Assembly: GCA_945639195.1 (NCBI GenBank)
Contig: CALZEE010000001.1
Coordinates: forward strand, 248,001-312,000
Source of the DNA: an uncultured Ignatzschineria sp.
Lineage (GTDB): Bacteria > Pseudomonadota > Gammaproteobacteria > Cardiobacteriales > Wohlfahrtiimonadaceae
Length of the DNA stretch: 64,000 nucleotides
Reading direction: 5' to 3'
Shown: piece by piece, positions 1 to 64,000 of the stretch
Numbering within the stretch: position 1 is the first letter of the stretch
How the letters are laid out: every line of letters starts with the position of its first letter
Translations under genes and position numbers: made by a program
The notes under the pieces: generated by a model
Database searches by the model: none
Told to the model about the DNA's origin: nothing
Seen by the model: the letters and a program-made list of their open reading frames with translations, nothing else

Positions 1-77
1 TGAAGCGCAGGAGAGAGGGCATTATTGTTGTTTAGGCTCGTGCCATCAAGGTCGAGAAAAAGCGCTTTTAAAGTCAT
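1..77 (-). CDS. HAD-family hydrolase (Cof-like), N-terminal fragment
   Basis: On the minus strand an ATG at 77-75 opens a frame that runs off the left edge. The 25 visible residues begin MTLKALFLDLDGTSLNNNN. The DLDGT motif near residue 9 is HAD motif I (DxDGT/V), whose first Asp is the phosphoryl-accepting nucleophile. The N-terminal position and the text after the motif resemble Cof-type sugar-phosphate or nucleotide phosphatases, but the substrate cannot be told from this piece. It is divergent from hfq with about 300 bp between. The family call rests on one motif only. Confidence 0.6.
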   Translation of the reverse strand, partial: MTLKALFLDLDGTSLNNNNALSPAL

Positions 78-269
78 AAGGAATCCCTTTAATTGATTGA
101 TTGCTCGTTGTTACTCAATGAGAGAGTATAGTGGGATTCTGCACTGACGACAACCTTCGATCCGTCAGGGGAATTCTACGTCTGAGTGATTTGCTCCTAT
201 TTTAGGAAGATAGGGAAAACTTATTTTTCTTTCAATGGGTAAATGGATTATAATTGATCCAATGACAAG

Positions 270-284
270 CCTGAATGATTCAGG
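270..284. promoter_or_regulatory. Short inverted repeat upstream of hfq
   Basis: CCTGAA-TGA-TTCAGG is a perfect 6-bp dyad. It lies just upstream of a -10-like TATGCT (288-293) and TAAAAT (293-298). Its position is compatible with an operator over the hfq promoter. No good -35 hexamer is visible, so the promoter assignment is tentative. Confidence 0.25.
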
Positions 285-382
285 GGTTATGCTAAAATAG
301 AGTCGGATTTCTTGTAGCGCTCTGCTATAAAAATAATGAACTCATCATGTATGAAGATAAGAACGAATAAGTGAGAACCACA

Positions 383-634
383 ATGGCAAAAATGCAATCC
401 CTCCAAGACCCCTTTTTAAACCTGCTTCGTAAGGAGCGTGTTCCTGTTTCAATTTTCTTAATCAATGGTATTAAGCTTCAAGGACAAATTGAATCATTTG
501 ACCAATTCGTGATCCTTTTAAGATCGAACGTTAGCCAAATGATCTATAAACATGCGGTATCAACGATTGTTCCTGCACGTAATGTGAATTTGGGAACTGA
601 AATGGATGAAGCTGACGCACCAAGCGGTGAATAA
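383..634 (+). CDS. hfq: RNA chaperone Hfq
   Basis: Sm-like hexameric RNA chaperone that pairs small RNAs with mRNAs. The 83-residue product aligns throughout its core with enterobacterial Hfq. Sm1 covers about residues 7-50 and Sm2 carries the YKHA motif at 55-58. Proximal-face residues Q8, F42, K56 and H57 are present, as is a basic rim patch (R16, K17, R19); residue 25 is Phe rather than Tyr. The C-terminal tail is short (about 15 residues, acidic). A GTG at 371 also opens this frame, but ATG 383 matches the family start [13 protein letters not shown] and has AAGTGAG at a good distance. hflX follows after about 295 bp, and a structured terminator separates the two genes. Confidence 0.97.
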
Positions 635-652
635 TGGCTGTTTTAAGAGAAC

Positions 653-728
653 CTGCTAGTACTTTCTATGATCGATAAGATCAGTAGGTCTTTCAAAATG
701 AAAGAATATAGGTACTAGTCGGTTTTTT
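653..728 (+). terminator. Branched Rho-independent terminator after hfq
   Basis: Outer stem CTAGTAC/GTACTAG encloses two small hairpins: TGATC-GATAA-GATCA, and TCTTTC-AAAAT-GAAAGA. It is followed by CGGTTTTTTG. The U-run at about 722-727 and the enclosing stem support termination after hfq. The three-way-junction shape is unusual for a terminator. Confidence 0.6.
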
Positions 729-929
729 GTTGTTAAGATTAAGTTGTTTAGATCGTTTTTCGATCGATGTTTTAAATAGTTTTAAAAGTTGTTGTCTTTG
801 AATGATCCGTTTTGCGTTTTGTCGGTCGAATACCGTGGCGCGTTGTTTAAGAAGCTTTAAATATAAACAGGTCTATTCAATTTATGTTGTATCCATAGCA
901 AGTTTTTATTGAGGTGTGCACTCTTTATA

Positions 930-2231
930 ATGAGTCATATAGTTGAAGAATTAAGTCACGCTGATGACCGAGCGATTATTGTTTCCTTAGAGATGCCTGA
1001 TAGCGAAGATGGTGATCTGGCAGAATTTCGGGAACTCGTTACTTCGGCTGGAGTACAGATTGAACACTGTATTACCGGTAGCCGACAAACACCCCATCAT
1101 AAATATTTCTTAGGTACCGGTAAGGCAGATGAAGTTAAAGATGCTATCGAAGCCTATGATGCGAATGTCGTATTGATTAATCACGACTTAACGCCGAGTC
1201 AAAACCGAAATTTAGAGAGCCTTTGTGGCGTTCGTGTGGTTGATCGCACCGGTTTGATTCTCGATATCTTTGCGCAAAGAGCCCAAAGCTTTGAGGGAAA
1301 GCTTCAGGTTGAGCTTGCGCAGCTCACAAGATTATCGACGCGTTTAGTTCGCAAACACAGTAATCTTGAGCAACAGCGTGGTGGTGCTGTGGGCCTTCGT
1401 GGTCCTGGTGAAACCCGTCTTGAAATGGATCGGCGTGTTATTAGTGACCGTATTCGGCAGTTGAAAAAACGACTCGAAACAGTCACCAAGATGCGTCATC
1501 AAGGACGTGTTGCAAGAGAGCGTAACGAAGTTCCTACTATTGCACTTGTTGGCTATACAAATGCCGGGAAATCATCACTTTTCAATCGATTAACAGATGC
1601 TGGAGTTTATGTTCAGGATCAGCTTTTTGCCACATTAGATCCTACGCATCGCGCATTAGAGATTGAACATGTGGGACGCAGCGTTATTGTTGATACCGTT
1701 GGTTTTATCTCTAAATTACCGCATGATCTTGTGGAAGCATTTAAATCAACGCTCCAAGAGGCAATGGAAGCTGATCTCTTATTGGAAGTGATTGATGTGG
1801 TCGATCCTGAGCGAGAATTAAAGTCTCGTGAAGTCGCATCTGTTTTAGAGCAGATTGGGGCGAATGAAGTTCCTAAGTTACAAGTATTTAATAAAATTGA
1901 TTTAAATCCTGAAATTGATCCCCACGTTTCTATTGGTGCAGAGGGCGTTGTGAACGCTGTCTGGGTCTCAGCAGTTGAGAATCAGGGAATCGATCTTTTG
2001 TTGGAAGGTATTGCAACACATTTCCAGAAAGGACATTTGGAGATGACCGTGACACTTCCACCAAGTGAGGGGCGATTACGAGCAGAGCTTTATACTTTAG
2101 ATGCCGTAAAAAATGAGACGTTTGGAGAGAAAGGGGAGTTTGAACTTGATCTCTATCTAGCGAAATATCGAATGATGAGGCTCCTTAAAGAGATGCCATC
2201 AGCACTTCCATATTTCAAACAATATCTATAG
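930..2231 (+). CDS. hflX: GTPase HflX
   Basis: Ribosome-associated GTPase of the HflX family, which in E. coli splits stalled or heat-damaged 70S ribosomes. The N-terminal HflX domain includes ITGSR...HHKYFLGTGKADE and the conserved RTGLILDIFAQRA segment, followed by a helical linker and GLRGPGETRLE. The G domain has G1 GYTNAGKS at about residue 207, G3 DTVGF at about 254 and G4 NKID at about 320. The length of 433 residues is normal. A TTG at 909 also opens the frame; ATG 930 is preferred, with GAGGTG upstream although the spacing is long (13 nt). Its place between hfq and hflK is the usual gammaproteobacterial order. Confidence 0.95.
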   Translation: MSHIVEELSHADDRAIIVSLEMPDSEDGDLAEFRELVTSAGVQIEHCITGSRQTPHHKYFLGTGKADEVKDAIEAYDANVVLINHDLTPSQNRNLESLCGVRVVDRTGLILDIFAQRAQSFEGKLQVELAQLTRLSTRLVRKHSNLEQQRGGAVGLRGPGETRLEMDRRVISDRIRQLKKRLETVTKMRHQGRVARERNEVPTIALVGYTNAGKSSLFNRLTDAGVYVQDQLFATLDPTHRALEIEHVGRSVIVDTVGFISKLPHDLVEAFKSTLQEAMEADLLLEVIDVVDPERELKSREVASVLEQIGANEVPKLQVFNKIDLNPEIDPHVSIGAEGVVNAVWVSAVENQGIDLLLEGIATHFQKGHLEMTVTLPPSEGRLRAELYTLDAVKNETFGEKGEFELDLYLAKYRMMRLLKEMPSALPYFKQYL

Positions 2232-2312
2232 GTGCAAATAGCGCGAAAAATTGGTATCTTGTCGGGTTGAAACTGCAAAATTTCGGTAAGATTCTTCAGT
2301 CAAAGGGATTCA

Positions 2313-3527
2313 ATGAAAAAAAATAACTTAGAGATGGCTTGGCAAGAGCCGAAAGATAGCCAAGGCGGGCCATCCCAAAATAATGATAAAAGGCCTCAGA
2401 ATCAAGGTGGCTCAGGTCCGGATTTAGACGAGATCTTTAAAAAATTAGGCGGCGCTTTTCGTGGTAAAGGCGGGCAAGCACCTAATGGTTTAGGCAAATA
2501 CGTGGCTTTAGGCGGCGCTATTTTGTTGTGTGGTTGGTTAGCAACGGGCTTTTATACCATAGATGCAGGACAAAAAGGGGTAGAACTTCTTTTAGGTCAA
2601 TATCATGCGACTAAAGATCCGGGGCTTAGATGGCGCTTACCAAGTCCGATTGGAGATCATAGAATTATTGACATTCAACGTCGATTCTCCCAAAAAATCG
2701 GATCGATCGCAAAAGGCAATCGCCGTGCATCAATGCTCACGAAAGATGAAAACTTAGTGGATGTGAGTGTTGAAGTTCAATATCAAATTAATAATGATAA
2801 ACCCGCGCAATATTGGTTTACCTCTGTTGATCCAGATAAGACTTTAAAAGAAGTTGTGGATAGTGCAACGCGTGAACGCGTGGGTCAAACATCGCTTGAT
2901 GATATCTTGACAGATGGTCGTGAGCAGTTGATGCAGGAAGTAAAAGAGCTTGCCCAATCAATTTTAGATAACTATCAGATTGGACTCGTTATTACGAACG
3001 TGAACTTGGAAGATGCGCAGGCTCCTGCCGCTGTACAAGGTGCCTTCTCTGATGCGATTCGTGCACGAGAAGATGAGCAGAGCCGTATTAACCAAGCAAA
3101 TGCTTATCAGAGTAAAGTACATGAAGAAGCGCGAGGGGAAGCAGAACGTGTTCTTCGTCAAGCTGAAGCATATCGTGAAAGTAAAATTGCACAAGCCCGA
3201 GGTGAGGCAGAACGTTTCAATAGACTTTATGAGTCTTATAAAGTTGCGCCGAGCATTACACGTGAACGACTCTATCTTGAGAATATGGAAGAGGTGTTAC
3301 AAAACACGAATAAACTCTATATGGGATCAAGTAGCAATAATTTAATGATGTTACCGCTTGATAAAATGATGGGAAGCGATAACTTCAACGCAAAACCTTC
3401 CACTTCTCGATCATCTTCAGAGAGTAGTAGCGAGACGAAATCTGTGACCGCTCCGAAAGGCCCAGTAATTGAAACGCAATCAACGAATGTGAATGACGCT
3501 AGAAGTCGTACACGTAATAGTCGTTAA
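2313..3527 (+). CDS. hflK: FtsH protease modulator HflK
   Basis: SPFH/prohibitin-family membrane protein that with HflC forms the large periplasmic cage around FtsH. The N-terminus is Gly/Asn/Gln rich and contains the PDLDEIFKKLGG motif typical of HflK. One membrane helix lies at about residues 63-83, then the SPFH domain, then a long helical region with GEAERVLRQAEAYR-type repeats, and a Ser-rich tail. The start at 2313 is supported by AAAGGGA six bases upstream. An internal ATG at 2334 aligns with the E. coli start MAWNQP but lacks a usable ribosome-binding site, so this protein probably has seven extra N-terminal residues. hflC follows after 24 bp. Confidence 0.95.
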   Translation: MKKNNLEMAWQEPKDSQGGPSQNNDKRPQNQGGSGPDLDEIFKKLGGAFRGKGGQAPNGLGKYVALGGAILLCGWLATGFYTIDAGQKGVELLLGQYHATKDPGLRWRLPSPIGDHRIIDIQRRFSQKIGSIAKGNRRASMLTKDENLVDVSVEVQYQINNDKPAQYWFTSVDPDKTLKEVVDSATRERVGQTSLDDILTDGREQLMQEVKELAQSILDNYQIGLVITNVNLEDAQAPAAVQGAFSDAIRAREDEQSRINQANAYQSKVHEEARGEAERVLRQAEAYRESKIAQARGEAERFNRLYESYKVAPSITRERLYLENMEEVLQNTNKLYMGSSSNNLMMLPLDKMMGSDNFNAKPSTSRSSSESSSETKSVTAPKGPVIETQSTNVNDARSRTRNSR

Positions 3528-3551
3528 TTGTAGAGAGGAAGAGAAAGAGAT

Positions 3552-4598
3552 ATGAGAATTTTAACGCGCGTTTTATTGCCGATTATCATCATTGCGCTTG
3601 TCATCTTAAGTAGCTCCCTTGTGGTAGTGAAAGAGTGGGAGAAGGGCTTGCAACTTCGTTTTGGACGAATTGTTGCGATCTATGATCAGCCGGGCGTCTA
3701 TTTTAAACTCCCTTTGATTGATAATGTCCGTGTATTTGATGGTCGAATTCAAACATTAGATACCCCACCAGAGCCATTTTTAACTTCTGAAAAGAAAAAC
3801 CTGATTGTTGATACTTTCATTAAATGGAGAGTGACAGAGCCTGAGGTTTATTATCAGAAGGTTGCCGGTAACCCTGGCGTTTTTAACCGACTCTTTGAGC
3901 CGATTGTTAAAAACAACTTCAGAGCCGCATTTGGTAAACGTGATGTTCAAACAGTCGTTGGTGGTACAACTAAAGGTATTAAAGCCGGAGATAACGCAAA
4001 TGTTATCGTGGTTGATAAGCCTAGTGATGCTTTAGCGCTTGATGCTAATACATTAAAAGATATTCAATCTGAAGATATTGATATCGTTATTCGTAGTAAA
4101 GAGAATGTAATCCCTGTGATTGCAGGTCAAGAAATTGACCTCAACAATACGGTTCGTCAAGAAGTTGAAAGAACTATTCTTGTGGCACTTTCAGTTGAAG
4201 CGAAAGAGTATGGTGTTGAGATTATCGATGTGCGTATTAATGGGGTTGAATTGCCAGATGATGTTACAGATAACGTCTTTAATCGAATGAGAACAGAGCG
4301 TGAGCGTGTTGCAACAGAATTACGATCTAAAGGGGAAGCAGCTTACATTGAGAAAGTTGCAGAAGCGGATGGTAATCGTGTTATTTTACTTGCAACGGCC
4401 TATGAAGAGTCTGAGAAAATTCGAGGGGAAGGGGATGCAGGAGCTGCTACGATTTATGGTAAAGCTTATGGGCAAGATCCTGAGTTCTACTCATTCTATC
4501 GTAGTTTAGAAGCGTATAAGAATGCCTTTAAAAATGGCGGGGATGTTTTAATCCTTGATCCAGATAGCGACTTCTTTAAGCACTTTCAACAGAAATAA
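3552..4598 (+). CDS. hflC: FtsH protease modulator HflC
   Basis: Second SPFH subunit of the HflKC-FtsH complex. One N-terminal membrane helix (about residues 6-26) precedes the SPFH core, with KEWEKGLQLRFGRI, then a charged helical segment (RTERERVATELRSKGEAAYIEKV) and the conserved ending DPDSDFFKHF. The length of 348 residues is slightly above the E. coli protein. A purine-rich ribosome-binding site (GAGAGGAAGAGAAAGAG) lies just upstream. It is cotranscribed with hflK, and a small hairpin separates it from purA. Confidence 0.95.
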   Translation: MRILTRVLLPIIIIALVILSSSLVVVKEWEKGLQLRFGRIVAIYDQPGVYFKLPLIDNVRVFDGRIQTLDTPPEPFLTSEKKNLIVDTFIKWRVTEPEVYYQKVAGNPGVFNRLFEPIVKNNFRAAFGKRDVQTVVGGTTKGIKAGDNANVIVVDKPSDALALDANTLKDIQSEDIDIVIRSKENVIPVIAGQEIDLNNTVRQEVERTILVALSVEAKEYGVEIIDVRINGVELPDDVTDNVFNRMRTERERVATELRSKGEAAYIEKVAEADGNRVILLATAYEESEKIRGEGDAGAATIYGKAYGQDPEFYSFYRSLEAYKNAFKNGGDVLILDPDSDFFKHFQQK

Positions 4599-4610
4599 TA
4601 TTTTTTAAAT

Positions 4611-4629
4611 TAAGGCGCAAGTCGCCTTA
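4611..4629 (+). terminator. Short hairpin between hflC and purA
   Basis: TAAGGCG-CAAGT-CGCCTTA is a 7-bp perfect stem followed by TTCATTTTC. The U-tract is poor, so it may be a weak terminator or attenuator that sets purA expression apart from hflKC. Confidence 0.4.
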
Positions 4630-4653
4630 TTCATTTTCATGAGGAAAATTTAA

Positions 4654-5946
<1,293 letters not shown>

Positions 5947-5960
5947 TCGGTAACTTGCTA

Positions 5961-7334
5961 ATGAATATAAATGCTTTTAAAGCATATGATATCCGCGGGG
6001 AATACCCGCGAGATATTAACGAAGACCTAGCTTATCAGCTAGGTCTTGCATTTGTGGCTGAACATAAAGCGCGCACAATGGTTGTTGGGCGAGATATTCG
6101 GGAAAGTAGCCCCGTGCTATTTGAAAAGCTCATTGCCGGCATTTTAGATGCGGGATGTGATGTGATTTCACTCGGGATTTGCGGAACGGAAGAGGTCTAC
6201 TTTAAAACGGTTTTCCATGAAGCAGATGGCGGTATTATGATTACGGCTAGCCATAATCCTAAGAACCACAATGGCTTTAAACTTGTGGGGAAAGGGGCTG
6301 AGCCGATTAGTCTTGATTCAGGACTATTAGCATTACAATCACGGATTATCGCGAATGATTTTGCCCTTGCGAAAACTAGGGGAAAATATCGTGAATGTCA
6401 TGACACAAGCGCTTATATCAATGCATTGCTAAAGTTTATCCCGGCATATTTACAGGCAGATAAAGCTACGCAGAAACGTTTGCGTATCGTGTGTAATAGC
6501 GGTAATGGCTGCGCGTGAAGGGTGATTGATCTTCTTGAGCCGCATCTGAATGTGGAGTTTATTAAAGTACATCATGACCCTGATGGCACGTTTCCTAATG
6601 GTGTGCCTAATCCGCTGCTTTTTGAACGACGCGAAGCAACGAAAGCGGCGGTGATTGCTCATCATGCAGATTTTGGTGTCGCGTGGGATGGGGATTTTGA
6701 TCGCTGTTTCTTCTTTGATGAAACAGGACGCTTTATTGATAGTTCTTACATGGTAGGATTAATTGCTACTGCACTATTACGCGCGAATCCGGGTGAGACG
6801 ATTGTGCTTGATACAAGGCAGACGCTCAATAGTGAATCTGCGATTAAACGTGCGGGCGGCAAAGTCATCATATCGGCAGGCGGGCATTCTCCTATGAAGC
6901 GAACGATGCGTGAGTTCTCGGCGCTGTATGGAGGCGAGATGAGTGCGCATCATTACTTTAGAGATTTCCATTATTGTGATTCAGGGATGATTCCTTTCTT
7001 GTTGATGGTGAGTCTGTTGTCTCGAAAAGATGCTTCGCTTGGGGCATTAGTCGCAGAAGCAAGGGCGCTCTATCCTTGTAGTGGTGAGCTGAATTATGAA
7101 GTGATTGACCCACAAGTTGTGATTGCACATTTGGAAGGCGTTTTTAAAACGCGTACACTTGCGCGAGATGTGATTGATGGTTTAAGTTTACGGTTAGAAG
7201 GGGCGAGAATAAATATTCGGGCTTCCAATACTGAAAACTATCTGCGCATTAATATAGAGACAGAGCAAGATCAAGCACGCGTTGGCGAGCTTCAAGCAGA
7301 GATTGAGACAGCTTTAAAGCCTTATTTAAGTTAA
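5961..7334 (+). pseudogene. cpsG: Phosphomannomutase (CpsG/ManB) with in-frame TGA
   Basis: This reads as one phosphohexomutase of about 457 codons interrupted by TGA at 6516-6518. Upstream are the KAYDIRG start motif and the phosphoserine loop TASHNP (Ser at about residue 97). Downstream, in the same frame with no further stop, are the metal loop DGDFDR (about 243), the sugar-binding GGEMSAHHYFRDF and the phosphate loop SNTE. Homologues read NSGNGxAG at the break; here it is NSGNGCA-stop-RV, so a Gly codon (GGA) most simply became TGA. The active site is divided between the halves, so neither is expected to work alone. The alternatives are a recent nonsense mutation, a sequencing error, or readthrough. 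The enzyme makes mannose-1-phosphate for GDP-mannose and surface sugars. It starts 14 bp after purA; a TTG at 5955 is a less likely start. Confidence 0.85.
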
Positions 7335-7383
7335 TCTGTATTGCCAATGTTTAGCAAAACATCGAAATTCGCATGAAAATAGT

Positions 7384-7416
7384 AAAGCCCAAACCGTCAT
7401 AGTTTGGGCTTTTTTA
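7384..7416. terminator. Rho-independent terminator after cpsG
   Basis: AAAGCCCAAAC-cgtcata-GTTTGGGCTTT is an 11-bp perfect stem followed by a run of T. The A-run on the other side lets it also serve the leftward gene ending at 7459. Confidence 0.85.
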
Positions 7417-7458
7417 TACGTCGTTTTTAGCGGTCTTTATTCGAGGTAGATTTCGGAT

Positions 7459-9201
7459 CTATGAGGCTGATTCCGTCGATTCTATCGACTGTGATGATTG
7501 CGTGACGGGAGCGATATAGAGATCAAACCAAGTTTTAGGGCGAATCTCAAACGCTCCGTTAAGGAGTTTTTCCCAAGACTGATCGCGTTCGTCTTCTGAT
7601 TCAAAGTAGAAGGATTGCGATTCAATATCTTCCCAAGTTGCTTCTTGGTGTTGCCAAGTGCGGCAGCGGATCCATGTGGAATCCCCATTTCTGATATAAC
7701 AATTGAGGACTTCATTTGTCCCATCTTGGTTCATATCTGCTGTAAAGGCGAGGCATTGATGCTCGTTAATGGCATCCGTGCAGTAATAGTTGTGTTGCTG
7801 CGTTGACCACCAAGATTGTGGAATGGGCGGGAACCCCGCTATTTGATGATATGTCTCTTCTGGTGGTGGCATTTTCTTGCTGTCATTATCGGTATCGGAA
7901 TCCTGAAGAGGGTTATCACTATTTTCAGCAGCACGAGCCGCTTCAAATCGAGGATCATTTTTGATGTTATCTAACGCGTGATAACCCTCTTTTCCTAAAT
8001 CTTGAAGGGTATAACGTAATGTTCCATCGATTGGAATCTCTCCTTTTTCAACGCCCTTTAAGATGCTGTTGGCAGAGATCTTTTGGAAGTTAAGCAGAGG
8101 GCTATTAATCGCTAACACAATGCCGGCAATGAGGAGTAGGAAGACGCTGTTAATCTTGCCAATATCACGCATCCAACGAGTTCTATGGCGGATAATGGCA
8201 ATGCTATAAGCCAAGATCAGGAGCGCAAAGAAGAGCGAAAGCGTAAAGCCGTAAAGTCTCCCCATACTCCAGCTGTATTGTAAAACCCGGGTAGAAATAC
8301 CGTAGAGCGTCAAGAAGGAGAAAGCATTGAGGAGTAGAATATTAAGAAGGATAAAAAGATTGAGCCATTTAGGGAACTGATATTCCGAAGATCCATCTTC
8401 ATATACCAAGTTAATGAGAATAATGGATGCCGCGGAAAGGCTGAGCATTATTCCAGAATCGATCTCAATACCTGTCGAGAATAGTAGCCCGATAAGGAAG
8501 ATTAAAGTAATAAGATTCAGTAGGGGGAGAAAGACGCGCGCAATATAGCCACAGATACGGTTAATCTCGATTTCAAAGTTCATACGTAAGAAAAAGAGCG
8601 CGATATTCATACCCAATAGACCGATAATCCAGCGCGGTAGTGAAGCCTGCATGGCATCTTGAAGGGCGTTAAATCCAATAATATCAAACAGGAATCCCGC
8701 TAAGAATATGAGTAGTAGCAAGAGCCCACTAATCCAGCTCGCAATGATGCCAAAGAGAATATTGCGAATATATAGCTTGATCAAAATAGCATATTGAACT
8801 TTAAAGTTACCATGTTGCGTATAGTATTGTAGCCATGGCATCAGGAAAAAGAGCAAGATAGAGAGCGTTAAGATCATGGTGGCCGGATCATTTAGATCAG
8901 ATTCTGGTGCTATATTTAAGGTCTTCCAGAAGAAAATCCACAGGATCAATAGTACGACTATGCTGAGTGAGTAGTAGAGATGTTTAGATTTTGGGGAAAT
9001 AATAAGGTAGCTGAACGCCGTTGGTAAAAACATGGCAAAAATAAGAGGGAGATAGAAGAATCTCCCCTCAGAATCAAGCAGTGCATAGATATCGCTATCA
9101 GCATAGAGCCCCACAATGATTCCTTGAGCAAAGGCAAAGATGGCAATGAAGAGGTAGCTCACGCGAGATGATGGGAGCGTTTTTGATAACGGGTTATTCA
9201 T
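7459..9201 (-). CDS. Polytopic membrane protein, DUF4153-like
   Basis: A 580-residue protein with about 11-12 hydrophobic segments in residues 15-370. A polar C-terminal region of about 200 residues follows that contains an Asp/Asn-rich stretch (about 430-440) and a Trp-rich end. The layout and the central segment (MNFEIEINRICGYIARVFLPLLNLITLIF) resemble DUF4153-type integral membrane proteins, whose function is not established. It is the last gene of the leftward run tgt-lptF-lptG, but a terminator-like hairpin lies between it and lptG, so cotranscription is uncertain. I would not assign a role in LPS transport from position alone. Confidence 0.6.
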   Translation of the reverse strand: MNNPLSKTLPSSRVSYLFIAIFAFAQGIIVGLYADSDIYALLDSEGRFFYLPLIFAMFLPTAFSYLIISPKSKHLYYSLSIVVLLILWIFFWKTLNIAPESDLNDPATMILTLSILLFFLMPWLQYYTQHGNFKVQYAILIKLYIRNILFGIIASWISGLLLLLIFLAGFLFDIIGFNALQDAMQASLPRWIIGLLGMNIALFFLRMNFEIEINRICGYIARVFLPLLNLITLIFLIGLLFSTGIEIDSGIMLSLSAASIILINLVYEDGSSEYQFPKWLNLFILLNILLLNAFSFLTLYGISTRVLQYSWSMGRLYGFTLSLFFALLILAYSIAIIRHRTRWMRDIGKINSVFLLLIAGIVLAINSPLLNFQKISANSILKGVEKGEIPIDGTLRYTLQDLGKEGYHALDNIKNDPRFEAARAAENSDNPLQDSDTDNDSKKMPPPEETYHQIAGFPPIPQSWWSTQQHNYYCTDAINEHQCLAFTADMNQDGTNEVLNCYIRNGDSTWIRCRTWQHQEATWEDIESQSFYFESEDERDQSWEKLLNGAFEIRPKTWFDLYIAPVTQSSQSIESTESAS

Positions 9202-9274
9202 AAAGACCTTTGGTAAACGTTTCTTGGAATATATTGCTATTTTCTAGTTATACCTGAAAGGAAAATTAAGTCAT

Positions 9275-9306
9275 TAAAAAAGCGCGCAATAGAGATTGCG
9301 CTTTTT
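9275..9306 (-). terminator. Hairpin terminator after lptG
   Basis: AAAAAGCGCGCAAT-agag-ATTGCGCTTTTT forms a stem with one bulge and a T-run in both directions. It lies just beyond the lptG stop (9331) on the minus strand. Confidence 0.65.
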
Positions 9307-9330
9307 AGTGTAGATGGATAGATACTGAGA

Positions 9331-10371
9331 TTATGGTAGTAGTTTAAAGAGCATGTACGCCAGTGCAATTGCGAGAATTGTCGGTAGTAGCGCTCCTAGA
9401 ATTGGCGGGAAGCCTGAAAGGAGAATAAAGTGTCCTAGCATCTGTGTTGTGAGGTAGATGACAAGTCCTAGAATTACCCCAATTAATATACGCTCACCAA
9501 TTCCCTGGCGACGTTGTTGGGCAAAGACTAAAGGTGCCGCGATAAGAATCATCGAGACGTTTGTCAGAGGATTAAAGATCTTCGCCCAAAAGGCAAGACG
9601 ATATTCGCTACTATCAAGATTGTTTTCTTCTAAATACCCGATAAAACGCCATAAGCTTTTGCCAGAGAGATACTCAGGGTCATTTACAAGCGCCGTAAGC
9701 GCGGCTTTATCAATATGAGTATTAATGGTGAAGTTTTCTAAGGTTGCTCTTTCTACATTTTTTTCATTAAAGGTGATTTCATTGAGTGATGGCATCACCC
9801 ATTGATTATTGGAGAGAACCATCTCTTTTGCTTGCATCAACTTATGAAGCGATGCGTCTCTCTCTCCTGGTTGATATACCGTAATATCTTTGAGGGTGAG
9901 GTTTTCGATGGATTTTACTTCGATGATATAGTTACCATCTATTGCCCAGAAACCTTTTCCAGAGCTGTTTTTATGGCTGACAACCATTGCTGTTTCATGA
10001 CTCACAGGTACCAGTAGCTCTCCCATCAGAACAACAAGGATACTGAGAATGATAGTCGTAAAAATAGCGCCTCGTAAGGTGCGGGCTTTACTAAAGCCTG
10101 CGGTGCGAATCGCAGTGAGTTCATTATGACTAGCTAATTGACCTAATCCAAGGAGTGTTCCGAGTAGGAGTGCCATTGGGAAAATTCGGTAGATTCGCGA
10201 TGGCATGTCATAGAGCAAGAAGAGGAGCATCTCTCCGAGTTGATAGGTTTCATCAAGATCTTGTAGTTCGTTCAGGAACGTGAAGAAAGTCTCGATAATC
10301 ATGAGAAGTAAGAGGCAAAGCAAAGTGAAGAAGAGCGATGTCTTTAAAGTGTATTGATCAATTTTTAGCAT
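9331..10371 (-). CDS. lptG: LPS export permease LptG
   Basis: One of the two membrane subunits of the LptB2FG extractor that pulls lipopolysaccharide from the inner membrane. The 346-residue protein has the YjgP/YjgQ layout: about three N-terminal helices, a periplasmic jellyroll-like domain (about residues 120-260, from VSHKNSSGKGFWAIDGNYI), and three C-terminal helices including NPLTNVSMILIAAPLVF. The cytoplasmic ELTAIRTAGFS coupling segment is clear. It follows lptF by 32 bp on the same strand. Confidence 0.93.
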   Translation of the reverse strand: MLKIDQYTLKTSLFFTLLCLLLLMIIETFFTFLNELQDLDETYQLGEMLLFLLYDMPSRIYRIFPMALLLGTLLGLGQLASHNELTAIRTAGFSKARTLRGAIFTTIILSILVVLMGELLVPVSHETAMVVSHKNSSGKGFWAIDGNYIIEVKSIENLTLKDITVYQPGERDASLHKLMQAKEMVLSNNQWVMPSLNEITFNEKNVERATLENFTINTHIDKAALTALVNDPEYLSGKSLWRFIGYLEENNLDSSEYRLAFWAKIFNPLTNVSMILIAAPLVFAQQRRQGIGERILIGVILGLVIYLTTQMLGHFILLSGFPPILGALLPTILAIALAYMLFKLLP

Positions 10372-10403
10372 AAATATACATTTCCTGTGATCGATATTTA
10401 TCG

Positions 10404-11459
10404 CTAGAGCGAGCGGTTATAACGTCTATAAATATAGTACGCAACCATAAACATGATGATATGAATCGACCATATTCCTAGATCTGGATGTACTTTTCCA
10501 CTTTTAATCCATGCGAGCCCCATTCCGAGTAAGTTGAAATAGAAAACATAGAAGATGACACCGAGGATTAACTTATTAAAGCGACCTTGGCGAGGTTTTG
10601 AGTGGGATAATGCCGGGATCAAGAGGATTAACAAAAAGATTGAAATAGGACCGGATAATCGTCTTTGTAGTTCTCGTTTTACTTCAGGTTCTGGGCGGGT
10701 CAATACATCCCTAGCGCTCCATGCAATCGCTTTAGGCCAGGAGTCAGAGCGGTCAACATCGAGGCGGATACGAAGAGTATTAAAGTGGACAACTTCAGAA
10801 TAGTCTCCTCGACTCGTTGTACGAGAACCTTCTTTTAAAATAATAAAGCGGGTATTGTTCTCGTCAATTTCTTGAGAGCCTTCTTTTGCAAAAGTCACAA
10901 TATGCGCATCATTACCTTCATTAGTTTTGATGAAGATATCTTCAAGAGAACCATTTTTAGTATTGATAGACTTAACATAGATCGTCTGTTTTCCGCGTGC
11001 AAACTGTTGGAAAACACCCGGTTTTAAAATGGTTAATTGAGCTTCTTCTCGTGCTTTTTTAAGGACGATTTCTTGAATTTGCGCAATTTCAGGCACAATC
11101 CAGAAGTTTAAAATCAGAATCAGAAAACTTAAAGGAATACCGATTTGTAGTAAGATGCGATAGAGCCTTTTGACAGGCATTCCTAGTGCATAAAAGGCGG
11201 TCATTTCACTGTCTTTGTAAAGCCGCCCAAAAGCAAGAATAGAGGCCAGTAGGAAGCTAAGAGGTAAAAGTTCCGTAATGAAACGGACAATTTGGAGTCC
11301 TAGTAGCGAAAAAACAGCGGATTGAGAGAGGGAGCCATTAAGCACTTGGTTGAGATAAAACGCCAAGCGCTGTACGAGTAATATGGCGATTAACACCAAT
11401 AGTACTGCAGCAAAGGTCGTGAGGATCTCGCGCCGGATATAGTGATTAATAAGCTTCAT
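10404..11459 (-). CDS. lptF: LPS export permease LptF
   Basis: Partner of LptG in the LptB2FG complex. The product is 351 residues with six membrane helices around a periplasmic domain. Family signs are LGRLYKDSEMTAFYALGMP (coupling helix) and KPGVFQQFARGKQTIYVKSI at the start of the jellyroll. The longer frame to 11486 is rejected: MKLINHYIRREIL at 11459 aligns with the family start and has GAGAGAAAG just upstream. lptG follows after 32 bp, giving a standard lptFG pair. Upstream lies tgt on the same strand. Confidence 0.93.
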   Translation of the reverse strand: MKLINHYIRREILTTFAAVLLVLIAILLVQRLAFYLNQVLNGSLSQSAVFSLLGLQIVRFITELLPLSFLLASILAFGRLYKDSEMTAFYALGMPVKRLYRILLQIGIPLSFLILILNFWIVPEIAQIQEIVLKKAREEAQLTILKPGVFQQFARGKQTIYVKSINTKNGSLEDIFIKTNEGNDAHIVTFAKEGSQEIDENNTRFIILKEGSRTTSRGDYSEVVHFNTLRIRLDVDRSDSWPKAIAWSARDVLTRPEPEVKRELQRRLSGPISIFLLILLIPALSHSKPRQGRFNKLILGVIFYVFYFNLLGMGLAWIKSGKVHPDLGIWSIHIIMFMVAYYIYRRYNRSL

Positions 11460-11552
11460 GAGGCTTTCTCTCTTTTTATGGAACAAAGAGGTAACAGTGT
11501 CGAAATATGTTACCGCAAAACATCATCTTTGATTTTGATGATGTATCGAGCA

Positions 11553-11570
11553 TGCCCTATCAATAGGGCA
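11553..11570. repeat. 8-bp inverted repeat between tgt and lptF
   Basis: TGCCCTAT-CA-ATAGGGCA is a perfect dyad in the 137-bp gap between the tgt stop and the lptF start. A second dyad, CATCATC...GATGATG, lies at 11521-11543. There is no strong U-run, so they may be processing or attenuation hairpins or operator sites for lptF. Confidence 0.35.
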
Positions 11571-11596
11571 CACTCAATGATGAAGATCAGTATTGG

Positions 11597-12913
<1,317 letters not shown>

Positions 12914-12963
12914 TTAAATGCACCAAGAATACTTTTGAGCAAAATAAAAGGATCAAAAAAGAC

Positions 12964-13401
12964 ATGGTAAAAGTGAGTTTTTATGTATTGCCAACCAGCA
13001 ATGAGATGGCAAGGCAGAAGCTACTCTTAAAGCTCTTAGAGAAAGCCTTTTTGGCAGAAGAGCCCACCTATCTCTATAGCGATAATTTAGAGATGATCCG
13101 CGCACTCGACCGCAAATTATGGGAAATCCCCGGCATTGATTTCTTGCCACATGCCGTTATTGAGAGCGAGGAAGATATTAACGACCACGATTTTATCTAT
13201 CTTGCGGACAAGATCTGGCCGATAGAGAATCGCTCGCTTTTACTCAATATCCATCCCGTTGTCCCAGATGCAGTAAAAGAGGGGCTTTTCTCCCGCGTCT
13301 TTGAAGTGATCACCCAAGAGCCACAAGTCTTAGAAGAGAGCCGAAATCGTTATCGTCTCTATCGCGAGTTAGGTTTCGAGATCCAAACACACAAACTATA
13401 A
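12964..13401 (+). CDS. holC: DNA polymerase III chi subunit
   Basis: Chi subunit of the clamp loader, which links psi/DnaX to single-strand binding protein. The 145-residue product has the family pattern: VSFYVL start, LLLKLLEKAFLAEEPTYLYS, ALDRKLWEIPGIDFLPHA, PVVPDAV, and the tail RYRLYRELGFEIQTHKL. The frame is open from 12904, but the extra 20 residues (lysine/asparagine rich) are not family-like. ATG 12964, with AAAAGGA upstream, is preferred. In many gammaproteobacteria holC lies between pepA and valS; here neither is present, and a repeat block follows. Confidence 0.85.
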   Translation: MVKVSFYVLPTSNEMARQKLLLKLLEKAFLAEEPTYLYSDNLEMIRALDRKLWEIPGIDFLPHAVIESEEDINDHDFIYLADKIWPIENRSLLLNIHPVVPDAVKEGLFSRVFEVITQEPQVLEESRNRYRLYRELGFEIQTHKL

Positions 13402-13402
13402 T

Positions 13403-13620
13403 TTGCTCAGCGCGAAGCGCCTAAAGTCCGCGCGTGAACTTGGAGAAGCGCAACAATAGTGATATCGGACGCCATGCAAGTGAGTTTGATGCGCTGATGT
13501 TTTAGATGTGTCGTACTCCAAAACCTAGCAGGCTTAAAGCTGATTCAAAGCTGGGTCGAACGCTTGCAGTTTTCCGGCAATCGCGCGCCAGCATACTGAA
13601 TGCCCTCAGATTACTTGCAA
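13403..13620 (+). repeat. Tandem repeat copy A (~218 bp)
   Basis: First of three direct copies. Landmarks are GCGAAGCGCCTAAAGTCCGC near the start, GGACGCCATGCAAGTGAG, CAAAACCTAGCAGGCTTAAA, TTTTCCGGCAATCGCGCGCC, and CTCAGATTACTTGCAAG at the end. It starts two bases after the holC stop. No terminal inverted repeats or transposase are visible. Confidence 0.85.
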
Positions 13621-13837
13621 GTGCGAAGCGCCCAAAGTCCGCGTGTGAACTTTGAGAAGCACCATAACAGTGACATCGGACGCCATGCAAGTGAGTTTGA
13701 TGCGTTGATGTTTTAGATATGTAGTATTTCAAAACCTAGCTGATTCAAAGCTGGGTCGAATGCTTGCAGTTTTCCGGCAATCGCGCGCCAGCTTATTGGA
13801 AGCTCTCAGATTACTTGTAAGAGGAAGCACCCAAAGT
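13621..13837 (+). repeat. Tandem repeat copy B (~217 bp)
   Basis: Second copy, the most diverged: it lacks the 11 bp after CAAAACCTAGC that copies A and C carry. At its end, at about 13821-13837, it has a short extra piece (GAGGAAGCACCCAAAGT) that looks like a decayed second start of the unit. Confidence 0.85.
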
Positions 13838-14046
13838 TGCTCAGCGCGAAGCGCCTAAAGTCCGCGCGTGAACTTTGATAAGCGCAACAGCAGTGACATC
13901 GGACGCCATGCAAGTGAGTTTGATGCGCTGATTTTTTAGATGTGTCGTACTCCAAAACCTAGCAGGCTTAAAGCTGATTCAAAGCTGGGACGAATGCTTG
14001 CAGTTTTCCGGCAATCGCATGCCAGCTTATTGGAAGCTCTCAGATT
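13838..14046 (+). repeat. Tandem repeat copy C (~209 bp)
   Basis: Third copy, close to copy A, again starting TTGCTCAGCGCGAAGCGC. It breaks off at CTCAGATT, about 12 bp before the recN stop codon on the opposite strand. The 657-bp gap between holC and recN therefore consists almost wholly of this repeat. Confidence 0.85.
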
Positions 14047-14058
14047 CCTCTTAATAAT

Positions 14059-15732
14059 CTATTTCGCCGGGCGATTACTTTCTATCATCTCTGTGGCATG
14101 TTGGAATGTTGCGTCTGTGAGTTTTACGCCGCCGAGCATCCGTGCGATCTCTTCTACGCGACCTTTATCATTCAGAGATTTAATCATCGTTTTTGTGGAG
14201 GTTTCGCCTTTGGTTTTGGCGACCACAAAGTGATGGTGCCCAAAGCTTGCGACTTGTGGTAAATGCGTTACACAAAAGACTTGTCGACCAATACTAAGCT
14301 CTTGTAGATGACGGCCGATAATCTCGGCAACAGCACCGCCGACGCCCGTATCCACTTCATCGAAGATAAGTGTTGGCAGCGATGAGCGCATACTTAAGAT
14401 GACTGAAATCGCTAAGCTGATTCGTGCAAGCTCCCCGCCAGATGCAACTTTGCCTAATGGTTGAAGCGGCTGGCCAGGGTTCGCGGAAACGGTGAATTCT
14501 ACGGCTTCATTCCCGTAAGGATGATAGGGCACATTCGGCAGAGCGTTAATGGCAAACTTGCCGCCTTCCATCGCTAACCCTTGCATGGAATTTGTGATAT
14601 TAGTGTTGAGCTCAGTGATCGCTTCTAAGCGTTTTTGGGTGATCTCATCTGCCATTGATTGCCATGATTGCTTCATCTTTTCGATCTGCGCTTCTAATTC
14701 CATAATCTCTTCTTCAGAAACGTCTTGAGATTTAAGCTCGGCTTCGAGTTCATGCTGTTTTTGAAGGAGATTTTCAGGATCGATTCGATGCTTGCGGGCA
14801 AGGCTGTTGAGTTCTTGCATCCGGGCATCGACGCTTCTCATCTCTTCGCTATCAAAGCTATCAAGATCCATCTTTGCGCTGAGTTCATTTTCAGATTCAG
14901 AGCAGAGAATAAGGGCGCTTGAAACCATTTCCATAATGCTTTTAACACTAGGATCAAAGTTTTCAATTGCCTCAAGAGATTGCTCTAATTGTGCGAGTTG
15001 ACGAGTGATTCCATGGTCTTCGTGATTAAGGTAACTAATGGCTTCTTCTATCGCAGAGATTCTCAGCTCAAAGTTGTTTAAGTGATCAAAGCGTGCATTG
15101 ACCTCTTCCCATTCGCCTTCTTGCGGTTTCACGCTTGTAAATTCTGCCAGTTGGAATTTTAAAAAGTTGATGCGATCTTGGGTGCTCTCATCCCGATTTT
15201 TAAGCTCGTTAAGTTTTGATTCCAGCTCCTGCATTTCACGCGTAAACGTTGCAAGCGCATTGACTTCCTCGACACTGCCGGCATATTGATCGACTAAATG
15301 ACGTTGCGCATTCGCTCTAGTGAGTGATTGATGTGCATGTTGCCCATGGATATCAACAAGGCGTTCACCCAATCCTTTTAAGGCATGCAATGGCATCGAG
15401 CGACCATTGATAAAGCCGCGCGTTCTACCGCTGCCGGAGATAACGCGACGCATAATGCAGAGATCATCGTCAAAGCCGATAGAGTTTTCTGCTAACCATG
15501 CTTTTGCTCTGGGAATATTGGAGATATCGAAGGTGGCAATGACTTCTCCTTGATCTTCACCTTGATAGACCATTGTGCCATCGGCTTTTCCGCCCAATAC
15601 AATTGAGAGCGCATCAACCGTTAACGATTTACCTGCACCTGTTTCACCACTAATAACCGTTAGGCTGGGGGAGAAATCAAGCTGCATTTCATCGATAATC
15701 GCAAAGTTTTTCACATAGAGATCTATTAACAT
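14059..15732 (-). CDS. recN: DNA repair protein RecN
   Basis: SMC-like ATPase acting in double-strand break repair. The 557-residue protein has an N-terminal Walker A motif (SGETGAGKS, about residues 29-37), a long charged coiled coil (about 150-370), and a C-terminal half with ASGGELARISLAIS (signature) followed by LPTLIFDEVDTGVGG (Walker B). Length is normal. The three-copy repeat lies directly beyond its 3' end. Upstream there is no canonical CTG-N10-CAG LexA box, but a degenerate TGT-N8-ACA dyad is present at 15816-15829. Confidence 0.96.
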   Translation of the reverse strand: MLIDLYVKNFAIIDEMQLDFSPSLTVISGETGAGKSLTVDALSIVLGGKADGTMVYQGEDQGEVIATFDISNIPRAKAWLAENSIGFDDDLCIMRRVISGSGRTRGFINGRSMPLHALKGLGERLVDIHGQHAHQSLTRANAQRHLVDQYAGSVEEVNALATFTREMQELESKLNELKNRDESTQDRINFLKFQLAEFTSVKPQEGEWEEVNARFDHLNNFELRISAIEEAISYLNHEDHGITRQLAQLEQSLEAIENFDPSVKSIMEMVSSALILCSESENELSAKMDLDSFDSEEMRSVDARMQELNSLARKHRIDPENLLQKQHELEAELKSQDVSEEEIMELEAQIEKMKQSWQSMADEITQKRLEAITELNTNITNSMQGLAMEGGKFAINALPNVPYHPYGNEAVEFTVSANPGQPLQPLGKVASGGELARISLAISVILSMRSSLPTLIFDEVDTGVGGAVAEIIGRHLQELSIGRQVFCVTHLPQVASFGHHHFVVAKTKGETSTKTMIKSLNDKGRVEEIARMLGGVKLTDATFQHATEMIESNRPAK

Positions 15733-15865
15733 AGAAGAGCCTCATATCAGAGCTTAGAGCGCACATTAAAAAAATGTGGGGGCTGAAAAGTTAGTTGAAG
15801 CTATTATTGCACAAATGTATTGCTATACAAATATATTATTACATCTTTGTGATATTTTAGTGCGG

Positions 15866-16111
15866 TTACTCGGTTGATTGATGGATTTTTGTAATAATTG
15901 CATCGAGATCAAGCGGGCTTTTAAAGACCGCTCCTTTCCATTCAATCACCGGAATAAACCAGCCGTAAGCCTCAACAAGCGCATCATCATGGACGATATC
16001 AATATAAGTGTAGTCAATTTTTTCTGCTTTTAGGCGATCTTCTACCGCTTCACATAATTGGCAGTCGAGAGTGCTATAGAGGGAAATCATCGGTTTTTTT
16101 TCAGTCATCAT
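15866..16111 (-). CDS. Glutaredoxin-like thiol protein
   Basis: An 81-residue thioredoxin-fold protein. ISLYSTLDCQLCEAVEDRL holds a CxxC redox pair (C-Q-L-C, about residues 16-19) followed by the helix. A WFIPVIEWKG segment supplies the cis-Pro position, and a short C-terminal helix follows. It resembles the DUF836/glutaredoxin-family proteins rather than classical GrxA. Start codons are adjacent at 16111 and 16108, with GAAAGAG upstream. Codons 3-5 contain an A8 run, and a 12-base G tract lies 21-32 bp upstream of the start. The partner is unknown. Confidence 0.8.
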   Translation of the reverse strand: MMTEKKPMISLYSTLDCQLCEAVEDRLKAEKIDYTYIDIVHDDALVEAYGWFIPVIEWKGAVFKSPLDLDAIITKIHQSTE

Positions 16112-16131
16112 AATATCTCTTTCAAAAGAGA

Positions 16132-16143
16132 GGGGGGGGGGGG
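16132..16143. repeat. Homopolymeric G12 tract
   Basis: Twelve consecutive G on the plus strand lie in the gap between the exporter stop (16204) and the glutaredoxin-like start (16111). Read from the gene it is a C12 tract at about -21 to -32 from the start codon, within promoter or leader distance. Confidence 0.95.
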
Positions 16144-16203
16144 CGCAAAGGGCTTATTTTACGGAATAAGGGGAGAAACAACAATTCGTGATCAACACAG
16201 ATC

Positions 16204-17151
16204 TTACTGAATATAAGGCGTGATCTTTGTGTAAACGAGCTCGCCGAGTAATTCAACGAGTGTCTGCGTTACGATAACCGCGGCAACAATGCCGGCAATA
16301 TCAGCCGGTAGCGCAAAAGCAAAAGGGAGAACTGCGAGAGAGTTTCGGGTGCCGGTGCTAAAAATTAAGGTGCGCGTGATTGCAGGGGGAAAGTGTGCAG
16401 ATCGCCCGAGTAGGTAAGCGGTAATAAAGGTGAGGATCATAAAGCCGATATAGAGCGGAATCACGCTGATGATACGGGACGCATTCTCTAAAATGAGTGG
16501 GATTTGGGTACTGACAATTAAAAAGAGAACGATTGCCATAAAAGGAACAGGTAACCATGCTGAAAGTGCATGAAGTGTGGCAAATCTCCGGCATTTCTTG
16601 GCGAAATATTGCAATAACATTGCAAGTATAAAGGGGATCACAATCATCTGGATAAAGGTGATTACAAAGGGCGTGAATTCAATAAGACTTGCCGCGGCTG
16701 TATCTAAAAAGAGCCAGAGATAAAAGGGGAGCAAAAGCATCTGTGTAATAAAGAGAAAGGGCGTTGCGCTGAGCATGAGTCCTGCATCTCCTTTGCCTAG
16801 TTTGGTGAAGACCACAACATAATCAATACAAGGGGTTAGTAGTACAAAAAGCACGCCAATTTTTAGCGTCATCTCTAAGGGGAATATTTGTAATAAGAGC
16901 GCAATAATCAAAGGGACGATAAGATAGTTGCTAATCCCTAAGATAATGAAAAACCTTTGGTGTTGAAAGGCTTGAGTGAGTGCAAGGAAGGGGATTTGGG
17001 CAAACATGCTAAACATTAAAGTCGCAAGCGCCCCTGTAATAAGGGGGGTTAGGAGCGAAATTTTGTCATTAAAAGCATGACCGATGATTATCGCTAATAA
17101 GATTATCAATCCGTAGAGGAGCGCTTGTTTTTCTTCGAGGAAGGTGAGCAT
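16204..17151 (-). CDS. Acr3/BASS-type membrane exporter
   Basis: A 315-residue protein with about ten hydrophobic helices of the bile acid:sodium symporter/ACR3 superfamily. The segment LLTPCIDYVVVFTKLGKGDAGLMLSATP matches the conserved Cys-containing helix of arsenite permeases. The FSTGTRNSLAVLPFAFAL segment matches the second pseudo-repeat. Arsenite export is a reasonable guess, but no arsR or arsC is nearby, and other BASS substrates cannot be excluded. A run of TTG codons at 17202 opens a longer frame; ATG 17151 with GGAAAG six bases upstream is preferred. Confidence 0.65.
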   Translation of the reverse strand: MLTFLEEKQALLYGLIILLAIIIGHAFNDKISLLTPLITGALATLMFSMFAQIPFLALTQAFQHQRFFIILGISNYLIVPLIIALLLQIFPLEMTLKIGVLFVLLTPCIDYVVVFTKLGKGDAGLMLSATPFLFITQMLLLPFYLWLFLDTAAASLIEFTPFVITFIQMIVIPFILAMLLQYFAKKCRRFATLHALSAWLPVPFMAIVLFLIVSTQIPLILENASRIISVIPLYIGFMILTFITAYLLGRSAHFPPAITRTLIFSTGTRNSLAVLPFAFALPADIAGIVAAVIVTQTLVELLGELVYTKITPYIQ

Positions 17152-17352
17152 AACGGCTTTCCGATAAGGGCGAGTGAGAGGAAGCGGATCAGGCAACAAC
17201 AATCGACGACGTTTATCTCATTACCCTAAGAAGGATCATGCGCTGCGTGACGTGGTAATACATTGTTGGCGAGATGGGGGAATAATTTTGATAAGGACAA
17301 TTGTCGCATAAAAATGGCGGGGGATCATTCTGTTTAAAATTGATTCTTGCGC

Positions 17353-17358
17353 TATAAT
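17353..17358 (+). promoter_or_regulatory. Candidate -10 box upstream of kdsD
   Basis: A perfect TATAAT lies about 100 bp before kdsD. The hexamer 17 bp upstream is CTGTTT, a poor -35. A TGCCGGCA palindrome lies downstream at 17395-17402. Assignment is tentative. Confidence 0.35.
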
Positions 17359-17457
17359 TACAGGCATAAATTTATAATATTTCAGATCCCTCATTGCCGG
17401 CATTTTAGGGCAGATATCGGAATTTAAAACATTCATTAGAAACATAAGGATTGATTC

Positions 17458-18429
17458 ATGAGCGAAGTGAACGATTACATCTCTCGAGCAAAAGAAGTAT
17501 TTAAGATTGAAGCCGAAGCGATATTAGCGCTGGAATCAGAGATTGATATGAATTTTATCAAGATCTGCGAATTGCTTCGTGATTGTCGGGGGCGCGTTGT
17601 TGTCACTGGAATGGGGAAATCAGGGCATGTCGGTAGTAAGATTGCCGCAACGCTTGCAAGTACCGGAACGCCGGCATTCTTTGTGCATCCGGCAGAAGCA
17701 AGTCACGGGGATTTAGGGATGTTAACGGAGCTTGATGTTGTACTTGCGCTCTCAAACTCTGGTGAAACAGATGAGATCGTTTCGATCTTGCCAATTATCT
17801 CTCGTCGCCAAATCCCGCTTGTATCCATGACGGGAAATGCGAGTTCTACGCTTGCGAAAAATTCAGATTTCCACCTTTTAGTAAAAGTAGAGCGTGAAGC
17901 TTGCCCGCTAAATCTTGCACCAACAGCAAGTACGACTGCGGCGCTTGCGATGGGGGATGCGATTGCCGTAACGCTTCTTGAAATGCGCGGTTTTACCTCT
18001 GAAGATTTCGCCTTTTCGCATCCTGGCGGGAAGTTGGGACGCCGATTACTGCTTCGTGTAGAAGATATTATGGCGCCTTTTGATGAGCTTGCGGCATTGC
18101 CGGAAGCAACGTCATTGAGCGATACGCTTCTCGCAATGACGCAAAAGCCACTCGGTGTTTCAGTGGCGGTGGATGATGGACGAAACCTTCTGGGCGTCTT
18201 CACGGAAGGCGATCTTCGCCGGTCATTGATGCAAGGAAAAGATGTGCATGAGCTCACTTTAGGGGATTGCATTACGCGCTCGCCTTACACTATTGCCCCA
18301 GATTCGCTCGCGGTTGATGCGGTGCATATGATGGAGACAAAGCGTATTACTGCGCTTCCTGTGGTGAAAGACAATATTGTCTTGGGCGTTGTGAACATGC
18401 ACCATTTATTACAAGCACGTGTTATTTAA
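17458..18429 (+). CDS. kdsD: D-arabinose-5-phosphate isomerase
   Basis: Converts ribulose-5-phosphate to arabinose-5-phosphate, the first step to Kdo of lipopolysaccharide. The 323-residue protein has an N-terminal SIS domain (about 35-170, with GMGKSGHVGSKIAATLASTG, SHGDLGM and SNSGETDE) and a C-terminal CBS pair (about 205-323, with VEDIMA and VFTEGDLRR). This is the KpsF/GutQ/KdsD architecture. No kdsC or lptCAB follows; instead rep starts 13 bp later. The Kdo role is inferred from family and from being the only such copy seen. Confidence 0.92.
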   Translation: MSEVNDYISRAKEVFKIEAEAILALESEIDMNFIKICELLRDCRGRVVVTGMGKSGHVGSKIAATLASTGTPAFFVHPAEASHGDLGMLTELDVVLALSNSGETDEIVSILPIISRRQIPLVSMTGNASSTLAKNSDFHLLVKVEREACPLNLAPTASTTAALAMGDAIAVTLLEMRGFTSEDFAFSHPGGKLGRRLLLRVEDIMAPFDELAALPEATSLSDTLLAMTQKPLGVSVAVDDGRNLLGVFTEGDLRRSLMQGKDVHELTLGDCITRSPYTIAPDSLAVDAVHMMETKRITALPVVKDNIVLGVVNMHHLLQARVI

Positions 18430-18441
18430 GAGATTTGAATT

Positions 18442-20418
18442 ATGAAGCTCAACCCAGAACAGGCAAGTGCCATTCATCATATTCACACCCCGCTATTAGT
18501 ATTAGCGGGCGCCGGTTCTGGCAAGACGCGGGTAATTACCGAGAAGATTAAATATCTCGTTGAGAAAGAGTTTTATGATCCTCGCTCGGTTTATGCAGTG
18601 ACATTTACCAATAAAGCAGCGAAAGAGATGGCAGATCGTCTCTCGAAAACGTTGGGTAAGGAGAAGGGCAAGAAGGTTCGTGTTTCTACATTCCACACGT
18701 TGGGATTATCGATTCTTAAAAAGCATGGCAAGCTATTGGGGCTTCGTAAGGGCTTTTCGATCTATGATCAGAAAGATACCTATCAGCTGATGGAATCTTT
18801 GATTGAGAGCGATGCCGAGACGATTAAAATGGCGCTCGATCGGATTTCCACTTGGAAAAACGATATGCGCACTATCGCTTCTCTCAAAGAGCAGGCGGTG
18901 GATGAGTATGAGCTGAGCTTGGCGGAGTTGTATGAGCGCTATCAAGCACAACAGCTCTCCTATAACGCGATTGACTTTGATGACCTTATTTTACTGCCGA
19001 TGCGCCTGCTTGAGGATCATCCTGAGGTGCGTTATTACTGGCAAAAAGAGATCCGTTATCTGCTTGTCGATGAGTATCAAGATACGAACCTTTGCCAATA
19101 TGAGCTCGTGAAGCTCTTAATTGGTTCGGGACATCATTTAACAGTCGTGGGCGATGACGATCAGTCGATCTATGCTTGGCGCGGAGCGCGACCTGAGAAT
19201 CTGAATCAACTCAAAGAAGACTTTCCGGCATTAACGCTGGTAAAGCTAGAGCAAAATTACCGCTCCACAGGGCATATCCTGAAAGCTGCGAACCATGTGA
19301 TTTCACTCAATCCGCATCTCTATGATAAATCTCTCTGGTCGAACTTGGGCGATGGCGAGCAGATAGAGATTCGGGATTTTAAAAGTGCCGAAGCAGAAGC
19401 TGAATATATCGCCACCACGATCGTGCATGATGTCATGATCCATGGCGCTGAATATAGTAATTATGCGGTTCTCTATCGGGGGAATCATCAATCACGCATC
19501 TTTGAAATGGCGCTTCGTATGCGCGGGATTCCTGTCAAAGTCGTGGGCGGCAGTAGCTTCTTTCAGCAACCTGAGGTGAAAGATCTTCTTTCGTACTTAA
19601 AGCTGATTATGAATCCGGAAGATAACCCTTCTTTGCTCCGCATTATTAACATCCCTAAACGGGAAATTGGCGCTACGACACTTAAAAAGATTACAGAATT
19701 TGCCACTCACCATAATTTAACACTCTTTGAAACGCTGGAGCATCCGCATTTAGGAAGCTTTATTGGGAAAGCTGCGCAAAAGTGTGCGGCATTTGCCCAT
19801 ATGATTCGCGGACTTGGGCGCTATGAGATGCAGGTGGAAACGCTCTTTGATAAGCTCACGAACGCAATTGGTTATGATGAATATCTGCGAGATCAATCCT
19901 CTTCGCCTAAAGCATTTGAGCGCAAACAAAATAGCGTTAATGCACTAAAAGAGTGGTTCTCAGATGAATCAGAATCGCTCTCAGAGATTTTATCTCACTT
20001 AACATTGATCTCAATTTTAGAGAATCAGAGTGAAGAGAAAGAAGAAAATGCGGTGACGCTGATGACGCTTCACAGTGCAAAAGGGCTCGAGTTCCCCTAT
20101 GTATTCATGGTGGGCTTAGAAGAGGATATTTTACCGCATCGTAACAGTATTGATAACGACACGGTAGAAGAGGAGCGCAGGCTCTTTTATGTGGGCGTAA
20201 CAAGAGCGCGCCAAAAACTCGATATTACCTATTGCCGCCAACGTAAGCGTTATGGTGAGTGGGAATCTTGTAAGGCAAGTCGATTTTTACATGAATTGCC
20301 AGAAGCGAATATTATCTGGCATAAAGAGGGGAATGCGCCTTCAAAAGAAGCAATGCGCAAAAGTACCTCCAATACGTTGGCAGGGCTTCAAGCGATGCTC
20401 GATACCTTGGAGCGATAA
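18442..20418 (+). CDS. rep: ATP-dependent DNA helicase Rep
   Basis: Superfamily 1A 3'-5' helicase that clears proteins ahead of replication forks. The 658-residue protein opens MKLNPEQASAIHH and has motif I AGAGSGKTR (about residues 26-34), TFTNKAAKEM (Ia), LLVDEYQDTN (II), VVGDDDQSIYAWRGA (III), KLEQNYRS (IV), VTLMTLHSAKGLEFPYVFMVG (V) and FYVGVTRA (VI). The DFDDLILLP segment and the shorter length favour Rep over UvrD. It is tightly downstream of kdsD (13 bp) and may head the transcript into the B12-uptake genes (7 bp gap). Confidence 0.93.
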   Translation: MKLNPEQASAIHHIHTPLLVLAGAGSGKTRVITEKIKYLVEKEFYDPRSVYAVTFTNKAAKEMADRLSKTLGKEKGKKVRVSTFHTLGLSILKKHGKLLGLRKGFSIYDQKDTYQLMESLIESDAETIKMALDRISTWKNDMRTIASLKEQAVDEYELSLAELYERYQAQQLSYNAIDFDDLILLPMRLLEDHPEVRYYWQKEIRYLLVDEYQDTNLCQYELVKLLIGSGHHLTVVGDDDQSIYAWRGARPENLNQLKEDFPALTLVKLEQNYRSTGHILKAANHVISLNPHLYDKSLWSNLGDGEQIEIRDFKSAEAEAEYIATTIVHDVMIHGAEYSNYAVLYRGNHQSRIFEMALRMRGIPVKVVGGSSFFQQPEVKDLLSYLKLIMNPEDNPSLLRIINIPKREIGATTLKKITEFATHHNLTLFETLEHPHLGSFIGKAAQKCAAFAHMIRGLGRYEMQVETLFDKLTNAIGYDEYLRDQSSSPKAFERKQNSVNALKEWFSDESESLSEILSHLTLISILENQSEEKEENAVTLMTLHSAKGLEFPYVFMVGLEEDILPHRNSIDNDTVEEERRLFYVGVTRARQKLDITYCRQRKRYGEWESCKASRFLHELPEANIIWHKEGNAPSKEAMRKSTSNTLAGLQAMLDTLER

Positions 20419-20424
20419 TACGTG

Positions 20425-21300
20425 ATGACCATGAATGATCGTGATAATGCCGGCATTAATTCTATTGATCCAATTGATCCAGTGAATCCCATTAACCCCA
20501 TCAACCCCATTAACCCTGTTGATCCTATTGAGGCGCGTATTTCTGGCGGGAAGGGCTCAAGCTTGCTCGCGAAGCTCAATCCCCCGCGTATTTCTGTCAC
20601 AGGATTTTTAGTGGGGGTTGGTGTTTTGTTACTCCTTTTTATCTTGATGATTGCCGGCATTGTTGTCACACATCCCATCGCGCCCACCGCCGGCGTTAAA
20701 GAGCTCTTAAAAACCGTCACGGATCTATTTGCTTTAAAAAATGGATTGATTGCCGGCATTTTAATACTCTCTTTAGGCTTTAGTTATCTCTATATCGGGC
20801 GCATGAAGGATCATGGCTTACCGCTTTTAGTGAGTGCGATTCCGCTATTGTTCTTTTTCGGCACGACTTTTACTTTCTATTATCAATTTGGGCAGTTACT
20901 GCAAGAGACCAACTTTCTGCTCTTTTTTGCGAAAGCGAAGCGCTTTATGCAAACGCCGACAGTGGAATACTTTCAAACGCTTTTTTCTGATGATTGGCGA
21001 ACCTTTATCGATGCGAAAAAGCCGTTATTCAATAATGTGATTTATGGCTATTTTGTGCTGATTGGTTCCGGCATTTTACTGGCCGGCGCCAAAGAGAATC
21101 GTTACGGCGCACCGCCAACGATGGGGATCATTCGCCGACTTGTTTTAACGCTCATAGCATTCGTTGTACTGGTGATTCAGATCGGGATTGTGTATGTCTT
21201 GATTCAGGTGTTACAGCTTAAAACGCCTTCTTATTACCTCAGTGATTATGATCAGTTTATGCAGATGATTCAGCGGATACTGCAGTGGTTTGAGGTTTAA
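20425..21300 (+). CDS. Unrecognised membrane protein before TonB
   Basis: I do not recognise this protein of about 291 residues. An N-terminal stretch (about residues 14-34) is a sevenfold tripeptide repeat of the form [I/V]-[D/N]-P encoded by 9-bp DNA repeats. Hydrophobic segments follow at about 55-80, 110-130, 138-158, 205-225 and 235-260, giving four or five membrane helices. It starts 7 bp after rep and ends 4 bp before tonB, so translational coupling with tonB is likely. Position suggests a part in energised uptake, but there is no visible ExbB/ExbD motif. GTG 20422, with GGAG nine bases upstream, is an alternative start. Confidence 0.7.
   Translation: MTMNDRDNAGINSIDPIDPVNPINPINPINPVDPIEARISGGKGSSLLAKLNPPRISVTGFLVGVGVLLLLFILMIAGIVVTHPIAPTAGVKELLKTVTDLFALKNGLIAGILILSLGFSYLYIGRMKDHGLPLLVSAIPLLFFFGTTFTFYYQFGQLLQETNFLLFFAKAKRFMQTPTVEYFQTLFSDDWRTFIDAKKPLFNNVIYGYFVLIGSGILLAGAKENRYGAPPTMGIIRRLVLTLIAFVVLVIQIGIVYVLIQVLQLKTPSYYLSDYDQFMQMIQRILQWFEV
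20464..20526 (+). repeat. In-frame 9-bp repeat (seven units)
   Basis: Seven degenerate 9-bp units of the ATTAACCCC/ATTGATCCA type encode I/V-D/N-P tripeptides near the N-terminus of the unrecognised membrane protein. Unit changes would alter length without shifting the frame. Confidence 0.85.
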
Positions 21301-21303
21301 GCG

Positions 21304-22197
21304 ATGATCCGGCGCGAGGCGGTATTAGCCCTTTTTTTCTCGTTGTTAGTCAATGGGGGGATTTTAGGGGTTGGCGCCTATTTCTATCAGGCAATGCCGG
21401 CATTATCATTGACACAAACAGCCGGTAGTGATCAGGAATTTTCGGTATTTACGCTTGATCTTATGGCATCGAGTTCGCGTGAAGAGATGCCTTTGACGCG
21501 CTCTTTGTCGGAAGAAATCACAGAAAGCATTCCTGAATCTCGTGTAGAGCAGATTCAGGATAATAGCAAAGTCGCAATGCCGGAGAATCCGCAGATGCAA
21601 AATTCTCCGAAGATACCTGCAGACAATCCATCAAGCACCCCTAAAGTGATGAGTGCAAATGCCGGCAATCCTGATTGGCAAGTAGCCACATTGCCGGAAC
21701 AAATGCCGGAAGCACGCTTACAAAAAGAGATGCCGGAGAAAGTAAGCGAAAGCGCGGCAACAAAACCGCGAGCAGAAACGTCAACGAAACCGATAACGAA
21801 ACCGATAACAAGACCGATAACAAGACCGACAGCGAAAACCGTAGAAGAAGTGAAACCGGCTCCAAGAGAAAAGCCCGCAGATAACAGCCCAAGCTCGCGC
21901 TCGTCGAGTGCGCGTCAAGGGGATCAATTTGTTACGCAAATTTCCCAAGAAGTGAGCGCGCGGATAGAAGGATGTTATCCTGAAGCTTCTAAGCGCCGTG
22001 GGGAAGAGGGCATTGTGAGAGTGAGTATTGTACATGCCGGAAATAGGTTACAGGCGAAGCTCACTCAGAGTAGTGGTTTTTCGCGCTTAGATCGATGCGC
22101 CGTTACGGCTGTCGAGCGGGCGATAACTGGGCTGAAAAAGGACGATGTTCCGGCAAGCGGACTCTCTCTTAAACCGATTCGATTCCAACTGAGGTAA
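21304..22197 (+). CDS. tonB: TonB-family energy transducer
   Basis: A 297-residue TonB-like protein. One N-terminal membrane anchor (about 8-30) is followed by a long disordered Pro/Glu/Lys-rich spacer (about 55-205) and a C-terminal TonB domain (about 208-297) with YPEASKRRGEEGIVRVSIV and a final RFQLR strand. The domain links the proton motive force to outer-membrane receptors, here most plausibly BtuB encoded 2 kb downstream. The spacer holds a 12-bp in-frame repeat coding TKPITKPITRPITRPT. exbB and exbD are absent from the window. The gene starts 4 bp after the preceding membrane-protein gene and ends 5 bp before the ATPase gene. Confidence 0.85.
   Translation: MIRREAVLALFFSLLVNGGILGVGAYFYQAMPALSLTQTAGSDQEFSVFTLDLMASSSREEMPLTRSLSEEITESIPESRVEQIQDNSKVAMPENPQMQNSPKIPADNPSSTPKVMSANAGNPDWQVATLPEQMPEARLQKEMPEKVSESAATKPRAETSTKPITKPITRPITRPTAKTVEEVKPAPREKPADNSPSSRSSSARQGDQFVTQISQEVSARIEGCYPEASKRRGEEGIVRVSIVHAGNRLQAKLTQSSGFSRLDRCAVTAVERAITGLKKDDVPASGLSLKPIRFQLR
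21784..21831 (+). repeat. In-frame 12-bp repeat in tonB spacer
   Basis: Four 12-bp units (ACGAAACCGATA, then ACAAGACCGATA variants) encode T-K/R-P-I/T tetrapeptides in the periplasmic spacer. Confidence 0.8.
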
Positions 22198-22202
22198 GCA
22201 TC

Positions 22203-22937
22203 ATGATCAACATTAAAGCGCTTAATGCCACGCTTTCAAGTGGTGAAGTGATCTTGGATGAGATCTCTTTTAAACTCCCCAAAGGGGCAAAGCTTGCCAT
22301 TATTGGCGCGAATGGTTCTGGCAAAAGTACCTTAATGCAAGCGATGCTCGGCATGATTCCGGTGCGCTATGAATCATATCAACTGGGGCAAGCGGACTTT
22401 ATCGCTTTAACGCCTGTAGCACGTGCGAAGATGATCAGCTATATCGGACAACAGATCGTGCCTGAGAATGAGATTACGGCATGGGAATGGTGTGAGCTGA
22501 GCCGATATCCGCATGGAAGCTCCCGCGCGGAGAATCAGCAAATTATTACGGCAATGTTAGAAAAGATGAATGCACTACATTTTGCGCCAAGAAGGCTCTC
22601 GAGCTTAAGTGGCGGCGAGCGTCAGCGCATCTATATGGCGGGTGCTTTAACGCAAGAGACGCCGATGATCTTCCTCGATGAAGTGAGCGCCGCGCTAGAT
22701 CCCAAATACCGAGAGGCGATGCATCAGACGATTGGCGCGTTGAGTGATAAAACGGTGGTTGCCATTACCCATGATCTGAATGCACTTCATTTTTATAGCC
22801 ATATTCTTGCACTTAAGGCGGGGAAAATAATGGCATTTGGTCCGCGAGAGGCGGTTTTAACGCAGTCGCTCTTACAGACAGTATTTGATTATGAGTTCAC
22901 GGAGGTTTGGCATGAAGGTCACGCCCGTTATTTCTAA
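22203..22937 (+). CDS. btuD: Cobalamin ABC transporter ATPase (BtuD-like)
   Basis: A 244-residue ABC ATPase of the FecCD-coupled type. Walker A is GANGSGKST (about 35-43), the Q-loop region is ISYIGQQ, the signature is LSGGERQRIYMAGAL, Walker B is PMIFLDEVSAAL, and the H-loop is VAITHDLN. Its 3' end overlaps the permease start by 26 bp. Next to a BtuC-like permease, a cobalamin riboswitch, BtuB and BtuF, vitamin B12 is the likely substrate; by sequence alone a haem or siderophore ATPase would look similar. Confidence 0.85.
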   Translation: MINIKALNATLSSGEVILDEISFKLPKGAKLAIIGANGSGKSTLMQAMLGMIPVRYESYQLGQADFIALTPVARAKMISYIGQQIVPENEITAWEWCELSRYPHGSSRAENQQIITAMLEKMNALHFAPRRLSSLSGGERQRIYMAGALTQETPMIFLDEVSAALDPKYREAMHQTIGALSDKTVVAITHDLNALHFYSHILALKAGKIMAFGPREAVLTQSLLQTVFDYEFTEVWHEGHARYF

Positions 22938-24039
22938 CAAAATTCAGGATGATAATGCCGGCAATCAGGCACCTGTTATTCAGACAACACAAACAACAGA
23001 AACAACAGAAACAACAGAAACAATACCGGCGCTACAGGCATTACAGCAGGAGCGTCGTCGTAAGGGCTGGCTACTGGGCATTATTGTGATGGTGAGTCTG
23101 TTGGCGATTTTGATCTCGCCAATGTTTGGGCTCACTTTTATGACGCCTTGGGACGAGGGCAGTCAGGTGATCTTTTGGCAGATGCGCGTTCCTCGCACAT
23201 TAACGGCGTGGATTGTCGGCGCAGGATTATCGCTCGCAGGATTGGTGTTTCAGGCGATTTTACGTAATCCCTTAGCAGAACCTTTTACACTCGGTGTTGC
23301 GGCTGGTGCCAGTTTGGGCGCAGCGATCTATATCTATTGGGGGCTCACTTTTACGCTCGGCATCTTGAGCGGTATTGGGCTCTTTGCTTTTTTAGGCGCG
23401 GGGATCATTACGCTCTTGATTTATAGTGTGAACTTTCGCGGCGGGCATTCCCCTTTGAAGCTTCTTTTGATGGGCGTGATCTTAACGTTTTTTGTCTCGA
23501 GTATTTTAATGCTCCTTCAATCCCTTGGGAAATCCTCTTCGGCATTAGCAATGATGAGCTGGATGATGGGGCGGCTCTCTTTTGTCTCCTTCACCGAGCT
23601 CCTACAAGTTGCCGGTATTTTTGTCATCGTTGCCGGCATGGTGTACCAGATGCGCGTAAAGCTGAATCTCTTGCAACAAGGGGAAGCCGTAGCCCTTTCT
23701 CGCGGTATTCGTAGTCAGCGAGTGACGGGGATTCTCTTTTTAGGCGTGAGCCTTATGACCGGCATTTTTGTTGCGGTAACAGGGCCGATTGGTTTTATCG
23801 GCATGATTATCCCGCATGTGGCGCGTCGGCTCTTTGGGGCGGATCATCGCTGGCTCTTTTGGGCGACGCTCTTTTTAGGGGGATTGGTGTTAGTTATCGC
23901 GGATACGCTCGGCTCTTTAATCCTTAAACCCGCCGAGATTCCGGTGGGGGTTGTGACTGCGATTTTGGGCGCGCCATTTTTCCTCTATATTTTATTAAAG
24001 GGGCAAAAGAGTGCGCAATTTAAAGTGCCAAAAGGCTAA
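22912..24039 (+). CDS. btuC: Cobalamin ABC transporter permease (BtuC-like)
   Basis: FecCD-family permease of 375 residues with about ten membrane helices from residue 50 on. Family marks are WQMRVPRTLTAWIVGAGLSLAG, QAILRNPLAEPFTLGVAAGASLGA and the ATPase-contacting GPIGFIGMIIPHVARRLFGADHR. ATG 22912 has GGAGG six bases upstream and overlaps btuD; the longer frame from 22885 is rejected. The cytoplasmic N-terminus carries a TTETTETTET-type repeat from 9-bp DNA units. Substrate is assigned from context. Confidence 0.85.
   Translation: MKVTPVISNKIQDDNAGNQAPVIQTTQTTETTETTETIPALQALQQERRRKGWLLGIIVMVSLLAILISPMFGLTFMTPWDEGSQVIFWQMRVPRTLTAWIVGAGLSLAGLVFQAILRNPLAEPFTLGVAAGASLGAAIYIYWGLTFTLGILSGIGLFAFLGAGIITLLIYSVNFRGGHSPLKLLLMGVILTFFVSSILMLLQSLGKSSSALAMMSWMMGRLSFVSFTELLQVAGIFVIVAGMVYQMRVKLNLLQQGEAVALSRGIRSQRVTGILFLGVSLMTGIFVAVTGPIGFIGMIIPHVARRLFGADHRWLFWATLFLGGLVLVIADTLGSLILKPAEIPVGVVTAILGAPFFLYILLKGQKSAQFKVPKG
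22984..23025 (+). repeat. In-frame 9-bp repeat in btuC
   Basis: Units of ACAACAGAA (first variant ACAACACAA) code Thr-Thr-Gln/Glu tripeptides at about residues 25-38, before the first membrane helix. Confidence 0.8.
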
Positions 24040-24109
24040 ATAAGTTATTGCTAATAAACTGTATATTGCTTTAGTACTAGGTTTATAGAACAATAAGCGT
24101 GTTTTTCAT

Positions 24110-24216
24110 CATTCATTTATTCTTACGTTGGATTTGGGAAGTAGGGTGAAATCCCCTCACGGACCCGCCACTGTGAAGTAGTGCCTTGCACTACAAAGTC
24201 AGACACCACCCAACGG
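24110..24216 (+). promoter_or_regulatory. Cobalamin riboswitch upstream of btuB
   Basis: The leader contains the adenosylcobalamin-riboswitch core in order: GGGAAGTAGGGTGAAATCCC, then CACGGACCCGCCACTGTGA, a GTAGTGC-CTT-GCACTAC side hairpin, and AGTCAGACACC. It ends about 30 nt before the btuB ATG. Just downstream, CTCT (24222-24225) can pair with AGAG (24235-24238) in the btuB ribosome-binding site. Control by hiding translation initiation is therefore plausible. Edges are approximate. Confidence 0.93.
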
Positions 24217-24245
24217 TTATCACTCTCGAGGTTTAAGAGGTTTTT

Positions 24246-26180
24246 ATGTTAGAACAATTCTCTAAGAGCGCCTGCGCGCTCGCAATTTTATCCGCACTCG
24301 GATTTTCAACGGCAGTCGCTGCCGGCAATGTGACGACCACAGAAAACGAGGATGAAATCCTCTTTTTAGCAAACCGCACCCCAACGCTTGCGAGCGAAGT
24401 AGGAAGCCAAAGCATTGTCATTACTGAAAAAGAGATTCAAACACGTCAATATCATACGGCAACAGAAGCGCTTGCAGCGCAGCCGGGCGTGATTTTGAGT
24501 CAAAATGGAATTAATGGTCCAAGTTCGCTCTTTATTCGCGGCGCCAATAGCAATAATACGTTAGTGCTCGTCAATGGCGTACCACTCGGGGATCCGATGG
24601 GAACAGGGCGCGTCGTTGATTTTACGATGTTAGGATCACTTTTAGATGTGAATCGAATTGAAGTCTTGAAAGGCCCGCAAAGCTCACTTTATGGTAGCTC
24701 TGCAATGGGCGGCGTGGTACAGATCACGACCAATGATCTCAATACGCCGGGCACTAAGCTTCGCGTTATGGCAGGTTCAAATAGCACCTATCAGACCAGT
24801 GCCACAACGACAGGGAAAGTGGGCGATTTGAGATACTCGCTCGGCGGACTGATCGAAAATAGTCATGGCATTGATGCCACAAAAGATACGGCAGGGAAAC
24901 AGCCAAAAGATTTTGATAAGGATGGTTATAAAAACCGTCAATTATCAGGGCGTTTTAACTATCTTTTAACGGAGAATCTCGATGTAGATTTTGCATTTAC
25001 TTATAACAATCGTTATGCCGAGTTTGATAATAAATTTAACAGTACGGCTTTTAATGATGAGAATAAATCAAAGCTTTTCACAGGACGACTAGCCGTTAAT
25101 GGAGAGTTTTTTGATGATCAACTTTCATCGACATTAGCCTATTCACTAATGAAATTAGATCGAGATAGTTATAGTGGTGGGGATGCCTACGATGAGTTTT
25201 GGAATTATTTAGGACCAGAAGCAACACATTATCGCTATAGGGGAACGACGCAGACTCTTAATCTTGATAATGAGCTTAATGTTTACAATGATTTCGCAAC
25301 GCGTTTTGGCTTGGCATATCAAAAAGAGCAAGGTTCGGGGAATGATCGAGTGAAGCATTCTCAGAATACGAAGAGTATTTATCTGGATCAGTCTTTAGAC
25401 TTTAATGATCGCTTCTTTAATACTATCGGACTTCGTTACGATAAAAACTCAGAATTTGGGAGCAAAACAACTTACCGTTTAACATCGCGTTATAACGTGA
25501 ATGACAAATTTGCATTGAAAGGAAGTTTTGGGACAGGATTTACAACGCCAAGTATCTATCAGGTTTTTGGGGATTCTGATGTTAATCCAAATTATGATTT
25601 GAAGGCTGAAACAAGTAAGGGGTTTGATGTTGGAGTTGAGCTCAAACCAACGGTCAATAGTGCAATAGGTTTAAGTTATTTCTATACAAATTATAAGAAT
25701 ATGATTGATTATAAAGGGTATCCAGGTGTTTGGGAGGCTCCATGGGGAGAGTATCAGAACCTTAATCGAGTAAAAATGAAAGGCTTCGAAATTGTAGGCT
25801 CAATTGAGATTAATGATTTCTGGGCACTTTCTGGAAGCTACACCTATTTAGATGCGCAGCAGAAAAAATCTGAAGGTGAATATGAGCGTATGGCGCGTCG
25901 TCCTCGTCATCAGTTAACTGCAAATATGACTTACCAACCGATTGAGAATCTTTTACTGAATGCTTCAGCGGTTTATTATGGTGAGCGGAAGGATAATGAA
26001 AATAATGATAAGAGGCTCAAAGACTTCGCAGTCTTCGATCTCTCGGGAAGCTACAAGATCAACCGTACATTTGAAGTGGATGCGAAAATCCAAAATATCT
26101 TCAACAAACAGTATGAGTTTGCAGATGGTTATCGTGAGCGTGGACGTTCTGCTTATGTGGGCGTGAATATCTCACTGTAA
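24246..26180 (+). CDS. btuB: TonB-dependent vitamin B12 receptor BtuB
   Basis: Outer-membrane cobalamin receptor of 644 residues. A signal peptide of about 26 residues ends AVAAG. DEILFLANRTP near the mature N-terminus fits a TonB box. The plug domain has TEALAAQPGV, SSLFIRGANSNNTLVLVNGVPLGDP and VLKGPQSSLYGSSAMGGVVQI. A 22-strand barrel follows, ending in a C-terminal strand with terminal aromatic/hydrophobic alternation (SAYVGVNISL). The cobalamin riboswitch directly upstream and the BtuF gene downstream support B12 as substrate. Confidence 0.95.
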   Translation: MLEQFSKSACALAILSALGFSTAVAAGNVTTTENEDEILFLANRTPTLASEVGSQSIVITEKEIQTRQYHTATEALAAQPGVILSQNGINGPSSLFIRGANSNNTLVLVNGVPLGDPMGTGRVVDFTMLGSLLDVNRIEVLKGPQSSLYGSSAMGGVVQITTNDLNTPGTKLRVMAGSNSTYQTSATTTGKVGDLRYSLGGLIENSHGIDATKDTAGKQPKDFDKDGYKNRQLSGRFNYLLTENLDVDFAFTYNNRYAEFDNKFNSTAFNDENKSKLFTGRLAVNGEFFDDQLSSTLAYSLMKLDRDSYSGGDAYDEFWNYLGPEATHYRYRGTTQTLNLDNELNVYNDFATRFGLAYQKEQGSGNDRVKHSQNTKSIYLDQSLDFNDRFFNTIGLRYDKNSEFGSKTTYRLTSRYNVNDKFALKGSFGTGFTTPSIYQVFGDSDVNPNYDLKAETSKGFDVGVELKPTVNSAIGLSYFYTNYKNMIDYKGYPGVWEAPWGEYQNLNRVKMKGFEIVGSIEINDFWALSGSYTYLDAQQKKSEGEYERMARRPRHQLTANMTYQPIENLLLNASAVYYGERKDNENNDKRLKDFAVFDLSGSYKINRTFEVDAKIQNIFNKQYEFADGYRERGRSAYVGVNISL

Positions 26181-26243
26181 GCTATCGTATTGCGATGAAC
26201 ATATCGGCAGGAATGATCCTAAAGGGAGATTCATTGCCCACTA

Positions 26244-26269
26244 AGCGCAGGAGATCCTGCGCTTTTTTT
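26244..26269 (+). terminator. Rho-independent terminator after btuB
   Basis: AGCGCAGGA-GA-TCCTGCGCT is a 9-bp perfect GC-rich stem followed by seven T, about 60 bp after the btuB stop. btuF therefore probably has its own promoter or depends on readthrough. Confidence 0.9.
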
Positions 26270-26397
26270 ATGAGAAATCGTGGGTCTTTACACGGATAAA
26301 GCTCGAAAAATCGGCGCAATAGACTTATGATTGAATACGTGGCACAGATGCGCCATATGACCGTTTTACGCAGGATAAAAGAGGATAGTTAAATATC

Positions 26398-27321
26398 ATG
26401 ATGTTGAAATTACAGCGAAGCTTTTTAGGATTAATGCTGCTCATTATGAGTGTTGTACATGCCGAATCTGTCGTGATTCCTAAGGGTGAGGGAAAGAATT
26501 GCCAGCGGATTGTCTCTGTATCTCCGGCATTAAGCGACATGATGTCTGAATTAAAACTTGAGGATAATATTGTTGGTGCAACGCGTTATTGTCAGTTACC
26601 TGAGTCTAAAACGCGGGCGATTGTTGGGGGCTATTTTGATCTTAACTTTGAAAAAGTCGTGACATTACAGCCCGATATTGTCTTTATGGAGGGGAATCCG
26701 AATAGTCCTGTTGCAAAAAGATTAAATTCGTTAGGGATTAAAAGTCGCGTATTTTCACTTGATACTTTAGATGAAATGGAAGCTGCCAAGCAAGAGATCG
26801 CCCACTATTGTGAAGGTGAAGTGGTGATTGGTGGAAAAACGCTCCGTGAGCAGTTGCGAGATTATGTACCGCAACATGATGGCGACTTAGAAAATGGGGT
26901 AGCGACTACAAAGCCGCGAGTATTAATCCTCTATAATTATGGGGATAATGCTGAGAAAATATTGCCAAATCTTGCTGCAGGAAGAAGTTTTCATGGGGAG
27001 CTACTTGATGCGTTGAGAATGGAGAATGTCTATTTGGGATCCCTCAATGCACCAGAGCTTACGAGAGAGGCGATATCGCTTTTGAATCCGGAATGGATCT
27101 TTATTCTCAATGGTATGATGAACGATGATGCGCCAAGAGATGAATTGATCGTGACACAGCTCCATCCTAAGTGGGAGTTTTTATCTGAGGTGGAAGCCGT
27201 GGCAAAATCTCAGGTTTACGAAGTTCGAGGTTTCTATACCCAGATTCCTTCCGTGACCGCAATGAGGCGACTAGGGGCTGTTTTTGCGGAATTGGTCTAT
27301 CCGGAGGATGCGGCGCAATAG
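26398..27321 (+). CDS. btuF: Periplasmic cobalamin-binding protein BtuF
   Basis: A 307-residue class III substrate-binding protein. The signal peptide covers about residues 1-22 (ending VVHA). Family text includes RIVSVSPALSDMMSELKLEDNIVGATRYC, FEKVVTLQPDIVFME and a second lobe around LLDALRMENVYLG. It delivers substrate to a FecCD-type ABC transporter. With btuD and btuC upstream and btuB next door, it completes the import chain. Start codons at 26398 and 26401 are both possible. There is no second riboswitch ahead of it. Confidence 0.85.
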   Translation: MMLKLQRSFLGLMLLIMSVVHAESVVIPKGEGKNCQRIVSVSPALSDMMSELKLEDNIVGATRYCQLPESKTRAIVGGYFDLNFEKVVTLQPDIVFMEGNPNSPVAKRLNSLGIKSRVFSLDTLDEMEAAKQEIAHYCEGEVVIGGKTLREQLRDYVPQHDGDLENGVATTKPRVLILYNYGDNAEKILPNLAAGRSFHGELLDALRMENVYLGSLNAPELTREAISLLNPEWIFILNGMMNDDAPRDELIVTQLHPKWEFLSEVEAVAKSQVYEVRGFYTQIPSVTAMRRLGAVFAELVYPEDAAQ

Positions 27322-27679
27322 CGATAAGTTATCTCGGCTGAGATTTTTATCAAAGTACGGGGAAATATTTTAGTGAAAGATGTTTGTAGGGATCTGTTTT
27401 TTTGCTGAGCATTGTAAAAACACTTCGTTTTATGGTGAGGATGATGGCTTTAGAGAATGATCGATCTCAAGCAAAAAATGCCGGAAGATAATGAATGTGA
27501 ATCTTGAAGTCCTTGATGTAGCAAGAGGGGTTTTATTGAGGGGTAATTAGTAATTTATTATCAACCATTAAAGAAGCAATAAAGCGATCGAAACAGCACA
27601 CTTTTTTGAGCTGAAATCGTTAAATTATGCTAGACTAAGCCGCTTTATCTGTATAACTATTGAATTTAGGGAGCTTACC
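27322..27679. other. Intergenic btuF-ndk
   Basis: 358 bp without a credible gene. A -10-like TATGCT at 27626-27631 probably belongs to the ndk promoter, but no convincing -35 is visible. No terminator with a clear stem was found after btuF. Confidence 0.4.
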
Positions 27680-28117
27680 ATGAGCAAACAACAGACTTTA
27701 TCAATCATCAAGCCAGACGCAGTTGCAAAAAACGTTGTTGGCGCAATCTATTCACGTTTTGAAACTGCAGGTTTCAAAATCGTTGCGGCTAAAATGACTC
27801 ATTTAACACGCGCTGAAGCAGAAGGTTTCTACGCAGTTCACGCTGAGCGTCCTTTCTTCAACGACTTAGTTGAATTCATGATCTCAGGTCCAGTTGTGAT
27901 CTCTGTATTAGAAGGCGACAACGTAATCGCTAAACATCGTGAAATCTTAGGTGCAACAAACCCTAAAGAAGCAGCAGCGGGCACAATCCGTCATGACTTC
28001 GCTGATTCAATCGATGCAAACGCAGTACACGGTTCAGATGCGCCTGAAACAGCAGCAGTTGAAATCGAATACTTCTTCGGCCCTAACGCAGTAGCAGCAC
28101 CTAAAGTGTGTGCATAA
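27680..28117 (+). CDS. ndk: Nucleoside diphosphate kinase
   Basis: Transfers the gamma phosphate between nucleoside di- and triphosphates through a phosphohistidine. The 145-residue protein opens [12 protein letters not shown], and [16 protein letters not shown] holds the active-site His (about residue 119). Length and motifs are standard. Codons are strongly biased to a highly expressed pattern compared with neighbours. It heads the conserved ndk-rlmN-pilW-rodZ-hisS order. Confidence 0.97.
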
Positions 28118-28154
28118 TTGCCGGCTAGAAAGTAAAAAAGGACTTTAAATATCT

Positions 28155-29267
28155 ATGTTAGATATTGAAATTAAAGTAGAAAACGCTAAACGTCAGACGA
28201 ATTTATATAGTCTGACGTTTGACGACTTAAAAGAATTTTGTGCATCAATTGGTGAGAAACCTTATAGAGCAACTCAGATTATGAAATGGCTCTATCATAA
28301 AGGGGTTCGCTCAGTTGATGAGATGACGGACGTCTCGAAAAAGACCCGTGAAAAGCTCAAAGAACTGACGACGATGAATCTTCCAGAGGTTGCCTTAGAT
28401 AACCTTTCTGAAGATGGCACGCGTAAGTGGCTTATTCGTTTGGATTCTGGAAACTCCATCGAGATGGTGTATATTCCGGAAGATGATCGCGGAACGCTCT
28501 GTGTTTCATCACAAGTCGGATGTGCACTTGATTGCTCTTTCTGTGCGACAGGAAAGCAAGGCTTTAACCGAAATCTATCTGTTGATGAGATCGTGGGACA
28601 ACTCATGATTGCGAAGTTGCTCTTAAATGACTTTGAAGAGATTGATAACTTCACCCCAAGAAAGGTGACGAATATTGTCTTCATGGGAATGGGCGAGCCG
28701 CTTCTAAATTATCGTAATGTTGTTTCAGCAATGAAGATCATGCTTGATGATTACGGTTTTGGACTCTCAAAACGTCGTGTGACATTAAGTACATCAGGTG
28801 TTGTGCCGGCACTTCTTCGCTTGAAAGAAGATATTGACGTTGCACTTGCCATTTCACTGCATGCACCTTACAACACGCTTCGTGATGAACTCGTACCGAT
28901 TAATCAGAAATATCCGATTAAAGAGCTTCTTGATGCTTGCCGTAACTATATCGATGGCACGAATAAGAAGATCACGTGGGAATATGTATTGCTGAAAGAT
29001 ATCAATGATCGTGATGAAGATGCGCATGCACTCGCACGCTTGATTCGCAATATTCCTGGGAAAGTGAATCTTATTCCTTTCAACCCATTTGATGGTGTGG
29101 ATTATAAAACATCGGATAGAAAGCAGATTGATCACTTTAGATCGATCCTCATGGGCTACGGTATTGTCGCGATGACTCGTAAAACGCGTGGCGATGATGT
29201 GGACGCTGCTTGTGGGCAGTTAGCCGGGAAAGTCAAAGATAAAACAAAACGTACGACTGCCGAATAA
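28155..29267 (+). CDS. rlmN: 23S rRNA/tRNA C2-adenine methyltransferase RlmN
   Basis: Radical SAM enzyme that methylates A2503 of 23S rRNA and A37 of some tRNAs. The 370-residue protein has the cluster motif CALDCSFC (CX3CX2C, about residues 122-129), FMGMGEPLLN for SAM binding, and the C-terminal catalytic Cys in DDVDAACGQL. It lies 37 bp after ndk. The DNA for residues about 12-22 forms a perfect 11-bp inverted repeat. Confidence 0.96.
   Translation: MLDIEIKVENAKRQTNLYSLTFDDLKEFCASIGEKPYRATQIMKWLYHKGVRSVDEMTDVSKKTREKLKELTTMNLPEVALDNLSEDGTRKWLIRLDSGNSIEMVYIPEDDRGTLCVSSQVGCALDCSFCATGKQGFNRNLSVDEIVGQLMIAKLLLNDFEEIDNFTPRKVTNIVFMGMGEPLLNYRNVVSAMKIMLDDYGFGLSKRRVTLSTSGVVPALLRLKEDIDVALAISLHAPYNTLRDELVPINQKYPIKELLDACRNYIDGTNKKITWEYVLLKDINDRDEDAHALARLIRNIPGKVNLIPFNPFDGVDYKTSDRKQIDHFRSILMGYGIVAMTRKTRGDDVDAACGQLAGKVKDKTKRTTAE
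28188..28220 (+). repeat. 11-bp inverted repeat inside rlmN start
   Basis: AAACGTCAGAC at 28188-28198 and GTCTGACGTTT at 28210-28220 are exact inverse copies around an 11-nt AT-rich loop, 33 bp into the coding region. Confidence 0.85.
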
Positions 29268-29294
29268 GGGGCTCGTTGCGTTATTTGAAATTGA

Positions 29295-29324
29295 ATAAGG
29301 GACTTAAGTGATTAAGTCCCTTAT
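29295..29324 (+). terminator. Hairpin after rlmN
   Basis: ATAAGGGACTTAA-gtga-TTAAGTCCCTTAT is a perfect 13-bp stem with a GNRA-like loop, about 30 bp after the rlmN stop. No T-run follows, so it may be an mRNA 3'-end stabiliser or a Rho-assisted stop rather than an intrinsic terminator. Confidence 0.55.
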
Positions 29325-29534
29325 CGAGTATTTGGGCTTTGAAAAGTCTCTTAGAGAATGAAGTGTTCGCATAGAACTCACCTCAATTAAATTATTTGTA
29401 AAACTATTTGTAAATAATAATTATTATTCATATATAAAAGATAATACGCTTGCTTACTGTTATAGAAGCATTTAACCTAAGATCACGAAAATAATAAACG
29501 TATATAATTAATCACATTAAGGTTGCGCGTAGAT

Positions 29535-30311
29535 ATGATGAGGCTGATTCAAGACCCTTTAAGAATTTCGAGATCAGTTCAAACGAATGCTTTTTACTTC
29601 GCGGGAATTCTTCTATTGTCAGGTTGTGCAAACTTTCCGACAGAATTCTTTGCCGGAAAACCCGAGATTATGGATCTCTCGATGTTATCAGAGGCACAGC
29701 AAAAGCATTATGAATTAAGTCTCCACTATATTGAGTCGGCACATTACGATGTCGCTGAGGAAAAACTTGTCTCCATTATTGAAGAGTATCCTCAATTTCC
29801 TGATGCATATAATGCTTTAGGCGTGATTCATGAGCGTCGAGGGCGCGTGAGTAAAGGGGGCGAATCCTTCTTGAAAGCGATTGAGCTTAATCCTGATTTT
29901 GATGTGGCGGTGATGAATTATGGCGCATTGAAATGCTACACTTCAGGAGCGACAGGGATCATTGAAGCGATCTCTTTGAGATATGATGATCGAGTAAAAT
30001 CTCGACTATATAGTACGGCTGCGAAATGTTATATTAACAATCATGAATTAGCGTTAGGGCAGCAGACGGTAGATACGGCGATAGCGCTTGATGATAGTTA
30101 TGCGCCCAGTTATCTCTACTTAGCACAGATTCATTATCAAAATAAACAATACGAAAGCGCAAAGCAGTCGGTTGATCGATTTAATGATCTTCAGGGATAT
30201 ACCTATGAGAGCGCAAAGCTGGGATTATCGATTCATCGATATTTAAAAGATCAGCGAGAAGTTACCAAATATCAACATGTGCTTGCGACACAGTTTAACG
30301 AGGAAGTTTAA
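29535..30311 (+). CDS. pilW: Type IV pilus biogenesis lipoprotein PilW/PilF
   Basis: TPR lipoprotein that in other bacteria serves as pilotin for the PilQ secretin. The product of about 258 residues has a signal peptide with lipobox LLSGC, then TPR-like helices (HYELSLHYIESAHYDVAEEKLVSIIEEYPQFPDAYNALGVIHERRG, and later FLKAIELNPDF). ATG 29535 or 29538 is preferred to the TTG at 29523. Gene order rlmN-pilW-rodZ-hisS supports the call; no other pilus genes are in the window. Confidence 0.87.
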   Translation: MMRLIQDPLRISRSVQTNAFYFAGILLLSGCANFPTEFFAGKPEIMDLSMLSEAQQKHYELSLHYIESAHYDVAEEKLVSIIEEYPQFPDAYNALGVIHERRGRVSKGGESFLKAIELNPDFDVAVMNYGALKCYTSGATGIIEAISLRYDDRVKSRLYSTAAKCYINNHELALGQQTVDTAIALDDSYAPSYLYLAQIHYQNKQYESAKQSVDRFNDLQGYTYESAKLGLSIHRYLKDQREVTKYQHVLATQFNEEV

Positions 30312-30325
30312 GGGGAAGGGCAATA

Positions 30326-31813
30326 ATGAACGCACAGGAGTTAGGCGCACAGCTACAAGCGGCTCGGCTTGAAAAACAACTATCTGTCGAACAAGTATCT
30401 AGGGTTTTATCGTTAAGACCTTCACTCGTTTCCGCTTTAGAATGTGGTAATTATCGAGAGATCGGGGCGTTGTTGTATGCAAAGAATTATTTACGAAAAT
30501 ACGCGGCTTTTTTAGGGATCTCCGGACAAGCATTTGAAGCCATATTAGAGCAATTACAAGATGCGCATGATCCTAAAAGCCAAGGATATTATGAGAGTTC
30601 TAAAGTTAAATTAGAAAAGGCGGAGAAAACTCGCTCCAACCATATTAAATACTATTTTATATTTGTGCTGGTGGTGATTGCTGCCTTGGCATATCTTTAT
30701 CAAAGCGGCGTGATTCCCTCGCCTTTTAAAGAGCGATTATCTATTGATACCAAAGAGAATGTCTCTTTGCCTAATGAGCGATTACCATCGCTTGAGTTAG
30801 AGTATAATCTACGAGGTCACGATACGGTTAATAGTGAAGATTTGACCTTTGAAGAGCGTTTAATTGATTCGCTAAAAGTGCAGCAAGATACGATGGCAAA
30901 TGAGTATCATATTGCCGGCACGACTTCATTGGCGGAAGATGCTTTTGGTGGACTCGATGATGATCAGCATATCGTGATGCTTAATAAAGAGAATGAATTT
31001 ATCGCACAGTCAGATGTTTCCAAAAATAGTACTGTTCGCACAAAAGCGCGGGTAGGTTCAGGGAACTTTCAAGTATTAGGAACGGCTTTACGTTACTATG
31101 CCCCTTTGTTATCTCCTCATTCATTGCCATTGATTGATCTTGGAACCAAGATATCTTCAGGGTATTTTGTTGCGCCAACGGAGCATATTAATTATCTTTA
31201 TGACAGCACGAATACCGTGTGGTTAGGCGTTGATACGCCGGCAATTGTCCAATCTGAGCTTTTAAAGCGAGCGCGTCATTACACGTCTATTTATGATCGT
31301 GAAAGTGGTTTTTATCCTTATGTCTCGCGCATCGTAAATGAATTTCGATTGAACGGAAAGCTACGGCAGTTTGCGACATTAGAGCAAGAGATTAAAGGTA
31401 AGCGAGAGCAACTGCTTGCGATGGAGTCAGAAGAGACTTTATCCGGTCCTAATCTCAATGCTTTTAATGCAGAGTTTGTAAAGATGAGCACGCATCTTGA
31501 AACGCTTACAGAAGAGATTGCCGCAGCTCAAAAAGCTTTAGATAAGCGAGTGGTTGTGAGAATTGAAGCAGAAGATATTACAACTTTGGATATTCAAGAT
31601 CAAAAAGGGCGAGTGATTACCAATCGCGTTATGAGTAGTGGTGATGCCTATCAGCTTGAAGGATTAGGCCTTTATGATGTTTATTTAGGAAACCCTGCCG
31701 TGATTGATAAAATAACGGTTAACGGAAAGGCGATTCCAGAGTATTATTATAGGCCATTAACAGAAGAGGCTGTTTCAATTCGTTTTTCCCTTAATTCTGA
31801 ACAGTATCATTAG
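30326..31813 (+). CDS. rodZ: RodZ-like HTH membrane protein, extended
   Basis: Cytoskeletal membrane protein that couples MreB to the elongasome. There is an N-terminal Cro/C1-type HTH (about 1-75: LGAQLQAARLEKQLSVEQVSRVLSLRPSLV, then ALLYAKNYLRKYAAFLG), one membrane helix (about 112-130), and a C-terminal DUF4115-like beta domain (about 410-495, with VVRIEAEDITTLDIQDQKGRV). At 495 residues it is about 150 longer than E. coli RodZ. The extra part is a periplasmic region containing a Glu/Lys-rich coiled coil (about 345-405). It sits in the usual place before hisS. Confidence 0.85.
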   Translation: MNAQELGAQLQAARLEKQLSVEQVSRVLSLRPSLVSALECGNYREIGALLYAKNYLRKYAAFLGISGQAFEAILEQLQDAHDPKSQGYYESSKVKLEKAEKTRSNHIKYYFIFVLVVIAALAYLYQSGVIPSPFKERLSIDTKENVSLPNERLPSLELEYNLRGHDTVNSEDLTFEERLIDSLKVQQDTMANEYHIAGTTSLAEDAFGGLDDDQHIVMLNKENEFIAQSDVSKNSTVRTKARVGSGNFQVLGTALRYYAPLLSPHSLPLIDLGTKISSGYFVAPTEHINYLYDSTNTVWLGVDTPAIVQSELLKRARHYTSIYDRESGFYPYVSRIVNEFRLNGKLRQFATLEQEIKGKREQLLAMESEETLSGPNLNAFNAEFVKMSTHLETLTEEIAAAQKALDKRVVVRIEAEDITTLDIQDQKGRVITNRVMSSGDAYQLEGLGLYDVYLGNPAVIDKITVNGKAIPEYYYRPLTEEAVSIRFSLNSEQYH

Positions 31814-31827
31814 GAATATAACAAATA

Positions 31828-33105
31828 ATGAGTAATAAAATTAATGCTATTCGTGGTATGCACGACTGTCTTCCCGCTGAAATTGGTTATTGGCAGATGA
31901 TTGAAGGACATCTTCGATCACTCTTTGATGAGTATGGATATGACGAAATCCGTACCCCAATTATGGAAGAAACGCGTCTTTTCACCCGATCAATTGGGGA
32001 AGTGACCGATATCGTTGAAAAAGAGATGTATACCTTCCCGGATCAAAACGACAATTTAAGTCTTTCATTAAGACCAGAAATGACAGCGAGTATTGTGCGT
32101 GCCGGCGTTCAGCATGGTCTTTTTTACAATCAGATCCAAAAATTATGGCAAATTGGACCAGCATTTCGTTATGAGCGACCACAGAAAGGGCGTTATCGAC
32201 AATTTCACCAAGCGGATGTAGAGGTCTTTGGCGTTGAAACACCCGATGCGGATGCAGAGATGTTGGCGATGCTCGCGCGATTCTGGAAACGTTTAGGAAT
32301 CGAAAATGAAGTGAAGCTTGAGATTAACTCAATGGGAACTGCGGAGAGCCGTAAAGTTTACCGTGAGAAACTCATTGCCTACTTTGAAGGGTTCAAAGCG
32401 CAATTAGATGAAGATTCAACAAGACGACTCTATACGAATCCGCTTCGAATCCTTGATTCTAAGAACCCAGAGCTCAATGAGATTATTGCCGGAGCCCCGA
32501 AACTTTTAGAGCACCTTGATCCTGAATCAAAAGACCATTTTGATATTTTATGTCAACAACTTGATATTTTAGGGATTAACTATACTATCAACCCTAGAAT
32601 TGTTCGTGGAATGGATTACTATACCCGTACCGTTTTTGAGTGGACGACAACAAAGCTCGGCTCGCAAGGGACCGTATGCGGCGGTGGACGTTACGATAAG
32701 ATGGTTGAAGAACTCGGTGGAAGAACAACGCCAGCGATTGGCTTTGGTATGGGAATGGAGCGTCTAATCCTTCTTTGTCAGGCGTGTGATATCTTAGCTG
32801 ATGAGACTGCGCCGCTCCTAACAACGGTGTTTTTAGGGGAACGAGCATCACTTCAAGGATTAGGTCTTATTGAAGAGATTAGAGATCAATTCCCACAGGT
32901 CACTATCGCGGCAAATCTCGGTGGTGGTAGCATGAAGTCTCAAATGAAAAAAGCTGATCGTTCAGGCGCTAAATATGCTTTAATCATGGGGGATAATGAA
33001 TTAGATGAGAATATTGTTATTCTTAAAGATCTTCGTGAAGATGGGGAACAAACATCCGTTTTACGGACAGAGTTAGTCCCGTTTTTACAGCGTAATTTAA
33101 CATAG
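31828..33105 (+). CDS. hisS: Histidyl-tRNA synthetase
   Basis: Class II synthetase that charges tRNA-His. The 425-residue protein has motif 1 around GYDEIRTPIMEETRLF, SLRPEMTASIVRA, motif 2 FRYERPQKGRYRQFHQADVE, the HisA-specific loops VRGMDYYTRTVFEW and VCGGGRYDKMVEELGG, and motif 3 GIGFGMGMER-like text (AIGFGMGMERL). The C-terminal anticodon domain ends VLRTELVPFL. The start is preceded by AGGA. Confidence 0.97.
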   Translation: MSNKINAIRGMHDCLPAEIGYWQMIEGHLRSLFDEYGYDEIRTPIMEETRLFTRSIGEVTDIVEKEMYTFPDQNDNLSLSLRPEMTASIVRAGVQHGLFYNQIQKLWQIGPAFRYERPQKGRYRQFHQADVEVFGVETPDADAEMLAMLARFWKRLGIENEVKLEINSMGTAESRKVYREKLIAYFEGFKAQLDEDSTRRLYTNPLRILDSKNPELNEIIAGAPKLLEHLDPESKDHFDILCQQLDILGINYTINPRIVRGMDYYTRTVFEWTTTKLGSQGTVCGGGRYDKMVEELGGRTTPAIGFGMGMERLILLCQACDILADETAPLLTTVFLGERASLQGLGLIEEIRDQFPQVTIAANLGGGSMKSQMKKADRSGAKYALIMGDNELDENIVILKDLREDGEQTSVLRTELVPFLQRNLT

Positions 33106-33124
33106 TAAGAAGGTTGAGATATTA

Positions 33125-33742
33125 ATGGCTTTAAATGAATATGAAACAGATGAACAGCGCGCAGAGGTCCTTGTTGATTGGATCAAGCGTAATGTTGCTT
33201 ATCTTTTACTGTTAGTTGTGATTGTCGTGGGTTCTATCGCGGGTGTTGAATATTACAAGCGAAGCTCTGTGAGTCATCTCAATGAGACATTTGATACTTA
33301 CCAATCATTCTTAAATCAAGTATCAGCAGATCCTGTTGATGCGGCGATGGGAGAAAAACTGGTTGAGGCTAACGAAGGTGTCTATCAAGTATTCTCTGCA
33401 ATGTTGCTTGCGAAAGAAGCGCATGGTGCCGGAGATTTTGCTGGCGCTGAAGCGCTTTTAACAACCGCGCTTAATGATGCAGATGATGCAGGCTTAACGG
33501 CATTGTTAAATTATCGTTTAGCGGTTGTGCAATTTGATCATGGTAAAAACGACGCTGCGCTTGAATCTTTGAAACAAATTCAAGCGGTTGAGTTCTTAGG
33601 ATTAAGAAAGGTACTCGAAGGGGATATCTATCTGTCGATGGGGCGTGAGCAAGATGCTAAAATATCTTACGAAGAAGCTTTAACAAGCGAGGTCGTTCCT
33701 GATAGCGCTTTAAATAAGTTAAATCTTTTAACTGTACAATAG
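33125..33742 (+). CDS. yfgM: Ancillary SecYEG/periplasmic chaperone-linked protein YfgM
   Basis: A 205-residue inner-membrane protein with an N-terminal cytoplasmic segment (YETDEQRAEVLVDWIKRNV), one helix (about 22-43) and a periplasmic TPR-like region. This is the YfgM/DUF2133 (TPR_21) layout. In E. coli YfgM associates with SecYEG and PpiD. Its place between hisS and bamB is conserved. Confidence 0.9.
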   Translation: MALNEYETDEQRAEVLVDWIKRNVAYLLLLVVIVVGSIAGVEYYKRSSVSHLNETFDTYQSFLNQVSADPVDAAMGEKLVEANEGVYQVFSAMLLAKEAHGAGDFAGAEALLTTALNDADDAGLTALLNYRLAVVQFDHGKNDAALESLKQIQAVEFLGLRKVLEGDIYLSMGREQDAKISYEEALTSEVVPDSALNKLNLLTVQ

Positions 33743-33790
33743 TAAGAGCAGTCGCAAATACGGCAAAATTGTAGATAGGATCGTAAGAAC

Positions 33791-34933
33791 ATGAGAAAAA
33801 TCATCACGATGATCACAGCTTCCCTCATTATTGCAGGATGTGCAGGTGGGCTTCGAGGAAAAAGTAATTTAGTACAACCTGTTGAATTAAATAGTGCAGT
33901 TCCGGCTAACTTAGTGATGAAGGGTTGGGAAGCAAAGACAGGAAGTCAAACACCTAAAGAGAGCAGTTTGCGTTTTGTCATTGCAGATGATGGGATGAAT
34001 ACCCTTTATGTTGCAGGACAAAAAGGGGTTGTGACAGCGGTTGATATGAATAGTGGTCATAAGCAGTGGGAACAAAAGATCGCACAGCTTTATACCGGTA
34101 TTAATTACAGCCAAGGCGTTTTACTAGTAGGGCGTCAAGATGCACATATCGAGGCCTTATCTGCCTCAAATGGTGAGTCACTTTGGTCTAAGAAGATCTT
34201 GGGTGTTCCTGCGGTTTCACCGGTTGGTAATGGTGATATTGCGTTAGTGAGAACACTCTTTGGTGCAGTGGAGACATTTAACCTTCAAAGTGGGGAAGCT
34301 GATTGGGCATATATCTTCAATAACTCAGAGCTCTCTGTAAGAGGTGCCGCGGCACCAACATTCCTCAATGGTAATGTTTTAATTGCCGGTGATGAAGGGA
34401 CTTTAGCGTTGTTAAATCCGGAGACGGGCGCTGAAATCTGGAGTGTTGTTCTCAGTCAACCACTTAATGCAAGTTTCATGGGTGGTTTACGTGATGTTGA
34501 TGCGGGGATGATTGTGACAAATGATCGTATCTTTGTCGGACAATATTTAACAGGCATTACAGCACTCAATCATCAGGGTCGTAAGTTATGGCAAGCAGGA
34601 AAAGGCGTTTATGCAGGATTGGCATATATCAATGACGCAATTGTTTCTGTAGAGCGTGATAGCACGATTCAAGCATTGAATGCGAAAGATGGTTCACCGC
34701 TTTGGGTGAATCAAGAATTAAGAGGTCGTAACCTCACAAAACCTGTGATCGTTGGAAATCGAATTGTAGTAGGGGATTATCAAGGCTATGTACATGTGCT
34801 TGATGGTTCAACGGGAATGCTTCAAGGATCGACAAAAATTGGATCAACAGGATTTTTACTGGATATTAAAGAGATCAACGGCAACGTCTATCTCTTAGAT
34901 TATTCAGGTACACTTTATAAAGTTTCGATTTAA
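33791..34933 (+). CDS. bamB: Outer membrane assembly lipoprotein BamB
   Basis: Beta-propeller lipoprotein of the BAM complex. The 380-residue protein has a signal peptide with lipobox LIIAGC (Cys at about residue 17), then repeated PQQ-like blades (for example TAVDMNSGHKQWEQKI, EALSASNGESLWSKKI, ALLNPETGAEIWSVVL, ALNAKDGSPLWVNQEL). Length and order between yfgM and der are typical. Confidence 0.95.
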   Translation: MRKIITMITASLIIAGCAGGLRGKSNLVQPVELNSAVPANLVMKGWEAKTGSQTPKESSLRFVIADDGMNTLYVAGQKGVVTAVDMNSGHKQWEQKIAQLYTGINYSQGVLLVGRQDAHIEALSASNGESLWSKKILGVPAVSPVGNGDIALVRTLFGAVETFNLQSGEADWAYIFNNSELSVRGAAAPTFLNGNVLIAGDEGTLALLNPETGAEIWSVVLSQPLNASFMGGLRDVDAGMIVTNDRIFVGQYLTGITALNHQGRKLWQAGKGVYAGLAYINDAIVSVERDSTIQALNAKDGSPLWVNQELRGRNLTKPVIVGNRIVVGDYQGYVHVLDGSTGMLQGSTKIGSTGFLLDIKEINGNVYLLDYSGTLYKVSI

Positions 34934-34941
34934 GGGAAAGG

Positions 34942-36342
34942 ATGACAGTACCGCTTATCGCTCTAGTTGGGCGCCCTAATGTTGGTAAATCAACGATTTT
35001 TAATGCTTTAACGCGTACACGAGATGCGTTAGTAGCCGATCAGCCTGGATTAACACGAGATAGACAATATGGCGAAGGGAAGGTCGGTGATCGTCCTTAT
35101 AGCGTATTGGATACTGGCGGATTATCAGGTGATGATAATCAGATGGATCATCTTATTGCTGAACAAGCATGGATTGCTGCAGAAGAATCAGATTTGATCT
35201 TCTTCATCGTCGATGGTCGTTCAGGAACAACAGCTTTTGATGAAGATATTGCTGATCGTTTAAGACGCATGGGCAAACCTGTGATTGTTGTTGTAAACAA
35301 AGCAGAAGGCATTTCGCCTGAAGTGATTGTTGGTGAATTCTATTCGCTCGGTTTAGGCGAACCCGTTGCGATCTCTGCATCTCATAATCAAGGTCTGTAT
35401 GAATTGATGCTGAGTGCTTATGAGCGCATTGAGTTCCCAGAAGAGAAGATTGAAGAAGAGATTGAGGATGATATTATTCGTCTCGCTGTCTTCGGTCGAC
35501 CTAATGCCGGGAAATCTACACTCATCAATCAAATGCTTGGTGAAGAGCGTGTTCTTGCATCAGAAATTGCCGGAACCACACGTGATAGTATCGAGATTCC
35601 TTTTACGGCGTATGATCGTGAATTTATCTTGATTGATACCGCAGGTGTTAGACGTCGTAGCCGTGTTACAGATTTAATTGAGAAGTTTAGCGTTATTAAG
35701 AGCTTAGACGCGCTTGAAAAAGCAAACGTCATTGTCTTTGTATTTGATGCTAAAGAAGGTTTATCTGATCAAGATGCAACGCTTTTAGGCGCGGTATTAG
35801 ATGCAGGTAAGGGATTGATTCTCGCGGTTAATAAATGGGATTCACTCTCAGAAGATGAGAAAAGCTGGATTCAGCAAGATTTCTCTCGTCGTTTTGCCTT
35901 CATTGATTTCACTGAGCCGCTCTTTATCTCTGCGCTTAATGGCCAAGGGGTATTGCAGGTGATTCGTAAATCGATTGAGATCTTTGATCAAGCGATGCGT
36001 GAATTCACCACGAATGAACTCTCTAAGATTCTTGAATATGCTGTTCATGGTCATCAGCCACCAATGGATAAAGGCTATGCACCAAAACTTCGTTATGCGC
36101 ATCAGGGGGGCAAGAACCCACTGAAGATTATTATTCATGGTAACCGTACGCAATATGTTAAAGATAGCTATACGCGTTACTTGAGCAATATGTTCCGTGA
36201 AGAACTTAAGATTGATGGAACGCCAGTACGTATTCTTTATCGCACCAATGAGAATCCTTATGCAAATCGCCCAGGGAAAACATCAGAAGTTCGTGGTAGT
36301 GCAAAACGTAAGCGTAAAGTTGAGCGCGCGAAAGAGAAGTAA
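34942..36342 (+). CDS. der: Ribosome assembly GTPase Der (EngA)
   Basis: Essential double-GTPase acting in 50S assembly. The 466-residue protein has a first G domain at about 5-165 (GRPNVGKSTIFNALT, DTGGL, NKAE) and a second at about 180-350 (GRPNAGKSTLINQML, DTAGVRRR, NKWD). A C-terminal KH-like domain follows, and a basic tail (SAKRKRKVERAKEK). It begins 8 bp after bamB, with GGGAAAGG as ribosome-binding site. A strong bidirectional terminator follows. Confidence 0.97.
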   Translation: MTVPLIALVGRPNVGKSTIFNALTRTRDALVADQPGLTRDRQYGEGKVGDRPYSVLDTGGLSGDDNQMDHLIAEQAWIAAEESDLIFFIVDGRSGTTAFDEDIADRLRRMGKPVIVVVNKAEGISPEVIVGEFYSLGLGEPVAISASHNQGLYELMLSAYERIEFPEEKIEEEIEDDIIRLAVFGRPNAGKSTLINQMLGEERVLASEIAGTTRDSIEIPFTAYDREFILIDTAGVRRRSRVTDLIEKFSVIKSLDALEKANVIVFVFDAKEGLSDQDATLLGAVLDAGKGLILAVNKWDSLSEDEKSWIQQDFSRRFAFIDFTEPLFISALNGQGVLQVIRKSIEIFDQAMREFTTNELSKILEYAVHGHQPPMDKGYAPKLRYAHQGGKNPLKIIIHGNRTQYVKDSYTRYLSNMFREELKIDGTPVRILYRTNENPYANRPGKTSEVRGSAKRKRKVERAKEK

Positions 36343-36453
36343 ATCTCTCAGCAATGAGCTGTTTTATACGGCTTCAGATATTTATCTTGAAATGGATGTT
36401 GAATCCCCGTTTGTAACAGATTCTAAAATCTTAAAAAATCTTGAGATAACTTT

Positions 36454-36508
36454 AGACAACAAAAAAACATCTTATTCCTAGTCGGGATAAGATGTTTTTT
36501 GTTGTCTA
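36454..36508. terminator. Long bidirectional terminator between der and lipoprotein gene
   Basis: A stem of about 24 bp (AGACAACA...CATCTTAT on the left, ATAAGATG...TGTTGTCT on the right) has one bulged A, one mismatch and a loop of about 5 nt. A- and T-runs lie on both sides. It stands between two converging genes. Confidence 0.9.
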
Positions 36509-36516
36509 AGAAGATT

Positions 36517-36921
36517 TTATTCTAAAGTGAGATGCCAGTAATCCGTGTGATCTTTAATGAGATATAGCGTATCAAAGGTATTACTTTCATCGTTAAAATA
36601 GAGGGTATAACGGACAACGGCACGACTCTTCTCTTTATTATATTCAATGGAGTGGTATTCAATTTTATGAACCCCTCCTTTGGCTTGAATATTTAAGGAG
36701 AGATCTTGGAAGATAATTGCGAGAATTTCGTAAAGCTCGGCTTCAGATTGTCGACCTTCAAGATTATTTTCGAGATTAAATAGCGAGATAAGCTCTGGAT
36801 AGTTTTGGCTACCAAGTGACTCGTAAAACGCCTGTATACTCTCTTCGGGGGAATGTGGCTGTGAACAGCCTGCAATAAAAAGACTGATCCCGAGTAGGAG
36901 TGTGCGGAGTTTTTGGTGCAT
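36517..36921 (-). CDS. Small lipoprotein, DUF4878-like
   Basis: A 134-residue predicted lipoprotein: signal peptide with lipobox FIAGC (Cys at about residue 19), then a compact alpha+beta domain with SPEESIQAFYESLGSQNYPELISLFN and a C-terminal YWHLTLE strand. This is the pattern of DUF4878/NTF2-like lipoproteins. No function is known. It stands alone between the der and tex terminators. Confidence 0.7.
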   Translation of the reverse strand: MHQKLRTLLLGISLFIAGCSQPHSPEESIQAFYESLGSQNYPELISLFNLENNLEGRQSEAELYEILAIIFQDLSLNIQAKGGVHKIEYHSIEYNKEKSRAVVRYTLYFNDESNTFDTLYLIKDHTDYWHLTLE

Positions 36922-37090
36922 TACAGTCCTCTAGAAACAAGACCGTTAATCTTGAACGGAAAATTGGGCTAAATCTAACAATAACGACCAATGTCGGCGA
37001 TTGTTAGAAACAAGTCATCTATTATAGCAGAGATGAATTATGGCTTAATAAAATGTCTGATAATTGTAACCGGCACTTTATGGGAGTCAT

Positions 37091-37130
37091 TAAAAAGCCC
37101 CTTAAAATAGCGTGTACTTTAAGAGGCTTG
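37091..37130 (-). terminator. Rho-independent terminator after tex
   Basis: Read on the minus strand, AAGCCTCTTAAA pairs with TTTAAGGGGCTT and is followed by a T-run. It lies about 40 bp beyond the tex stop. Confidence 0.8.
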
Positions 37131-37169
37131 TAGGATATTGAGAGGTAGAGACGCTGCTTAACGTTTTTC

Positions 37170-39473
37170 TTAACGTTTCTTCAGTTGGCTCAATGCATCT
37201 GCAAAAGGATTGTTACTAGGCGCTTGAGCGCGATTATTAACGGCTTTTTTCTGCCCTTTTGATGCAGGGGTAAAGCGATTATCTTTACTTTCACCTTGTG
37301 GAATTTCATCGCCCATACGCATGGTGAGTCCCACTCGTTTTCGTTGTACATCGACTTCTAAAACTTTTACCTTAACGACATCGCCAACTTTTACGACTTC
37401 ATAGGGGTCTTTGACAAAGCGGTCAGCAAGCGCACTAATATGGACAAGACCATCTTGGTGAACGCCGATATCTACAAAGGCGCCAAAGTTTGCGACATTG
37501 GTAATCACGCCCTCTAATTGCATGCCGGGTTTGAGATCTGAGAGCGCTGATACATCTTCTCGGAAAGTTGCGGTGATAAATTCTGGACGCGGGTCACGAC
37601 CTGGTTTTTCAAGCTCTTCCAAGATATCTTTAATCGTGGGAACCCCAAATTTTTCGCAGACGAATTGTTCTGGTTTAAGCCCTTTTAAGAATGCGCTGTT
37701 ACCTAAAATCTCCGGCAATGATTTCCCTGAGGCTTTCTGGATACGCTCGACAACAGGATATGCTTCTGGGTGAACAGCGGAAATATCGAGTGGATTCTTC
37801 CCGCGAATCCGAAGGAATCCTGCGGCGAGCTCAAATGTTTTTGGCCCAAGGCGCGGCACTTTTTTAAGTGCTATACGATCTTTAAATGCGCCATTCTCAT
37901 CACGGTAATCTACGATATTTTGTGCCGTCGTTGCATTCAGCCCTGAGACTTGAGCGAGTAGTGCGCTACTTGCGGTATTGGCATCAACGCCGACGGCGTT
38001 TACACAATCCTCCACCACAGATTCGAGCATACGATTGAGCTGCGCTTGATTGACATCGTGCTGATACTGACCAACGCCAATGGCTTTAGGTTCAATTTTT
38101 ACAAGCTCTGCAAGCGGGTCTTGTAAGCGTCTTGCAATGGATACGGCGCCGCGGATTGAGACATCAAGATTAGGGAACTCTTTTGCTGCAAGTGCTGAAG
38201 CTGAGTAGACAGATGCGCCTGCTTCACTTGTTACCACTTTGCTGAGTTTTGGGAATTTCTTACAAAGATCTCCGGCAAGTTTATCGGTTTCGCGGGACGC
38301 TGTGCCGTTCCCGATAGAGATAAGGTCTGGCTGATGCTTTTCAACGAGCTGGCTGAGGGTATGAAGCGATTCATCCCAGCGATTCATCGGTGCATGGGGG
38401 AAGATCGTGGCGGTATCAATGAGCTTTCCGGTTCGATCAACCACGGCAACTTTACAGCCAGTACGAAGACCGGGGTCAATCCCTAAAATCCCTTTTTCGC
38501 CGGCAGGCGAGGCGAGTAAAAGATCTTTAAGATTGCGTGCAAAGACTTTAATCGCTTCTGTTTCTGCTGCTTCTTTGAGCTGATTGATGAGCTCAAGAGA
38601 GAGCGATAGGTTGAGCTTTGCTCTCCAGCTAAGGCGAATTGTATCTTTGAGCCAATCATGAGGATTCGAGAATGCAAAGGTCGAGGAAATCATTCCTTGT
38701 GGCGCATCTTCGAGCTCTTCTGGGAGTTTAAGATCAAGGTTGAGGATATCTTCATTACGGCCTCGAAGCAGTGCTAATGCGCGGTGCGAAGGGATGGTTT
38801 TAATGTTTTCACTAAACTCGAAGTAATCTTTATAGTTATTGCCGGCATCTTCTTTGCCACTTTGTACATTGGCATGAAGCTTTGCATGATCCCATAGATA
38901 TTGGCGGAGTTTTCCTAAGAGCGACGCATTTTCAGAGATGCGCTCAATCAGAATAAAGCGTGCGCCATCGAGCACTTGTTTGGCGTCATTAAACTGATGT
39001 TCTGGATTTAGGTATTGGCTCGCAAGTTGTTCGATATCTTCGGTCAGCGCATTATTGAAGAGCAGATCTGCCAATGGCTCAATGCCGGCTTCAATAGCCA
39101 TTTGTGCGCGAGTACGGCGTTTGGGACGATAGGGAAGATAGAGATCTTCGAGTTCTGTTTTGCTTTCAACGGCATTAATCTGTTTTCTGAGTTCATCCGA
39201 AAGCTTTTCCTGCTCTAAGATTGAATTGAGGATGGTTTCCCGGCGACTATTGAGTTCGCGGAGATAAGTGAGACGTTCTTCGAGTAGGCGAAGCTGCGTA
39301 TCATCTAGCCCTCCCGTAACTTCTTTACGGTAGCGCGCAATAAAAGGAACCGTTGCGCCCTCATCGAGGAGCTTAATGGCAGCAGAAGCCTGAGATGGGG
39401 TTGCATTGATGTCGCTCGCAATAATTTTAGGAAGTGCTGCATGATGCATTTGCATATCGGCCTGAATCGTCAT
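37170..39473 (-). CDS. tex: Transcription accessory protein Tex
   Basis: Conserved nucleic-acid-binding protein of the Tex/Spt6 family. The 767-residue protein has an N-terminal helical region (VPFIARYRKEVTGGLDDTQLR), a YqgF/RuvX-like domain (GILGIDPGLRTGCKVAVVD, about 330-450), a helix-hairpin-helix region (SALLAQVSGLNATTAQNIVDYR) and a C-terminal S1 domain (about 645-720: GMQLEGVITNVANFGAFVDIGVHQDGLVHIS). A lysine-rich tail follows. AAGGA lies upstream of the chosen start. Confidence 0.96.
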   Translation of the reverse strand: MTIQADMQMHHAALPKIIASDINATPSQASAAIKLLDEGATVPFIARYRKEVTGGLDDTQLRLLEERLTYLRELNSRRETILNSILEQEKLSDELRKQINAVESKTELEDLYLPYRPKRRTRAQMAIEAGIEPLADLLFNNALTEDIEQLASQYLNPEHQFNDAKQVLDGARFILIERISENASLLGKLRQYLWDHAKLHANVQSGKEDAGNNYKDYFEFSENIKTIPSHRALALLRGRNEDILNLDLKLPEELEDAPQGMISSTFAFSNPHDWLKDTIRLSWRAKLNLSLSLELINQLKEAAETEAIKVFARNLKDLLLASPAGEKGILGIDPGLRTGCKVAVVDRTGKLIDTATIFPHAPMNRWDESLHTLSQLVEKHQPDLISIGNGTASRETDKLAGDLCKKFPKLSKVVTSEAGASVYSASALAAKEFPNLDVSIRGAVSIARRLQDPLAELVKIEPKAIGVGQYQHDVNQAQLNRMLESVVEDCVNAVGVDANTASSALLAQVSGLNATTAQNIVDYRDENGAFKDRIALKKVPRLGPKTFELAAGFLRIRGKNPLDISAVHPEAYPVVERIQKASGKSLPEILGNSAFLKGLKPEQFVCEKFGVPTIKDILEELEKPGRDPRPEFITATFREDVSALSDLKPGMQLEGVITNVANFGAFVDIGVHQDGLVHISALADRFVKDPYEVVKVGDVVKVKVLEVDVQRKRVGLTMRMGDEIPQGESKDNRFTPASKGQKKAVNNRAQAPSNNPFADALSQLKKR

Positions 39474-39812
39474 TAATAGAGGTCCTTATTGAAAGATGAT
39501 TATTAAGCCGATTATTATACCCTGTTTTTTCATTCGATAGGAATGGGATGAGGGCGATGGTGAATAATCTTTAAGATCTTATGTTTAATAGGATGTATTA
39601 ATATAATGTGATTATTTTTACCTAAAATCAGTTGATTATAAAGTAGGGTGATTGCGCTGAGTGGGGTATCATTTGCCAGTAATATTGTGTAAATCTTCTC
39701 GACAGATCATGCTTGAAAGATTAATGGTTGTTTTTTCCATGCTTAGAAACTATGGTAAACTATCACACTAAAAATAGACGATCACGGTATAGACCTTGGA
39801 TGGAAACTAACG
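39474..39812. other. Divergent intergenic region tex / protease gene
   Basis: 339 bp with no credible gene. On the plus strand TTGTTT (39728-39733) and TATGGT (39751-39756) are 17 bp apart and make a plausible promoter for the three-gene unit downstream. Nothing else structured was seen. Confidence 0.45.
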
Positions 39813-40361
39813 ATGAGCAGAATAAAAATGAATAAAGCGGTGGTTGTTGGGGGATTATTACTCTCTTGTGTTGCGGGCTTGAGTTTCGCAGCGAAGAAGG
39901 ATGAGGGAGGCAAACCCCAGCCAGTATTTGGCCGTTATGAGGTTATAAAAATCGCTGAATTAGAGGGTGTTGAAGTAAAAGCAAAGCTTGATACAGGCGC
40001 TTTTACCGCATCTTTAAATGCAGTAGATATTGAATACTTTGAAAAAGATAAAGATGATTGGGTGCGGTTTACGCCCGTCATTGATGATCAAAAGCTTAAT
40101 GAGCAAGAGATGCCATTAGTGAAAATATCCCGAATAAAGCAACGAGCAGAAGAGGGAGAAGATAGCGATGATATCGCTTCAGCACAACGACCTGTTGTTG
40201 AGATGACGATCTGTATGGGCGGTCTTGAAGAGGTCATTGAAGTGAACTTGACGAATCGTGGGCATTTTAGTTATCCGCTCTTACTTGGAGCTAAAGCACT
40301 CAGACAATTTAAAGCATTAGTGGATGCGCGCCGTAAATATACTGCGCCCCCAGAATGCTAA
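39813..40361 (+). CDS. Secreted retropepsin-like 'ATP-dependent zinc protease' family protein
   Basis: A 182-residue protein with a signal peptide (about 1-26, ending LSFA-AK), so probably periplasmic. The mature part has FGRYEVIKIAEL then KLDTGAFTASLNA. The D-T-G-A motif is the retropepsin-like catalytic Asp of the PF05618 family, which is annotated as zinc protease although the fold is aspartic-protease-like. It ends with GHFSYPLLLGAKALRQF. In many proteobacteria this family is encoded beside an inactive-transglutaminase 7TM protein and a RimK-like ligase, as here. Substrate is unknown. Confidence 0.8.
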   Translation: MSRIKMNKAVVVGGLLLSCVAGLSFAAKKDEGGKPQPVFGRYEVIKIAELEGVEVKAKLDTGAFTASLNAVDIEYFEKDKDDWVRFTPVIDDQKLNEQEMPLVKISRIKQRAEEGEDSDDIASAQRPVVEMTICMGGLEEVIEVNLTNRGHFSYPLLLGAKALRQFKALVDARRKYTAPPEC

Positions 40362-40398
40362 ACCTTACATTAAACTCTAGTTATAAGGAAAGTATCCT

Positions 40399-41985
40399 GT
40401 GCGTTCCGTAAATTTACATCTTAAAGTATTAATCTTTCTGCTGGTAGCAATGGGTCTTGGATCGATTGCCTATGAGCGTTATGTATTACAAATTCCTTTT
40501 ACAGATCGAGCGGTGGAAAATCTCTGGACGATTGATGCCAAGATTAGCTATGACGTGCCCAGAGAGAGCGCCGTTTCTGTAAAATTCCATATTCCGACAA
40601 TGTATCATCAATATGCGAAGTTTAGTGAAGCGCTTATTGCGGATAAACAGTATGGTCAAAACTTTGAAGAAGATGATCTAGGTAACAAGATTGCGCATTA
40701 CTCTGTTCGCCGAACTAAGGGGGCAGAAACAATCTATTATCGATTAGCATTGTCGCCAAACTTTGGGGGTGCATCTGATAAAAATGAGCTCCAAAAAGGG
40801 GCAATTTATCGTGAGCCAATTGCAACAGAAGGCGCGGAAAAACTTGCGGTAGAATCATTAGTAAAAGATGTTCGTGCAACGTCATCAAATACGATGAGTT
40901 TTATCAGTGAAGCGATTCGTCGCGTCAATGATCTCGATAATGCGAACACCTCGCTTTTATTGAAAGGGGATGATTCGGTTAAAAACCGTTATACGGTGAC
41001 TGAGCTCTTGCTTTCTCAAGCGCATATTCCGGTACAGCGCGTCAATACATTGGAGCTAAAGCCGAGTGTTGATCAGCAGCCTGAAGTCTGGTTAAGAAGT
41101 TATATCGAAACCTCAAACAAAGATAAAGAGACCAATAAAAATGTCACGATGGGGAAATGGTACTACTTCAACCTCAATGATGGCGCGGTAGGCTTACCGA
41201 AAAATGCGATTATTTGGTCGATTGGCGATGAACCACTCTTAAACGTGACAAATGGCGCGAGAGCAAAAGTATCCTTTAGTGTGACGGATAAAGAGCTGAC
41301 AGCGATTAGCTTGGCGCAAGCAGAGAATACAGAAAGCTCAGATTTCCTTGCCTATTCTCTCTATAGTTTACCGATCTCGATCCAATATGGGTATGAACTC
41401 ATGTTGATGATTCCTTTTGGTGTATTGGTGATTTTACTCGTCCGTAACGTTGTCGGCATCCAGACGCTCGGAACCTTTACGCCGGTCTTGATTGCGCTTG
41501 CGTTTAGAGAAACAGGACTAGCCTTCGGGATCGCCTTCTTTACGATTATTACGGCCATCGGCTTACTTGTACGATCCTACTTGGAACATCTTAAACTGCA
41601 GATGCTATCGCGGTTATCAGTTGTTTTAACCTTTGTGATTTTAATGATCGCAACGTTAAGTATCTTTAGTTACAAAATGGGCTTCGCGCAAGGTTTAGCG
41701 ATTGGACTATTCCCAATGGTGATCTTAACGATGACGATTGAGCGCCTTTCTATTACATGGGAAGAGCGGGGTGCCGGCAATGTGCTTAAAATTAGTATCG
41801 GGACATTGATCGCCTCGTCTCTTGCGTATCTCTTGATGGATATTCCAGAATTTGTCTACTTCGTCTTTACCTTCCCAGGAATCTTGTTAGTACTTGCGGG
41901 CTTCATGTTGATGATGGGACGTTATAGAGGGTATCGTTTAACAGAGCTGAAACGCTTTAAAGCGATGCTGAAAGAGGGGAAATAG
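40399..41985 (+). CDS. Transglutaminase-like 7TM membrane protein
   Basis: A 528-residue protein. There is one N-terminal helix (about 6-24), a periplasmic region of about 300 residues containing a transglutaminase-like fold without an obvious Cys-His-Asp triad, and about seven membrane helices from residue 330 on (QYGYELMLMIPFGVLVILLVRNVVGIQTLGTFTPVLIALAFRE). This is the layout of the inactive transglutaminase/UUP1 family. The start is GTG at 40399 with AAGGAAAG upstream. It lies 37 bp after the protease gene and 2 bp before the ligase gene. Function is not established; a sensor or scaffold role in the periplasm is my inference. Confidence 0.8.
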   Translation: MRSVNLHLKVLIFLLVAMGLGSIAYERYVLQIPFTDRAVENLWTIDAKISYDVPRESAVSVKFHIPTMYHQYAKFSEALIADKQYGQNFEEDDLGNKIAHYSVRRTKGAETIYYRLALSPNFGGASDKNELQKGAIYREPIATEGAEKLAVESLVKDVRATSSNTMSFISEAIRRVNDLDNANTSLLLKGDDSVKNRYTVTELLLSQAHIPVQRVNTLELKPSVDQQPEVWLRSYIETSNKDKETNKNVTMGKWYYFNLNDGAVGLPKNAIIWSIGDEPLLNVTNGARAKVSFSVTDKELTAISLAQAENTESSDFLAYSLYSLPISIQYGYELMLMIPFGVLVILLVRNVVGIQTLGTFTPVLIALAFRETGLAFGIAFFTIITAIGLLVRSYLEHLKLQMLSRLSVVLTFVILMIATLSIFSYKMGFAQGLAIGLFPMVILTMTIERLSITWEERGAGNVLKISIGTLIASSLAYLLMDIPEFVYFVFTFPGILLVLAGFMLMMGRYRGYRLTELKRFKAMLKEGK

Positions 41986-41987
41986 TC

Positions 41988-42986
41988 ATGTTAACGATGA
42001 TTAGACGTTGGCGTGAACTTCGAAAACGCGGTGTAATGGGAATTAACGAGCGTAATGGCGATTTTGTTCTTAAATACAACAACCGCAAATTCTATCCTTA
42101 TGTGGATGATAAAATCATCACGAAAGAGCGCGCGATTGCGGCCGGCATTAATGTGCCGGAGATGTATGGCGTTATTGAGACAGAGAGCGATATTAAGCAT
42201 CTGCGTAAGATCTTAAAAGATAGAACGGAGTTTGTGATTAAGCCGGCGCAAGGCGCGGGCGGTGATGGGATTATCGTTATTGGCGACAAGTACGATGATT
42301 ACCGCTACAAAACAGTTTCAGGGCGTTTAATTACGCTTGATGAGATCGAATATCAGATTTCTAGTACCTTAACAGGACTCTATTCACTCGGTGGCGCGCG
42401 AGATCGTGCGCTGATTGAGTATAAGGTTAACTCAGATCCGATCTTTAGTAGTATCAGTTATGAAGGCGTGCCGGATATTCGGGTGATTGTCTTAATGGGT
42501 TATCCTGTAATGGCAATGCTTCGTTTACCGACAAGGCAGTCAGGTGGGAAAGCGAACTTGCACCAAGGGGCGATCGGTGTGGGGGTTGATCTCGCAACCG
42601 GCACAACACTCGATGGTACTTGGCTTAATGAGATCATTCATCGCCATCCTGATACCAACCATGAAGTGAGCAGTGTCACGCTCCCGAATTGGGATGGTTT
42701 CTTGGAGCTCGCAACGAGTTGCTATGAGCTAAGTCAGCTCGGCTATATCGGTGTGGATATGGTGCTTGATGAGACAAAAGGACCATTGGTACTAGAGATC
42801 AACGCAAGACCAGGGCTGAATATTCAGATCGCCAATAATGCCGGACTCGGCGCGCGGGCGCGGAAGGTTGAAGAACATCTTGCGATGCTGAAAAAAGCGA
42901 AGAAGCCAGCAGAATCGATCCAAGAGAGAATGGCATTCTCGCAACAATACTTCGGTAATGCGATGGTGAAGGATCTCGAAAAGTAG
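41988..42986 (+). CDS. RimK-like ATP-grasp ligase (alpha-L-glutamate ligase-like)
   Basis: A 332-residue cytoplasmic ATP-grasp enzyme. Recognisable parts are the ATP-binding VIKPAQGAGGDGIIVI (about 85-100), a substrate loop with RLPTRQSGGKANLHQGAIGVGVDLATG, and the metal-binding end GPLVLEINARPGLNIQIAN. The family couples ATP hydrolysis to forming amide bonds between an amino group and a carboxylate, as RimK does when adding glutamate to S6. Translational coupling with the membrane protein is likely (2-bp gap). Substrate is unknown. A terminator follows. Confidence 0.83.
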   Translation: MLTMIRRWRELRKRGVMGINERNGDFVLKYNNRKFYPYVDDKIITKERAIAAGINVPEMYGVIETESDIKHLRKILKDRTEFVIKPAQGAGGDGIIVIGDKYDDYRYKTVSGRLITLDEIEYQISSTLTGLYSLGGARDRALIEYKVNSDPIFSSISYEGVPDIRVIVLMGYPVMAMLRLPTRQSGGKANLHQGAIGVGVDLATGTTLDGTWLNEIIHRHPDTNHEVSSVTLPNWDGFLELATSCYELSQLGYIGVDMVLDETKGPLVLEINARPGLNIQIANNAGLGARARKVEEHLAMLKKAKKPAESIQERMAFSQQYFGNAMVKDLEK

Positions 42987-43025
42987 TTGTTTGGCGAATA
43001 ATATTGATGTAAAAAATGTTGATGT

Positions 43026-43056
43026 AAAACGTGGCTCCATTGAGTCACGTTTTTTA
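43026..43056 (+). terminator. Rho-independent terminator after ligase operon
   Basis: AAACGTGGCTC-catt-GAGTCACGTTT (one G-T pair) is followed by TTTTATT, about 40 bp after the ligase stop. Confidence 0.85.
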
Positions 43057-43146
43057 TTATCTGTGAGAAAATAACGAAGAAGTTTGAAAGCTATAGTATG
43101 GTAATCATTCCCGCATAATGTTATCTCGGTGAAGAGGAAAACTATC

Positions 43147-43632
43147 ATGACAGATTCAGTGAAGCATCCTTTACCGGCAAGATTACTGCTCTCCATCTAT
43201 GGTAAGAGTTTAATCTATCCACCTATTATTGCGACGCTCTCGATTCATGCGCTCTTTTATATCAGTTATCTGCTAGAAGGGGCTGCGGGCTTTGATTCGC
43301 TCACATTATCTGAGCGGATTTTAGAAATGATTGGGAGCTTTATCTGGTTATTAATTGTTTTGACTGTATTGTTGGGCTTGCCTTCAATGCTCTTTTTAGG
43401 CGGGGGAACGGTGCTCTTTCGCGTGACGAAAACAGGGCGGAATGTCTTAAAAAGCAGTGTGATATTTACGATCGTTTTCACTTTACTGCGGCTTTTAAGT
43501 GGGCAGTTTGACGCAATATGGCGGGAATCATCGATGGCAGGAATGACTGATTTGGGGCTGGAAGTTTTAGGTTTTTTTGCCTTAACGCTAGTGACGAGCT
43601 ATTTCGTGTTTCCCCGCTCCTATCCTTCATGA
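43147..43632 (+). CDS. Small integral membrane protein, unknown
   Basis: I do not recognise this protein of 161 residues. It has four hydrophobic segments (about 22-45, 65-90, 105-125 and 135-155) with short connecting loops. ATG 43147 has GAGGA nine bases upstream and is preferred to GTG 43129. It stands alone between a terminator and ogt on the same strand. Confidence 0.65.
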   Translation: MTDSVKHPLPARLLLSIYGKSLIYPPIIATLSIHALFYISYLLEGAAGFDSLTLSERILEMIGSFIWLLIVLTVLLGLPSMLFLGGGTVLFRVTKTGRNVLKSSVIFTIVFTLLRLLSGQFDAIWRESSMAGMTDLGLEVLGFFALTLVTSYFVFPRSYPS

Positions 43633-43782
43633 TGAGGGGTGTCGTATTATTAGAGATGTACCTATCGACATTGACTGTTTCAAGATCTTATTAAAACAAT
43701 CTATTGAGCATTACATTAAAGTATCTTAATGTCTTAAAAGGCGCTAGCCGCAATAAACGCCATCTACCACAGGAGTTTTTTA

Positions 43783-44418
43783 ATGCATAAAATGCCCCAA
43801 AACCTGACTGCTCGCTACACCTTTTACCATACTTTTGAGGTAGGAGAAATTGGCTTTTTACTCTCTGAAAAAGGGCTGGAAATGCTCGATATCTCTGGGC
43901 TATACAATACAGAGAATAGTGGCATTGAGTTAGATAGCGTATCGAAAAAGAGTTTAGAAAATAGTGGTGAGGTAACAGCTGTAAAGCTTGAGGACGCACC
44001 AACAACCACGCTATTAATGGCCTTAAAGCGACAGATCATTGAAGAGTTCACGGATTACTTTGCCGGCAATCTGCAATGCTTTTCCATCCCTTTAAACATG
44101 CAAGGAACATCTTTTCAAATGGCGGTTTGGCAAGCGTTACGCAATATTCCTTATGGGGAAACGATCAGCTATAAAACGCTCGCCTTGAATATTGATAATC
44201 CCAAAGCCGTCAGAGCTGTTGGCTCGGCGAATGGGAAGAATCCGCTCCCGATTATTATTCCTTGCCACCGCGTGATTCAGAGTGATCAAACGCTGGGCGG
44301 TTATAGTGGCGGATTGACGACAAAGGTGAATCTCCTAAAGCTCGAAGGTTTAACGCTTAGCCAAGGAAAATCCGGATTAAAAGTAGGGATAGCACAATCT
44401 GACCTGTTCCCAGAATAA
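43783..44418 (+). CDS. ogt: Methylated-DNA-protein cysteine methyltransferase
   Basis: Suicide repair protein that removes alkyl groups from O6-guanine. The 211-residue product has an N-terminal domain, the DNA-binding helix FQMAVWQALRNIPYGETISY, AVRAVGSANGKNPLPIIIPCHRVI with the acceptor Cys (about residue 165), and GGYSGGL. There is no Ada-type AraC domain, so Ogt is the best label. AGGAG precedes the start. Its last 62 bp overlap the 3' end of the convergent exporter gene. Confidence 0.93.
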   Translation: MHKMPQNLTARYTFYHTFEVGEIGFLLSEKGLEMLDISGLYNTENSGIELDSVSKKSLENSGEVTAVKLEDAPTTTLLMALKRQIIEEFTDYFAGNLQCFSIPLNMQGTSFQMAVWQALRNIPYGETISYKTLALNIDNPKAVRAVGSANGKNPLPIIIPCHRVIQSDQTLGGYSGGLTTKVNLLKLEGLTLSQGKSGLKVGIAQSDLFPE

Positions 44419-45427
44419 GGGCGAAGATTGCGAGCTTTCCACCTTGTTGCTTTAAGAGCGAGAAGTTAAGGCGAAGACCAATGGCGGCGAGCGCAATCAC
44501 TTCAAAGGCATGGCTAATACTTAAAAGATGAAGCGTAATGCCCTCAGACACAATATTGAATGAGTTAAGCGTGCAGGCAATGATAAAGCCAAAGAGATAC
44601 CACGGAATGAGCACGGTAATGGGTTTACGTTTTATCGGCATATTTTCCCGAGGAGTATCTGCGAGAGATGCATCGTGAGTCGGCGCTGCTTGATTGCGCT
44701 TTGCTAAATGATGAAAGAGCAATACGATGAGGACGAGAGAAGCGATCCGCATGATTTTAAAGATCGTCGCATCTCGCATGACTTCGCTCCCGAGCATACT
44801 TGCACTCGCGATGACTTGGCCAACGGATTGCAAGATACTACCGATAAAGGCGCCTTGTAGCAGCTTCTCATCAAAAACCATTATCGCAATCAGTGGCAGA
44901 AGGAACATCATGACCGTTCCCATGAGATTCACGATGGTAATAATGAGACCACGATCCTCATCAGAGGCATTAATAACGGGCGCTGTTGCAGCAATGGCAG
45001 ATGAGCCACATACGGCATTCCCAGATGCCATTAAGAGAATGTAACTCTGGCTAAATTTTAAAAGTTTTCCGATGCTGATCGCTAATAATATGGTGCCACT
45101 AATTTGTAGTGCGATAAAAATGGTGCCTTGAAGCCCAAGGGCGGCCAAAGTTGAAAAGGTCACTGAAAAGCCGAGTAAGACAATAGCGTATTCGAGCATC
45201 CGCCCTTCAGAGAATTTGGTGCCTTTATCAAAGATCGATTGCTTGAAGTAGAGATTCCCCAGAATAATTCCTAAAAAAATCGCAATCGGAGAAGCGCCAA
45301 TTGCCGGAATAAAGCGCGCCAAAAACATCGCGATCATCGAAGTCGCAAGCGCAAGAAGAAGCCCCGGAATAATTGCCGGAACTTCAGAAGGTTTTGGAAT
45401 AAAGCTGGGGTATTTCATCACTGCCAT
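44357..45427 (-). CDS. yeiH: YeiH/UPF0324-family putative exporter
   Basis: A 356-residue polytopic protein with about ten membrane helices and the family text PAIGASPIAIFLGIILGN, LLMASGNAVCGSSAIAATAPVI and GAFIGSILQSVGQVIASASMLG. Members are annotated as putative sulfate exporters, but the substrate is not firmly established. The gene converges on ogt and overlaps it tail to tail. Confidence 0.85.
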   Translation of the reverse strand: MAVMKYPSFIPKPSEVPAIIPGLLLALATSMIAMFLARFIPAIGASPIAIFLGIILGNLYFKQSIFDKGTKFSEGRMLEYAIVLLGFSVTFSTLAALGLQGTIFIALQISGTILLAISIGKLLKFSQSYILLMASGNAVCGSSAIAATAPVINASDEDRGLIITIVNLMGTVMMFLLPLIAIMVFDEKLLQGAFIGSILQSVGQVIASASMLGSEVMRDATIFKIMRIASLVLIVLLFHHLAKRNQAAPTHDASLADTPRENMPIKRKPITVLIPWYLFGFIIACTLNSFNIVSEGITLHLLSISHAFEVIALAAIGLRLNFSLLKQQGGKLAIFALILGTGQIVLSLLLIRIFLG

Positions 45428-45757
45428 AAGGAATCTTTGTTGTTAAATGAAGGACTCAATGTGTGTCCTAACAAAATTATCCTACTCTTTTTAACGCCGA
45501 GAAGAAAGCAATTATCAGGACTGTCTTTTAAAAAAAGAATAAGAAAAGGAATTAGAAAGGAATTAAAAAATGAATTAAAAAACGAATCAGGAAATGAATC
45601 AGGCCCCTCACTGCGGGCGCGGGATCAATACAAGCACGCAGCCATTCTCTCCCGCCACAAATCAGCTTTGTGTAAATGCATAGGAAGTCTATAAAATACT
45701 TATGAAAAAAGGATCTCACATTCGTCAGATCCTTTCGTTTACAACCATTGGGAAGGC
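45428..45757. other. Intergenic yeiH / quinone oxidoreductase
   Basis: 330 bp with no credible gene. At about 45521-45604 it holds a purine-rich run of degenerate 12-13-bp units built on GGAATTA/GAATCA. An 85-codon frame at 45437-45694 is basic, low in complexity over the repeat and without family resemblance, so I do not call it. The leftward terminator at 45705-45735 closes the region. Confidence 0.4.
45705..45735 (-). terminator. Rho-independent terminator after quinone oxidoreductase
   Basis: AAAGGATCT...AGATCCTTT is a 9-bp stem with a 10-nt loop. Read leftward it is followed by a T-run. It is about 22 bp beyond the stop at 45758. Confidence 0.8.
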
Positions 45758-46726
45758 TTAAACCTCAAGCACAATTTTCCCGATATGCTCGCTTGATTCC
45801 ATTAACTCGTGGGCTTTATCGGCCTCAGCAAGAGGGAATACTTGATAGATCACTGGTTTGAAATGACCGGCTTCAAGAATAGGGAGCACGATGCGCGTGA
45901 TATCTTCTGTGAGGGCGCGCTTGAACTCATACTCACGAGCACGAAGCGTACTGCCGGTAACGGTAATACGTTTTTGCATGATTTTCATCAGATTCGCCGT
46001 CACTTTGGCGCCGCCCATCGAGTTGATATATACCAAGCGTCCATCGGGATTCATAATATCGATATTTTTCTCATAATAATCACCACCGATCATATCGAGA
46101 ATGACATCAATGCCGACATCTTTCAGCACTTCTGCAAAATCTTCTGTCTTGTAGTTCACCGCGCGAGTGGCACCTAGTGCGACAACGGCATCTTGCTTCT
46201 CTTGATTGCCAACGGTGGTATAAACCTCTGCACCGATAATTTTCGCTAGCTGAATCGCCGTAATGCCAATGCCACTACTGCCACCATGTACAAGGAAGTT
46301 TTCGCCTTTCTTAAGCCCGCCTCGTTGGAAGACATTGCTCCAAACGGTGTAGATCGTTTCCGGTAAGCTCGCAGCTTCAATAAAACTGAAATTTTTGGGT
46401 TTCGGGAGCGCTAAGAATTCATCGACTTTTACATACTCGGCATAACCGCCACCGCCGATTAACGAGAAGACTTCATCGCCCACTTGCCATTTTGTAACAT
46501 CACTACCAATGGCTTCAACAATGCCGGCAACTTCAAGCCCTAAAATATCTTGAGGCTCACCCTTGGGCGCAGGATAGTACCCTTTGCGTTGAATAACGTC
46601 AGGGCGGTTAACGCCTGCTGCTTTGACCTTGATAAGGATATCGTGAGCGCCTAATGCCGGACGTTCTGTTTCGCCCAGTTGTAAGACAGATGGTGCACCA
46701 AATTCGGTAAGGATTACGGCTTTCAT
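45758..46726 (-). CDS. NAD(P)H:quinone oxidoreductase, MDR family
   Basis: A zinc-independent medium-chain dehydrogenase/reductase of 322 residues, like quinone oxidoreductase/PIG3. It opens MKAVILTEFGAPSVLQL, then has AAGVNRPDVIQRKGYYP, GLEVAGIVEAIG, SLPETIYTVWSNVFQRG and the nucleotide-binding VHGGSSGIGITAIQLAK. It should reduce quinones or other enones with NADPH. ATG 46726 with GGGAG upstream is preferred to the frame start at 46771, whose extra residues are not family-like. Confidence 0.88.
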   Translation of the reverse strand: MKAVILTEFGAPSVLQLGETERPALGAHDILIKVKAAGVNRPDVIQRKGYYPAPKGEPQDILGLEVAGIVEAIGSDVTKWQVGDEVFSLIGGGGYAEYVKVDEFLALPKPKNFSFIEAASLPETIYTVWSNVFQRGGLKKGENFLVHGGSSGIGITAIQLAKIIGAEVYTTVGNQEKQDAVVALGATRAVNYKTEDFAEVLKDVGIDVILDMIGGDYYEKNIDIMNPDGRLVYINSMGGAKVTANLMKIMQKRITVTGSTLRAREYEFKRALTEDITRIVLPILEAGHFKPVIYQVFPLAEADKAHELMESSEHIGKIVLEV

Positions 46727-46938
46727 ATCGACTCCCTGATAATTGTTATTCTCTCGCCCATTAATGACCATTTCAATTCCTAGAGAATCAACAGCATCAC
46801 AAAGGATGATGGGTATTAACTTTATAAAGCATTTATAAATATTTTATGAATATTTCATAAAAATGAACGGGCTAGAGGGGGTTTAAAAATGAATGAAGTT
46901 ATCATCTTAGCGAAATTCAGCGCCCGCGTCTATGATGT

Positions 46939-46973
46939 AAAAAAGACGCAAAGGAAGAAACCTTGCGTCTTTT
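46939..46973. terminator. Bidirectional hairpin terminator
   Basis: AAAGACGCAAAGG pairs with CCTTGCGTCTTT with one bulged A, and A/T-runs lie on both sides. It lies between the quinone oxidoreductase promoter and the ydiJ 3' end, and most likely stops ydiJ transcription. Confidence 0.7.
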
Positions 46974-46977
46974 ATAA

Positions 46978-47012
46978 GATTGCCGGCGATGATAGATTCA
47001 TTGCCGGCAATC
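46978..47012. repeat. Inverted pair of GCCGGC palindromes
   Basis: GATTGCCGGC (46978-46987) and GCCGGCAATC (47003-47012) are exact inverse copies separated by 15 bp, between the preceding hairpin and the ydiJ stop at 47063. Confidence 0.85.
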
Positions 47013-47062
47013 TACATCGAGGCGGGAGCTTGGCGTAGGATCTACAACTTCCTATTATCCTG

Positions 47063-49981
47063 CTATCCAGCAATCAATTCATTAAGCTTCACAAGGGGAT
47101 GCACGACCTCAACATCGCCAAGACGTTTCACTTGCCCACGGCAAGAAGCGCCGGTTGCTAGAAGGGTGGTTGGGTCATTGGTCTCAACGATCTCCGCCCA
47201 TGATTGCGAGTAGATCTTTTTCGAGATCTCAAGATTCTTCTTAATATGCCCAAAGCCACCGCTCATTCCACAGCAACCAGATTTCATGGCACTAAGCTCC
47301 AAGCCAAAGGCTTTAAAGACAGATTGCCACGCTTTCGGTGCGTGAGTAGCGTTGGTCTTTTCCGTACAATGGCTCATGAGCTTTAAGGGGGATTTTGAGC
47401 TCACTTGTGGTAGTGATGATTGGGTGCTGAGATAACGGCTTAACCATTCCTGAACAAGCTCCACTTTTGGCGTTTCAAGGCCAATCGCCGGATATTCATC
47501 ACGGTAAGTGAGCGTAATAGGGGGCTCGATACCGACAATAGCGATATCAAACGCACTGAGCTTTTCTATGAGTTCGTGCTGTTTGGCAGCTTCCTTCTTG
47601 AATTGATCAAGCGCACCATAAACCTGCGCCACTTTTCCGGAGGGCTGATAGGGTGCGATGAAGATCTCAATCCCGAGCTTATGAAGAAGGGAGACGGTCG
47701 CATTAAAGGTCGTTGCATCGTAGAAGTTAAAGAAAGAGTCCGGCACAATAATAACGGCTTTCTCTCTGTTCTTGACATGCGCGAGTTGTGCTAGTGTGCT
47801 TGTGGATAACTCTGTATATAAGTTGTGGGCAGCAAGGTATTTGTGGCGCTCCATTTTCGGGAGATCTACCAGTCCTACGTAATCGAAGGCTTTTTTACCT
47901 AATTTACTGCTCGCGATTAAATTATAGGCACCGCTCACTTTTTGCGTGGTTGTCGCCATTGATTCAGAGCTAATTAAAAGCTTCTCATAGAGTGGGCGTT
48001 TATGGGTTTGGTAATATTGGTACATGAACTGTGATTTCGATGCCGGAATATTCACCTTAATCGGGCATTCGCCCGCGCACGATTTACAGCTCAAGCAGAG
48101 CGAGAGAGAATCATACACTTCTGTTTCAAATTGATGATTCACAATATTGTTCGACTTTTGACGCAGCCACTCTTTAATGAGCTCAGCACGCCCTTTAGGC
48201 GAGTGAATTCGCTCTCTTGTAGCTTTATAGCTCGGGCACATTGCCGAATTAACATCATAGTTAAAGCAGGCACCATTCCCATTACAGTAGAGCGTCGTAT
48301 TGTAGGCATTTTCTGCCCAATGATGAGAATTGATCTGCTGATTAAAGTCGGCGCGAAGTGGTACTTCATCAATTTTAAGTAAGGGAGTTTCATCAGCACT
48401 AGAGATCTTGCCGGGATTAAGCTGATTATGCGGGTCAAATGTTGCTTTGACTTTTTGTACTAAGGGATAGAGATCGCCAAAGAATGTTTGCGCATATTCA
48501 GAACGAACGCCTTTACCATGCTCGCCCCAGAGTGCGCCGCCATATTTTTGGCAGAGCGCAAAGACTTGGTCGGAAATTTCCCGAATGAGCGGGCGGTCTT
48601 CAGCGAGCTTAAGATCGAGTGCCGGGCGCACATGAATCACGCCGGCATCTGCATGACCAAACATGCCATATTTAACGGCAGCATTATCTAAAATCGTTCT
48701 AAACTCAGCGATAAAAGGTGCTAAGTTTTGTGGCGGAACCGCAGTATCTTCTACAAAGGGGATCGGACGACGATTACCCTTTGCCGCGCCCAAGAGCCCT
48801 ACGGCGCGTTTACGTAAACCATAAATATCCGTCACCGCTTTTTTGCCCAGTAGCGGACGAATTGATAGACGATTCGCATTGGGTTTTGTGTCGGTATATT
48901 GAATAAACTCGGCAATTTTTGTTTCGAGTTCCGTGATGGTCTCGGCATTAAACTCTACAAGTTGAATCGCTTTTAATTGAGTGTAATCAATGCCGGTAAA
49001 GTATTGCTCGGTCGTCGCCCAAATGAAGTCATTTTTAGCGATTTCCATCACGATGTTATCAATCACTTCAACAGATGTCGGCGTGGGATCTGAGTGCATC
49101 AAGAAGGGCGCATCTTCCAATGCTTTAATAAAGTCATTGTAGGTAATGAGAATGAGCGCCGTCTCTTTGGGGATCGGCAGTACATTGAGCTTTGCTTCGG
49201 TAAAGACACCAAGCGTTCCCTCAGAACCGCACAGAAGATGATTGAGGTTTTTGCGCGGATCTTGAGTGAAGTGATCCAGATCATAGCCAGTAATAAAGCG
49301 ATTGAGCTGCGGGAAATGCGCGTGAATTGCCTCTTTTTGAGGTGCGAGGAAATCATAGAGCTTATTGGCAAGCGGGGACGCATCAAGATCAGATAATTCC
49401 TGATCTGTGAGTGCGCGGCTATGAATCGCTTGGCCTCCCAATGGATAGGCAAGGATCTCTAAAACGTGTTGGCTTGTTTTACCATAAGCACAACTTCCTT
49501 GGCCAGATGCATCTGTGTTAATCATCCCGCCAATGGTTGCGCGGTTTGAGGTTGAGAGCTCTGGGGCAAAGAAGTATCCGAGTGGTCGGAGAAACTCATT
49601 CAGCTGATCTTTAACCACCCCCGTTTGCACGGTAACGATGCGATTCTCTTCGTCAAAATCAAGAATCTGATTCATGTGACGCGAGATGTCGAGAATGATT
49701 CCGTCATTAAGCGATTGCCCATTCGTGCCTGTTCCGCCGCCTCTTGTGGAGAGCGTCACGGTTTGATACTCCGGCAAGGCTAGAAGCGTCATCACTTTTT
49801 CGACATCACTATTGGATTTCGGGAAGATGATAGCTTCCGGCATTACTTGATAGATTGAGTTATCGGTTGCAGAGATTAGCCTTTCTGCAAGAGATGTTTC
49901 AATATCGCCGGTAAAGTTTAGGGCTTTTAATTGGGTGAGGAATTTCTCAACAATGGCGCGAAGGGGAATCGTGGTTGTCAT
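47063..49981 (-). CDS. ydiJ: FAD/Fe-S D-2-hydroxyacid dehydrogenase YdiJ
   Basis: A 972-residue two-part oxidoreductase. The N-terminal FAD-binding type 4 domain has AIIFPKSNSDVEKVMTLL, STRGGGTGTNGQSLNDGIILD, and ATIGGMINTDASGQGSCAYGK. The C-terminal half has ferredoxin-like Cys motifs (CLSCKSCAGECP, and NSAMCPSYKATRE just before it) and a cysteine-rich domain with SGCCGMSGGFGH. This matches E. coli YdiJ, which oxidises D-2-hydroxyglutarate and related hydroxyacids. The substrate here is inferred by family. It starts 6 bp from the zapE stop on the same strand. Confidence 0.9.
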   Translation of the reverse strand: MTTTIPLRAIVEKFLTQLKALNFTGDIETSLAERLISATDNSIYQVMPEAIIFPKSNSDVEKVMTLLALPEYQTVTLSTRGGGTGTNGQSLNDGIILDISRHMNQILDFDEENRIVTVQTGVVKDQLNEFLRPLGYFFAPELSTSNRATIGGMINTDASGQGSCAYGKTSQHVLEILAYPLGGQAIHSRALTDQELSDLDASPLANKLYDFLAPQKEAIHAHFPQLNRFITGYDLDHFTQDPRKNLNHLLCGSEGTLGVFTEAKLNVLPIPKETALILITYNDFIKALEDAPFLMHSDPTPTSVEVIDNIVMEIAKNDFIWATTEQYFTGIDYTQLKAIQLVEFNAETITELETKIAEFIQYTDTKPNANRLSIRPLLGKKAVTDIYGLRKRAVGLLGAAKGNRRPIPFVEDTAVPPQNLAPFIAEFRTILDNAAVKYGMFGHADAGVIHVRPALDLKLAEDRPLIREISDQVFALCQKYGGALWGEHGKGVRSEYAQTFFGDLYPLVQKVKATFDPHNQLNPGKISSADETPLLKIDEVPLRADFNQQINSHHWAENAYNTTLYCNGNGACFNYDVNSAMCPSYKATRERIHSPKGRAELIKEWLRQKSNNIVNHQFETEVYDSLSLCLSCKSCAGECPIKVNIPASKSQFMYQYYQTHKRPLYEKLLISSESMATTTQKVSGAYNLIASSKLGKKAFDYVGLVDLPKMERHKYLAAHNLYTELSTSTLAQLAHVKNREKAVIIVPDSFFNFYDATTFNATVSLLHKLGIEIFIAPYQPSGKVAQVYGALDQFKKEAAKQHELIEKLSAFDIAIVGIEPPITLTYRDEYPAIGLETPKVELVQEWLSRYLSTQSSLPQVSSKSPLKLMSHCTEKTNATHAPKAWQSVFKAFGLELSAMKSGCCGMSGGFGHIKKNLEISKKIYSQSWAEIVETNDPTTLLATGASCRGQVKRLGDVEVVHPLVKLNELIAG

Positions 49982-49987
49982 GGGGGC

Positions 49988-51124
49988 TTATTTACCAGTC
50001 TTACGTTTAGGTTGATCAAGATACTCTTGAGATTGCATCTCAATGAGGCGGCTCATGGTTCTGTCAAACTCAAAGTCGAGGGCTTTCTCGCCTTTAGGTT
50101 GGTAGATCTCTTGCATCGGGACATCAGCGGCGATAATGACTTTCACGCCTTGGTCATAAAATTCATCAATCATAATGACAAAGCGGCGCGCTTCATTTTC
50201 TAGAAAGCGTGTTAGTTGCGGCAGACCGCTGAAGAATACCGTATCGAACATACCGGCAAGTTTAATAAAGTCTTGTGATGAGCGTGCTTTTTTACAGGCT
50301 TCTTCAAAGGTAAACCATGCGCAATCCTCACGCATTTCGATCATCTCGAAGGCATGCCCATTGATATCAATGGAGATAGGATCACTCGATTCCCCGGCAA
50401 TATCTTCAAATTTGGTTCTAAAGTGGCTCTCTTGCGCCGCCTTTTCGCCGACAAACCAGACATCTGCACTCTCAATATGGCGCATTCGATAATCTTGGTC
50501 GGTATCTAGCACAATAATGCCAAGGCGTTTTTTAATGATCTCTATTGCCGGCAAGAACTGTTGTCTTTGCAGCCCATTTTTATAAAGTTCATCCGGCTCA
50601 CGGTTAGACGTTGTGATAAAGAAGATACCTTCTGCAAGGAGAGCGTCTAAGAGGCGATAGAGAATCATGGCATCGGTGATATCGATAACGTGAAACTCAT
50701 CCACGCAGAGCACTTTACACTCTTTAGCGAATTCTTTGGCAACGAGCTTTAACGGATCTTCTGAGCCTTGATGTAAGCGCATTTTTTGATGCACATCTTG
50801 CATAAAGTGATAGTAATGTTCGCGAATTTTGGGAACATCAATGTTATCAAAGAAGAGATCCATCAAGAAGGTTTTACCACGACCCACACGGCCATAGATA
50901 TAGAGCCCACGAGGATCTGTATAGGTCGTTTCACTTTCTGCGAAGGGCTTCATGAGTCGCTGCATCAATGAGCGCGAATCTTCAACGGGAATGGGCTTAT
51001 CTTGGAGGATTTTCTCTCGTAATTGATCATAGCTTTCGGCTACAGAAACCTGAACAGGATCGACTTTAAAGCCTTTCTCCTCGATCAGCTTAAAATAAGC
51101 ATCTTTAATCGTTGTCATACTCAT
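49988..51124 (-). CDS. zapE: Cell division ATPase ZapE (AFG1 family)
   Basis: AFG1-like AAA+ ATPase of 378 residues that in E. coli binds FtsZ late in division. Walker A is YGRVGRGKTFLMDLFF (about 88-103) and Walker B is VLCVDEFHVIDITDA. FITTSNREPDELYKNGLQRQQFLP and RFVIMIDEFYDQGVKVIIAAD are also family-typical. Its start ATG overlaps the tadA stop as ATGA. Confidence 0.93.
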   Translation of the reverse strand: MSMTTIKDAYFKLIEEKGFKVDPVQVSVAESYDQLREKILQDKPIPVEDSRSLMQRLMKPFAESETTYTDPRGLYIYGRVGRGKTFLMDLFFDNIDVPKIREHYYHFMQDVHQKMRLHQGSEDPLKLVAKEFAKECKVLCVDEFHVIDITDAMILYRLLDALLAEGIFFITTSNREPDELYKNGLQRQQFLPAIEIIKKRLGIIVLDTDQDYRMRHIESADVWFVGEKAAQESHFRTKFEDIAGESSDPISIDINGHAFEMIEMREDCAWFTFEEACKKARSSQDFIKLAGMFDTVFFSGLPQLTRFLENEARRFVIMIDEFYDQGVKVIIAADVPMQEIYQPKGEKALDFEFDRTMSRLIEMQSQEYLDQPKRKTGK

Positions 51125-51642
51125 TTATCCTCTACTTTTTTGGTCCGACGTGCTTTGAAGAAGTCTTTAATCATCTGACTACTCTCTTCTCCAAGCACGC
51201 GGGGAATAACCTTAATTTTATGGTTAAACGCTTTATAATCATTAATATTTAAATTGGTGCCAAGGGCGCCATTACGAGAATCTCCGGCGCCATAGACGAC
51301 AGTGTCAATTCTCGTATGTAAAAAACTTCCCGCACACATCGTGCAAGGTTCTAGCGTAACATAGAGCGTTGCACCGGGTAATCGGTAATTTTGCATTATA
51401 CGACACGCATTGCGGATCGCAACGATCTCCGCATGAGCGGTAGGATCTGAATCGATAATCGAGCGGTTATGACCTCTTGCGATAATCTCATCATTCATCA
51501 CGATGACCGCCCCAATCGGCACCTCGCCAATTAATCCTGCTTTTTCTGCTTCAAGTAGCGCCTCCGCCATAAAATGCACGTGACGCAATCTTTCATTTTC
51601 GCAAAGATCTTGTAAAGCGATTTCATGTTCTGACGTTATCAT
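51121..51642 (-). CDS. tadA: tRNA-specific adenosine deaminase TadA
   Basis: Converts A34 to inosine in tRNA-Arg(ACG). The 173-residue enzyme has the zinc/catalytic motif DPTAHAEIVAIR (His ligand and catalytic Glu) and EPCTMCAG (two Cys ligands). NYRLPGATLYVTLEP and a C-terminal helix ending in a basic tail complete it. The frame extends to 51744, but MITSEHE at 51642 gives a family-like length with AAGGG upstream, so the first 34 residues are dropped. It is coupled to zapE. Confidence 0.9.
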   Translation of the reverse strand: MITSEHEIALQDLCENERLRHVHFMAEALLEAEKAGLIGEVPIGAVIVMNDEIIARGHNRSIIDSDPTAHAEIVAIRNACRIMQNYRLPGATLYVTLEPCTMCAGSFLHTRIDTVVYGAGDSRNGALGTNLNINDYKAFNHKIKVIPRVLGEESSQMIKDFFKARRTKKVEDK

Positions 51643-51718
51643 GCGGCATCGACCCTTGGTGTATTTATGTGAAGAAGCAGAGATTGGTGAGTGCTTGGTG
51701 AGAGATGGGAGTGGAATA

Positions 51719-52282
51719 TTAGGTGAAAAATACAAATTTCGCATAGAAGTGATTCGCGATTCTCAATGCCATAAAGAGAATCAGAATGATCACCGCAGGG
51801 CGGAAATCCATCATGCCGGCTTGTAACTTGAAAGGAAAACGCTTAATCAGCGGATTCGTTAATTGTGCGAGTAGAGATAAGAAGACCGTTTGTCTAGGGG
51901 ATGAACCGATCCAGCTACTAATTGCCTGAATGATATAGGCAAAGAGATAGATATAGATGATGTTACGGATAATCTCTAATATCACGACGAGCATCAAGGT
52001 TAAAGGCGCAATGGGAAGCATGGTTTTGAGTGCCATTAAGAGCACAAACTTCACGATGGTTAGAATGATTGCCGCCAAAATGCATGACCAATCCGCAGCG
52101 CCGATAATCGGGGTGATTTTCCGAATGGGCAAGAGGACGGGATTCGTGATTTTAACGATGGATTGCACGATTGGGTGGTAGAAATTCGCTTTTACGAGCT
52201 GTAAAAGAAAGCGGAGTAAAATAAAGATTACAGCGAAGCTGTAAGCAATCTCTATGATAAATTCGAGGATATTTTGAATCAT
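51719..52282 (-). CDS. yggT: YggT-family membrane protein
   Basis: A 187-residue protein with two YggT units, each of two helices. FILLRFLLQLVKANFYHPIVQSIVKITNPVLLPIRKITP is the first hallmark and ISSWIGSSPRQTVFLSLLAQLTNPLIKRFPFK the second. Family function is not settled (osmotic-shock resistance and membrane insertion have been proposed). It follows proC, the usual proteobacterial neighbour, with a long hairpin between them. Confidence 0.9.
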   Translation of the reverse strand: MIQNILEFIIEIAYSFAVIFILLRFLLQLVKANFYHPIVQSIVKITNPVLLPIRKITPIIGAADWSCILAAIILTIVKFVLLMALKTMLPIAPLTLMLVVILEIIRNIIYIYLFAYIIQAISSWIGSSPRQTVFLSLLAQLTNPLIKRFPFKLQAGMMDFRPAVIILILFMALRIANHFYAKFVFFT

Positions 52283-52337
52283 GGGTGAAAATCCTTATCG
52301 GTATTGCAAATGATAAAAGTAGAAAATGCCGGCAATT

Positions 52338-52373
52338 TATCGATCGATAAGCGGGTGGGCTTATCGATCGATA
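52338..52373. repeat. 15-bp perfect inverted repeat between proC and yggT
   Basis: TATCGATCGATAAGC (52338-52352) and GCTTATCGATCGATA (52359-52373) are exact inverse copies with a 6-nt G-rich loop. No T-run follows on either side, and a TGCCGGCA palindrome sits adjacent at 52327-52334. Confidence 0.85.
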
Positions 52374-52430
52374 GGGTGGAGAAGTATCCCTGAGCAGATA
52401 TTAATGCAAAGATGCAAATGCCGGTTACAG

Positions 52431-53291
52431 CTACTCGATCTCTTTAGAGATGATTTCAGAAAGCGCCTGATCGCGATCAAATGCGGCTTGCATCGCTTCT
52501 TCTATAATGTGATCTAAATGATTTGCTTCAAGGCTAAAGATCGCTTGTTCTGTTGTACCTTTTGGCGACATCACATTTTTCTTTAAGGTTTCAAGTGAGA
52601 GATCTGACAGCTGACTATATCTTGCTGAGCCTAATATCGCTTGTTGAGTTAAGGTTTTGCTGCTGACTTCATCGAGGCCCATTTTGATCCCTACTTTCGT
52701 CATGATATCCATTAAGTAGTAGATATATGCCGGGCTTGATCCTGATACAGCAACGGCTGCAGAGATGAGCTTTTCATCTTGAAGCCAAGCTGTGACGCCG
52801 CAGCTACTAAAGATGGTATCAGTGATCGCTTTTTGTGAGGGCGATACTTCACTATTGGCATACATCGCAGAAGCTCCGAGCCCGATGGTTGAAGGGGTAT
52901 TGGGCATGACACGAATGATAGAATGCGCTTCTTTGCCAATCCCTCTTAATATAGCGGAGACTGAAACGCCGGCAGCAATAGAGATCACGAGTTGATGCGG
53001 TTTAATGAGCGGCTTAAGCTCTGCCAATAATGCCGGAAAACCTTGTGGTTTAATGGCTAAAACAATGATGTCGAGAGATTCAATAAAGTCACGGTAATCA
53101 GCAGAAGCGGTGACATTGAGAGTCTCTTGGAAGTATTGACGTTTATCTTCATTACGATCGCAAACAAAGAGTTTAAACTGATCTTTCTCTTCACTTAAAC
53201 TGGTGAGAATCGCTCTGGCCATATTGCCGCCACCGATAAAACCGATGTGGGTCGAGGTCGAATCTGTCTGGGGTGAGTTTTCAGAAAACAT
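52431..53291 (-). CDS. proC: Pyrroline-5-carboxylate reductase
   Basis: Last step of proline synthesis, reducing pyrroline-5-carboxylate with NAD(P)H. The 286-residue protein has the Rossmann start HIGFIGGGNMARAIL (about 14-28) and IIVLAIKPQ. ISIAAGVSVSAILRGIG, RVMPNTPSTIGLGASAMY and the proline-binding SGSSPAYIYYLMDIMTK are also present. ATG 53291 with GGAAGGAA upstream is preferred to the frame start at 53336. Confidence 0.95.
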   Translation of the reverse strand: MFSENSPQTDSTSTHIGFIGGGNMARAILTSLSEEKDQFKLFVCDRNEDKRQYFQETLNVTASADYRDFIESLDIIVLAIKPQGFPALLAELKPLIKPHQLVISIAAGVSVSAILRGIGKEAHSIIRVMPNTPSTIGLGASAMYANSEVSPSQKAITDTIFSSCGVTAWLQDEKLISAAVAVSGSSPAYIYYLMDIMTKVGIKMGLDEVSSKTLTQQAILGSARYSQLSDLSLETLKKNVMSPKGTTEQAIFSLEANHLDHIIEEAMQAAFDRDQALSEIISKEIE

Positions 53292-53571
53292 GGTGTTCCT
53301 TCCTTGTTTTTTATTGCGGGATGAGGGATCACTCAATCGGTGAAAATTGGGTGATGAGTGCTTAAAATCCTCTCATTTTAGCGGATGTTTGTGTGAGAAG
53401 CCCTCATTTAAGAAGGACTTTGCGGGGATTATTATAGCCTGATTAAATGCTTTTGAGTAAGCAGGAAGCAGAATCAATGTGTCTTAGCGTTTAAGGTTCT
53501 CGCGGTATTGTTGTATTATCTAGGGCAATAAGCATTTTTAAGATAAATTTTACGATAAAAGGAATAAGACT

Positions 53572-54060
53572 ATGCCTTCATTTGATATTGTTATGGAACC
53601 AGATATGGTAGAAGTACGTAACGGAATCGATCAATCAGTAAAAGAGATTGATACACGTTTTGACTTTAAAGGAACAGGCGCAAAATGTGAGCTCGTTGAT
53701 AAATCAATCGTACTTCACGCTGACAGCGACTTTCAATTAGAGCAAGTTCAAAGCGTCGTAACCGCTAAAATGGCACGCCGCAATGTGGATATTCGCTTCT
53801 TTGACTTAAATGCAAAACCCGAGAAAGTGGGCGGAAATCTCTTAAAACAGACGATCACGATTAAGTGCGGACTGGAAACAGATCAGGCGAAAAAAATCGT
53901 GAAAACGATTAAAGATGAAAAAATGAAAGTTCAAGCGTCGATCCAAGGGGATAGCGTACGAGTGAGCGGTAAGAAACGAGATGATCTGCAAGAAGCTATC
54001 GCGATTTTAAAAGATAAAGTTAAAGATCTACCGTTAGCATTTAACAACTTTAGAGATTAA
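53572..54060 (+). CDS. yajQ: YajQ-family nucleotide-binding protein
   Basis: A 162-residue protein with two ferredoxin-like folds. It opens [21 protein letters not shown], contains [13 protein letters not shown], and ends [11 protein letters not shown], all family signatures. Members have been reported to bind nucleic acid or cyclic-di-GMP; which applies here cannot be seen. It is divergent from proC and convergent with uvrB. Confidence 0.95.
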
Positions 54061-54137
54061 TGCTGAGCGATTCATCGCGTTTATGGGGTCTATAGGTTCT
54101 ATGGATTCTATGGATTCTTGAAGTCAGATCGAGGTTA

Positions 54138-54211
54138 TCACTTCGATTTGAAGCAGTATAAAATCGAAGTGAAAAAGCCATCAAAAGGAATCCTCTTGAT
54201 GGCTTTTTTTA
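54138..54211. terminator. Double-hairpin bidirectional terminator, yajQ / uvrB
   Basis: First is a perfect 12-bp dyad, TCACTTCGATTT (54138-54149) with AAATCGAAGTGA (54161-54172). Immediately after comes AAAAAGCCATCAA...TTGATGGCTTTTTTT (54172-54210), an intrinsic terminator with T-runs in both directions. It serves yajQ rightward and uvrB leftward. Confidence 0.88.
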
Positions 54212-54230
54212 TGATAATGAGTCTGCTTGT

Positions 54231-56270
54231 TTATGAGAGTAAGAACGATTTTTTAAGGCGATCAATCTCATCACGTACTCTCGCTGCATCTTCAAATTCT
54301 AAGTTCTGCGCATGATTGAGCATCTCTTTTTCAAGCTTTTGCAGATGCTTGGTGAGCTGTTTGGGATCTGTCTTAAATTGATGTTCTTTTTCGATGGCAT
54401 CATCATTAATGATGAGCTTTCCACGATACTCTTTAATATATTCATTTTGTGGACCCGTTTCGCGAGCATCTGACATCACATCATGAATCGCTTTTTTAAT
54501 GGATTCCGGCGTAATCCCATGTTTGATGTTATACGCTTCTTGTAGGGCGCGACGTCTCTCTGTTTCATCAATCGCAAAGCGCATTGCTTTGGTAATTTTA
54601 TTTGCATAGAGAATCGCTTTTCCTTCGACGTTTCTCGCTGCGCGGCCTATTGTTTGAATGAGGGAGCGTTCTGAGCGAAGGAATCCTTCCTTATCAGCAT
54701 CTAAAATCGCTACTAACGACACTTCAGGAATATCTAAGCCTTCTCGAAGTAAGTTAATCCCGATTAAGACATCAAAGACACCAAGGCGAAGATCACGAAT
54801 GATTTCAACGCGCTCAACCGTATCAATGTCCGAGTGAAGATAGCGGACTTTAATCCCATGATCTGCCAAGAAATCGGTGAGATCTTCAGACATTCTTTTT
54901 GTGAGCGTTGTAATAAGTACCCGTTCATTTTTAGCGGTACGCGCAGTGATTTCTGATAGAACGTCATCAATTTGTGTATCCACAGGACGCACTTCAACAA
55001 TCGGATCAAGCAGACCGGTGGGGCGCACTAACTGTTCAACGATCTGATCGGCATGCTCTGCCTCATAAGTGCTCGGCGTTGCAGATACAAAGATGGTTTG
55101 CGGAATTAATGCCTCAAATTCTTCAAACTGCAGCGGGCGGTTATCGAGTGCTGAAGGGAGTCGGAAACCATAATTAACAAGCGTCTCTTTACGCGATCGA
55201 TCCCCTTTGTACATTGCGCCTACCTGAGGAACGGCAACGTGAGATTCATCAATAAAGAAGATGGCATTATCGGGTAAATAGTCAAAAAGCGTAGGAGGGG
55301 GATCGCCGGGATTACGCCCCGAAAGATAGCGCGAGTAATTTTCAATGCCTTGGCAATAGCCGAGCTCAATCATCATTTCGATATCAAATTTGGTACGCTG
55401 CTCAATACGCTGGGCTTCGAGCAGTTTATTTTGGGAACGAAGAGATTCAAGTCGATCCTGAAGCTCAATCTTGATCTGCTCAACCGCGGCAAGAACGCGA
55501 GATTTAGGGGTGACATAATGGCTTGACGGATAGATGGTTAAGCGTGCAACATTCCGAGAGACATGACCTGTCAGCGGGTCAAAGAATGAGAGATTTTCGA
55601 TCTCATCATCGAAGAGCTCGATCCGTACGGCATCGCGTTCACTCTCTGCCGGAAAGACATCAATCACTTCTCCTCTCACGCGGAAGGTTCCGCGCTCGAG
55701 CACGGTATCATTGCGCGTATATTGGAGCTCCACTAAGCGTTTAATCACTTCGCGTTGATCAATGAGTTCTCCTTTTGAAACGTGGAGAATCATATTCATA
55801 TAGTGATTTTTATCGCCAAGACCATAAATTGCCGAAACGGTGGCGATGATGATGGTATCGGGGCGTTCTAAAATTGCCTTTGTCGCAGAGAGACGCATCT
55901 GCTCGATATGATCATTCACCGAGGCATCTTTTTCGATAAAAGTATCGGATGCCGGAACATATGCTTCAGGCTGATAGTAATCATAATAGGAGACGAAATA
56001 TTCCACGGCATTATCGGGGAAGAATTCTTTCATCTCCCCGTAAAGCTGTGCTGCCAATGTTTTATTGGGCGCGAGGATCATCGCGGGTCGTTGAGTTTTC
56101 TGAATCACATTGGCCATGGTAAATGTTTTACCAGATCCTGTTACGCCAAGTAGTGTCTGAAAGGCAAGACCATCGTCTAGCCCTTCAGTCAACGCCTTAA
56201 TGGCAGCGGGCTGATCTCCTGCAGGAGAATAATGTGTGGAAAGCTTGAAACTTGTTCTATCTGACACCAT
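54231..56270 (-). CDS. uvrB: Excinuclease ABC subunit B
   Basis: Damage-verifying helicase-like subunit of nucleotide excision repair. The 679-residue protein has Walker [15 protein letters not shown] (about 39-52), the beta-hairpin [12 protein letters not shown] (about 94-105), FIDESHV (motif II), the helicase C motifs [40 protein letters not shown], and a C-terminal UVR motif ([28 protein letters not shown]). No CTG-N10-CAG SOS box was found in the upstream gap to lon. Confidence 0.97.
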
Positions 56271-56408
56271 ATTATTAATAGTCTAACTTATGAAAAAGTA
56301 TAAAAAGCTACTATAGCATAACTTCTAACAATCTAAATTAGGTGTTAAGATCATAGTGGCAGGCATTAGTGCCATAATAAAATTATAAATATTGGAGATA
56401 AAAAACGA

Positions 56409-58859
56409 ATGTCTCAAAAGAAAGATAATTACGCGGAATTACCTATTTTAGCACTTCGCGATCTAGTGGTGTTCCCCGGGATAAAGACGCCGTTATTAGT
56501 CGGTCGTCCACTCTCGATTGGCGCCTTAGAAATGGCCGCAGAAGTTGATGATCGCGTACTATTGATGAGCCTTAAAGATCCGGATGAAGAAGAGGTCTCA
56601 ATGGAGACAATCTATCATACGGGCGTTGTGGTTCGGGTTGTTTCGAGTAAACATTCAAAAGGCGGCTCTTATCAAATTACCGTCGAAGCGATTGAACGCG
56701 TTTCTTTAGTTGAGACGAAAGCCCTCGTTTTTGAAAATAGTGAGGGTCATGCTTATGATTTTATCATGGGGAAATATGCCCTTGCGCCATTTGAAGCAAA
56801 TTTAACAGCTGCAGAAGAGGAGGTTTATTACCTCACTTTTGAGAAGCTTGTGAAAAAACTTTTAGAAAATGCACAAATTAAGCAACTCACGCCTGAAACA
56901 CTTCTTGATGAAAAAGCGCTGTTTCCACTTGTTATGAAGCTCGCATCAGAGATTCCGATGAGTGTTGAGAAGCGTCAAGCAATTCTATCGGAAGAGACAT
57001 TAGGGGCTGCGGCAGACGCTTTAATTCATAACTTGACGGTAGAGCTCAATATTATTGACCTCCAACGCCGTATTCACGGATTAGTTCAGACGCAGATCTC
57101 TAAAAATCAGCGTGAATACTATTTAAATGAGCAGGTTAAAGCGATTCATAAAGAGCTCGATGAGCTTAATGACTCGGGTCTTTCTGAGTTAGAAGAGTTA
57201 GAAGAGACGATTAAGAACGCTAAAATGCCCGTAGAAGCAGAGAGTAAGGCGCTCAATGAAGTAAAGCGTCTTAAATCTATGCCGATGATGTCTGCAGAAG
57301 GTACTGTTGCAAGAACTTATATTGATTGGTTATTGAAAATGCCATGGAACAAGCGTTCTCGCTTACGCTATGGTTTAACGACGGCAAAACGAACATTAGA
57401 TAAAGATCACTCAGGGCTTGAAAAGGTGAAAGATCACGTTTTAGAGCATCTTGCGGTGATTAGCCATACGAAATCTAAAAAAGGCGATATCCTCTGTTTC
57501 ATCGGACCACCTGGGGTTGGTAAAACATCTTTGGCGCGTTCAATCGCAGAAGCAACAGGGCGAGAGTTTGTACGTATGAGCCTTGGCGGTGTTAATGATG
57601 AGTCGGAAATTCGAGGTCATCGTCGTACCTATATTGGGGCAATGCCGGGGAAATTGGTACAGCTTCTCTCGAAAGCGAAGACTAAAAACCCCCTTATTTT
57701 ACTCGATGAACTTGATAAAACCGGCAATAGCCATAAAGGCGATCCTGCTGATGCACTGCTTGAGGTGTTAGACCCAGAGCAAAATAGCACCTTTAATGAT
57801 CATTACTTAGATGTGGATATCGATCTCTCTGAAGTGATGTTTATCGCAACGGCGAATAGTTACAATATTCCAGGTCCTCTTCGTGACCGTATGGATATCA
57901 TTGAGCTTTCAAGTTATACCGAGCTTGAGAAACTTGCGATTGCGAAAGATCATCTCTTACCAGAGGCTTATAAAGAGAATCAGTTAACACGTGAAGAGAT
58001 TGAATTTACGGATGAAGGCTTACTTCAGCTCATTAATCATTACACGAAAGAAGCAGGTGTTCGTAATTTAACGCGTGAAATCAATGCTGTGTGTCGTAAA
58101 TTCATTAAAGAGCGCCTTCTTAGTAAAGATAAAACACGTAAAGGCGAAAAAGTTGATGGCGCAAGAATTGCTCACTATCTTGGCGCATCTAAATATCGTC
58201 ATGGTATTAAAGAAGATGCCCATGAAGTGGGATATGTGAATGGACTTGCGTGGACCCAAATGGGAGGTGATCTTCTAGGCATTGAGGTTGAAGTCTTCCC
58301 GGGGAAAGGTGATCTTATTGTGACAGGAAGCCTTGGCGACGTCATGAAAGAGTCTGTTCGTACAGCCTTAACAGTGATTCGTGCAAGAAGTAGTTATTAC
58401 GGATTGCCAGAGAATTTCTATAAAAAATGGGATGTACATGTACATGCACCTGAGGGCGCTATTCCAAAAGATGGTCCTAGTGCGGGTGCAGCGATCACTT
58501 TAGCGATATTATCCGCATTCTTAGGCGTGCCGATTCGTTCAGATATTGCCATGACGGGTGAAATAACCTTGCGTGGACACGTATTGATCATTGGTGGTTT
58601 AAAAGAGAAGTTAATTGCTGCTGAGAGAGCGGGTATTCGTACCGTGTTGATTCCAAAAGAAAACATGAAAGATTTGGAAGAAGTGCCGGCAAATATTATC
58701 GATGCTTTAGAGATTATTCCTGTTAAAACGTTTGATGAGGTGGTAGATTGTGCGTTAACACAATCACTTACAAGACCAGATGATTGGGAACGCTTTAGTA
58801 GCTTTACCTCGACGCAAGAAGAGGATGATCAGATCAAAAATAGAGCGAAAACGCATTGA
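56409..58859 (+). CDS. lon: ATP-dependent protease Lon
   Basis: AAA+ serine protease of the LonA type, 816 residues. The N-terminal LON domain covers about 10-210 (ELPILALRDLVVFPG). Walker A is GPPGVGKTS (about 367-375), with LILLDELDK as Walker B. The protease domain has the catalytic Ser in PKDGPSAGAAI (about 688) and the catalytic Lys in GGLKEKLIAAERAGI. The gene is followed by hup, as in many proteobacteria, but clpX is not upstream; uvrB is divergent instead. Confidence 0.97.
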   Translation: MSQKKDNYAELPILALRDLVVFPGIKTPLLVGRPLSIGALEMAAEVDDRVLLMSLKDPDEEEVSMETIYHTGVVVRVVSSKHSKGGSYQITVEAIERVSLVETKALVFENSEGHAYDFIMGKYALAPFEANLTAAEEEVYYLTFEKLVKKLLENAQIKQLTPETLLDEKALFPLVMKLASEIPMSVEKRQAILSEETLGAAADALIHNLTVELNIIDLQRRIHGLVQTQISKNQREYYLNEQVKAIHKELDELNDSGLSELEELEETIKNAKMPVEAESKALNEVKRLKSMPMMSAEGTVARTYIDWLLKMPWNKRSRLRYGLTTAKRTLDKDHSGLEKVKDHVLEHLAVISHTKSKKGDILCFIGPPGVGKTSLARSIAEATGREFVRMSLGGVNDESEIRGHRRTYIGAMPGKLVQLLSKAKTKNPLILLDELDKTGNSHKGDPADALLEVLDPEQNSTFNDHYLDVDIDLSEVMFIATANSYNIPGPLRDRMDIIELSSYTELEKLAIAKDHLLPEAYKENQLTREEIEFTDEGLLQLINHYTKEAGVRNLTREINAVCRKFIKERLLSKDKTRKGEKVDGARIAHYLGASKYRHGIKEDAHEVGYVNGLAWTQMGGDLLGIEVEVFPGKGDLIVTGSLGDVMKESVRTALTVIRARSSYYGLPENFYKKWDVHVHAPEGAIPKDGPSAGAAITLAILSAFLGVPIRSDIAMTGEITLRGHVLIIGGLKEKLIAAERAGIRTVLIPKENMKDLEEVPANIIDALEIIPVKTFDEVVDCALTQSLTRPDDWERFSSFTSTQEEDDQIKNRAKTH

Positions 58860-58864
58860 AACAC

Positions 58865-58893
58865 TTGACTTGCGTCGATTGCAGACGTATAAA
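58865..58893 (+). promoter_or_regulatory. Sigma70-type promoter of hup
   Basis: TTGACT (58865-58870), a 17-bp spacer and TATAAA (58888-58893) make the clearest consensus promoter in the window, about 97 bp ahead of the hup start. Confidence 0.85.
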
Positions 58894-58989
58894 TCTATAC
58901 AGAATTAACAAAGTTTGTTAGTTTGATTAGACATAGGCACTGATAAAAGTGCAAATTACATGTTTTTTTAAATAGTAGGAAATAATTTT

Positions 58990-59268
58990 ATGAACAAAAC
59001 TGAATTGATTGCTGCAGTAGCAGAAAAAACGGAAATGACGAAAGTAGCTTCTGCGAAAGCAGTTGAAGCGGTGATGGAAACTATTACTGAAGCGCTCGCA
59101 AGTGGCGATAGCGTAACTTTAATTGGTTTCGGAACATTCACAGTACGTGATCGTGCTGCACGTGTAGGTCGTGACCCACGTAACCCTGAAAAAACAATTC
59201 AGATCAAAGCGTCACGCGTACCAGCTTTCAGAGCAGGTAAAGGCTTACGTGAGTCAGTAAACAAATAA
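58990..59268 (+). CDS. hupB: DNA-binding protein HU (beta-like)
   Basis: A 92-residue nucleoid protein. It opens MNKTELIAAVAEKTEMTKVASAKAVEAV. The core is SVTLIGFGTFTVRDRAARVGRDPRNPEKTIQIKASRVPAFRAGKGLRESV, with the Arg/Pro-rich arm that intercalates DNA (RNPEK instead of the more usual RNPQT). Position after lon points to the HupB/HU-beta orthologue. It has its own strong promoter and terminator. Confidence 0.95.
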   Translation: MNKTELIAAVAEKTEMTKVASAKAVEAVMETITEALASGDSVTLIGFGTFTVRDRAARVGRDPRNPEKTIQIKASRVPAFRAGKGLRESVNK

Positions 59269-59317
59269 GCATTCTTTAGAATAAATTCTATAGAAAACTT
59301 AAACAGAATAATGAGAG

Positions 59318-59350
59318 GGCTTTAGTACAAACGTACTAAAGCCTTTTTTA
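59318..59350 (+). terminator. Rho-independent terminator after hup
   Basis: GGCTTTAGTAC-aaac-GTACTAAAGCC is a perfect 11-bp stem followed by seven T. Confidence 0.93.
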
Positions 59351-59530
59351 ATGGGCTTTTTTTACCCTTTTTACATGATAATTATTTGCGAGCAGTCTTT
59401 GTTGCCCGTGCGATTCATAAAGGTACGGATGATGACTCCGGCATTCGCATAGGGAATAGAGTAGTTTGAAAAGGGGGAAAGCGGTATAATAAACCTCTTT
59501 TTCAAAGAATCGCTAGATTGGAGATTTTAC

Positions 59531-60079
59531 ATGGTAGATGAGAGTCGTATTCCTCAAGGTGTCACTTACGAATTATTACAGGCACAGTTTCAGGGATTAA
59601 ATTTAGCGGAGGCGCAGGGTGTTTTAGTCGCGCTTCTTTGTAGTACATCATTCGATCACTTTAAGGATTGGCTCAAAGAGCTTAATCATATTCGGTTTGA
59701 TGAAGCTGCATTGAATGAAGAGATCTTAAAGATTTTATATGATAAAACGGTTGAAGAGATGAATTCGACAGAGTTCAATCTACGACTCTTGATTGCAGAT
59801 GAAGAACAGATGCAAGAGCGAGTAAAAGGCTTTATTAGCTGGTGTCACGGCTTTAGCTATGGTTTTGGGCTTTCTAGTGCGCTTTATGAACGTTTAGATG
59901 AAGATGGTAAAGACTTTATTCGTTATATTGTTGAATTTTCGGCGCTCGATAGTGATGAAGTGATTGAAGGATTGATGGATGAAGAGGATATGATTGCCCT
60001 TGAAGAGTTGATCGAATTTGTGCGTGTCGGCGCATTGATGCTCTATTTCCATCTGAAAGATCAACCTAAAGTGCATTAA
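59531..60079 (+). CDS. YgfB/YecA (UPF0149) family protein
   Basis: A 182-residue acidic, all-helical protein. The LNLAEAQGVLVALLCS start and the FISWCHGFSYGFG segment (about 100-113) match UPF0149/YgfB. No C-terminal SEC-C zinc motif is present, so it is YgfB-like rather than YecA-like. Cellular role is not clear; some family members modulate gene regulation in Pseudomonas. It has its own upstream gap of about 180 bp after the hup terminator. Confidence 0.82.
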   Translation: MVDESRIPQGVTYELLQAQFQGLNLAEAQGVLVALLCSTSFDHFKDWLKELNHIRFDEAALNEEILKILYDKTVEEMNSTEFNLRLLIADEEQMQERVKGFISWCHGFSYGFGLSSALYERLDEDGKDFIRYIVEFSALDSDEVIEGLMDEEDMIALEELIEFVRVGALMLYFHLKDQPKVH

Positions 60080-60215
60080 TGAGCATCATGTTGGTCAATG
60101 AGATCTGATAGATTCTTTAAAATAAACAGGGAGGGGAAGAGCGCGTTAATTTTATAGCGGTGATGCGGCGGATAGAGATCTTACGTACCACCTCTAATAG
60201 ATTCCCCTCTTTATA

Positions 60216-60989
60216 ATGCAGATGACTTCTTTCATTGATTCACATATCCATTTACAGGCTTCTGAATATTCGGATATTTTAACACTCCTAAGCAATGCGC
60301 GATTAGCGGGCGTCAAAGCGTGGATTATTCCCGGTACGACACTTGATGATCAATCCCGGCAATTAGCCTTGAGAGCACAATATTCAAACTGCTTTAATGC
60401 CTTTGGTTATCACCCTTGGTTTTTAGATGCGCTTCCCGAGAATTGGAAGGAGCGCTTACAGCAAGCAATAGAGAATGATCAACCAATCGCCATTGGGGAA
60501 TGTGGGCTTGATTTTTCACGAGATCATCAGGCTTTGCAGAAAACGGTGTTTGAAGCACACGTTAAGATGGCGGCTGATTTTAAGCTTCCCCTCATTATTC
60601 ATTCTTATAAAGCAGTTGATCAGGTTTTAAAGATTTTAAGACAATATCCTACAGTCACGGGGGTTTTTCATGCTTTTAATGGGAGTCTGCAGCAACTCGA
60701 TCAGCTCTTAGCCTTGGGGTATTATGTAGGGTTTGGAGGCGCTGTAACCTATCCGCGGGCAAAACGACTACAGTCACTTTTAGCTGCCACGCCGCTGGAT
60801 AGATTATTAATAGAAACAGATGGTCCTTATCAAGCTGGGGCTTATGCTGCGCCTCATGAAATTCATTATCCTACTGATTTAGTGAAGATTGCCCATTTTA
60901 TCGCAGAACAAAAATCGCTAGCATGCTCAGAACTTGCTAAGATAACGACAGAAAATGCCATTAATTTATTTAATTTGGAGCTGACATGA
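60216..60989 (+). CDS. TatD-family metal-dependent hydrolase (YjjV-like)
   Basis: A 257-residue TIM-barrel metallohydrolase. Metal ligands are seen in IDSHIHL (HxH, about 8-13), AIGECGLDF (Glu), PLIIHSYKA (His), GVFHAFNGS (His) and LLIETDGPY (Asp). The family includes 3'-5' DNases. YjjV is the closest label, because the text after HxH differs from classic TatD. Its stop overlaps the following start as ATGA. Confidence 0.87.
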   Translation: MQMTSFIDSHIHLQASEYSDILTLLSNARLAGVKAWIIPGTTLDDQSRQLALRAQYSNCFNAFGYHPWFLDALPENWKERLQQAIENDQPIAIGECGLDFSRDHQALQKTVFEAHVKMAADFKLPLIIHSYKAVDQVLKILRQYPTVTGVFHAFNGSLQQLDQLLALGYYVGFGGAVTYPRAKRLQSLLAATPLDRLLIETDGPYQAGAYAAPHEIHYPTDLVKIAHFIAEQKSLACSELAKITTENAINLFNLELT

Positions 60990-62041
60990 CTATCAAAAAA
61001 CCCGCGAGATTATCCCAACTGCTCTCCATTGAGTTTCCGATTATTCAAGCACCGCTTTATCACGGCGGTTCTACCGAGCTAGTTGCGGAGATTTCCAATA
61101 ATGGAGGCCTTGGCATGATTGCTGGTGGGCTCTTAACGCCTGAGGCATTGCAACATGAAATTGCAGCAGTCAAAGCGTTAACAGAGAAACCTTTTGGTGT
61201 GAACTTAATGGTCACCTCTAAAAATGAGATTGATCCATCGCTCTATCAAGATGCACTGTCTCGGATTAAAGGCTTTGCGAGTGCGGAGCTATTAGAGCTT
61301 GAATCACTCAATACCGAGGGTTGGGCGCTCTCTTCATTAGATGACCTTTTGGAGATCCTCATTGAAGAAAACGTGCCTGTTGTGAGTTTCTCTTTTGGGA
61401 TTCCTGGAGCGCTAGAGATTGAGCTTTTAAAAGAAGCCGGCATAAAAATTATTGGGCATTCTACCCATATGCTTGAAGCCCTACTTTGGGAAGAGCGTGG
61501 CGTGGATGCGCACTTCTTACAAGGGCACGAATCAGGCGGAATGCGTCAAACCTTTATTGGAGATGCAGAGCGTCATGCCTTTGGTGCGAGCGCGCTCATT
61601 GCGCAAGCGAATAGCGTATTAGAGAAGCCTTTCATTGTTTCTGGCGGGGTTTACAATAAACCCCTCTTTGCATCGATGATTATTCAAGGAGCCGATGGCG
61701 TTGGAATGGGGACTGCCTTTATGCTCACGCCGGAAGCGGGGTTAAGTGTTGTTGAAGTTGAGAAAATTCAAAAAAGTAATGAATACGATAGCGTATTAAC
61801 CCCTCATTGGACGGGTGTTTTAGGTCGATGCCTGAGTAATACAGGGACGCAAACATTACGCAAAGTTCGTGGTAAAACATTACCCTTCCCAGAGCAACTC
61901 TTTTTAATTCATGCCGCAACGATTGATGAATTAGAGTCTGGAGATCAAAGCGAAGAGTATCAACCTATTTGGGCGAGTGTGAATGCTTCATTTTGTCAGA
62001 GAATGAGTGTAAAAGCATTGATGGAATCATTGGTGAATTAA
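60986..62041 (+). CDS. Nitronate monooxygenase family flavoprotein
   Basis: A 351-residue FMN-binding TIM barrel of the NMO/FabK-like group. Typical parts are FPIIQAPLYHGGSTELVAEISNNGGLGMIAGG, FGVNLMV, HFLQGHESGGMRQ, PFIVSGGVYN, and GADGVGMGTAFMLTPE. Members oxidise alkyl nitronates; 2-nitropropane dioxygenase-like or enoyl-ACP reductase activity cannot be separated from sequence. It is translationally coupled to the TatD-family gene, and a bidirectional terminator follows. Confidence 0.85.
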   Translation: MTIKKPARLSQLLSIEFPIIQAPLYHGGSTELVAEISNNGGLGMIAGGLLTPEALQHEIAAVKALTEKPFGVNLMVTSKNEIDPSLYQDALSRIKGFASAELLELESLNTEGWALSSLDDLLEILIEENVPVVSFSFGIPGALEIELLKEAGIKIIGHSTHMLEALLWEERGVDAHFLQGHESGGMRQTFIGDAERHAFGASALIAQANSVLEKPFIVSGGVYNKPLFASMIIQGADGVGMGTAFMLTPEAGLSVVEVEKIQKSNEYDSVLTPHWTGVLGRCLSNTGTQTLRKVRGKTLPFPEQLFLIHAATIDELESGDQSEEYQPIWASVNASFCQRMSVKALMESLVN

Positions 62042-62161
62042 GGTCTCTATCAGAGGCTTTTTCATCGTCGTCATCATTACTGCTATTTATTTTAATGAGT
62101 ATGATCCGATGGTGAAAGGCATAGGAATCTTTCAGTAAAGACCTTATGAAGATAGACAATT

Positions 62162-62192
62162 AAAAAGGATGCGCATTCACGCATCCTTTTTT
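62162..62192. terminator. Bidirectional terminator
   Basis: AAAAAGGATGCG-cattca-CGCATCCTTTTT is a perfect 12-bp stem with A/T-runs. It lies between the converging nitronate monooxygenase and PhzF-like genes. Confidence 0.92.
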
Positions 62193-62226
62193 GTGTTTCT
62201 ATGATGGCGCAATAACATTGCGGGCA

Positions 62227-63075
62227 TTAATCTTGCCACTGAATGTCGCCCTTACCCATAGGGTGGTTTTTCCCGCCAATCCAGATAGCTTGCTCGATGG
62301 TTTTAAGATAGATGATGCACTCTTGCTTTAATGCCGTTCCTTGCTGAATACGATAGGCGATATCGCCACTATTTTGTAACAGATGCCAGCCCCCTAAGTT
62401 TGCTGCAGCTGATCCGGTCCCACTATCTTCTAAGAGGGCGCCATTATTTAAGTAGAGATATCGAGCATAGATTCCTTCCGGCGATTCAGCCCAGAGATAG
62501 ATCATGCTACGGCCCGGATAGAGCGTGGCATATTCTTCAAAAAGGGGCAGGTTAATCTTGATCTGATCAATTTGGGCGGCATCTTTGATTTGAACAAGCA
62601 ATTGCTCGCTACCACTATTGACCCAGCGTGGTGGATGGAGAATTTGCTGTGCTTCAATGCCGAGCATCTCGCTAGTGAGAGGTATCGTTAAGCGACTCGG
62701 TTTTGAAGTGGGTGTTGCGGGGGCTTTAATCCAGTGAATATTTTCTGAAGTATCAAAATATGCGGAGACTACGCCCGCTGCACAACGAATTTGTTGCACA
62801 GGTTTTTGAGGGCGCAGATTATTAAGAACCTCTAAAGCCCCAATAATCGGATGACCCGCAAAAGGAAGCTCCTGCATCGGCGTATATATATGTAGCTCGG
62901 GGCAATCACTGTGCGGCGCTTCGATAAAAACGGTTTCGGATTGATTGAACATCTTTGCAATTTGCTGCATTGATGTTTTAGATAGTGGTTCTTCGAGCAT
63001 CACGACAGGAAGCGGATTCCCTTGATCTTGTTGGGTTGTAAAAACATTTATCCAATAGTAAGAGCGCTGCGGCAT
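62227..63075 (-). CDS. PhzF-family isomerase-like protein
   Basis: A 282-residue protein of the PhzF/diaminopimelate-epimerase fold: YWINVFTTQQDQGNPLPVVML at the start, SETVFIE with the catalytic-type Glu (about 45), LPFAGHPIIGA, and a C-terminal LEDSGTGSAAANLGGWHL phosphate/dimer loop. No phenazine genes are present, so the substrate is unknown. ATG 63075 with AAGGA upstream is preferred to the frame start at 63123. Confidence 0.83.
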   Translation of the reverse strand: MPQRSYYWINVFTTQQDQGNPLPVVMLEEPLSKTSMQQIAKMFNQSETVFIEAPHSDCPELHIYTPMQELPFAGHPIIGALEVLNNLRPQKPVQQIRCAAGVVSAYFDTSENIHWIKAPATPTSKPSRLTIPLTSEMLGIEAQQILHPPRWVNSGSEQLLVQIKDAAQIDQIKINLPLFEEYATLYPGRSMIYLWAESPEGIYARYLYLNNGALLEDSGTGSAAANLGGWHLLQNSGDIAYRIQQGTALKQECIIYLKTIEQAIWIGGKNHPMGKGDIQWQD

Positions 63076-63160
63076 ATATAAGAATTCCTTGAAACAAGAT
63101 CGAAGCGGAAAATATTCTGGCAAAAATGGGGTGAGGTTCTATTTGCTATAGGGTGCGTGA

Positions 63161-63796
63161 TTATTCATCTGTTTTATTAAGATAGTGACACTCATTGTAG
63201 ACAAGGCAAGAGGCACATCTTGGTTTTCGTGCAACGCAGGTATAGCGGCCATGAAGAATGAGCCAATGATGCGCATCTAAAATAAATTCTTTAGGAATGC
63301 GTTTAATGAGATTATCTTCTACTTCTCGGACATTTTTCCCCGGCGCCAATCCTGTTCTATTAGAGAGTCTGAAGATATGGGTATCAACAGCCATCGTGGG
63401 TTTTCTAAAAGCGGTATTGAGTACGACATTCGCTGTTTTTCTTCCAACGCCCGGAAGGGATTCAAGCGCAGCGCGATCATTAGGGACTTCACCATGATAT
63501 TTTGTGGCAAGAATCTCACAGGTCTTATAGAGATTGGCACCTTTTGAATTATAGAGCCCTAAGGTTTTAATATAGGACTTAATGGTCTCTTCCCCGAGCT
63601 CAAACATGGCTTGTGGTGTATTGGCCGCTTTAAAGAGATTAACCGTGGCTTTATTTACCCCGACATCTGTTGATTGCGCAGAGAGTAGAACCGCCACCAG
63701 CAACTCAAACGTTGAGTGATAGACGAGCTCTGTTTTTGGCTCGGGATTTTCATTACGTAAAATCGTGAAGAAAGACGTGATTTCCGCTTTATTCAT
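63161..63796 (-). CDS. nth: Endonuclease III
   Basis: DNA glycosylase/AP lyase for oxidised pyrimidines. The 211-residue form starting MNKAEITSFF aligns with E. coli Nth from its first residue. The HhH motif is LPGVGRKTANVVLNTAF with the catalytic Lys, followed by VDTHIFR with the catalytic Asp. The [4Fe-4S] Cys set is C-X6-C-X2-C-X5-C (CVARKPRCASC...C). ATGs at 63826 and further upstream are possible; ribosome-binding sites are weak for all of them. Confidence 0.93.
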   Translation of the reverse strand: MNKAEITSFFTILRNENPEPKTELVYHSTFELLVAVLLSAQSTDVGVNKATVNLFKAANTPQAMFELGEETIKSYIKTLGLYNSKGANLYKTCEILATKYHGEVPNDRAALESLPGVGRKTANVVLNTAFRKPTMAVDTHIFRLSNRTGLAPGKNVREVEDNLIKRIPKEFILDAHHWLILHGRYTCVARKPRCASCLVYNECHYLNKTDE

Positions 63797-64000
63797 TAAA
63801 CGTTGATATTCTTTTTTCTGACTCATAATTTGATTGTAACTTCTTATTAAATTCTGTACGGACAAGCTTGCTTAGATTTAAGCATATTACTTTTTGAAGC
63901 AGGATCTGCAACTGTTTTTTCTGAAAGGGTGTGCAGATTAGGATGCTTTGGGGACGAGGCTGCGAAATAACGGGCTATTGATGATGATTAATAGGAGATT

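Follow-up and report, generated by a model that had tools for sequence, protein, structure and literature searches.

A complete rloABC operon in an uncultured Ignatzschineria and a sister class of RloB-RloC operons with an intact transglutaminase triad

The stretch of DNA analysed here (64,000 nucleotides; hereafter the window) contains a complete rloABC operon, formed by three open reading frames at 39813-42986, all on the + strand. The operon was named in Pseudomonas aeruginosa in 2025 (PMC12239564), and the trio in the window is an ordinary member of the kind already described. What holds the interest is its open mechanism and a sister class of operons (class 2), newly found in the present analysis, in which 27 of 27 distinct RloB sequences keep an intact Cys-His-Asp triad and which is paired with RloC and is without RloA. 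We tentatively regard rlo as an envelope poly-amino-acid pathway of two branches. The sister branch would use a catalytic RloB domain and pass its product to an outer-membrane barrel, and the branch of the window, with a dead domain, would have recruited a retropepsin to do the processing in the periplasm, so that what had been an export system became a regulated periplasmic polyanion. The features of the window operon are the following.

39753-39761, + strand: weak candidate extended -10 element, TGGTAAACT, read by eye and absent from the scan output
39813-40361, + strand: rloA, secreted retropepsin-like aspartic peptidase of 182 amino acids (PF05618)
39984-39992, + strand: RloA K58-L59-D60, with D60 the catalytic Asp (D48 in P. 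aeruginosa RloA) and K58 the poly-Glu contact K46, by alignment to 9g59 and 9g58 (numbering of PMC12239564)
40188-40190, + strand: RloA R126, corresponding to R114, which in P. aeruginosa contacts poly-Glu and is required both in vitro and in vivo
40257-40259, + strand: RloA R149, corresponding to R137, which in P. aeruginosa likewise contacts poly-Glu and is required both in vitro and in vivo
40399-41985, + strand: rloB, membrane protein of 528 amino acids with a GTG start (PF14400 and PF14402)
40516-41298, + strand: periplasmic part of RloB, residues 40-300, transglutaminase-like fold (match to 3isr, Z 14.3, rmsd 3.8, 219 residues aligned)
41374-41982, + strand: RloB 7TM domain and cytosolic C-terminus, residues 326-528 (PF14402 and model)
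41917-41958, + strand: RloB C-terminal motif GRYRGYRLTELKRF, nearly invariant by its conserved columns and predicted to be cytosolic
41988-42986, + strand: rloC, cytoplasmic ATP-grasp ligase of 332 amino acids (PF14397/TIGR02291)
42555-42569, + strand: RloC NLHQG motif, counterpart of NLHRG in RimK, conserved in both operon classes
42795-42809, + strand: RloC E270-I-N272-A-R274, ATP-grasp metal-site motif, invariant and aligned with MEVNASPG of RimK
43026-43053, + strand: intrinsic terminator hairpin 3' of rloC, whose 12-bp stem leads into a T-rich tail

The three domain families proposed in the sequence-only reading of this DNA were all recovered: PF05618 in RloA (E 7e-37), PF14400 (E 3e-29) and PF14402 (E 2e-92) in RloB, and PF14397 in RloC (E 3e-92). 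Its assignment of RloA to the secreted fraction, RloB to the membrane and RloC to the cytoplasm was right as well. Against NCBIfam, RloC exceeds the cut-off of TIGR02291 (501 bits versus 314), whereas RloB matches the RloB model over its full length (E 5e-198) at 659 bits versus an exception cut-off of 900, and RloA matches RloA2 best, at 175 bits versus 250; the RloA1/A2 and RloB entries are exception models for close relatives, not limits of the wider families. The genes form one tight unit, as that reading held, with 37 nt between rloA and rloB and 2 nt between rloB and rloC, and cotranscription is likely, judged from this spacing. The reading had also given the unit its own candidate promoter and terminator. 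The terminator is a strong one; a promoter scan returned three promoter-like sites, versus a mean of 9.0 in shuffled sequence, with none near rloA, and the promoter is an unproven candidate at best. The upstream neighbour of rloA is tex, which is divergent. Downstream of rloC, at 43129-43632 just past the terminator, lies the gene of a probable membrane protein of 167 aa that has no match in Pfam or NCBIfam; methylguanine-DNA methyltransferase is also encoded on this side.

The rloABC unit is not a chance arrangement, for gene order and strand are the same at 48 of 49 loci, the window locus included. RloB is present in every genome of the same family except one that is 80% complete, and was found in none of 14 sampled genomes that belong to the order's other families. 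Of 274 genomes taken across the class, 47 encode a full-length canonical RloB (cut-offs >300 bits for RloB and >260 bits for a strong RloC). A strong RloC accompanies it in 46 of these, the 47th having an adjacent RloC fragment; conversely, all 46 genomes with a strong RloC have RloB, and RloA is a direct neighbour in 45 of the 47. These genome counts pool several collections that include some near-duplicates, and sequences are dereplicated only where stated. The median gap between rloB and rloC is 1 nt, with frequent overlap, and at the loci examined RloC is constantly linked to an RloB-type membrane protein and to a secreted or export partner. The trio recurs in proteobacteria, as the earlier reading stated.

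The RloA sequence matches the solved RloA-type structures 9g59 (E 1e-34) and 9g58 (E 5e-33). Its N-terminus has, by inspection, a signal-peptide-like stretch, and its active-site stretch reads K-L-D-T-G-A. The protein is a PF05618 retropepsin, probably secreted, with the DTG(A) signature and the Arg and Lys residues that contact poly-Glu. D60, G62, A63, R126 and R149 are invariant among 27 family members; the equivalents of K46, D48, R114 and R137 are kept, and R92 of P. aeruginosa RloA is replaced by K104. In P. aeruginosa, three redundant secreted RloA proteases are required for growth at low salt, and the rlo phenotypes concern hypo-osmotic conditions, beta-lactams, biofilm and cell shape (PMC12239564). 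In vitro, the enzyme cuts Glu runs of at least 8 residues and not those of 6 or fewer, Arg within the run blocks cleavage, and the substrates were protein-borne runs, including one at a protein C terminus; R114A or R137A abolishes rescue (PMC12239564). Deleting either rloB or rloC gives full rescue of the hypo-osmotic lethality of the rloA1-3 mutant and partial rescue of its other defects, which places RloBC upstream of a product whose removal requires RloA (PMC12239564). The statement in the earlier reading that substrate and purpose are not established is therefore outdated as regards phenotype and the substrate class of RloA, but still right as regards mechanism, since the authors of PMC12239564 left the product of RloC and the role of RloB open. 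No measured RloC product from any organism was found in the literature searched, and the 64-kb window encodes no Glu run of six or more.

RloB consists of an N-terminal TM helix, a periplasmic beta plus transglutaminase-like domain and a C-terminal 7TM domain (AlphaFold2 model, mean pLDDT 82.5). The positions of the catalytic triad are occupied by V, E and N instead of C, H and D, and the view that the fold is an apparently inactive transglutaminase is borne out. In an independent transposon screen in Shewanella vesiculosa, disruption of an inactive-transglutaminase gene led to overproduction of vesicles (PMC12096838). In the models, the 7TM part has no secure structural relative: RnfA/NqrD gave the best fold match (Z about 8), which may reflect only a common helical arrangement and was not used. 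The invariant C-terminal columns are G507, Y509, G511-R513, E516, L517, R519 and F520, in the pattern GxYxGYRxxExxRF. Because this motif is nearly invariant, and because RloC is fused right after that position in one natural fusion described below, it suggests a candidate docking site for RloC.

RloC models as a glutamate ligase of the RimK/ArgX type. Its AlphaFold2 model (pLDDT 92.8) is nearest to ArgX, RimK, LysX and cyanophycin synthetase (best-chain Z 16.6-18.4), the RimK structure being 5zct, titled 'poly-alpha-L-glutamate peptides synthetase', and D-Ala-D-Ala ligases follow close behind. The DIR, NLHxG and ExNAxPG motifs align with those of RimK, which together with the fold places RloC among RimK-type enzymes; its score against the rimK_fam model TIGR00768 is 49 bits versus a cut-off of 143. 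Glutamate as the substrate is not proved by the modelled fold, in which several ATP-grasp amino-acid ligases score almost equally (Z 14-18). The gene follows rloB on the same strand as part of one operon, as expected of rloABC. Forty-six RloC positions, including NLHxG and ExNxR, are common to both operon classes, and the active-site positions are the same in both.

The genome of the window organism (2.45 Mb, 99% complete) has exactly one PF05618 gene and two genes with RimK-domain matches: RloC and one other, which by sequence and by its location beside an RsmE-like gene is a glutathione synthetase. Neither RimB nor RimK was detected in it. Its S6 has an acidic C-terminus, ending in DNADDADDNSEEA. 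MdoG is absent from this genome; an ancient link between rlo and osmoregulated glucans was considered on that account and set aside, as one absence proves nothing.

Class 2 is defined by divergent RloB proteins with a clear Transglut_core match, in which the full Cys-His-Asp triad is present (EASCNGK, SHQWVE and WVPFD, aligned to canonical RloB). We found 24 such loci in a scan of one genome per species and five more in 398 phylum genomes; some of these genomes occur in two collections and most are metagenome-assembled. The hosts are Zetaproteobacteria (Mariprofundaceae, Ghiorsea), Nitrosomonadales and, as metagenome-assembled genomes, gammaproteobacteria, Nitrospirota and Campylobacterales. 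The triad is intact in 27 of 106 distinct RloB sequences, and all 27 fall in one clade (support 1.0), canonical RloB being a separate clade (support 0.89) in a tree that has a third, standalone class as its root. Among the 79 sequences outside class 2, Cys never occurs at the Cys position and His occurs once at the His position. Every class-2 locus with enough downstream sequence has the order RloB, RloC, TPR protein and beta-barrel-like outer-membrane protein; at several loci a TPR lipoprotein is encoded upstream. RloA was found at none of these loci within up to 7 kb on each side (much less on short contigs), and two class-2 genomes (G494 and G613), by the complete listing of PF05618 genes, lack the family altogether. 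No paper on such RloB-RloC-TPR-barrel operons was found in the open-access literature, though an earlier description elsewhere is possible. The loci are the following.

L065:3717-9389, L066:4305-10072, L067:4646-10363, L069:2064-7605 and L081-L109: sister operon with intact-triad RloB, RloC, a large TPR protein and a barrel, without a retropepsin
L068:3431-5989: natural fusion that joins intact-triad RloB to RloC as a single frame of 853 aa; an 836-aa TPR protein comes next

A TPR protein with a barrel is a known arrangement for exporting polymers made by synthases (AlgK/AlgE, PgaA, BcsC), and for this reason we read the rlo product as an exported polymer. The distribution of triad and protease suggests that the retropepsin assumed processing after the transglutaminase domain had lost catalysis. 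The third class comprises RloB-like proteins that have a transglutaminase core lacking the Cys and no RloC nearby (L070:4130-5758, L071:3899-5569 and L072:6650-8440); in L071 a divergent retropepsin gene adjoins the RloB-like gene.

The model that we prefer, and to which we would give an even chance, is that RloC makes poly-alpha-glutamate, RloB moves or tethers the chain and RloA trims it. RloC would be a cytoplasmic ligase of the RimK type that polymerises L-glutamate, most likely in alpha linkage. RloB, translationally coupled to RloC, would bind it through the cytosolic C-terminus and may move or anchor the growing anionic chain across the inner membrane, while its dead transglutaminase-like domain would hold the chain in the periplasm and not cut it. 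RloA, putatively a dimeric secreted retropepsin with a cationic cleft, would cut the chain and so limit its length and amount. Untrimmed anionic polymer in the periplasm could then account for the lethality at low salt, which would disappear once synthesis by rloC or transfer by rloB is lost. In class 2, RloB itself probably processes the product, which would be passed on to the outer membrane or cell surface; in the branch of the window, RloA would have taken processing over. The model draws on poly-Glu cleavage and epistasis in P. aeruginosa, the contact residues of RloA, the fold and motifs of RloC, the linkage and fusion of RloB with RloC, the single retropepsin and undetected RimK of the present genome, and the reciprocal pattern in class 2; against it stand the nearly equal fold scores of several ATP-grasp ligases, the protein-borne nature of the Glu runs cut in vitro and the lack of supported homology between RloB and known polyglutamate exporters, the CapC profile being shallow. 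In outline this is the order of events put forward from the sequence alone: cytoplasmic ligation, a membrane step and periplasmic trimming.

Other readings share parts of this evidence. RloC might put a Glu tail on one exported or membrane protein, to be presented by RloB and removed by RloA, as a periplasmic counterpart of RimK/RimB. The Glu runs cut by RloA in vitro, including the run at a protein C terminus, were borne on proteins (PMC12239564), so that the target may be a protein; RloC is RimK-like, and RimK-RimB provides a precedent on RpsF. However, the operon encodes no candidate target, none was found in P. aeruginosa (PMC12239564), and the class-2 operons carry an export-type TPR protein and barrel and no common soluble target, so that we think this reading rather unlikely. 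It is more doubtful still that RloC adds Glu or another amino acid to a precursor of the envelope (a lipid-linked sugar or a peptidoglycan stem, for instance), with RloB recruiting the precursor and RloA trimming cross-bridges. The Pfam name of the ligase ('Sugar-transfer associated ATP-grasp'), the cell-shape and cell-wall-antibiotic phenotypes of P. aeruginosa (PMC12239564) and the D-Ala-D-Ala ligases among the fold relatives of RloC all point that way, but RloA requires about eight Glu and is blocked when Arg interrupts them (PMC12239564), and ORF and Pfam annotation revealed no sugar transferase or Mur gene between the window operon and its neighbours.

Finally, RloC could be a further ribosomal S6 glutamate ligase located in an envelope operon by chance, a reading that would fit the undetected RimK and the acidic C-terminus of S6. 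We judge it very improbable. RloC is always linked to RloB, and in class 2 to an outer-membrane module; moreover, RloA is secreted, and rimB shows no genetic interaction with rloA in P. aeruginosa (PMC12239564). Because the genome of the window organism has one retropepsin and no detected RimK or RimB, action on S6 only is unlikely, and the doubt raised on this point in the earlier reading finds no hold in a genome with no RimK-like ligase beyond RloC and the glutathione synthetase, and with RloC linked to envelope partners.

The rlo operon affects osmotic tolerance, sensitivity to cell-wall antibiotics and biofilms in P. aeruginosa. The genome studied here is a clean test case, since with one retropepsin and with RimK and RimB undetected a single deletion should show a phenotype without redundancy. 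The sister class offers a natural comparison, from which a role for the dead transglutaminase domain can be predicted; it also suggests passage of the product across the envelope.

The poly-gamma-glutamate synthase PgsBCA/CapBCA combines a ligase, a membrane protein and an external hydrolase, and rlo would work in a similar manner, although PgsB is a Mur-ligase-type enzyme and not an ATP-grasp enzyme. The RloB alignment, compared with tandem CapC by hhalign (by domain, merged and with reversed controls), gave a probability of at most 2% and an E-value of 0.025 at best, with a CapC profile that is shallow (five sequences); a further search in the CapC genome class added none. A relationship of the RloB 7TM domain to PgsC/CapC was accordingly dropped as evidence. 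Searches of the RloB and CapC profiles against PDB sequences gave nothing significant, the weak RloB match being to the TgpA transglutaminase (E 0.27), and CapC is missing from the genome of the window organism. The tandem-CapC genes, in family f64 genomes, encode proteins of about 1081 aa with two CapC (PF14102) domains (L073:3481-6723 and L074:3689-6940) and adjoin genes for a CHASE2 protein and for an 836-aa protein without a family assignment.

The rloABC operon of P. aeruginosa corresponds to that of the window in its genes and their order, in the active-site residues and poly-Glu contacts of RloA, in the dead transglutaminase domain of RloB and in a RimK-like RloC. However, P. aeruginosa has three redundant RloA proteins together with RimB and RimK, whereas the present genome has a single retropepsin and neither RimB nor RimK detected. 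The RimB-RimK pair resembles rlo in joining a retropepsin and a RimK-type ligase on poly-alpha-glutamate, but it is cytoplasmic, acts on S6 and has no RloB partner (PMC11957791, PMC12239564). The class-2 operons have homologous RloB and RloC and the same ligase active site as the window operon, and differ from it in their intact triad, in having no RloA and in the TPR protein and barrel encoded downstream.
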